From Natronincola sp. (GTDB taxonomy: Bacteria > Bacillota > Limnochordia > Darwinibacteriales > Darwinibacteriaceae): a stretch of DNA of 34,048 nt. Shown here one piece after another: positions 1 to 34,048 of the stretch; the first letter of the stretch is position 1, and each line of letters begins with the position of its first letter. The position numbers and the translations under genes were made by a program. The notes below the pieces were generated by a model, which was not told where the DNA came from, did not search any database, and saw nothing but the letters and a program-made list of their open reading frames with translations. Location of the stretch: assembly GCA_012838515.1 (NCBI GenBank), contig DUPA01000263.1:1-34048 (forward strand). Reading direction: 5' to 3'.

Positions 1-1
1 C

Positions 2-298
2 TACACCCCGTCGGGCCTTGTTTGGATTCAAGAAGGCAAGGATCTCTCTAAAGTAACTAAAGTTATTGGGACAGGTGGTGTGTTAATCAACGCTCGCCAG
101 CCCTTATCTATGTTAGAAGGTGTGGCTAAACAGCCAGAAGCTCCTCTTGAGTTGAGGCCCACCAAACCTCGTTACTTTTTAGACGAAGATTACCTTTTAG
201 CACCCATGGGGCTATTGGCACAAGAAAAACCATTGGTCGCACTCGAAATCTTACAAAAATCTCTTAATAATTATGAGTTAAAGAAAGAAGGGGGGTAA
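2..298 (+). CDS. glmL: Methylaspartate mutase accessory protein GlmL/MutL, C-terminal part (5' truncated by window)
   Basis: Frame is open from base 2 (YTPSGLVWIQEGKDLSKVTKVIGTGGVLINARQPL...); GIGTGG-type ASKHA-like C-terminus directly upstream of glmE. The ORF at 80 is an internal start. Confidence 0.75.
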   Translation, partial: YTPSGLVWIQEGKDLSKVTKVIGTGGVLINARQPLSMLEGVAKQPEAPLELRPTKPRYFLDEDYLLAPMGLLAQEKPLVALEILQKSLNNYELKKEGG

Positions 299-301
299 TA
301 G

Positions 302-1759
302 TTGATGGTGGCGATTACTCATGATAAACTTAACTGGAATCAAATGGAAGAGGAAAGAGAAACTGTGCTAGCAGGTTGGGTAACCGGAGCGGAGGTAGAT
401 CTTAATGAAGCCATTGAGTTTCATAGTGGCTTACCGGCACATTTGAATTTCAGTGCTCAATTGATGGAGGCACAAAGAAACGGTAGAACTTTAGCACAAC
501 CAAGGGCCGGCGTGGCTGATTTGGGTTCGCATTTAGAACTGCTACTATTTTTGCAAGATGAGGGAGGTGCAGATCTATTACCCACGACGATTGACTCTTA
601 TACGCGACAGAATAGGTACGAGGAGGCGGAAAGGGGGCTAGAGGAGAGTATTAGCGAAGGTAGATCTTTGCTCAATGGTTTTCCCGCTATTAATCATGGT
701 GTGGCAAATTGCCGCAGGCTTGTGGAAAGCCTCTCGGTGCCCGTGCAGATTCGCCACGGTACTCCGGATGCCAGGCTTTTAGCCGAAGTAACGATTGCCG
801 CAGGTTTTACCGCCTTCGAAGGTGGTGGCATTTCCTATAACATACCCTATGCAAAAAAAGTTCCCCTTGAACAAAGCATTCGAGATTGGCAATACATTGA
901 CCGTCTGGTGGGTTATTATCAAGAACACGGTATATTGATTAATAGGGAGCCCTTTGGACCCTTAACGGGCACCTTGGTTGCACCTTGCATCTCCCATAGT
1001 GTTTCCGTAATTGAGGCGATTTTAGCGGCTAAGCAAGGTGTCAAGAATATCACCGTTGGCTATGGACAATGTGGTAATTTGATTCAGGATGTTGCAGCAT
1101 TACAAACTTTGCCTATCTTAGCAAAGGAATATTTACACATGGAGGGTTTTTTTGACCTTGGTATAACTACCGTATTTCATCAGTGGATGGGTGGTTTTCC
1201 TAACGACGAAGCGCGGGCCTTCGGTGTAATCTCTTTAGGAGGGGTTGCAGCCGCACTCGGAAAGGCCACAAAAGTTATTGTTAAAACAACCCACGAGGCG
1301 TTGGGGATTCCCACAAAAGAAGCAAATGCCGAGGGAATTAGGGCAACCAAACAAATACTAAATATGTTGCAAGATCAGTCTTATCCGGAGAATCCGAGCT
1401 TGGATAAAGAGAAAGAGATCATTTTACAAGAAACGAGGCAAATTTTGGACAAAACGATAGAACTAGGGGAGGGTGATTGGGTTAAAGGCGCGATTCGTGC
1501 TTTTGCCTCCGGTGTGATTGACGTACCATTTGCACCAAGTTCATTTAACGCTGGCAGAACTATGCCTGCAAGGGATAATGAAGGTGCCGTAAGATTTTTA
1601 TCTTGGGGAAGTTTACCTTTTAGTGCTGATATTCAAGATTTCCATCGCTTAAAATTGCTTGAAAGAGGAAAAGAGGAAAATAGAAAGCCAAGCTTTCAAA
1701 TGGTTATTGATGACATTTATGCAATCGGTCAAGGAAGATTAATCGGAAGACCGCGTTAG
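302..1759 (+). CDS. glmE: Methylaspartate (glutamate) mutase epsilon subunit
   Basis: 485 aa; motifs [92 protein letters not shown] are typical of GlmE/MutE. ATG at 305 is an alternative start. Confidence 0.95.
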
Positions 1760-1770
1760 GAGATGGTAAG

Positions 1771-3126
1771 ATGGAAGTGTTAAGGATATTATCACCAACT
1801 GCTATCTTGGGTTATGGGTTTCCGGTGTCTTCATTTAAAGCCGGTCTAGATAGAGAACCCCATGTAATAGCTGTGGATGCAGGCTCCACCGATCCGGGAC
1901 CATTCTATTTGGGTTCGGGGCAATCATTTACGCAACGTTCAGCCGTAATGAGGGATCTGGAATATATGGTTGCGGCTGTCCTGGAAAGAAATATACCCTT
2001 GATTATTGGTTCTGCAGGTGGTTCAGGAGCAAAACCCCATGTTGATTGGAATGTTTCCATCGTTGAAAATGTCTTACGGAAGTTGAAACTTACCGCAAAG
2101 ATTGCGGTGATTTATAGTGATATTGATCAAAAATTTTTAATTGAGCAGTTAAAGTTAGGTAGGGTCCGACCGTTGGGACCTGTAAAAGAGTTGGCAGAAG
2201 AAGAAATTTTAAAATCAACGAATCTAGTTGCCCAAATGGGTCAAGAACCAATTATTGAGGCTTTACGGCAGGGTGCCCAAATTATAATAGCCGGACGTGC
2301 ATACGATCCCAGCGTTTTTGCTGCTCTTCCGGTGCTAAAAGGGTTCGATCTGGCACTATCGTTACATTTAGGAAAGATTTTAGAATGTGCAGCCATTGCA
2401 GCCGATCCCGGAAGTGGGAGCGATTGTGTATTTGGATATCTGGCAAAAGATCATTTTGTGCTCGAAGCCCTGAACCCGGAGCGTCAATGTACCAGGCTGT
2501 CAGTGGCGGCCCACACTTTGTATGAAAAAAGCGATCCGTATTCTTTACCGGGGCCCGGAGGAAGTCTTAACTTACGCAAAACCGTGTTCCAAGAACTACC
2601 CGGTGGAAAAGTTAAAGTTTCCGGCACTGCTTTCATTCCTACGGAAAAGTACTTCGTAAAATTGGAAGGTGCAGCCCTTAGCGGTTATTCTACGATTTGC
2701 GTCGCGGGTGTGCGAGATCCCGTTATGATTGAACAGGTAGATTCTATTATTCTTGAAGTTAAGAAGCGCGTGGCCGATAATTTTAAAGATATGGCAGACT
2801 ACCACCTCCATGTCCGTTGTTACGGGAAAAATGGGGTTATGGGTGCGTTAGAACCTTTCCCTAATCCTGCCCACGAACTGTGCTTGATTATCGATGTTGT
2901 GGCATCAACTCAGGATGTGGCAGATACTATTTGTAGTTTTACCCGTTCAACATTGTTGCATTATGGTTATCCGAACCGAAAGTCCACCGCGGGCAACCTA
3001 GCTTTTCCCTATTCACCATCGGATATTTCTGTAGGTGCGGTCTATAGATTCAATATCTATCATTTGCTTGAAGTGGATAATCCTACGAGCTTATTTCCAC
3101 TCTACATAAGGAGGACAACGTTATGA
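1771..3126 (+). CDS. Acyclic terpene utilisation AtuA-like protein (DUF1446 family)
   Basis: 451 aa; IIGSAGGSGAKPHVDWN, IIIAGRAYDPSVFAALPV, and adjacency to DUF4387 are characteristic of DUF1446/AtuA. Confidence 0.8.
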   Translation: MEVLRILSPTAILGYGFPVSSFKAGLDREPHVIAVDAGSTDPGPFYLGSGQSFTQRSAVMRDLEYMVAAVLERNIPLIIGSAGGSGAKPHVDWNVSIVENVLRKLKLTAKIAVIYSDIDQKFLIEQLKLGRVRPLGPVKELAEEEILKSTNLVAQMGQEPIIEALRQGAQIIIAGRAYDPSVFAALPVLKGFDLALSLHLGKILECAAIAADPGSGSDCVFGYLAKDHFVLEALNPERQCTRLSVAAHTLYEKSDPYSLPGPGGSLNLRKTVFQELPGGKVKVSGTAFIPTEKYFVKLEGAALSGYSTICVAGVRDPVMIEQVDSIILEVKKRVADNFKDMADYHLHVRCYGKNGVMGALEPFPNPAHELCLIIDVVASTQDVADTICSFTRSTLLHYGYPNRKSTAGNLAFPYSPSDISVGAVYRFNIYHLLEVDNPTSLFPLYIRRTTL

Positions 3127-3425
3127 GGTATGTCAAGGATGTGGCTCTTGTCATCAGAAGTAAAAATGCGGGACCATTTGAACTAACCTTCGATCTAATG
3201 TTTCCCAACGCAGAAATATACGAGGAAGTAAAAAGCCGAATTACAAAATCTAAAATCGCTAAATTATATAAAATTGATGAATCTAAGGTGTTATCTATAG
3301 TTCATTTTGCCCCCGCCAATGCCATAAAAATTACGATTGAGCGTCCCAGGGCTTCCGGTGATTTAGGCGAAACAGATGTTTACGGGGCGCAACAACATGC
3401 ACCTTTGTACGAGCTAACTTATTAG
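3123..3425 (+). CDS. DUF4387 family protein
   Basis: 100 aa; VIRSKNAGPFELTFDLMF ... GETDVYGAQQHAPLYEL is the DUF4387 signature; start overlaps the upstream stop by 4 bp (ATGA). Confidence 0.85.
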   Translation: MRYVKDVALVIRSKNAGPFELTFDLMFPNAEIYEEVKSRITKSKIAKLYKIDESKVLSIVHFAPANAIKITIERPRASGDLGETDVYGAQQHAPLYELTY

Positions 3426-3438
3426 AGGAGTGATAGGG

Positions 3439-4686
3439 TTGAAAATCAAAGATATCGTTTTGTCGAAAGGACTTACAGGTTTTTACTTTGATGATCAAAA
3501 GGCTATACGCATGGGAAATGCAGTGCAGAACGGCATTACTTATGATGGCTCCCCTATTACCTCAGGCTTTCATAGTATCAGGCAAGCGGGGGAGAGCGTA
3601 TCAGTTCAAATTGTCTTAGGAGATGGACAGGTTGCATACGGAGATTGCGCGGCCGTGCAATATTCCGGTGCAGGGGGCCGAGATCCACTGTTTTTGGCAG
3701 ACACGTATATTCCCACAATTCAAAAACTCGTTGTACCACTTTTAGTTGGAAAGTCCCTAGACTCTTTTAAAGAAATAGCCATAGAGATAGAAAATATCAG
3801 AGACCAAAATGGCAAAGCACTACATACTGCAATTCGCTATGGAGTAACCCAAGCACTATTAGATGCCGTGGCGCGAAGTAAACAGACAACAATGGCCGAA
3901 GTCATTGTGGAAGAATACGGATTAGAACTTATTCCTGAGCCCGTTTTAATTTTTTGTCAGACAGGTGATGACCGTAAAACTAACGCTGATCGCATGATAA
4001 TTAAAGGGGCTGACATGCTCCCCCATGGTCTGTATAATAATATTAATAAACTGGGAAAACAGGGTGAGTATCTCAAAGAATACTTAGCATGGTTAAAGGC
4101 TAGGATCCAAGAACTCAAAATAAATCCCCGGTACTTACCTGATTTACAGATTGATGTTTACGGAACTATCGGAGAAGCTTTCGATAATGACATAAAAAAG
4201 ATAGGGGAATATGCCGGGGAACTGGCGAAAGTAGTCGCACCCCATGAGCTTTTCATTGAAGGTCCCATAGAATGTGCAAGCAAAGAAGAGCAAATTAAGG
4301 CAATGGCAGAATTGCGGGCTTATGTTGATGATAACAATATACCGGTTAAATTTGTTGTGGATGAGTGGTGTAATACTTTAGATGATATTAAGGCTTTTGT
4401 TGATGCAAAGGCCGGTCACATGATCCAAATTAAGGCACCCGATTTAGGAAGTCTGCATAACTCTGTGGAAGCCGTCCTTTATTGCAGAGAAAATGGTTTG
4501 CTCCCTTATCTTGGAGGCTCTTGCAACGAAACTGAACGTTCCGCGCAAATTACCGTACAAATAGCTGTGGCCACTAGACCGAGACAAATCTTATCAAAGC
4601 CCGGCATGGGTGTTGATGAAGGATTGTCAATTTGCACCAATGAAATGAACCGTTTAGTTGCCTTGTTAAAAAGTAAAGCGAGGTAG
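3439..4686 (+). CDS. mal: Methylaspartate ammonia-lyase
   Basis: ORF 3430..4686 (418 aa; TTG at 3439 is better placed after GAGGAG); GDGQVAYGDCAAVQYSGAGGRDPLF, LQIDVYGTIGEAF, ELFIEGPIE, KFVVDEWCNT, IQIKAPDLGS, LGGSCNETERSA match MAL of the enolase superfamily. Confidence 0.93.
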   Translation: MKIKDIVLSKGLTGFYFDDQKAIRMGNAVQNGITYDGSPITSGFHSIRQAGESVSVQIVLGDGQVAYGDCAAVQYSGAGGRDPLFLADTYIPTIQKLVVPLLVGKSLDSFKEIAIEIENIRDQNGKALHTAIRYGVTQALLDAVARSKQTTMAEVIVEEYGLELIPEPVLIFCQTGDDRKTNADRMIIKGADMLPHGLYNNINKLGKQGEYLKEYLAWLKARIQELKINPRYLPDLQIDVYGTIGEAFDNDIKKIGEYAGELAKVVAPHELFIEGPIECASKEEQIKAMAELRAYVDDNNIPVKFVVDEWCNTLDDIKAFVDAKAGHMIQIKAPDLGSLHNSVEAVLYCRENGLLPYLGGSCNETERSAQITVQIAVATRPRQILSKPGMGVDEGLSICTNEMNRLVALLKSKAR

Positions 4687-4695
4687 AAAAAATAA

Positions 4696-5538
4696 TTGAA
4701 GACGATCAAGTATACAGATATAGTAAACAAAACAAAAGAGCTAGCTCTAGAGGCAAATTTTAACCTTCCCAAAGATGTTTATAATGCTTTGCTCGAAGCG
4801 AAGGAAAAAGAGACTTCCCCTTTGGGTAAAAGTGTTATAGAAATTGTACTTAAAAATGCGCGCGTTGCCAAAGAAGAACAGCTAGCCATTTGCCAAGATA
4901 CCGGGGTTGTAGTTGTTTTTGCCGAGATAGGTCAAGATGTACGGATTGAAGGGGGATTGCTCGCCGATGCAATTAACGAAGGCGTAAGGCAGGCTTACGA
5001 AGAGGGTTATCTTCGCAAGAGTGTCATTAGCGATCCGGTGGAGCGAATAAACACAGCGGATAATACCCCCGCAGTAATACATTTTTCTTTAGTGGAAGGC
5101 GACCAATTACATCTAACTTTGGCTCCAAAAGGTTTTGGTAGCGAGAACATGTCGAGGCTAAAAATGTTTAAACCCACAGATGACATTGAACTGATAAAGA
5201 ATTTTATTGTGGATACCGTGGTGGAGGCGGGAGGCAACCCATGTCCACCAATAATAATGGGTATTGGTCTGGGCGGCACAATGGAGAAGGCCGGATTATT
5301 AGCGAAAAAGGCTTTATTCCGAAAAATTGGTTCAAAACATCCCAAAAAGCACCTTGCAGAATTAGAAGAGGAACTTTTAATATTAATTAATAAAACCGGT
5401 GTGGGTCCTCAAGGTTTTGGTGGTTCCCAGACGGCTTTAGCCGTCTTCATTGAAGAATTCCCCACCCACATTGCGGGGCTACCGGTAGCGGTTAATCTCA
5501 ATTGCCATGCGGCACGCCATGCGGAGGCGATCTTGTAA
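4696..5538 (+). CDS. Class I fumarate hydratase / mesaconase, alpha subunit
   Basis: 280 aa; AICQDTGVVVVFAEIG, KGFGSENMSRLKM, GGNPCPPIIMGIGLGGTMEKA, NLNCHAARHAEA; TTG start; TAATG overlap with next gene. Confidence 0.88.
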   Translation: MKTIKYTDIVNKTKELALEANFNLPKDVYNALLEAKEKETSPLGKSVIEIVLKNARVAKEEQLAICQDTGVVVVFAEIGQDVRIEGGLLADAINEGVRQAYEEGYLRKSVISDPVERINTADNTPAVIHFSLVEGDQLHLTLAPKGFGSENMSRLKMFKPTDDIELIKNFIVDTVVEAGGNPCPPIIMGIGLGGTMEKAGLLAKKALFRKIGSKHPKKHLAELEEELLILINKTGVGPQGFGGSQTALAVFIEEFPTHIAGLPVAVNLNCHAARHAEAIL

Positions 5539-6404
5539 TGCATTATACAACTTTAGTACAGGCAGTATACTATGCCCCTAGGGGTAAAAAAAGGCTCATG
5601 CATTTAGGTATGCTTGTTTCTCAACGTTATTTAGGAGCCGATGACCGTTTAATTGGGGTTGTGGGAGATGCAGGTGCAGGTAAATCCCTTTTAATTAGGG
5701 GTATGTTTCCCGGCTTAGTTTTGACCAATGATGATAATGGGGTGAATGTTCGCCCTTTGCCTGTCTTGGAAGATGCCCGGAACAACTTTTTTCGTATGCA
5801 CACTTATCATATTGATGTTCGTTTCGAAATGGCATTCACACCATTATGGGAACTTGCTGAGGCCGTGGAAAAAGCGATTTCAGAAGGGCATCGCGTTGTT
5901 GCGGAACATTTTGATCTATTATATTCGCTTTTAAATTTGAATGCAGAAGTACTCATTGGAGTGGGAGAAGAGGTCGTTGTTACAAAGCCGACAATATTTG
6001 GACCTTTCCCGTCAGAAGTGGCTAAGCAGGCTTATGATTCATTAGTTTACCGAAAAATGGCCCATAGCGCAGAGGATCTAACTTCAATTATTTTTGAAGA
6101 GATGGGTTCCGAATTACCTCGATTTCATAGTGATGTGCGGCGCGGTTTTGTTGTAGAATTCACACGCGAGCCTGATGTCGATTTATATGAAGTTGAACGA
6201 AGGGTTCTAGATTATATAAGAGAAGATTTACCCATTTGCTATTATGATGACAAATCAATTTTAATAGGCGAGGAAAGATTGGAGTGTTCGGGTCCTCGAA
6301 TTCATATGAAGTCTACTGGCGAAATTAAACAATTTCGGTTGGAGAAAGAATTTCAATATTCACCTATTAGTAAGACGTTTTTATTGGCCGGGCGTGTAGG
6401 TTAG
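5538..6404 (+). CDS. P-loop protein of the 'alanyl-tRNA synthetase second additional domain' type, associated with glutamate mutase clusters
   Basis: ORF 5502..6404; likely start ATG 5538 overlapping the fumarase stop (TAATG). Walker A GDAGAGKS; no aminoacylation core visible. Confidence 0.65.
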   Translation: MHYTTLVQAVYYAPRGKKRLMHLGMLVSQRYLGADDRLIGVVGDAGAGKSLLIRGMFPGLVLTNDDNGVNVRPLPVLEDARNNFFRMHTYHIDVRFEMAFTPLWELAEAVEKAISEGHRVVAEHFDLLYSLLNLNAEVLIGVGEEVVVTKPTIFGPFPSEVAKQAYDSLVYRKMAHSAEDLTSIIFEEMGSELPRFHSDVRRGFVVEFTREPDVDLYEVERRVLDYIREDLPICYYDDKSILIGEERLECSGPRIHMKSTGEIKQFRLEKEFQYSPISKTFLLAGRVG

Positions 6405-6419
6405 TGGGGGGGAAACAAA

Positions 6420-7172
6420 GTGGTTCGAGTATTGCAAGCCGATAGCGACAGACATTTCCTTGATGAAGTGGAGAGCTACTTTAATCGGCTTCCTGATTTT
6501 AGATATTCAGGGGGCTTTGATAATAGCTATAATTTACTGAAAAAGATCGAAGATACTTGTCCCGATGTCCTCTTAATCGGGTTAGATCTGTCGCCACTCG
6601 GAGGAGTAGATGTTTTAAGGGAAATCAGATACAAGCTGGAAATAAATAAGCCCATAGTGATCATGATAAGCACTGAACTGCAAAGTGATGCTATTATTCA
6701 GGAAATGCCTAATCTTGGTGCTGATTATTATGTTTTAAGACCGGTTGACTTGGTTGTCCTAGAAAACAGAATTAGACAAATTCTGAAGATAAATCTGCCT
6801 GAAAGTGCGAGAAAAGTCTGTCGTAATCAGGTGCATGAAACTTGTGTAAGATATTTTTATAAAATGGGTATCCCACCCCATTATAAAGGCTACAGATACT
6901 TGATGGAAGGAATTTGGCTTGCTATTAAACATCCTTTTTTATTGAATTCCGTTACGAAGGATCTCTACCCCGCGATTGGAGAAAAATATAATACCAGTAG
7001 TGCCCAAGTGGAGAGAACCATGCGATATGCGCTGGATAAAACCTGGGAAGAAGGTAACGTTAAAAGTCTTTACGAATTTTTCCCCTATGAAATTTCGAAA
7101 AACAAAGGTAAACCAACGAATTCAGCTTTTATTGCAAAAATGGTGGAATTGGTAAGTTTAGAGATTAGGTAA
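6420..7172 (+). CDS. spo0A: Spo0A-like response regulator (atypical receiver)
   Basis: 250 aa; C-terminal domain IPPHYKGYRYLMEGIWLAI...SVTKDLYPAIGEKYNTSSAQVERTMRYALDKTW...GKPTNSAFIA is the Spo0A effector domain; GTG start after GGGGGG. Confidence 0.88.
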   Translation: MVRVLQADSDRHFLDEVESYFNRLPDFRYSGGFDNSYNLLKKIEDTCPDVLLIGLDLSPLGGVDVLREIRYKLEINKPIVIMISTELQSDAIIQEMPNLGADYYVLRPVDLVVLENRIRQILKINLPESARKVCRNQVHETCVRYFYKMGIPPHYKGYRYLMEGIWLAIKHPFLLNSVTKDLYPAIGEKYNTSSAQVERTMRYALDKTWEEGNVKSLYEFFPYEISKNKGKPTNSAFIAKMVELVSLEIR

Positions 7173-7210
7173 AATGGCTAAATTGATATACGACTATGCA
7201 TACTAAGGAG

Positions 7211-7234
7211 GACGGTGATAAACCGTCTTTTTTT
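7211..7234 (+). terminator. Rho-independent terminator after spo0A
   Basis: GACGGT-GATAA-ACCGTC followed by TTTTTTT. Confidence 0.8.
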
Positions 7235-7251
7235 GTTTGGGAGGGGCTGCG

Positions 7252-8367
7252 GTGCAGGGCAAAGTGAGGCTAGGGAAGAGAACAAAAGAATTGGCTCCCC
7301 TATTAAAACCTGGGGAAATTGCGGTGATCTGTCATGAAGATTTAGATGCCGTAGGTGCTTCCGGACTTATTGAGGCCGGGGTAGCAGCTGTAATCAATGC
7401 CCGTAACTCCTTTACATGTCGTTATCCTAATCTAGGTCCGCAACTTCTCATTGACCATGGTATTGCCCTTTTGGATAATGTGGGCGAGGCGATCTTCACG
7501 AAGCTGGAGGATGGCGACGTGATTACAATTGAGGGACGGAAAATCATTAGTTGCAATAAAGTAATTGCCGTTGGAACGGTCGCCACAGAGCATCTAATAC
7601 AAGAAAGGCGAAATGTGGCCCAGCGAAATCTGTCTAAAGAATTGGACATTTTCGTAGCAAACACCTTGGAATACGCTGCTAAGGAAAAGGATGCAATATT
7701 GGGTAATCATAATTTTCCTCCGCTCAATGTTGTACTTAAGGATAAAACTGTTGTGGTGGTAGTTCGTGGTTTAGGTTATAAAGACGATTTAAGGATTTTA
7801 TCCCCTTTTATACATGAGACAAAACCTATTCTGGTGGGAGTTGATGGAGGTGCAGATGCTTTATTAGCCTTTGGTTATAAACCACATCTTGTCGTTGGTG
7901 ACATGGATAGCGTGAGTGATTCTGCACTAACGTCAGGTGCTCAAATTTTGGCCCATGCCTATGTAAATGGTACATGTCCTTGCGCCAATCGATTAGAGAA
8001 TTTGGGGTTAGATTATGATCAAATCCATATTCCGGGCACCAGTGAGGATTTGGCTTTGCTCTTAAGTCACTCGGCAGGTGCCAAGCTCATTGTCTTAGTA
8101 GGTTCCCATTCAAATATGATAGATTTCTTAGAAAAAGGTCGGCCGGGTATGGCATCAACATTCTTAACCCGCTTAAAAATAGGGTCCCTTCTTTTAGATG
8201 CAAAACGCGTCAGTGAACTCTATCGACCCGGTCCCTCAGTACATGTTTTTCCGGTGGTCTTGGCTGCATTGATTCCCATTTTAATATTTCTAAGCCAAGT
8301 ATCGCCGTGGCGATACTACTTGCGACTATTTTGGCTTCAACTTCGTTTGATTGCGGGGTGGCTTTGA
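7252..8367 (+). CDS. steA: SteA-like putative cytokinetic ring protein
   Basis: ORF 7237..8367; GTG 7252 follows GGGAGGGG. VICHEDLDAVGASGLIEAGVAAVINA, LVGVDGGADALLAFGYKPHLVVGDMDSVSD, C-terminal TM segment. Confidence 0.8.
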   Translation: MQGKVRLGKRTKELAPLLKPGEIAVICHEDLDAVGASGLIEAGVAAVINARNSFTCRYPNLGPQLLIDHGIALLDNVGEAIFTKLEDGDVITIEGRKIISCNKVIAVGTVATEHLIQERRNVAQRNLSKELDIFVANTLEYAAKEKDAILGNHNFPPLNVVLKDKTVVVVVRGLGYKDDLRILSPFIHETKPILVGVDGGADALLAFGYKPHLVVGDMDSVSDSALTSGAQILAHAYVNGTCPCANRLENLGLDYDQIHIPGTSEDLALLLSHSAGAKLIVLVGSHSNMIDFLEKGRPGMASTFLTRLKIGSLLLDAKRVSELYRPGPSVHVFPVVLAALIPILIFLSQVSPWRYYLRLFWLQLRLIAGWL

Positions 8368-9011
8368 TGAATTTTGGTTTTAGATACCATCTCGCCTCTT
8401 TGATGGCGGTATTTTTAAGTCTAATTTTAGGCATTCTAATAGGGGGTGCATTATTTCCTGATAATGCGTTAGTAGAGGAGCAAGATCAACTCATCTCTAA
8501 TCTAGAAGAATATTTTGTGCAGATGCAAGAAGAATTGCAGTTGTTAAATACTCAATTAACGGTGTCTGACTCTGCATGGTCCGAATTGAGGGATAACCTT
8601 TTTAAAAGTCGTCTCATGGGAAAAACAATAATAATGATTGCAGAAAATTCTCAAGACGATTATTTGGTAGAGATGCTGAGTTTAACGGGGGCAGAAATGA
8701 AGGTGATTACTTCAGAAGTATTACCGCTGGTAGTACCTGATGAGGAAGTTTTCTTTTTGACGCGTTTATCAAATGAAGAACTCACAACCAATCTTTTGGA
8801 TGAAATAAATAGGATTGTGGAAAATGGCGGTAACATGGTTTTTGTCTGGGATACAACGATCAAACCATCACTACAGGGTCTTCCCCTAAGTCTGCAAATT
8901 GATGGTGTGGATACTAAAATTGGGCAAATTGCTCTTGTTCTCGGCCTGTTAACTAAGGGCAAGGGGCACTACGGGATGCACAAAGAATCAAAAGGATTGT
9001 TCCCATTATGA
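8367..9011 (+). CDS. MctB / copper-transporter-annotated (DUF3186, SteB-like) membrane protein
   Basis: Start ATG 8367 overlaps the steA stop (TGATG); MNFGFRYHLASLMAVFLSLILGILIGG + coiled coil is typical of MctB/SteB-type proteins. Confidence 0.75.
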   Translation: MNFGFRYHLASLMAVFLSLILGILIGGALFPDNALVEEQDQLISNLEEYFVQMQEELQLLNTQLTVSDSAWSELRDNLFKSRLMGKTIIMIAENSQDDYLVEMLSLTGAEMKVITSEVLPLVVPDEEVFFLTRLSNEELTTNLLDEINRIVENGGNMVFVWDTTIKPSLQGLPLSLQIDGVDTKIGQIALVLGLLTKGKGHYGMHKESKGLFPL

Positions 9012-9697
9012 AAGTGGTTGCTCTAATTCCTGCTTACAATGAAGAAGAAACCATCGCATCAACGTTAGTAGCACTACAAAAGATCGCCCTTTTAAATCAA
9101 ATAGTCGTAATTAACGATGGCTCCACAGATGAAACTGCAGAGGTTGTAAAAAGACACAAAGGTGTAACTTTACTCAATTTAAATAAAAATAGTGGTAAAG
9201 GGGCGGCACTAAATTATGGACTACAAAATTTTCAAGCAGATATTTTTGTTCTTCTAGATGCCGATTTGGGCCACACTGCAATTCATGGTGAGCGCCTGAT
9301 TTATCCGGTTTTAAAGGGTAATGCCCATATGACAATTGCTAAATTCCAAAAAAAGCAAAGTTCCTCCCAGGAAAAAATGGGATTCGGTCTAGTAAGAAGG
9401 TTAGCAACCTTGGGTGTTAAAGTGCTCACAAAAAAGACAATAACAAGCCCCCTTTCGGGGCAAAGGGCCATAAATGCAGAGGTATTACAAAGATTGGGAC
9501 CGTTTTTCGCCGGATTTAGTGTGGAGATAGGGTTAACTGTAGGTGCACTGCACCATGGGTACGATGTACTGGAAATCCCATTACCAATGAAACATCGGGC
9601 TTATGGTCGCGGAATTAAGGGAATCAAACACCGTGGGAATCAATTAATTCATGTATTCAGGGGCTTGCACCATTGTTGGCAGAAAGGGTGGAGATAA
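9008..9697 (+). CDS. Family 2 glycosyltransferase
   Basis: MKVVALIPAYNEEETIASTL, VVINDGSTDETAEV, NSGKGAALNYGL, LLDADLGH. Confidence 0.9.
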   Translation: MKVVALIPAYNEEETIASTLVALQKIALLNQIVVINDGSTDETAEVVKRHKGVTLLNLNKNSGKGAALNYGLQNFQADIFVLLDADLGHTAIHGERLIYPVLKGNAHMTIAKFQKKQSSSQEKMGFGLVRRLATLGVKVLTKKTITSPLSGQRAINAEVLQRLGPFFAGFSVEIGLTVGALHHGYDVLEIPLPMKHRAYGRGIKGIKHRGNQLIHVFRGLHHCWQKGWR

Positions 9698-9698
9698 G

Positions 9699-10466
9699 GT
9701 GATTGTATGGCTAGTATTAGTTGCTGCAGGATATCTAACGTCCCTTGCTTTGAAGCCCGTTTTTAAGGATCAGGTAAGTGAAAATTACAAAGGTGAACAT
9801 ATTCCTACCGGGCTTGGATTGGCATTTGTACTACCCACGGTATTGGTTTTAGTTCTTAATTTTACTAAAGTACCTTCTGCTCCGCTATATGCAGTTGTAA
9901 TCCTGTTCTTTTCTATTTTAGGTATACTTGATGACAATCTAGGAAGCGACACACGAAGAGGTTTTAGGGGCCATTTTGGGCAAAGAGATCCTTCAACCGG
10001 GATACTCAAGGCCGTGGGCGGGTTTCTTATCTCTTTGGCAATAGCTATCAGTCTAGGTGGAAACCCATTTCTAGTCGTACTTCATACCGTACTCATTGCC
10101 TTGAATGCTAACTTCATCAATCTACTTGACCGTGCTCCGGGGAGAGCAGGAAAGGTGTTTGCGATTCTTAGTATGGTTCTTGTTCTTTTTAATAGCATAA
10201 ACATATCTCCTTTGTTGTGGCTTTTAGCCTCGACCATCGGTTATCTAGTTAATGATCTCAAGGCAACAATGATGATGGGTGATACAGGTTCCAATCCCTT
10301 AGGTGCTGCACTGGGGTTAGGCATGGTTCTTATTTTCCCTTTAATCGTCAAAGTTTTAATTGTCCTACTTTTGATTGTTTTAAATTTTCTTTCGGAAAAA
10401 ATATCATTCTCAAAAGTTATTGAATCCAATCGTTTCTTGAAGTTTATGGATCAGCTCGGGCGTTGA
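9699..10466 (+). CDS. MraY/WecA-like phosphoglycosyl (GT4) transferase
   Basis: ORF 9651..10466; GTG 9699 likely start. FFSILGILDDNLGSDTRRGFRGHF, NANFINLLDRAPGRAGK, ATMMMGDTGSNPLGAALG; multiple TM segments. Confidence 0.82.
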   Translation: MIVWLVLVAAGYLTSLALKPVFKDQVSENYKGEHIPTGLGLAFVLPTVLVLVLNFTKVPSAPLYAVVILFFSILGILDDNLGSDTRRGFRGHFGQRDPSTGILKAVGGFLISLAIAISLGGNPFLVVLHTVLIALNANFINLLDRAPGRAGKVFAILSMVLVLFNSINISPLLWLLASTIGYLVNDLKATMMMGDTGSNPLGAALGLGMVLIFPLIVKVLIVLLLIVLNFLSEKISFSKVIESNRFLKFMDQLGR

Positions 10467-10526
10467 AGGATTAAGACCTTCTGTGTGGAAGAAGAAAGCA
10501 TAATTTCATGTGTCAGGAGAGAATTT

Positions 10527-11147
10527 ATGCGTAATATTTTTATTATTTTAGGCACTTTTTTATTGTTCTTTTCCATATCCAAAGCAAATTCACTTACAAC
10601 ATATAAAGTGAAGCCCGGTGATACTCTCTCGGAAATATCTGTTAGGCAAGGTGTGTCGTGGCAGGAGCTCATGGAGATAAATAAAATAGACGATCCTGAT
10701 AAACTGATGGCAGGAACCAAACTTCTCATACCCCCTAAAGTAAACAATAGGATTATTAGGGACGACGGAAGTGTTTATGAAATATCCGAAAAGGAAAAGG
10801 ATATCCTTATAAGATTGGTATATGCCGAGGCACGCGGTGAAGGTCTAGAGGGTCAAATAGCGGTCGCCGCGGTTATCTTAAATAGGGTGCGAAGCGACAA
10901 GTTTCCAAACACTGTTTGGGATGTGATTCATCAACAAGGTCAGTTCACTCCAATCCAGCGAGGCACGTTGCCCAGTTCATCAAAGAATACCGGGACTTGT
11001 ACCAATGCTGTTGATAAAGCGCTGAATGGGGAGGATCCAACTGGTGGAGCTTTATTTTTCTATAACCCCGAGACTTCCCAAGCCAAAGATTATTGGAAAA
11101 CTAAACCCGTACTAAAACGTATTGGTAATCATAACTTTACCCTCTAG
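10527..11147 (+). CDS. LysM + SleB-type (Hydrolase_2) cell wall hydrolase
   Basis: ORF 10485..11147; start likely ATG 10527 before the TM/signal. LysM YKVKPGDTLSEISVRQGVSWQELMEINKIDDPDKLMAGTKLLIP; SleB-like LIRLVYAEARGEGLEGQIAVAAVILNRVRSDKFPNTVWDVI...QFTP. Confidence 0.9.
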   Translation: MRNIFIILGTFLLFFSISKANSLTTYKVKPGDTLSEISVRQGVSWQELMEINKIDDPDKLMAGTKLLIPPKVNNRIIRDDGSVYEISEKEKDILIRLVYAEARGEGLEGQIAVAAVILNRVRSDKFPNTVWDVIHQQGQFTPIQRGTLPSSSKNTGTCTNAVDKALNGEDPTGGALFFYNPETSQAKDYWKTKPVLKRIGNHNFTL

Positions 11148-11945
11148 ATGAATATAGAATACATGAGGGGTGATCTCATGCGTGTATTCGTCCTAAAGGT
11201 AAAGTGGAAGTATTTATTAATCGTTTTATGTTTAGGTTTTTTGGTCTTGATTCCACAGATTAAAGAGCCAATAATGTCCGTTACTTCTTCCGGTAGATTA
11301 ATACCCATCTATGATGTGAAAACAGAAGAAAAGAAGGTAGCCATTTCATTTGATGCCACCTGGGGAACTGAATTAACCGACGATATTTTAGATACTTTGC
11401 GTACTCATAATATAAAAACAACCTTTTTCTTGGCAGGTTATTGGGTAGATAAACATCCGGACTACGTGGTTAAAATTGCAGATTATGGTCATGAAATAGG
11501 TAATCATAGTTATTCTCATCCTCATATGAATAGCCTTAACGAACAAGGAATAGCCTACGAGTTGGAGAAGAACGGAAGTCTAATTGAAGACTTGACCGGT
11601 CAACGACCCTTTCTCTTTCGACCTCCCTTTGGAGAGTACTCGAATCGAGTAATAACGGTTGCTACTTCTTTAGGTTATTACACTATTCAGTGGTCAGTTG
11701 ATTCTCTCGATTGGAAGAATCTAAGTAGTAGTCAAATTTACGATCGGGTTATGGGAAGTATTAAACCCGGTTCAATTGTTCTTTTCCATAACGCAGCTCC
11801 AGGAACCCCTGGGGCTATTCGTCGTATAATTCCTGATTTAAAAGAAAAAGGCTACGAGATAGTTCCCGTTTCGGAAATATTGCATAAAGGGGAATATTAC
11901 GTGGATCACGCGGGGACGATGCATCCGAAGAAAGGTGGTAATTAA
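11148..11945 (+). CDS. Polysaccharide deacetylase (NodB/PdaB-like)
   Basis: KVAISFDATWG, GHEIGNHSYSHPH, FLFRPPFGEYS, TIQWSVDSLDW, GSIVLFHN; true start may be ATG 11163 or 11178. Confidence 0.88.
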   Translation: MNIEYMRGDLMRVFVLKVKWKYLLIVLCLGFLVLIPQIKEPIMSVTSSGRLIPIYDVKTEEKKVAISFDATWGTELTDDILDTLRTHNIKTTFFLAGYWVDKHPDYVVKIADYGHEIGNHSYSHPHMNSLNEQGIAYELEKNGSLIEDLTGQRPFLFRPPFGEYSNRVITVATSLGYYTIQWSVDSLDWKNLSSSQIYDRVMGSIKPGSIVLFHNAAPGTPGAIRRIIPDLKEKGYEIVPVSEILHKGEYYVDHAGTMHPKKGGN

Positions 11946-12914
11946 GTGATAATTACTAGAAAAAACCTGATTTTTGGAGCCTTAATAATGGTTGTTTTGT
12001 TAAGCATTTTCTTAACACCCAAGCTTTATACGTCCGTTCAAAGAAAGCTATATGGTGTAAAGAAAGGAGTTTCTCTTGAAGATGAGCCAATGCAAGGTTT
12101 ACTGCGTGACGAGTTATACGACGTCATCAGTGATTTGGCAACTAATTATAATGTCGAAGCTCAAAACGCAAAATGTAATTGGAATACCGGAGATATTGAA
12201 GTTGAGGTAATAGGGCAAGTGATAGATGTGGAGGAAACCATTGAGCTATTAATAAATGCTGAAGCAGGTAGTTCGTTAAAGCCAATTTTAGTGCCGGTTC
12301 TACCCTCTATTACCAGCGCACATTTCCAACCCTTCTACCGCGGACCAACAAGTGAGCCCAAGGTGGCTTTGATGATTAATGTGGATTGGGGAAATGAGTT
12401 TATCCCACAAATGCTAGAGGTACTGAAGCAGTATAATGCAAGTGTTACATGGTTTCCCACCGGTCGGTGGGCTGGTCTTTTTCCGGATTTGGTTAAAGAA
12501 ATAGACGTGGCAGGTCATGAATTGGGAAACCATGGCGGTTGGCATGGTATGCCAAGCAAAATGAGCCGTAGCGAAGTCACTAGGCTCATTGTAGAGGGGG
12601 AAAACTTAATACTGGAAGCTTGTGGACAAAAACCTCAGATTTTTGCTCCGCCGGCAGGTGATTTTAATAAACAGACAGTATTGGTTGCAGCTGAACTAGG
12701 TTACAAAACTGTTTTGTGGACCATTGATACGGTTGATTGGCAGAAACCGGCGCCCACGGTGATTATAGATAGAGTTATTGGAAAAATTAATAACGGAGCT
12801 TTAGTTTTGATGCATCCTACAAAACCCACATTAGAAGCCCTACCCGTTATTCTAGAACATTTGCAAAATCTAGGTTTTATTTGTGTGACCGTTAGTGAAC
12901 TATTATCTGACTAA
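11946..12914 (+). CDS. ylxY: YlxY-like NodB-domain sporulation protein
   Basis: VALMINVDWGNEFIPQMLEVL, GHELGNHGGWHG, TVLWTIDTVDW, ALVLMHPT; position near mlpA/ymxH matches ylxY in Bacillus-type synteny. Confidence 0.75.
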   Translation: MIITRKNLIFGALIMVVLLSIFLTPKLYTSVQRKLYGVKKGVSLEDEPMQGLLRDELYDVISDLATNYNVEAQNAKCNWNTGDIEVEVIGQVIDVEETIELLINAEAGSSLKPILVPVLPSITSAHFQPFYRGPTSEPKVALMINVDWGNEFIPQMLEVLKQYNASVTWFPTGRWAGLFPDLVKEIDVAGHELGNHGGWHGMPSKMSRSEVTRLIVEGENLILEACGQKPQIFAPPAGDFNKQTVLVAAELGYKTVLWTIDTVDWQKPAPTVIIDRVIGKINNGALVLMHPTKPTLEALPVILEHLQNLGFICVTVSELLSD

Positions 12915-14128
12915 AAGTTTTTCGCTAAAGTTCTCCAAATTTCAGGATCTTCGTAACCTAATTCAGATAGTGCTACTCCCGCTAAATCGTATTTATTTAT
13001 TAAATCAAATTTGTAATTTAAACTGTAACGATTCTCAAACCACACTTCATTACCGGAACCATAATGAAAGTATGGGCTTTTTGCATTGGCATCCCATTTT
13101 ATACTAGCACCTTGTTCAGCAGCTAGCTCCAGAATTTCTTTGTGGGAGAGCTTTGATGGATTACCGGTTTTGGACCAGTCAAAGCCAACATTGGGCAAGG
13201 CTAATATGGTTTTGTTGACAGGGAGTGTTTTCACAACCTCTTCTAACATTTCTTCTAGTAGTAGGGCCGAAGTTAGTGGACCTGGGTTTGTGTATTGGTT
13301 TGGGTTTCTTAATACAACGTAATCCACCTCCGTGCTAAAAGCTGCATAATCTACGTCCTCTCCCCAAGGAAGTGATACTAGAATTTGCATGTTATTAACG
13401 CTTAATTGTGACGCCAAAGCACTCACGTAGTGGAGTAACTTCGTCAGGTTTTCTTCTTTGGTACTGGGTATTTCAAGCATGACACCCTTGAGACCCCAGT
13501 TTTCTAAAGTTGCTAATATATTTGATATAGTGGTTTCTTGTAGATATTTATTATCAATAAATCTAGATGAATCCTCGGGGAAAGAGATCATGGCTATAGT
13601 TTCGATTTCTTGGTTACCTGCAAAATAAAGACTTTGGCCCATTTTCTGAGGATCGAAAAGCTCGTCAATCTGACCATAGCTATTTAGTCTCCAGCCGAAG
13701 GGTGTGATTGCGGTAAGATGTTCCGCTTGTCCCAATAAAACTTGGTATCCATTGTCGTTAACAGGATAGTAGCCGAGTACAATTTTTTTGTTGGTCTTTC
13801 GATTTGTCGGCAAGATGGACACGGCATATTGGGGTATCCAACCCTCAGAACCAGTTTTTAGCCTGATCTTGTACCAATTTTCTTTCTGATCAAGAATGAT
13901 AATTTGTTCTCTTTCCCTCACACTATCAATTGCTTCAGCCTCGTTTTGCGGTGCCTGTCTAAGTGTGACCTGTTTAGCCAATACTTGACCCGTTTGACCT
14001 AGTATAGAGTAGGATTGTTGAATTGACGGAACATTCATGGGGGTGCTGGGCTGTCCGGTACCCCCTCCAAATAGATTAGTAAGATACATAATAAATGATA
14101 AGATTGCAATACCGATACCTTTACCCAC
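12911..14128 (-). CDS. SH3-domain plus GH18-like (YaaH/YdhD-type fold) protein, putative non-catalytic
   Basis: 405 aa; N-terminal TM, SH3b (VTLRQAPQNEAEAIDSVREREQIIILDQKENWYKIRLKTGSEGWI), then GH18-like VLGYYPV...LTAITPFGWRLNSYGQI...WGLKGVMLEIPS...VWFENRYSLNYKFDLINKYDLAGVALSELG. Confidence 0.7.
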   Translation of the reverse strand: MGKGIGIAILSFIMYLTNLFGGGTGQPSTPMNVPSIQQSYSILGQTGQVLAKQVTLRQAPQNEAEAIDSVREREQIIILDQKENWYKIRLKTGSEGWIPQYAVSILPTNRKTNKKIVLGYYPVNDNGYQVLLGQAEHLTAITPFGWRLNSYGQIDELFDPQKMGQSLYFAGNQEIETIAMISFPEDSSRFIDNKYLQETTISNILATLENWGLKGVMLEIPSTKEENLTKLLHYVSALASQLSVNNMQILVSLPWGEDVDYAAFSTEVDYVVLRNPNQYTNPGPLTSALLLEEMLEEVVKTLPVNKTILALPNVGFDWSKTGNPSKLSHKEILELAAEQGASIKWDANAKSPYFHYGSGNEVWFENRYSLNYKFDLINKYDLAGVALSELGYEDPEIWRTLAKNF

Positions 14129-14239
14129 GGAATTCCCCCTTTCTGCTCAAGTGAATCTATGGTATCATATTCATAATGTAAAATCATTGGAAAGAAGAGT
14201 GCACAATGGATGGTTTTTCAAATTGCACCGGAGGAAACT

Positions 14240-15493
14240 ATGTATCAAAGAACTGTTCTATCTAATGGAATTAGAATCGTCACAGAGTATATTCCTCACC
14301 TGCATTCGGTCACCTTGGGAGCATGGTTTGAAGTGGGTAGTAGGCACGAGTTGCCTGAAGAATGGGGTGTTTCGCATTTTATTGAACATTTGATGTTTAA
14401 GGGCAATAAAAAATATTCTGCCCGTGAGATTGCTGAGATCATGGATAATCACGGTGGATACCTTAATGCCTTCACAGGAAAAGAAGAAACTTGTTATTAT
14501 TTTAAAGCACTTGATGAGGATTTCACCATGGCAGCAGATGTTTTAGGGGAAATGCTCTTACATTCTTTGTTTTCCTACGATGATTTGATAAAAGAAAAGA
14601 ATGTGGTTTTAGAAGAGATCGGAATGTACGAAGACTCTCCTGAAGACTTGGCCCACGACTTATTCGAAGAGGCTTTTTGGGCAGATCACGCTTTAGGCAG
14701 GCGCATTTTAGGTTCGCCCGGAAGCGTAGGGAAATTTACTAAGGAACAAATTTGTTTATATCTAGAAAAGCACTATACAACGGATCGCCTCGTAATTGCC
14801 AGTGCAGGAAATATTCCCCATGAAAGGGTCGTCAAGGAATTTGCCGAAAGGTTTTCTGATTTACCTCGCGGTCAAAAACACCCATTAGAATCACCTATTA
14901 AGAACGGAAGGCGGGGACTTTTCCATAATAAGAATCTGGAGCAGGTTCATCTTTGTTTAGGAAATTCAACGTTCGCCCGTAATGATAAGCGCCGTCATAT
15001 GCTAAATCTTTTGGATACAATTATTGGTGGTGGGGTTAGTTCATTACTCTTTCAAGAGCTCAGGGAAGAAAGGGGATTGGTATACAACACATATTCCTTT
15101 AATTCTTCTTACGAAGACGTCGGCTTATGTGGGATTTATGCGGGATTTAGTCCTCACAATTGGTCAAAAGTGTGGGATGTCATATGTTCTCTCTTCAGTG
15201 ATCTATCGAAATATATCCACGAAGAGATGCTTCAAAGGGCCAAGGGTCAACTGCGCGGTAGTTTGATGTTATCTCTGGAAAGCACTAATAATCGCATGAC
15301 CAGATTGGCAAGGGGCGAACTTGACGAGGGAAGAATAATAACTCCCGAAGAACTTTTGATTGAAGTGGAACAGGTAAAGTACATTGACTTAATGGCACTG
15401 GCCGTAGAAATCTATAATCCAAAAGATTGGACTTGGGTAAGTCTTGGGCAACAAAACTATGGGGGGGATCCACTATGTCCAAAGATATGTTAA
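14240..15493 (+). CDS. mlpA: M16 family zinc peptidase (MlpA/YmxG)
   Basis: ORF 14210..15493; ATG 14240 follows GGAGG. HFIEH zinc motif, NAFTGKEETCYYFKAL, GGGVSSLLFQELREERGLVYNTYSF. Confidence 0.93.
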   Translation: MYQRTVLSNGIRIVTEYIPHLHSVTLGAWFEVGSRHELPEEWGVSHFIEHLMFKGNKKYSAREIAEIMDNHGGYLNAFTGKEETCYYFKALDEDFTMAADVLGEMLLHSLFSYDDLIKEKNVVLEEIGMYEDSPEDLAHDLFEEAFWADHALGRRILGSPGSVGKFTKEQICLYLEKHYTTDRLVIASAGNIPHERVVKEFAERFSDLPRGQKHPLESPIKNGRRGLFHNKNLEQVHLCLGNSTFARNDKRRHMLNLLDTIIGGGVSSLLFQELREERGLVYNTYSFNSSYEDVGLCGIYAGFSPHNWSKVWDVICSLFSDLSKYIHEEMLQRAKGQLRGSLMLSLESTNNRMTRLARGELDEGRIITPEELLIEVEQVKYIDLMALAVEIYNPKDWTWVSLGQQNYGGDPLCPKIC

Positions 15494-15840
15494 AAGAAAT
15501 CTTTCGGTTGCAGGCTAGCTTTGATGAATCTGTAGTAAAAAACAGAGGATTGAACTTTTCAAAGGAAGTCTGGATTCAAAAAGAAATTCTAGCAATTATT
15601 TCCGAACTAAGTGAAATTTTAGATGAGGTTAATTTTAAGTGGTGGAAAGATCCGAAAGAGATTAACCAAGCCAGCCTTACTGAAGAAATCGTAGATGTAT
15701 TACACTTCTTTGTTAGTATGTGTCTAAAAGCGGGTATTGGTCCGGATGAGCTTTTTGCGGCCTATATTGAAAAAAACAAAGAGAATTTCGAACGCCAAGA
15801 AGGTCATAGTAAAAAAGAAGGATATGCTTGGAAAAAATAG
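15475..15840 (+). CDS. All-alpha NTP pyrophosphatase (dUTPase_2/MazG-like)
   Basis: ORF 15427..15840; ATG 15475 after GGGGGG. LFRLQ-like start, EILAIISELSEILDEVNFKWWKD...LTEEIVDVLHFFVSMCLKAGI with E-x-x-E / E-x-x-D motifs. Confidence 0.72.
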   Translation: MSKDMLKEIFRLQASFDESVVKNRGLNFSKEVWIQKEILAIISELSEILDEVNFKWWKDPKEINQASLTEEIVDVLHFFVSMCLKAGIGPDELFAAYIEKNKENFERQEGHSKKEGYAWKK

Positions 15841-15856
15841 TGTATCGTGATATAAT
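15828..15856 (+). promoter_or_regulatory. Candidate sigma-A promoter for the beta-barrel-like gene
   Basis: TTGGAA (15828-15833), 17 bp spacer, TATAAT (15851-15856). Confidence 0.6.
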
Positions 15857-15900
15857 CAAACTACTCCGTGCCCAGGGAGATGTTCAAAGGGGAATGATCT

Positions 15901-17136
15901 TTGTATCGGCATGGAGTTTTTTTGATCTTATTTTTATTGGTTTTTTCTGCACCCTTAACTGAGGCCAAGGCTTTTACGGGTTTAATTTCGGGTACTGTGG
16001 AAACAGAGGGAATAGCAAATTTGCTAAGTTTTGAAGGGAATCATTTTTCAAGTATTAATTTTGAATTGGGTTTGGAAAGCCACCTAGATTATGAGGGATA
16101 CCATAAACATAACCCTAGATGGGCTTTAAATTTAAAACCCTCAAAAAACTCGGAGATTACAATCAAACGTAATCACGAACACTTTACATCACCGGATACT
16201 TTTAGGCTAATTAAAGATACAAATTTTTTGAGCAAAACCCGACTTTATTCTTTGCGATATGGCGGGATACACGGAGCAATACTAAAAAATGTTCCTTTTA
16301 AATCTTTAGATAGCGTAGATGTTTTATATCTGGCGGGAAATATCGAAATTAATTCGGCTTCTTTTCGGGTCACAGAATTAAAGTATGCAGGATTAAAGGA
16401 AAGCGGTTCGGCAAGGGTTCTTGAAATGAAGGTCGATTCGGAGTTGATGGCTAGCTCGGTTGCCATGGGATGGCAAGAAGATACAAAGGGTGATGTGTCG
16501 AAGGGCTTTATATCGGAAATTGCCCTAAAGGGTAAGAAACTAAATGGTTCACTTGAATGGCGGCAAATTCATCCCGGGTTTAGGAGTCCTTTCTCCGAAA
16601 ACGAAAAACATGCTAAAAATAGACGGGGTTATCATTTAACACATAACGCTTTCGTAGGGAATCTAAAAATATCAGCGAACTTTCGTCGTCATCAAAATAT
16701 GGAGGGAACCAGACAATATAACCAGCATTCCTGGACTATCTCGGCTAAAGACAAGCATACCGAAGTTGAATGGCGCCTAGAGCCAACAACCGCTTTCATT
16801 TTGCGTTACGAGAAAGATAAGATAAGGATACAACTGGATGCATGGAACGCTTCATTACGCTATGCCAATAGGTATGGCGGTTTAAACTATGATTTAAGGG
16901 CAGATGGAAAACATGGAATCTTTCGCTGGCAGTTAGGTTCCGGTCAAAAAGTTAGATGGAGAGCAATCGGAAAATATGATTTAAACAAAAAACGTACGCA
17001 CCATTCGGTTTTTGTCATTTATGAGCTGGATAAGGCAACATTTCAGCTTGAATTAGGCAAATACGATCGGGGAAATATACTTGCCGGATTTCACGATTCA
17101 CCACAATTTTGTATATCATGGGGGTATGAGTTCTAG
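15901..17136 (+). CDS. Secreted beta-rich protein, putative outer-membrane beta-barrel
   Basis: TTG start after AAGGGG; signal peptide MYRHGVFLILFLLVFSAPLTEAKA; many alternating amphipathic beta-strand-like segments; C-terminal FCISWGYEF with alternating hydrophobics and terminal Phe. Confidence 0.5.
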   Translation: MYRHGVFLILFLLVFSAPLTEAKAFTGLISGTVETEGIANLLSFEGNHFSSINFELGLESHLDYEGYHKHNPRWALNLKPSKNSEITIKRNHEHFTSPDTFRLIKDTNFLSKTRLYSLRYGGIHGAILKNVPFKSLDSVDVLYLAGNIEINSASFRVTELKYAGLKESGSARVLEMKVDSELMASSVAMGWQEDTKGDVSKGFISEIALKGKKLNGSLEWRQIHPGFRSPFSENEKHAKNRRGYHLTHNAFVGNLKISANFRRHQNMEGTRQYNQHSWTISAKDKHTEVEWRLEPTTAFILRYEKDKIRIQLDAWNASLRYANRYGGLNYDLRADGKHGIFRWQLGSGQKVRWRAIGKYDLNKKRTHHSVFVIYELDKATFQLELGKYDRGNILAGFHDSPQFCISWGYEF

Positions 17137-17175
17137 TATTTTCCCCTGATTCATAGGCTTAAAAGAGGTGGTAGA

Positions 17176-17475
17176 ATGCGATATTCCGAGCTTTCCGGAA
17201 AAGAAATGGTGTGCATAGACGAAGGCATAAAGCTGGGTGTCGTAGATCACACGGATCTGATTATTAATCTTCGAACAGGCGAAATAGATTCCATAATTAT
17301 TCCTTATGGCAATCGATGGTTTAGACCGCGCCTGATAGTCGTCCCGTGGAAGGGAATCAAAAAAATAGGTCGTGATTTAATAATAATCGACTTAACTACC
17401 GCACAAGATTATTCCGAAACCATGCGCAAAATAGAAGAACGTTCGCAACGGAATAAGCCCCCTTTTTTTGGGTAA
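17176..17475 (+). CDS. ymxH: YlmC/YmxH family sporulation protein (PRC-barrel)
   Basis: MRYSELSGKEMVCIDEGIKLGVVDHTDLIINLRTGEIDSIIIP...VVPWKGIKKIGRDLIIID. Confidence 0.88.
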   Translation: MRYSELSGKEMVCIDEGIKLGVVDHTDLIINLRTGEIDSIIIPYGNRWFRPRLIVVPWKGIKKIGRDLIIIDLTTAQDYSETMRKIEERSQRNKPPFFG

Positions 17476-17508
17476 CCTAAGTGTAATAAAAGAAAAGGGG
17501 GAATTCTA

Positions 17509-18009
17509 TTGTCAACTGTAATCGGTGTATTTACGGATATATCCACAGCGGAAGAAGCTGTAAAAGCCTTGCGAGAAAAGGGGTTCAAAGATAACGAGAT
17601 TTCAATTCTTGCCAAGGACGAACAAGGCGGTGGATCCGGCTCTCAGGATATGGAAGCAGGCGATGATTTCGGAACAGATTCAATCGCCGATGGAACCGCG
17701 TGGGGCGGTGCACTGGGCGGAGCCGCCGGATTGTTGGCCGGCGTGGGAGCCTTAGCCATACCAGGGATTGGTCCCATAATTGCCGCAGGACCTTTAGCCG
17801 GTGTTTTATCGGGAGCCGTTACCGGTGGGGTTGCAGGGGGCCTAATTGATTTGGGCATTCCTGAAGAACGGGGAAGACAGTATGAAGAGAATTTGAAACA
17901 AGGTGGCGTGCTTGCTGTTATAGAAACCAGTTCAGATAAAGTTAATGACGCAAGCTCAATATTAAGACAAAATGGGGCCAAAGATGTGGAAACCCACGGT
18001 GGTAACTAG
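17509..18009 (+). CDS. General stress protein 17M-like (YflT-domain) protein with glycine-zipper core
   Basis: STVIGVFTDISTAEEAVKALREKGFKDNEISIL, then Gly/Ala-rich GGALGGAAGLLAGVGALAIPGIGPIIAAGPLAGVLSGAVTGGVAGG; TTG start after AAAGGGGG. Confidence 0.72.
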   Translation: MSTVIGVFTDISTAEEAVKALREKGFKDNEISILAKDEQGGGSGSQDMEAGDDFGTDSIADGTAWGGALGGAAGLLAGVGALAIPGIGPIIAAGPLAGVLSGAVTGGVAGGLIDLGIPEERGRQYEENLKQGGVLAVIETSSDKVNDASSILRQNGAKDVETHGGN

Positions 18010-18027
18010 AATATTTAGATGGTGATT

Positions 18028-18056
18028 AAAGGGGCTACGAAAATGTGGCCCTTTTT
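18028..18056 (+). terminator. Rho-independent terminator
   Basis: AAAGGGGCTAC-GAAAAT-GTGGCCCTTTTT (one bulged G, one G-U). Confidence 0.6.
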
Positions 18057-18128
18057 ATGATCGTTCTTCGGCAGGAATGTTCGAGATCAAACTAGAATCA
18101 ATCGTAATGGTAAAAGGAGGTAGGTATT

Positions 18129-18836
18129 ATGCGTGTAATCGTGGCAGGCGCGAGGGGTAAAATGGGCCAAGAAGTCTGTAAAGCCGTTCGCAATTCAAAG
18201 AAGTTCACCTTAGTTGGAGGTATTTCTTCTTCAGGCCATCCAATAGAGGGTGTTGACGTGTATACGGATCTAGCAAAAGCGATAAATGACACTAAAGCTG
18301 ATGTGGTTGTTGATTTTACAATACCCAGTGCCATTGAGACAAATATGGAGATTTGCTTGGCACAAAATACCCCAATGGTGATTGGAACAACCGGATTGAG
18401 CCAAACTGAGCTAAAAGAATGGCAAGTGCGAGCACTTCAAGAAAACTGGAAGGCGATCTATGCACCCAATTTCGCTATAGGTGCTGTTCTTATGATGAAG
18501 TTTGCTCAAGAAGCGGTACCCCATTTTGAGCAGGCCGAAATTATAGAATATCATCATGCGCAAAAAATTGACGCCCCATCGGGCACAGCATTGAGAACAA
18601 AAACCATGATGGAAGAAGTATCAGGCAAGGCAATCCCCACGCATAGCGTGAGATTACCGGGACTAGTGGCCCATCAGGAGGTTATCTTGGGGTTACCGGG
18701 TCAAACGTTGACTATTCGTCATGATTCAAATAATAGAGAAAGTTTTATGCCAGGCGTTTTGCTGGCCATAGAAAAGATCTCAACAATAAAAGGATTAATC
18801 ATAGGATTAGAACATATTCTCTTCACCGACATATAG
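18129..18836 (+). CDS. dapB: 4-hydroxy-tetrahydrodipicolinate reductase
   Basis: VIVAGARGKMGQEV, VVVDFTIPSA, VIGTTGLS, APNFAIGAVLMMKFA, EYHHAQKIDAPSGTAL. Confidence 0.93.
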   Translation: MRVIVAGARGKMGQEVCKAVRNSKKFTLVGGISSSGHPIEGVDVYTDLAKAINDTKADVVVDFTIPSAIETNMEICLAQNTPMVIGTTGLSQTELKEWQVRALQENWKAIYAPNFAIGAVLMMKFAQEAVPHFEQAEIIEYHHAQKIDAPSGTALRTKTMMEEVSGKAIPTHSVRLPGLVAHQEVILGLPGQTLTIRHDSNNRESFMPGVLLAIEKISTIKGLIIGLEHILFTDI

Positions 18837-18838
18837 TA
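18811..18838 (+). promoter_or_regulatory. Candidate sigma-K-type promoter upstream of dpaA
   Basis: AACA (18811-18814) and CATATAGTA (18830-18838), which fits the mACm / CATAnnnTA pattern with a 16-bp gap from AC to CATA. Confidence 0.35.
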
Positions 18839-18867
18839 CTAATAAGTTCGGGTGAGGAGGCGTCAAA

Positions 18868-19779
18868 ATGAAAAGTAACCTAGCAGGCAAAAACATCACA
18901 ATGTTAGGTTGCGATGAGCGGGAGCTACTTTTGGCAGAAAGATTGGATGATCTAAACGTCAATTTACGTCTTGTGGGGTTTCCGCGATGCGGCAACCTTA
19001 AGAGGGCAACTCACTTCTCTAATCCAGGGGAAGCGGTTACCAATAGTCGAGCCCTTATTCTCCCCATGTCAGGCACTGACAGCCAAGGTTTGATAACTTC
19101 GCGCATGGATGGGGAAAGGGAATTAATCGATCTTAATAGGATAATGCCCGTTTTAAATAAGGATACACCGATTCTTATAGGAGTTGCTAATCCGGTTATA
19201 AAACAATTAATCATTAAATACCGCTTAAGACTCGTTGAGATGGCGAAAGATGACGAAATAGCCATATTTAATGCAATACCAACGGCAGAAGGTGCCATTC
19301 AAGTTGCTATGGAAAATAGCCCTATCACTATTCATAATTCAAAATGTTTAGTTCTGGGGTTGGGCAGATGCGGTGCGGCCTTAACTCAGCGCTTGGTGGC
19401 CCTAGGTGCCCATGTTACAGTTGGTGCCAGAACCACAAGTGATCTAGCAAGGGCGGTTAGTTTTAATGCCAAACCTTTACACTTAAAGCGTTTAAATGAT
19501 GAAACCAACTTTAAAATAATCTTTAATACAATACCCGCTGTGGTATTAGAGCGAGCTTATTTACAACGGCTAAATACTGATACGCTAATCGTAGATCTCG
19601 CTTCAACCCCCGGTGGAACCGATTTTATTGCCGCTAAAGAACTAGGTATTTTGGCTATTCATGCATTATCCCTACCCGGAAAGGTGGCCCCAAAGACTGC
19701 AGGAGAAATCCTAAGCCGAATTATTCCTCACCTACTCGAAAAATTGGTTGGGGAGGAAGAAGATAACCATGAGAGATAA
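18868..19779 (+). CDS. dpaA: Dipicolinate synthase subunit A
   Basis: 303 aa; GKNITMLGCDERELLLAERL, TAEGAIQVAMENSPITIHNSKCLVLGLGRCGAALTQRL; followed by dpaB. Confidence 0.92.
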   Translation: MKSNLAGKNITMLGCDERELLLAERLDDLNVNLRLVGFPRCGNLKRATHFSNPGEAVTNSRALILPMSGTDSQGLITSRMDGERELIDLNRIMPVLNKDTPILIGVANPVIKQLIIKYRLRLVEMAKDDEIAIFNAIPTAEGAIQVAMENSPITIHNSKCLVLGLGRCGAALTQRLVALGAHVTVGARTTSDLARAVSFNAKPLHLKRLNDETNFKIIFNTIPAVVLERAYLQRLNTDTLIVDLASTPGGTDFIAAKELGILAIHALSLPGKVAPKTAGEILSRIIPHLLEKLVGEEEDNHER

Positions 19780-20365
19780 AAATATAGGGTTTGCTCTCAC
19801 CGGAAGTCACTGCACTTACGAGGAAATTTGGCCGCAGATTATAAGGTTAAAAGATGCCGGAGCGGAGATCTATCCTATTGCCAGTGAAACTGTTCGAGAA
19901 TCAGATACAAGATTCGGTAAAGGGCACGAAATCATTGCAAAATTTGAAGCATTGACGGAACGCCCTGTAATCACTACAATAATAGATGCCGAGCCATTAG
20001 GTCCGGCCAAAATATTAGATTGTATTATTATCGCTCCATGCACAGGAAACACGTGTGCGAAATTGGCGAATTCTATTACGGATACGGCCGTACTCATGGC
20101 CGCCAAAAGTCAACTGCGTAATGGAAAACCGCTAGTGTTAGCCATTTCAACGAATGATGCCTTAGGTTTAAATGCAAAAAATATAGGTGTGCTGCTAAAC
20201 GCGCCCCTAGTCTTTTTTGTACCTTTTGGTCAAGATAATCCAGATGAAAAACCCAGATCATTGGTTGCTGATATGGACTTAATTTTGCCCACATTGGAAG
20301 GTGCACTGCAAAAAAAGCAGATACAGCCAATGTTAATTGAGAGGCAATTAAGAAAAATAAAATAA
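19769..20365 (+). CDS. dpaB: Dipicolinate synthase subunit B (flavoprotein)
   Basis: ORF 19748..20365; ATG 19769. IGFALTGSHCTYEEIWPQI, CIIIAPCTGNTCAKLANSITDTAVLMAAKSQLRNGKPLVLAISTNDALG. Confidence 0.93.
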   Translation: MRDKNIGFALTGSHCTYEEIWPQIIRLKDAGAEIYPIASETVRESDTRFGKGHEIIAKFEALTERPVITTIIDAEPLGPAKILDCIIIAPCTGNTCAKLANSITDTAVLMAAKSQLRNGKPLVLAISTNDALGLNAKNIGVLLNAPLVFFVPFGQDNPDEKPRSLVADMDLILPTLEGALQKKQIQPMLIERQLRKIK

Positions 20366-20382
20366 TAAGGGAGAGATTTACA

Positions 20383-21414
20383 GTGGAGGGTTTGAATGTA
20401 GCAATATTGGGGGCAACAGGGATGGTTGGTCAGGAGATCCTTGATCTTTTGGTAGAAAGGAAGTTTCCAATAAAAAACTTAACCCTTCTATCTTCAGCAC
20501 GTTCTGCAGGTAGTAGAGTTTTAGTAGGTGGAAAAGAATATTCTGTCCAGGAAGTATCTGCAGAGGCATTTAAAGGTGTGGATCTGGCGTTCTTCGCGGC
20601 GGGTGGTTCCGTTAGTGAGGAGTGGGTTGACGTAGCGGTAGATGCAGGTACAGTTGTTATTGATAATACTAGTGCGTTTCGTTTACGTGATGACGTGCCT
20701 CTTATTATTCCCGAAGTTAACGGAGAAGAGATGCGCAATCACAAGGGCATTATATCGAATCCTAATTGCTCAACAATTATTATGGCGTTAGTATTAAAAC
20801 CAATTTTCGATAAAGCCGGAATAAAAAGGGTCGTGGTTTCGACCTATCAGGCTGTTTCCGGAGCAGGTGGTCGAGGAATGGATGAATTGCGACGTCAAAC
20901 GGAAGATTATGTACAAGGAAGAGAACTGGAAGCTTCAATTTTACCGGTAGCCGGTTTACCGAAACATTATCCCATTGCTTTTAACGTAATTCCTCAAATA
21001 GACGTGCGCGATGATGATGACTATACCAAGGAAGAATGGAAAATGGTCAGGGAAACCCAGAAGCTGTTCAATGATCCTAACATGAAGATCTCTCCCACAG
21101 CTATCAGAATTCCTGTGATGCGCTCCCATGCAGAGAGCATTAACGTTGAAACAATTTCTCCTTTATCCCCTGCAGAGTGCAGAGAGCTGTTGTCTAATGC
21201 ACCGGGGGTAGAAGTTATTGATAATCTAGAGGAACAACAATATCCGATGCCCTTATTTACTTCAGACAAAGATCCCATATATGTGGGGCGCATCCGTAAA
21301 GACTTAACAGTTGATAACGGTCTAAATCTTTGGGTTGTTGGAGATCAAATTCGTAAAGGTGCCGCTTTAAATGCGGTGCAAATTGCTGAATACTATACCC
21401 AAAAAATGGGGTGA
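20383..21414 (+). CDS. asd: Aspartate-semialdehyde dehydrogenase
   Basis: GTG start; VAILGATGMVGQEIL, NPNCSTIIMALVLKP, VSTYQAVSGAGGRGMDEL, RIPVMRSHAESI. Confidence 0.95.
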   Translation: MEGLNVAILGATGMVGQEILDLLVERKFPIKNLTLLSSARSAGSRVLVGGKEYSVQEVSAEAFKGVDLAFFAAGGSVSEEWVDVAVDAGTVVIDNTSAFRLRDDVPLIIPEVNGEEMRNHKGIISNPNCSTIIMALVLKPIFDKAGIKRVVVSTYQAVSGAGGRGMDELRRQTEDYVQGRELEASILPVAGLPKHYPIAFNVIPQIDVRDDDDYTKEEWKMVRETQKLFNDPNMKISPTAIRIPVMRSHAESINVETISPLSPAECRELLSNAPGVEVIDNLEEQQYPMPLFTSDKDPIYVGRIRKDLTVDNGLNLWVVGDQIRKGAALNAVQIAEYYTQKMG

Positions 21415-21418
21415 GGGT

Positions 21419-22651
21419 ATGAGGATTGTGGTGCAGAAATTTGGGGGTAGTTCTTTAGCTACCTCCACAATCCGTGAGCAAGCGGTATGCAGAGTTGAAG
21501 AGGCCCTTAAAGACGGCCTAAACCCGGTGGTTGTGGTCTCTGCCATGGGTAGAGAGGGCGATGCCTACTCCACAGACACTTTGCTCAGATTGCTCGAAGA
21601 AACCAATGTGGATTCTAGCGCCGCAAATATGGATCTGTTGATTTCGTGCGGCGAAATAATTTCTGCAACTATTTTTGCTGAGAGTTTAAATAAACGAGGA
21701 ATGTCTGCAATTGCTTTAAGTGGGTGGCAAGCGGGAATTATTACCGATGATGTTCATCTAAGTGCTAGAGTAAAAACTGTGCAGGGAAACAAACTTCATC
21801 AGATTATTAGTGACGGAATGATCCCGGTTGTGGCGGGTTTTCAAGGTGCGACCGAACAAGGGGCAATTACGACCTTAGGACGCGGGGGAAGTGATACCAC
21901 TGCTGCGGTTTTAGGTGTTTTTCTTAAGGCTGAAAGGGTAGAAATATATTCTGACGTTGATGGGATCAAAACAGCCGATCCTAAATTGATCCCAGATGCC
22001 CCAACCCTAAAAGTGATTTCGTATAGTGAGGTTGTAGAACTTGCGCACATGGGTGCTAAGGTATTGCATCCTCGCGCAGCCGAGATTACCATGGAGGAAG
22101 GCATTCCTTTGCAGATTTTGTCAGTTACAGAATCCCATGGTGGAACAACCATAAAGCACGGGGTTAGACAACTATCGGGAGTGGCTGGAGAATCAATTGC
22201 AGATAAAGTTGTTACCGGCATTGCATACCTTGGCAAGCGGGCACAAGTTAGAATTAAAGGTCCAAAAAACTTTCATAGCTCCGGTATGGCTGCGCAGATT
22301 TTTCATTTATTAGCCGAAGCAAAGGTAAGTGTTGACTTAATCTTTTTATCACCTGATTTAATTGCTTTTATTATTGACCAGGTTAAAGTAGAAATTGCAC
22401 AAAAAGTTTTGACCGCTTTAGACTTAGATGTTAAGATAAAGGTGGGTTTTGCTAAAGTGTCTGTAGTTGGCGCCGGTATGCATGGTGTACCCGGGGTGAT
22501 GGCTAGAGTAGTGAACTGTCTGGAAACTGAAGCAATCCCGATTTTCCAAACTACCGACTCACATGCAAATATTTCTTGTTTAGTTCTGGAAGAACATGTT
22601 CCCCAGGCAGTGCAGGCGTTGTATAAGGAGTTTCATCTTGATCGTATTTAG
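21419..22651 (+). CDS. dapG: Aspartate kinase (DapG-type)
   Basis: ORF 21371..22651; ATG 21419. VQKFGGSSLAT, VVVSAMGREGDAYSTDTLL, TLGRGGSDTTAAVLG, C-terminal ACT domains. Confidence 0.93.
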   Translation: MRIVVQKFGGSSLATSTIREQAVCRVEEALKDGLNPVVVVSAMGREGDAYSTDTLLRLLEETNVDSSAANMDLLISCGEIISATIFAESLNKRGMSAIALSGWQAGIITDDVHLSARVKTVQGNKLHQIISDGMIPVVAGFQGATEQGAITTLGRGGSDTTAAVLGVFLKAERVEIYSDVDGIKTADPKLIPDAPTLKVISYSEVVELAHMGAKVLHPRAAEITMEEGIPLQILSVTESHGGTTIKHGVRQLSGVAGESIADKVVTGIAYLGKRAQVRIKGPKNFHSSGMAAQIFHLLAEAKVSVDLIFLSPDLIAFIIDQVKVEIAQKVLTALDLDVKIKVGFAKVSVVGAGMHGVPGVMARVVNCLETEAIPIFQTTDSHANISCLVLEEHVPQAVQALYKEFHLDRI

Positions 22652-22663
22652 GAGGTTTATCTC

Positions 22664-23545
22664 ATGAAGTCAGGTCAGCTTATTACTGCTATGATCACGC
22701 CTATGAATGATGATCATACAGTAAACTACAGAGCGGCAGCAGAATTGGCAGAACGTTTAAGGGAAAACGGCTCGGATGCCATTGTTATAAGTGGAACAAC
22801 AGGCGAAAGTCCCACTTTAAGTTTTGAGGAAAAATCCAAATTATTTGCTGAGGTAACAGATGCAGTTGGTGGTGATCTTGAGATTATTGCCGGAACAGGC
22901 TCGTATAGTACTGCCGATTCTATTGCTTTAACCAAGGAGGCAGAAAGGGCAGGCGTAGATGCAATAATGCTGGTGGCGCCATACTATAACAAACCGTCTC
23001 AAGATGGTTTATATGAGCATTTTAAAAAAGTTGCTGATAACACTTCTTTGCCAGTTATGGTTTATAATGTGCCTGGCCGAACCAGTGTAAATATTTTACC
23101 TGAAACCGTCGCAAAGCTTGCTGAAATCGATAACATTGTGGCTATTAAAGAAGCCAGTGGTAACCTAGATCAAGTTAGTGTCATTAAGACCTTGGTACCA
23201 GAAGACTTTCTTGTCTACTCCGGTGATGATTCCTTAACCTTGCCTATCTTATCCATTGGTGGGGCCGGGGTTGTTAGTGTGGTTTCTCATTTGGTCGGTC
23301 GTGAAATTAAGGCGATGATTGAAGCATTTGGCTGCGGTAAAGTAGATGATGCCCTTGATATTCATTTGCAACTAATGCCACTATTTAAGGCTATGTTTCT
23401 AACAACTAATCCTGTACCTATTAAACGTGCTTTAGAATACGTAGGAGTGGAAACGGGTCCCGTGCGCCTTCCCCTTGTTGATCTTACAGAGCAAGAAGCG
23501 CAAACAATCAAAGACATTCTGTTTAAAATGGGACTTCGTTCATAA
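22664..23545 (+). CDS. dapA: 4-hydroxy-tetrahydrodipicolinate synthase
   Basis: [48 protein letters not shown]. Confidence 0.95.
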
Positions 23546-23562
23546 ATTTCTTGGGCTTTGGG

Positions 23563-23597
23563 CTCTACCTAGTCATATAGCTAGGTAGAGTTTTTTT
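23563..23597 (+). terminator. Strong Rho-independent terminator after dapA
   Basis: CTCTACCTAG-TCATATAG-CTAGGTAGAG-TTTTTTT; perfect 10-bp stem. Confidence 0.92.
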
Positions 23598-23599
23598 AT

Positions 23600-23628
23600 T
23601 TGACATAAGTATTATTAAGTAATACTAT
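23600..23628 (+). promoter_or_regulatory. Promoter of the RHH-znu unit with embedded inverted repeat
   Basis: TTGACA (23600-23605), 17 bp, TACTAT (23623-23628); AGTATTA-TTAAG-TAATACT at 23608-23626 spans the spacer and -10. Confidence 0.6.
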
Positions 23629-23664
23629 AAATACAATATAAGGAAACGTTTAGGAGGCTACAAA

Positions 23665-23922
23665 ATGGGTCTTGAAAGAAAACAAGATGTTATCACATTT
23701 AAAGTGGATAAAGCGTTGAACGAAGCCTTAGAGGGAATTCCTAACAGATCGGAGTTTATTCGTAACGCCATCTTAGCTGCCCTCGATGGTACTTGTCCCT
23801 TATGCAAAGGCACTGGAATTCTCAATGTTAGCCAGCAAAAACATTGGGAAGAATTTGCCCAGAAGCATGCCGTGGTTAAGTGTGATGATTGTCATACATT
23901 TCATCTTACTTGCCAAGTATAG
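23665..23922 (+). CDS. Ribbon-helix-helix (CopG-like) DNA-binding protein with C-terminal CPLC/CDDC Cys knuckle
   Basis: 85 aa; N-term DVITFKVDKALNEALEGIPNRSEFIRNAILAAL is an RHH pattern; C-term CPLCKGTGIL...VVKCDDCHTFHLTC offers 5 Cys and 2 nearby His; AGGAGG SD. Confidence 0.75.
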   Translation: MGLERKQDVITFKVDKALNEALEGIPNRSEFIRNAILAALDGTCPLCKGTGILNVSQQKHWEEFAQKHAVVKCDDCHTFHLTCQV

Positions 23923-23941
23923 CATGGAGGGGGTCTTTTGA

Positions 23942-24838
23942 TTGTTCAGAAAAAATATCATTATTCTTTTACTAATAATTGCAGTTGTTTCATTTGTATT
24001 GTTTAAGTTCGCTGTTTTACCCGCAACTAAACTTGCTCCTCCCAAAAATGAAAAACTGCAAGTTTTTGTAAGCATACTGCCGCAGAAGTTTTTTGTGGAA
24101 AAAATCGGCGGTGACCTTGTGGAGGTTTCGGTTTTAGTCGGCCCCGGTCAAAGTCCTGCAACTTATGAGCCTTTACCGAAGCAGATGAGTTCGCTTGCAG
24201 AAGCCGTGTTATATTTTAGAATAGGTGTACCCTTTGAAATTGTTTGGCATGAAAGAATTCGATCCTTGAATCCTAATTTGGAGATTATAGATACTAGAGA
24301 AGGCATTCCTTTGCGTAAGATTGAAGGCAGTGTCTCTAAAAACTCCGACGAAGGGGTTAAAGATCCCCATATCTGGTTGGATCCCATTTTAGTAAAAATT
24401 CAGGCGGAAACAATTTGCACACAACTAGTTTCTAAAGATCCCGAGAACAAGACTTTTTACCGAGCAAACCTTGCACAGTTCCAAAAGGAATTAGATGAAC
24501 TTTATGTAGACTTGAAAACAAGTTTTGATTCTCTACCGGTAAATAAATTAATGGTTTTTCATCCCGCATGGGGGTATTTGTTTGACCGGTATGGACTGGT
24601 GCAAATTCCCATTGAAGTTGAGGGTAAAGAGCCTACGCCACGTGAACTAACTCGTCTTGTGGAATTAGCCAAAAGGGAGAATATCAAGGTGATCTTTATT
24701 GAAGAGCAATTTCATACTAGTTCAGCAGTCTCCATTGCCGACTCTATTGGGGGCAAAGTGGTTAAACTAGACCCCTTGGCAGAAAATTACTATGAGAATT
24801 TACGTCAGATTGCGCAAATTATAAAAGGGGAGCACTAA
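23942..24838 (+). CDS. znuA: Zinc/manganese ABC transporter substrate-binding protein (ZnuA-like)
   Basis: VFVSILPQKFFVEKIGGDLVEVSVLVGPGQSPATYEPLPKQM, DPHIWLDPI, MVFHPAWGYLFDRYGL, IEEQFHTSSA; TTG start after GGAGGGGG. Confidence 0.85.
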   Translation: MFRKNIIILLLIIAVVSFVLFKFAVLPATKLAPPKNEKLQVFVSILPQKFFVEKIGGDLVEVSVLVGPGQSPATYEPLPKQMSSLAEAVLYFRIGVPFEIVWHERIRSLNPNLEIIDTREGIPLRKIEGSVSKNSDEGVKDPHIWLDPILVKIQAETICTQLVSKDPENKTFYRANLAQFQKELDELYVDLKTSFDSLPVNKLMVFHPAWGYLFDRYGLVQIPIEVEGKEPTPRELTRLVELAKRENIKVIFIEEQFHTSSAVSIADSIGGKVVKLDPLAENYYENLRQIAQIIKGEH

Positions 24839-24841
24839 GCA

Positions 24842-25573
24842 ATGAAAACCGTAATTGAATTACAAAATGTTAGTTTTTCTTATGACTTAAGGCCCATTTT
24901 GGAGAATCTAAATTTAGAGATTAAGGTACGTGATTTCACGGCTATCATCGGACCTAATGGCGGAGGTAAGACAACTTTACTTCGCTTAATTTTGGGAAGT
25001 CTTCAACCGGATCGGGGAAACATAAGTGTTTTTGGCGTTTCCCCTAAAAAAGCCCGTTTTCAAATTGGCTATGTGCCCCAACATGCATTCTTTGATCAAG
25101 GTTTTCCCATAACTGCTTTAGAAGTTGTTTTAATGGGAACAATTCAGGCAAACTCGCTATTTTTTCGTTATTCACCACGTGATCATCTAGCGGCAATGCA
25201 AGCAATGGATGCATTAAATATAGCTGATTTAGCCGATGTCCGCTATGGGCAGTTATCGGGCGGTGAAAAACAGCGAGTATTAATCGCCCGTGCTTTAGTT
25301 GGAAAACCTAAGCTTTTAATACTTGATGAGCCCACGGCCAGTGTGGATAGTAGGGTCGAGCATGATGTTTATGAATTATTAAAGGAACTAAATGGTGAAA
25401 TTCCGATTCTAATTGTGTCCCATGATCTCGGATTTGTGTCGTCTTATGTTAATAAGGTAGTTTGTTTGAACAAACAATTGGAAGTACATGATGTGGATGA
25501 TATTTCAAAGGGAGTAATTACGAATCTATATAAAAGCCCCATGGAAATGATTAATCATCAATGTTTGTTATAA
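24842..25573 (+). CDS. znuC: Zinc/manganese ABC transporter ATP-binding protein (ZnuC-like)
   Basis: Walker A GPNGGGKTT, signature LSGGEKQRV, Walker B LLILDEPTA, H-loop VSHD. Confidence 0.92.
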   Translation: MKTVIELQNVSFSYDLRPILENLNLEIKVRDFTAIIGPNGGGKTTLLRLILGSLQPDRGNISVFGVSPKKARFQIGYVPQHAFFDQGFPITALEVVLMGTIQANSLFFRYSPRDHLAAMQAMDALNIADLADVRYGQLSGGEKQRVLIARALVGKPKLLILDEPTASVDSRVEHDVYELLKELNGEIPILIVSHDLGFVSSYVNKVVCLNKQLEVHDVDDISKGVITNLYKSPMEMINHQCLL

Positions 25574-25598
25574 TCTAAAAGAAAAGTGTGGGATAAGA

Positions 25599-26453
25599 AT
25601 GCTTGAGTTTATAAATGCTTTTCTAAAATACGGATTTATCCAAAATGCTATTATGGCAGGATTGTTAGCGAGTGTAGCATCTGGCATTATAGGAAGTTAT
25701 GTTGTTATTAAGCGAATTACATTCGTCAGTGGTGGAATTGCCCATACTGTTCTTGGAGGTATGGGAATTGCCTATTTTTTTGGTTTCGATCCCCTAATCG
25801 GGGCGATAGGTGCAGCTGTTATCTCAGCAGTTTTACTTGGGTTAGTAAACCTAAAGGCGAAGCAACATGAAGACACTTTAATCGGAGCCCTGTGGGCTGT
25901 GGGTATGGCTTTTGGCATCATCTTTATGTCTTTGACACCCGGTTATAATGTGGATCTAATGAGCTTTCTCTTTGGTAACATACTTATGGTAACTGATCCT
26001 ATTTTACGAGTTTTGGTTGCTCTGGATCTGTTTATTCTTACGATAGTATTAATTTATTATCGGCAATTTAAACTAATTTGCTTTGACGAAGAACATGCTA
26101 GGCTGCAGGGTTTACCGGTTGAGTTTCTTTATATTCTTCTTTTAAACCTCATCGCGTTAACTATAGTCATTTTAATAAAGGTTGTGGGCCTAATTTTGGT
26201 GATCGCTCTTCTCACCTTACCATCCGCTATTTCGGCCCTTTTCACTCACAAGCTGGGGCAGATGATGATTGTTTCGTCGGGACTCAGTCTAGCATTTACT
26301 TGGACCGGTTTAGCCATATCTTATGGACTAGACTTACCTTCCGGCGCGGTAGTTGTTGTCTTAACCGGTTTAGCTTATTTGTTAGCGTTAGTTTTTAAAA
26401 GGCTGTATATAAAGGGTCAAAGGAAGAAAAGCTGTGAGATATCGGCTTTATGA
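25599..26453 (+). CDS. znuB: Zinc/manganese ABC transporter permease (ZnuB-like)
   Basis: ABC-3 family: SGIIGSYVVIKRITFVSGGIAHTVLGGMGIAY, multi-TM. Confidence 0.9.
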   Translation: MLEFINAFLKYGFIQNAIMAGLLASVASGIIGSYVVIKRITFVSGGIAHTVLGGMGIAYFFGFDPLIGAIGAAVISAVLLGLVNLKAKQHEDTLIGALWAVGMAFGIIFMSLTPGYNVDLMSFLFGNILMVTDPILRVLVALDLFILTIVLIYYRQFKLICFDEEHARLQGLPVEFLYILLLNLIALTIVILIKVVGLILVIALLTLPSAISALFTHKLGQMMIVSSGLSLAFTWTGLAISYGLDLPSGAVVVVLTGLAYLLALVFKRLYIKGQRKKSCEISAL

Positions 26454-26479
26454 TTGAATTAAAAGTAAATTTTGCAGAT

Positions 26480-26508
26480 TTGATTAATTTCCCTATAGCC
26501 TGTATAAT
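26480..26508 (+). promoter_or_regulatory. Sigma-A promoter for the RNase J gene
   Basis: TTGATT (26480-26485), 17 bp, TATAAT (26503-26508). Confidence 0.75.
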
Positions 26509-26543
26509 GTAAGAATGCATGATTTGTTCGGTTTAAATTATTA

Positions 26544-26570
26544 AACCACCTTAATCGGGCGGCGGTGGTT
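26544..26570 (+). other. 5'-leader hairpin upstream of the RNase J gene
   Basis: AACCACC (26544-26550) pairs with GGTGGTT (26564-26570); GC-rich loop; no U-tract. Confidence 0.45.
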
Positions 26571-26622
26571 AAACAAGAGAAAAACCAAAGAAGTCATAGT
26601 TTATGGAGGTGTTAAAAACTTT

Positions 26623-28287
26623 ATGACCAATCACAATAAAATAAGAATCCTTCCCTTGGGTGGTCTTGGCGAGATCGGCAAGAACATGACAGTGGTAGAG
26701 ATCGGTGATGAATTGGCCATTGTTGATGCGGGAGTAATGTTTCCGGAGGAGGATATGCCTGGAGTTGACTTAGTTATTCCGGACATTACCTATTTACTGG
26801 AAAATGCCCATCGTGTTAAAGGTATCTTTTTGACCCACGGGCATGAAGATCACATTGGGGGGGTTCCTTATGTTTTGCGCGAATTGAATGTCCCCGTTTA
26901 TGGAACTAAACTTACCCTAGGTCTTCTACAGGTCAAACTTAATGAACATGGGTTGGAACGAAACTCGGATTTACGGGAGATTACCGCCGGTGAGCGGATC
27001 CAGGTGGGTAATTTTGATATAGAATTTATTCACGTTAATCATAGTATTGCCGGTGTTGTGGCATTGGCCTTTCACACGCCCTTAGGTGCCATCGTACACT
27101 GTAGCGACTTCAAATTTGATCAAACCCCCTATGACGGAAAGGTATCTGATTTTTATACCTTAGCTAGATTAGGTAAGGAAGGTGTTTTATGTCTGCTTTC
27201 CGACTCTACCAATGCTGAACGACCCGGGTATACTTCTTCCGAAAAAAGCGTAGGTGAAACATTCAGAAACTTGTTCAGTAAAGCCGAAGGTAGAATACTT
27301 GTGGCAACTTTTGCTTCAAATGTTCATAGAATTCAGCAAATTTTTGATGCAGCTGAACGAGAGGACCGTTTAGTAAGTGTTACCGGACGGAGCATGATTA
27401 GGATTGTCGAAGTTGCCAGCGAATTGGGCTATCTAAAAGTTCCTGAAGGTCTTTTGGTAGAACTTGATAAACTGGAGAAACTCCCTCGGGAGAAGGCCGT
27501 TATTATAACAACGGGTAGCCAAGGAGAACCCATGGCAGCTTTGAGCAGGATGGCCATGGCGGAGCATAACAGAATCACTATTGGACCGGGTGATACGGTG
27601 ATTATTTCCGCTTCTCCTATTCCGGGAAATGAAAAATCCGTGGGAAAAATAATCAATCAGCTTTTCAAAGAGGGGGCTAATGTAATCTACGAGCCTCATC
27701 TGGGGGTTCATACCTCTGGACACGCGCGTCAAGAAGAATTAAAACTTTTACTGAATTTGTGTAAACCCCGCTATTTTATTCCCATTCATGGCGAACATCG
27801 CATGTTACTAAAACATGCCGAATTGGCTGAAGAAGTGGGATTGCCTAAAGATAACATCGTGATAGGGGAAATTGGGCTTCCCATTGAGTTTACTCCTGAC
27901 GATATAAAAATTAGGGATCGGGTGGTCTCCGGTCAAGTCTTTGTTGATGGATTAGGTGTGGGCGACGTTGGAAACATTGTTCTGCGTGATAGGCGTCAGC
28001 TTTCAACAGACGGTATTTTAATTGTGGTTGTTACCATGAATAAACAGCAGGGGAAAGTTGCGTCGGGTCCCGACATAGTTTCCAGGGGATTTGTTTATGT
28101 TCGTGAGTCTGAAGAGTTAATGGAGCAGGCTAGGGTTATTGCAAAAGAAGCTGTTGATTCTTGCCTCGCCCGAAACGTAACCGAATGGGGTGCTTTGAAA
28201 AGCGCCATGCGCGATGATCTCAACAGATTCGTCTGGGGAAAGACAAAAAGAAGACCCATGATTCTTCCAATAATTATGGAGATCTAA
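26623..28287 (+). CDS. rnj: Ribonuclease J
   Basis: ILPLGGLGEIGKNMTVVE, FLTHGHEDHIGGVPYVL, HCSDFKFD, ATFASNVHRIQQ, HTSGHARQEELKLLL, FIPIHGEHRML. Confidence 0.95.
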   Translation: MTNHNKIRILPLGGLGEIGKNMTVVEIGDELAIVDAGVMFPEEDMPGVDLVIPDITYLLENAHRVKGIFLTHGHEDHIGGVPYVLRELNVPVYGTKLTLGLLQVKLNEHGLERNSDLREITAGERIQVGNFDIEFIHVNHSIAGVVALAFHTPLGAIVHCSDFKFDQTPYDGKVSDFYTLARLGKEGVLCLLSDSTNAERPGYTSSEKSVGETFRNLFSKAEGRILVATFASNVHRIQQIFDAAEREDRLVSVTGRSMIRIVEVASELGYLKVPEGLLVELDKLEKLPREKAVIITTGSQGEPMAALSRMAMAEHNRITIGPGDTVIISASPIPGNEKSVGKIINQLFKEGANVIYEPHLGVHTSGHARQEELKLLLNLCKPRYFIPIHGEHRMLLKHAELAEEVGLPKDNIVIGEIGLPIEFTPDDIKIRDRVVSGQVFVDGLGVGDVGNIVLRDRRQLSTDGILIVVVTMNKQQGKVASGPDIVSRGFVYVRESEELMEQARVIAKEAVDSCLARNVTEWGALKSAMRDDLNRFVWGKTKRRPMILPIIMEI

Positions 28288-28304
28288 ATTACTAATGTTT
28301 AAGG

Positions 28305-28346
28305 AACCTCTTTTCTTATCATACTAGTTATGATAGAAAGGAGGTT
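28305..28346 (+). promoter_or_regulatory. Long hairpin sequestering the tepA Shine-Dalgarno (terminator-like)
   Basis: AACCTCTTTTCTtATCATA / TATGATAGAAAGGAGGTT: about 18 bp stem with one bulge and one G-U; GGAGG lies in the 3' arm; TTTTTA follows. Confidence 0.65.
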
Positions 28347-28351
28347 TTTAT

Positions 28352-29053
28352 ATGTCTGAATATGAAGAACGGCACGATGAGGAATTGTCATTAGAAACCA
28401 TTAAGGAGCTGGGTCAAATGGAAGTGCCGGCCAGTGCCGGCGAAGAGAGCCAACCTTTTCATTGCCTAACAATTATTGGGCAAATAGAGGGACATATGGT
28501 TTTGCCGCCACGAAATAAAACAACCAAGTACGAACATGTAATTCCCCAGTTAGTAGCAATTGAACAAAACCCGAAAATAGAGGGTTTGCTTGTTGTCTTA
28601 AACACGGTAGGGGGAGATATAGAGGCGGGTTTAGCAATTGCCGAAATGCTTAAAACTATGAATACACCGACAGTATCTTTAGTGCTCGGTGGCGGACATT
28701 CAATAGGGGCACCCATAGCCGTGGCCGCGGATTACTCCATAATATCGGCAACTGCAACTATGACGATCCACCCCATCCGATTAAGCGGATTGGTAATTGG
28801 GGTTCCTCAGACGTACGAATACTTGGATAAAATGCAAGAACGGGTTATTCGGTTTATTGTTAAACATTCAAGGGTGGGTACGGAAGCCTTGCGTGACATG
28901 ATGTTTCGCACAGGCGAATTGGTGCGTGATGTGGGAACTGTTCTAGTAGGTGATGAAGCGGTTAAAGTTGGTTTGATGGATGAGGTAGGTGGGGTCGCCA
29001 CGGCCTTGAGCAGATTATCCCAGCTGGTTTCGGGGGAGGGCAAAGTGCAATGA
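28352..29053 (+). CDS. tepA: ClpP-fold serine protease TepA
   Basis: [80 protein letters not shown]. Confidence 0.9.
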
Positions 29054-29262
29054 TGCTATTTACTGTGATTCCGTTAGATGATGTTTTAGAAGGGATGGAA
29101 GAAGCCCCGGTTCCAACCGTGGTAATGAGTATAGGTGGGGTAACGTTGGAGTTAGAGCCCGGAGAAAATTTTCAAGCCAAAGTTGTCAGAGTAATAAGTA
29201 CAGACCCAAGCCACTATCTAAATTCTTCTTATCAGCCAGGATCTATAGTACACTGGACATAG
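29050..29262 (+). CDS. ylzJ: YlzJ-like protein
   Basis: 70 aa; [17 protein letters not shown]...[14 protein letters not shown]; directly after tepA with ATGA overlap. Confidence 0.82.
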
Positions 29263-29276
29263 CATAACAAACAGCC

Positions 29277-29304
29277 GATTCTCATATGGTCAAATATGAG
29301 AATC
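29277..29304 (+). repeat. Perfect 11-bp inverted repeat over the Na/Pi transporter start
   Basis: GATTCTCATAT-GGTCAA-ATATGAGAATC. Confidence 0.85.
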
Positions 29305-30240
29305 TTTCTGTTCATTGTCGGATTTATTTTAGGTTTAACTATTTTTTTGTTGGGATTGAGTTTGCTTGGTGATTCTTTAGAATCGGTTATGGGCTTTCGC
29401 CTGCGTAAAATTCTAACTCGCCTTACCGCTACAAAAGGGAGGAGTGTTTTCGCCGGTTTAATCTGCACCTCATTGGTGCAAAGCAGTAGCGCAGTGGGCT
29501 CAACTATGGTAGTTTTAGTCGATAGTGGTGTTCTAAGTTTGCACCAGGCGTTTGGAATAATGTTAGGGGCAAATATCGGAACAACATTAACGGCGCAATT
29601 ACTTGTTTTTCCCTTAGAGAAGCTCGCTATTCCATTGATTATTATGGGTCTTGTGTTGTACTTTCCGTTAAAAAGGCCAAATAAAGGAAAGGCAACATTA
29701 GCCTTAGGTGCAATCTTTTATGGTCTAACCCTAACGACATCGTCACTAACACCACTTTTGGAACTTCCCGGTATTAGAAACATTCTATTCAACCTCACAG
29801 ATACTTCCATAGAAGCCATTTTTTTTGGAGTTGTTCTAACTAGCTTAGTCCAATCAAGTAGTGCCGTAACCGGTCTTGTTATTCGTTTAATTGATTTGAA
29901 TCAGCTTTCCCTTTTTGCAGGTGTTGGTTTAGCACTTGGCAGTAATATCGGTACTGTCATCACAACATTAATTGCAAGCTTGGGGCGGGGTAGGGCGAGT
30001 AAGGCCACGGCCTACGCGGATTTAGTTTTTAATTTGGCAGGCGTACTTTTGGTTCTTCCTTTCTTCTCATATTTTTTACGTTTCATATCTCTTCTATCAG
30101 CGGAACCGGAACGTCAGGTAGCCCACGCCCACACGGTCTTTAATGTGGTCACAGCGCTTTTAGCCATACCTGCTTTGGATTTCTTGGCCAAACTAGCGTG
30201 GTGGTGTGCAGGAAAACGCAAAGCAAACAAGAATACTTAA
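29296..30240 (+). CDS. Na/Pi-cotransporter family protein
   Basis: Repeated QSSSA motifs (LVQSSSAVGSTMV, LVQSSSAVTGLVI), GANIGTTLTA / GSNIGTVITT; multi-TM. Confidence 0.88.
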   Translation: MRIFLFIVGFILGLTIFLLGLSLLGDSLESVMGFRLRKILTRLTATKGRSVFAGLICTSLVQSSSAVGSTMVVLVDSGVLSLHQAFGIMLGANIGTTLTAQLLVFPLEKLAIPLIIMGLVLYFPLKRPNKGKATLALGAIFYGLTLTTSSLTPLLELPGIRNILFNLTDTSIEAIFFGVVLTSLVQSSSAVTGLVIRLIDLNQLSLFAGVGLALGSNIGTVITTLIASLGRGRASKATAYADLVFNLAGVLLVLPFFSYFLRFISLLSAEPERQVAHAHTVFNVVTALLAIPALDFLAKLAWWCAGKRKANKNT

Positions 30241-30264
30241 GATTAATTGGGAGGAGTGTGGGTC

Positions 30265-31086
30265 GTGACGCTTTTTAAAGCTGTTATTTTGGGGATCATT
30301 CAAGGACTAACCGAATTTTTGCCCGTGAGCTCATCCGGGCATTTAGTTTTGTTTTCAAATCTTTTTAAAATAGAAGAAACATCCTTGGTTTTTGAAATAG
30401 TAGTGCATGTGGGTACGTTAATTTCGGTATTTGTAGTCTTTTGGAACGATGTGGTCTCTTTAGTAACATCATTTTTTAAACTTTTAAAGAATCCCAAAGA
30501 CTATGCAAATCTAGTACGCAGTGACCCCGGCTGTGCATTGGTCAGAAATATTGTACTGGCCACTTTGCCGGTGATAATCTTGGCACTTATTTTTAAGGAT
30601 CTAATTGAGCAACTTTTCACCAGCAGTTTATTTGTTGGCTTTATGTTACTTATAACCGGTACCATCTTATTCGTTACCGAAAGATTAAAAGTCAGGCGTA
30701 AGCCGTTAGATGAACTCACAACAATGGATGCCTTAATAATCGGTGTAGGTCAGTCGTTTGCAATGTTACCGGGAATATCACGATCGGGAACAACAATTGC
30801 AATGGGTCTACAAAGAGGACTAGACCGCGAAAGCTCGGCGCGATTTTCGTTTTTGCTTACAATCCCGGCAATTTTGGGGGCCTTGATCTTTTCACTAAAG
30901 GATTTATTTAAGGCAACTGAGACTTTAACATTTGGGGCTTTGGGTGTTGGCTTTCTGTCTTCGGCAATTACCGGATATTTTGCCATTAGATTCTTACTGG
31001 AATTAATAAAAAGAGGCAAATTGGTCTGGTTTTCGTATTATACTTGGTTTATTGGTGCACTCGTAATAGTTCTAAATCTAGTTTAA
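30265..31086 (+). CDS. uppP: Undecaprenyl-diphosphatase (BacA/UppP)
   Basis: ORF 30247..31086; GTG 30265 after GGAGG. GIIQGLTEFLPVSSSGHL, LPGISRSGTTIAMGLQRGLDRESSARFSF. Confidence 0.95.
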   Translation: MTLFKAVILGIIQGLTEFLPVSSSGHLVLFSNLFKIEETSLVFEIVVHVGTLISVFVVFWNDVVSLVTSFFKLLKNPKDYANLVRSDPGCALVRNIVLATLPVIILALIFKDLIEQLFTSSLFVGFMLLITGTILFVTERLKVRRKPLDELTTMDALIIGVGQSFAMLPGISRSGTTIAMGLQRGLDRESSARFSFLLTIPAILGALIFSLKDLFKATETLTFGALGVGFLSSAITGYFAIRFLLELIKRGKLVWFSYYTWFIGALVIVLNLV

Positions 31087-31125
31087 TTAGGATAAAGAAG
31101 GAAAAACAGTAGTAAGGTGGAATTT

Positions 31126-31800
31126 ATGAGTATTAAAGATAATTTATATAGTGTACAGGCTCGCATAAAAGCTGCTACAGTTCGAAGTGGTCGCGATGAA
31201 AGTGAAGTACAGCTATTAGGTGTAACTAAATATGCAACTGATGTTAAGGTCCAAGAACTAGTTTCCGCGGGTTTACTGCGCCTTGGAGAGAATAGAATAC
31301 AGAATTTGAACAGGCGTATGGAACAGTTTCCCGATGCACAATGGGATTTTATCGGCAATCTTCAAACCAATAAAGTGCGGTATTGTAAGGAAGCGGGTTT
31401 AATTCATTCGTTAGATCGACCGCGGTTAGCAGATGCTTTAAACACCAGAGCACAGAATTGGGACAAGATTCAAGAAGTCTTAATCCAAGTGAATGTATCA
31501 GGAGAGCAAAGTAAAAGTGGAATCGATCCCGACGATATGGGCAAATTTGTAAAACGCATACTTTATGAGTGCAAAAATATAAAAATTCGAGGGCTAATGA
31601 CCATGGCCCCCTTTATTGATTCTGAGAAAACACGTCCCTATTTCCGTGAATTAAACAGATTATACTTAGAATTGCAGCAAGAGTTAGGCTTAGTTTGGGA
31701 CACCTTATCTATGGGAATGACGAATGACTTTGAAGTAGCTATAGAAGAAGGGTCAACTTTGGTGCGTGTTGGGTCAGCCCTATTTACTGAGGAGGATTAA
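31126..31800 (+). CDS. YggS/YlmE family PLP-binding protein
   Basis: LLGVTKYATDVKVQELVSAGLLRLGENRIQN, WDFIGNLQTNKVRY, SMGMTNDFEVAIEEGSTLVRVGSALF. Confidence 0.93.
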   Translation: MSIKDNLYSVQARIKAATVRSGRDESEVQLLGVTKYATDVKVQELVSAGLLRLGENRIQNLNRRMEQFPDAQWDFIGNLQTNKVRYCKEAGLIHSLDRPRLADALNTRAQNWDKIQEVLIQVNVSGEQSKSGIDPDDMGKFVKRILYECKNIKIRGLMTMAPFIDSEKTRPYFRELNRLYLELQQELGLVWDTLSMGMTNDFEVAIEEGSTLVRVGSALFTEED

Positions 31801-31801
31801 A

Positions 31802-32263
31802 GTGAATAATTTTGTCCAGAAGTTAAAAGTTTTTTTGGGTGTGACTGAAGATTATGACCATGATGAGGAAGGTAAGAATTTTGCCGAGCCGGCAGAAGAG
31901 GTTTTACCCTTTAGTCGGGAGCGAAAAAAACAGACAAATACCCGCAAACCTAACCTCGTGGGATTAGCGGGCGGTCAAAGCGGTCATACAAAAATGCATA
32001 TTGTGGAGCCAACTGCATTCGAAGATGTGAAAATGTATGTTAACTACCTAAGAAATCGCAAATCCATGATCTTACGTTTGCATTCGGTGAATAAAAATGA
32101 GGCTCAGCGCATCGTAGATTTTATGAGCGGAGCAACACATGCCCTAGATGGTAATATGCGAAAGTTAGGGGAGACAATTTTTTGTTTCACACCGAGCTCG
32201 GTCATTATCGAAGGTGATTTAGAAACTGATTTTTTTGAAATGCTCAGGGATGAGGGATATTAA
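31802..32263 (+). CDS. sepF: Cell division protein SepF
   Basis: ORF 31766..32263; GTG 31802. VEPTAFEDVKMYVNYLRNRKSMILRLHSVNKNEAQRIVDFMSGATHALDGNMRKLGETIFCFTP. Confidence 0.93.
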   Translation: MNNFVQKLKVFLGVTEDYDHDEEGKNFAEPAEEVLPFSRERKKQTNTRKPNLVGLAGGQSGHTKMHIVEPTAFEDVKMYVNYLRNRKSMILRLHSVNKNEAQRIVDFMSGATHALDGNMRKLGETIFCFTPSSVIIEGDLETDFFEMLRDEGY

Positions 32264-32545
32264 TTGCTTATAGTCTCGTTTTTGGATGTGTTATTTCAGG
32301 TCTATTGGTGGATCCTGATTGCCAGGTTCGCTTTATCATGGGTTCCTAATGTGGATTACGGACACCCGGTGGTAAAATTTATTCATGCAATAACCGAACC
32401 ATTGGTTCGTCTGTTTAAAGGAATAATTCCTCCACTAGGCAACATCGATTTTTCCCCCCTAATCTTGTTTTTGGTTTTGCGTTTAATTTATCCATTGTTT
32501 AAAAAGCTACTGGTAGATATTATTTTCCGATTAGGATTGTACTAG
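32264..32545 (+). CDS. ylmG: YggT/YlmG family membrane protein
   Basis: TTG start; YWWILIARFALSWVPN...PVVKFIHAITEPLVRLFKGIIPPLGNIDFSPLILFLVL. Confidence 0.92.
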   Translation: MLIVSFLDVLFQVYWWILIARFALSWVPNVDYGHPVVKFIHAITEPLVRLFKGIIPPLGNIDFSPLILFLVLRLIYPLFKKLLVDIIFRLGLY

Positions 32546-32557
32546 CAAGGGGGATAC

Positions 32558-33349
32558 GTGCAGGTGTATAGTGATCGTCTTTTAGGGCATTTGCAGGGCG
32601 AAGATGAACTTCATTTAGGGCGACATGCCATGGAATTAGCTAAGTTAGCTTGGGAAACCAATCGCCCCCAGACCAGCGATTTCTTTGATCCTTACGAACG
32701 CAAGGTTATCCAAAGTGTTTTAGGTGGTATTCCCGAAGTTGGAGTCTTCTATCAAGGTGGCTACAAAAAGGCCGAAAGAGCCCGGTTAATAATTTATCCG
32801 GAATTTTACCTTCTAGAAACCATTCCATCATCCATACGTGTTCTGGAAGCAGAGGGTAATTTCAACTTCCAAAAGGTAAGTCACGGAGATTTTTTAGGTT
32901 CGATTTTAGGTACGGGGCTTAAACGGTCAAAAATCGGAGATTTGCTCGTTTTAGAAAACGGTTGTCAGGTTATTGTCGCCAGTGAAGTTGCTGATTATTT
33001 GTTGAGTAATTGGGACAAAGTCCACCGTGTTCCGGTTAAGGTGAAGGAAATTGATGAAGAGCAACTGGCAATTGAACCGGAGAGAATAAAGCAGATCAGG
33101 GCAACAGTCGCTTCTTTACGTCTCGATGCCGTGGCTGCGGAGGGTTATGGTACTTCTCGTACAAAAATGGTGCGAGAGATTAAAGCTGAGAAGGTTAAGT
33201 TAAATTGGAAACAAGTTTCGAATCCTTCTTTGAGTGTCGAAGAAGGGGATGTTCTTTCCATTCGCGGTAGGGGTAGAGTAATCGTATCCGAAGTGGGTGG
33301 AAGAACGCGTAAAGGTCGAATTAGTCTCATTTTACACCGTTATTTATAG
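32558..33349 (+). CDS. ylmH: YlmH family S4-domain RNA-binding protein
   Basis: GTG start; C-terminal S4 domain ATVASLRLDAVAAEGYGTSRTKMVREIKAEKVKLNWKQVSNPSLSVEEGDVLSIRGRGR. Confidence 0.9.
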   Translation: MQVYSDRLLGHLQGEDELHLGRHAMELAKLAWETNRPQTSDFFDPYERKVIQSVLGGIPEVGVFYQGGYKKAERARLIIYPEFYLLETIPSSIRVLEAEGNFNFQKVSHGDFLGSILGTGLKRSKIGDLLVLENGCQVIVASEVADYLLSNWDKVHRVPVKVKEIDEEQLAIEPERIKQIRATVASLRLDAVAAEGYGTSRTKMVREIKAEKVKLNWKQVSNPSLSVEEGDVLSIRGRGRVIVSEVGGRTRKGRISLILHRYL

Positions 33350-33361
33350 GAGGTAATGATT

Positions 33362-34048
33362 TTGCTTAAACCCATGGATATTCACAATGTGAATTTCAAG
33401 CGCGTCTTTAAGGGGTACTGTCCCGATCAGGTCGACGATTATTTGGCTACGATTGTTGGCAAATACGAAACCCTTTATCAGCAAAATAGGAAACTTCAAG
33501 AAGAACTGAATTCAGTTCGTGAGGAATTAGGTTCGCAAGATCAAGGGCAGGACGTTTCAAACTTAATTTCTTTAACGAAAGAAACAGTGAAGGAACTTCA
33601 AACTGTTGCACAACAGGAATCTGAGAACATGGTTAATGCTGCCCAAGTAAAGGCCGATCATTTAGTTTCTGAGGCCAAGCTGAAAGCGGAAAGGCTTTTG
33701 GCAGATGCAGAAAATCGTTTAGCTAAAACACAATGGGCCGAAAGACAATTGCGTCAAAAGATGCGTTCGACGATGGAATCCATTTGGAGTTCCTTAAATG
33801 AAGAAGAGGCTTCTGAAGAGGAGTCTTTCGACGATGATCTTGAAAGCACAAAGGTATATTCCGAAATTAGGGCTACTATAGATCATGGCGGAATTCAGGC
33901 TACTGAAATAGATCAGCCTATGGAAGGTTCCCGGTTATCTGAGGGTAAAGCGGAACGCACAGAAGATACTGCCAAAGAAGAGTACGACCCCAATAGGTTA
34001 GAAACCAAACTGGACTTTGGCTTCAAGGATTTTGATTTGACTTCGGAG
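33362..34048 (+). CDS. divIVA: DivIVA family protein (3' truncated by window)
   Basis: TTG at 33362 after AGGAGG; frame open to window end, absent from ORF track. LKPMDIHNVNFKRVFKGYCPDQVDDYLATIVGKYETLYQQNRKLQEEL is the DivIVA N-terminus. Confidence 0.92.
   Translation, partial: MLKPMDIHNVNFKRVFKGYCPDQVDDYLATIVGKYETLYQQNRKLQEELNSVREELGSQDQGQDVSNLISLTKETVKELQTVAQQESENMVNAAQVKADHLVSEAKLKAERLLADAENRLAKTQWAERQLRQKMRSTMESIWSSLNEEEASEEESFDDDLESTKVYSEIRATIDHGGIQATEIDQPMEGSRLSEGKAERTEDTAKEEYDPNRLETKLDFGFKDFDLTSE

Follow-up and report, generated by a model that had tools for sequence, protein, structure and literature searches.

The window analysed here, a stretch of 34,048 nucleotides, encodes an outer-membrane beta-barrel protein whose gene begins with a conserved RNA leader. 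On the evidence laid out below, this protein is probably a single-copy outer-membrane solute channel of the Limnochordia that serves vegetative cells independently of sporulation, and the amount made is probably controlled by a leader with which its mRNA begins. The genome to which the window belongs comprises 2.16 Mb in 271 contigs and is 93% complete. The coding features are as follows.

15901-17136, + strand: open reading frame of the outer-membrane beta-barrel protein, TTG start, 411 aa, 26 predicted strands
15901-15972, + strand: signal peptide MYRHGVFLILFLLVFSAPLTEAKA, read from the sequence; a low-confidence helix in both structure models
17107-17133, + strand: C-terminal beta-signal FCISWGYEF, with the aromatic last residue retained across the family alignment

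A preliminary description had proposed a TTG-initiated frame with a signal peptide ending in AKA and a beta-signal at the C-terminus, and the frame indeed spans exactly 15901-17136 on the + strand. It is preceded by the Shine-Dalgarno sequence AAAGGGG (15886-15892). The Sec signal peptide, judged from its sequence and from homologues, consists of an n-region with Arg and His, the hydrophobic core VFLILFLLVF and a c-region ending AKA/FTG. At the C-terminus, hydrophobic or aromatic residues occupy positions F(0), Y(-2), W(-4), I(-6) and F(-8). The alternation of polar and hydrophobic residues that had been noticed was quantified in the predicted strands of the window barrel (2.86 versus 1.67 ± 0.24 after shuffling) and as a mean over the alignment (2.85 versus 1.31 ± 0.19); in both cases none of 2000 within-strand shuffles reached the observed value. 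Related genomes carry at the equivalent place an open reading frame that ends in F or W and shares 16-35% identity with the window barrel. Searches of Pfam, NCBIfam and PDB matched the barrel to no sequence family, consistent with the earlier remark that no named family could be recognised. Single Pfam matches, for example Porin_4 in one family member (0.0023), were too weak to be used. The barrel is a new family of a known kind of outer-membrane protein.

The host genome encodes BamA with POTRA repeats, the Lpt components LptC and LptF/G clustered with an LptD-like protein, an OmpH/Skp-like protein, and the flagellar L- and P-ring proteins FlgH and FlgI. As the L-ring protein, FlgH belongs in an outer membrane. 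Proteins of the Omp85 family were found in 71 of 73 genomes of the class. The host, a member of the Limnochordia, is a diderm, as had been suspected, and the BamA that such a host should possess is present. SpoIVA and DpaAB are encoded as well, which makes the organism a probable spore former, in agreement with the suggested endospore former; sporulation of this particular strain is read from its genes. A Spo0A-like protein (window 6420-7172) scored 188.8 bits, just under the curated cut-off of 200 bits. The relatives within the window genome's own family include the MAG UBA3914 (L046), which corresponds to GTDB DTU010 of the class Limnochordia (PMC10608942). According to PMC11456536, which cites Taib 2020 and Watanabe 2016, the diderm envelope of the Limnochordia has already been published. 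The designation as a diderm endospore former is correct for the lineage, but was known beforehand. Two further observations were made on contig C46 of the same genome (L047). A protein with a partial SpoIVB peptidase S55 match (12809-14551) lies directly beside BamA, and a 209 aa protein of the BamA/Lpt cluster (P0003, 8970-9599), which ends in LGLNYKVSF and has no Pfam match, is possibly a second small outer-membrane barrel.

AlphaFold, supplied with 18 natural relatives of the window barrel, predicted 26 antiparallel strands (mean pLDDT 89.8, pTM 0.77). A homologue with 23% identity, modelled with the same relatives as alignment, again gave 26 strands (pLDDT 91.3). In a Foldseek search against the PDB all top matches were outer-membrane proteins (FimD, LptD, TonB receptors, PapC and porins). 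The best TM-score was about 0.5, so that the fold class of the barrel is clear, while a specific functional relative cannot be named from it. The structure prediction that had been recommended for the supposed outer-membrane barrel supports it at the level of the fold class: by these models, the protein of 15901-17136 is an outer-membrane protein of barrel-type fold with 26 strands. The strands start right after the signal peptide. Assuming a periplasmic N-terminus, the C-terminus is periplasmic too and every periplasmic turn then has 2-4 residues. In this orientation the three long loops (residues 91-113, 224-240 and 386-402), which are strongly conserved, all lie on the outer side. The protein shares with BAM-dependent outer-membrane barrels the signal peptide, antiparallel strands that are even in number and alternate in their faces, short turns on the periplasmic side, the aromatic C-terminal beta-signal and a BamA in the genome. 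In contrast to them, it has no sequence family in Pfam, NCBIfam or PDB, and accommodates 26 strands in only about 387 residues. It would be made as a Sec precursor and, judging by the C-terminal beta-signal, would be inserted into the outer membrane by the host BamA.

Conservation was higher at lumen-facing than at lipid-facing positions (2.50 versus 2.16 bits) and peaked in strands 17-25. The conserved residues that face inwards (R241, R262, R292, Q311, D313, R320, D335, R342, R354, K358, D360 and E384) are concentrated in the barrel's second half, and the lumen-facing R, K, D, E and Q are invariant or nearly so. Conserved charged residues in the lumen fit a selective channel for charged solutes. 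Most likely, the barrel serves vegetative cells as a general envelope channel for small charged solutes, independently of sporulation. Alternatively, it could convey something larger, such as a lipid, polysaccharide or protein, in the manner of LptD, an usher or MtrB, and work with a plug or partner. Twenty-six is the known strand count of LptD, the best Foldseek matches include LptD, FimD and PapC, and the long loops are conserved; the strand number in particular keeps a conduit under consideration. However, the barrel has no periplasmic domain, the BamA/Lpt cluster encodes an LptD-like protein of its own, no partner gene was seen to move along with the barrel in the loci compared, and the TM-scores do not exceed about 0.5. 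We regard a conduit for large substrates as unlikely.

The window barrel was further compared with two known outer-membrane barrels. LptD, the 26-strand LPS translocon, has the same number of strands and is among the best fold matches, but the window barrel lacks the N-terminal LptD_N/OstA jelly-roll domain, and the Lpt/BamA cluster contains a separate LptD-like protein, P0001. Identity with LptD was ruled out by this separate gene and the missing LptD_N. OmpM, the main porin and tether of diderm Firmicutes (PMC10628300), is likewise an outer-membrane barrel of such bacteria, but the window barrel has neither an SLH domain nor a periplasmic stalk. SLH proteins, the hallmark of OmpM, were found in 72 of 73 class genomes, so that the barrel is probably a second outer-membrane protein beside OmpM. 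The sole genome of the 73 with no SLH match is the window's own, where a gap in the assembly of 271 contigs may account for it. The preliminary description had suggested looking for LptD and OmpM in the genome; the former has its counterpart in the LptD-like protein, whereas the SLH signature of the latter did not turn up. The idea that the barrel replaces OmpM, which this missing match had prompted, was rejected in view of the 72 SLH-bearing genomes.

A scan of the genome contigs with the window barrel sequence alone retrieved no relatives, and an alignment-based scan retrieved 20. The barrel profile (A1) matched 52 of the 73 genomes of the class, in almost every case a single time, and had no match in about 380 genomes of the phylum outside the class (sample of 399 genomes). 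Among the genomes searched, matches were confined to the diderm class Limnochordia, which agrees with the expected restriction of homologues to diderm Firmicutes. Four loci in genomes below the profile threshold (L093, L094, L099 and L100) have at the equivalent place a barrel-like open reading frame with a similar C-terminal signature. The neighbours of the barrel gene in the window are the following.

14210-15493, + strand: M16 peptidase (mlpA/ymxG-like), upstream neighbour
15427-15840, + strand: all-alpha dUTPase_2 (MazG-like), immediately upstream of the barrel gene, E 3.2e-23
17176-17475, + strand: ymxH, downstream neighbour, TIGR02888 above cut-off
17509-18009, + strand: YflT-domain stress protein, neighbour, PF11181
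18129-21414, + strand: dapB, dpaA, dpaB and asd, neighbourhood, outside the barrel's function

The complete order is SH3/GH18 (opposite strand), M16 peptidase, dUTPase_2, barrel, ymxH, YflT, dapB, dpaA, dpaB, asd. In nearly all loci checked the barrel lies between the mlpA/dUTPase genes and ymxH, and the order is largely kept in distant families. Between species of a family, the neighbouring genes often share 60-87% identity, compared with 23-35% for the barrel. Families f7, f10, f11 and f14 have no barrel at the locus; a diverged copy elsewhere is possible. In the barrel-less loci L092, L095-L098 and L101 a trimeric-type dUTPase-like open reading frame was observed after the M16 peptidase and upstream of ymxH; at this place, lineages with the barrel carry the all-alpha dUTPase_2 gene as well as the barrel itself.

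The preliminary description had tied the barrel to the ymxH/dap/dpa genes. The barrel would then be an outer-membrane protein of sporulation or of dipicolinate/DAP metabolism, acting in spore formation or DAP/DPA traffic and co-regulated with ymxH-dpaAB. Gene order is indeed conserved: the adjacency to ymxH-YflT-dapB-dpaAB-asd is near-invariant in the members checked, and the next gene downstream is only about 40 bp away. However, presence and absence dissociate in both directions. No match to spoIVA or dpaB was found in G026, G028 and G030 (family f5) or in G023 (family f2), yet G026, G030 and G023 have kept the barrel, which is therefore not restricted to sporulating, DPA-making genomes. In G026 and G030 it adjoins dapB-asd, with ymxH and dpaAB gone; in G028 the leader was found at a contig end. 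Two further genomes (G002 and G032) carry the barrel without a dpaB match. Conversely, the barrel was not found in G024, G029, G031 and G033, which keep spoIVA, dpaB and ymxH in the arrangement ymxH-dapB-dpaB; in G024 the end of mlpA lies about 70 bp ahead of ymxH. Some of the genomes lacking the barrel or the sporulation genes are drafts in which single absences may be gaps, and the pattern rests on several genomes. The barrel gene also has a sigma-A-type, that is vegetative-type, promoter of its own. The adjacency thus looks like inherited gene order and not like evidence of shared function. A tie to sporulation or DPA was rejected on the presence and absence in both directions; this double dissociation largely refutes the reading, which we consider very improbable.

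The promoter and the leader of the barrel gene consist of these elements.

15828-15856, + strand: sigma-A/70-type promoter TTGGAA-17-TATAAT with extended -10 (TGATATAAT), from a consensus scan
15863-15872, + strand: P1 5' arm (ACTCCGTGCC), pairs with 15908-15917, compensatory changes, predicted mRNA 5' end
15873-15882, + strand: CAGGGAGATG, a conserved stretch that separates the P1 arm from P2, with a purine-rich AGGGA core
15885-15903, + strand: inner hairpin P2, CAAAGG (15885-15890) with TCTTTG (15898-15903), register from relatives
15908-15923, + strand: P1 3' arm GGCATGGAGT (15908-15917) and U-tract TTTTTTT (15917-15923), codons 3-8 of the open reading frame

The -10 and the extended TG are conserved in 19 members of the barrel family, and the -10 stands 6-7 nt from the P1 5' arm in 17 of the 19, the first base of the leader being the expected transcription start. 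Because the -35 falls into the last part of the upstream coding sequence, its conservation is partly coding. Since promoter-like sites in the region are not above chance in number, the case for the promoter rests on conservation. The leader ACTCCGYGCCCAGGGAGATGTYCAAAGGAG, which follows the extended -10, is conserved in 19 relatives, more so than the barrel protein. Within it, ACTCCGCGC is the reverse complement of GCGCGGAGT, the signal-peptide codons for Met-Arg-Gly-Val, and a run of T comes next. CAAAGG of P2 overlaps the Shine-Dalgarno sequence and TCTTTG contains the TTG start. The AGGGA core is invariant in all 26 sequences of the order. The first ~65 nt of the RNA thus form a hairpin in which the Shine-Dalgarno sequence and the UUG start lie buried. 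In the window, P1 has 10 bp with one G-U, and the leader reaches -24.6 kcal/mol at 37 °C (z -3.3); P1 is present in its minimum-energy fold, whereas the interior is paired otherwise, and half of P2a is lost. The start region of the barrel gene ranked second of 37 genes in the window by folding. The start of a Na/Pi-cotransporter-like gene at 29296 folds more strongly relative to shuffles (z -3.7). Strong folding at a gene start is not unique in the window, and folding energy alone is therefore not our argument for the leader.

The pairing was evaluated over 26 sequences, in which 94.7% of cells can pair, compared with 25.7-63.2% in slid controls. Changes of both partners affected six pairs, against a mean of 2.1 after shuffling, and were counted in 14 cells, against a mean of 2.8. 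Since relatedness survives the shuffling, these counts are indicative; separate support comes from the slid control, from the codon bias and from the search with the model. Compensatory changes include C-G to U-A in the window, G-C to A-U in L025, and C-G to U-A in L042 and L045, where the exchange turns Gly into Glu in the barrel protein. A U-tract of 5-7 T within 8 nt after the arm was present in 26 of 26 sequences. Its Phe codons are all TTT, even in genes of 60-64% GC, whereas TTT makes up 35-82% elsewhere in the same genes. Likewise, the Arg codon of the arm is CGC in 17 of 17 relatives, compared with 11-45% elsewhere. Such uniformity in genes that otherwise mix codons points to selection on synonymous choice. 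A covariance model built from the 26 rows matched the window at 15861-15926 (E 3.8e-16) and found the leader once each in 31 of 37 genomes of the order (E<1e-8), including G017, G023 and G028 from outside the model rows. Those matches whose position was compared with that of the barrel matches lie at the start of the barrel gene. Every other match was at least 13 bits lower, and several were the complementary strand of the same site. In spore formers that have lost the barrel, the model found no leader. Compensatory changes, codon bias and covariance model together support a paired leader RNA as predicted from the sequences. Comparison with the Rfam covariance models gave no match up to E = 1, by which a known RNA family was ruled out. 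A multi-gene regulon was ruled out by the one site in the host genome and the one strong match per genome.

An inverted repeat directly downstream of a promoter could also be a DNA operator for a dimeric transcription factor. The arms do form an inverted repeat beside the -10, and one site in the host genome is what a dedicated operator might show. This is very unlikely, as the arm spacing varies between 33 and 42 nt; furthermore, the arms change jointly instead of keeping a sequence, the inner pairing covers the Shine-Dalgarno sequence and the start codon, and the U-tract is conserved.

In the RNA reading, the 5' end of the mRNA (ACTCCGYGC) pairs with codons 3-6, in which the signal peptide has its conserved Arg-Gly-Val; enclosed by this P1 helix, the Shine-Dalgarno sequence pairs with the UUG start. 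As in intrinsic terminators, a stable hairpin is followed directly by a U-tract, although the P1 loop of 33-42 nt is longer than in standard terminators. Because the U-tract comes directly after P1, the nascent leader resembles a terminator-like, ribosome-excluding hairpin. It may limit barrel expression by early termination and/or ribosome exclusion as long as neither a ribosome nor temperature nor some other factor opens it. We infer that the hairpin represses or attenuates expression of the barrel, as an attenuator or a translational switch. 5' leader attenuators and ORF-internal terminators (for example PMC7815308) share a hairpin and U-run at the gene start; the barrel hairpin differs from them in enclosing the Shine-Dalgarno sequence and the start codon and in overlapping the coding region.

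The leader could instead be a stability element or an RNA thermometer without termination, its U-tract merely reflecting Phe-Phe codons. As in RNA thermometers, the pairing sequesters the Shine-Dalgarno sequence and the start. The Yersinia ompA 5'-UTR thermometer (PMC8245352) is a known case in which RNA structure hides the place where translation of an outer-membrane protein begins; in the barrel leader, in contrast, the 3' arm lies inside signal-peptide codons, the UUG itself is paired and the U-tract follows. Inspection by eye of families f6 and f16 revealed apparent hairpins over the AUG start of the same gene (L077:3030-3060 and the leaders of L080 and L078), unrelated in sequence to the leader of the window's order. 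On the other hand, a minimum energy of about -25 kcal/mol (37 °C) argues against simple melting, and TTC never occurs among the Phe codons of the U-tract, even in the GC-rich genes. Moreover, family f12 has a separate, terminator-shaped leader between the promoter and the Shine-Dalgarno sequence of the same gene, a GC-rich hairpin followed by a T-run, which points to termination. Its arms GCCCG...CGGGC are both changed in L083, to GCTCG...CGAGC. These leaders are located as follows.

L082, 5645-5735, minus strand: f12 terminator-shaped leader
L083, 2718-2800, minus strand: f12 terminator-shaped leader
L086, 5108-5200, minus strand: f12 terminator-shaped leader
L087, 5180-5272, minus strand: f12 terminator-shaped leader

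A leader acting without termination is quite conceivable, at a little under an even chance. A specific form of attenuation, which we put forward tentatively and hold to be rather doubtful, is a ribosome-gated attenuator inside the signal peptide: only an early-loading ribosome would open it, and transcription would be linked with the initiation of translation and, perhaps, with the capacity for export. If so, upkeep of the hairpin would have shaped the N-terminus of the barrel, where RGVF is kept and the Gly to Glu exchange came together with the change in the leader. The leaders of the different families suggest that leader control of the barrel gene is general in the class, with differing sequences. 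Leader control as such is known; the variant in the window's order is new, and its unusual trait is that codons of the signal peptide form part of the structure.

Besides OmpM, few outer-membrane proteins of deep diderm Firmicutes have been described, and such proteins bear on the retention or loss of the outer membrane. The barrel adds a class-wide, near-core outer-membrane protein that has no family entry. Its leader, a candidate regulatory RNA that is conserved and specific to this gene, dictates residues of the signal peptide and bears on how a Terrabacteria diderm controls the synthesis of an outer-membrane protein.
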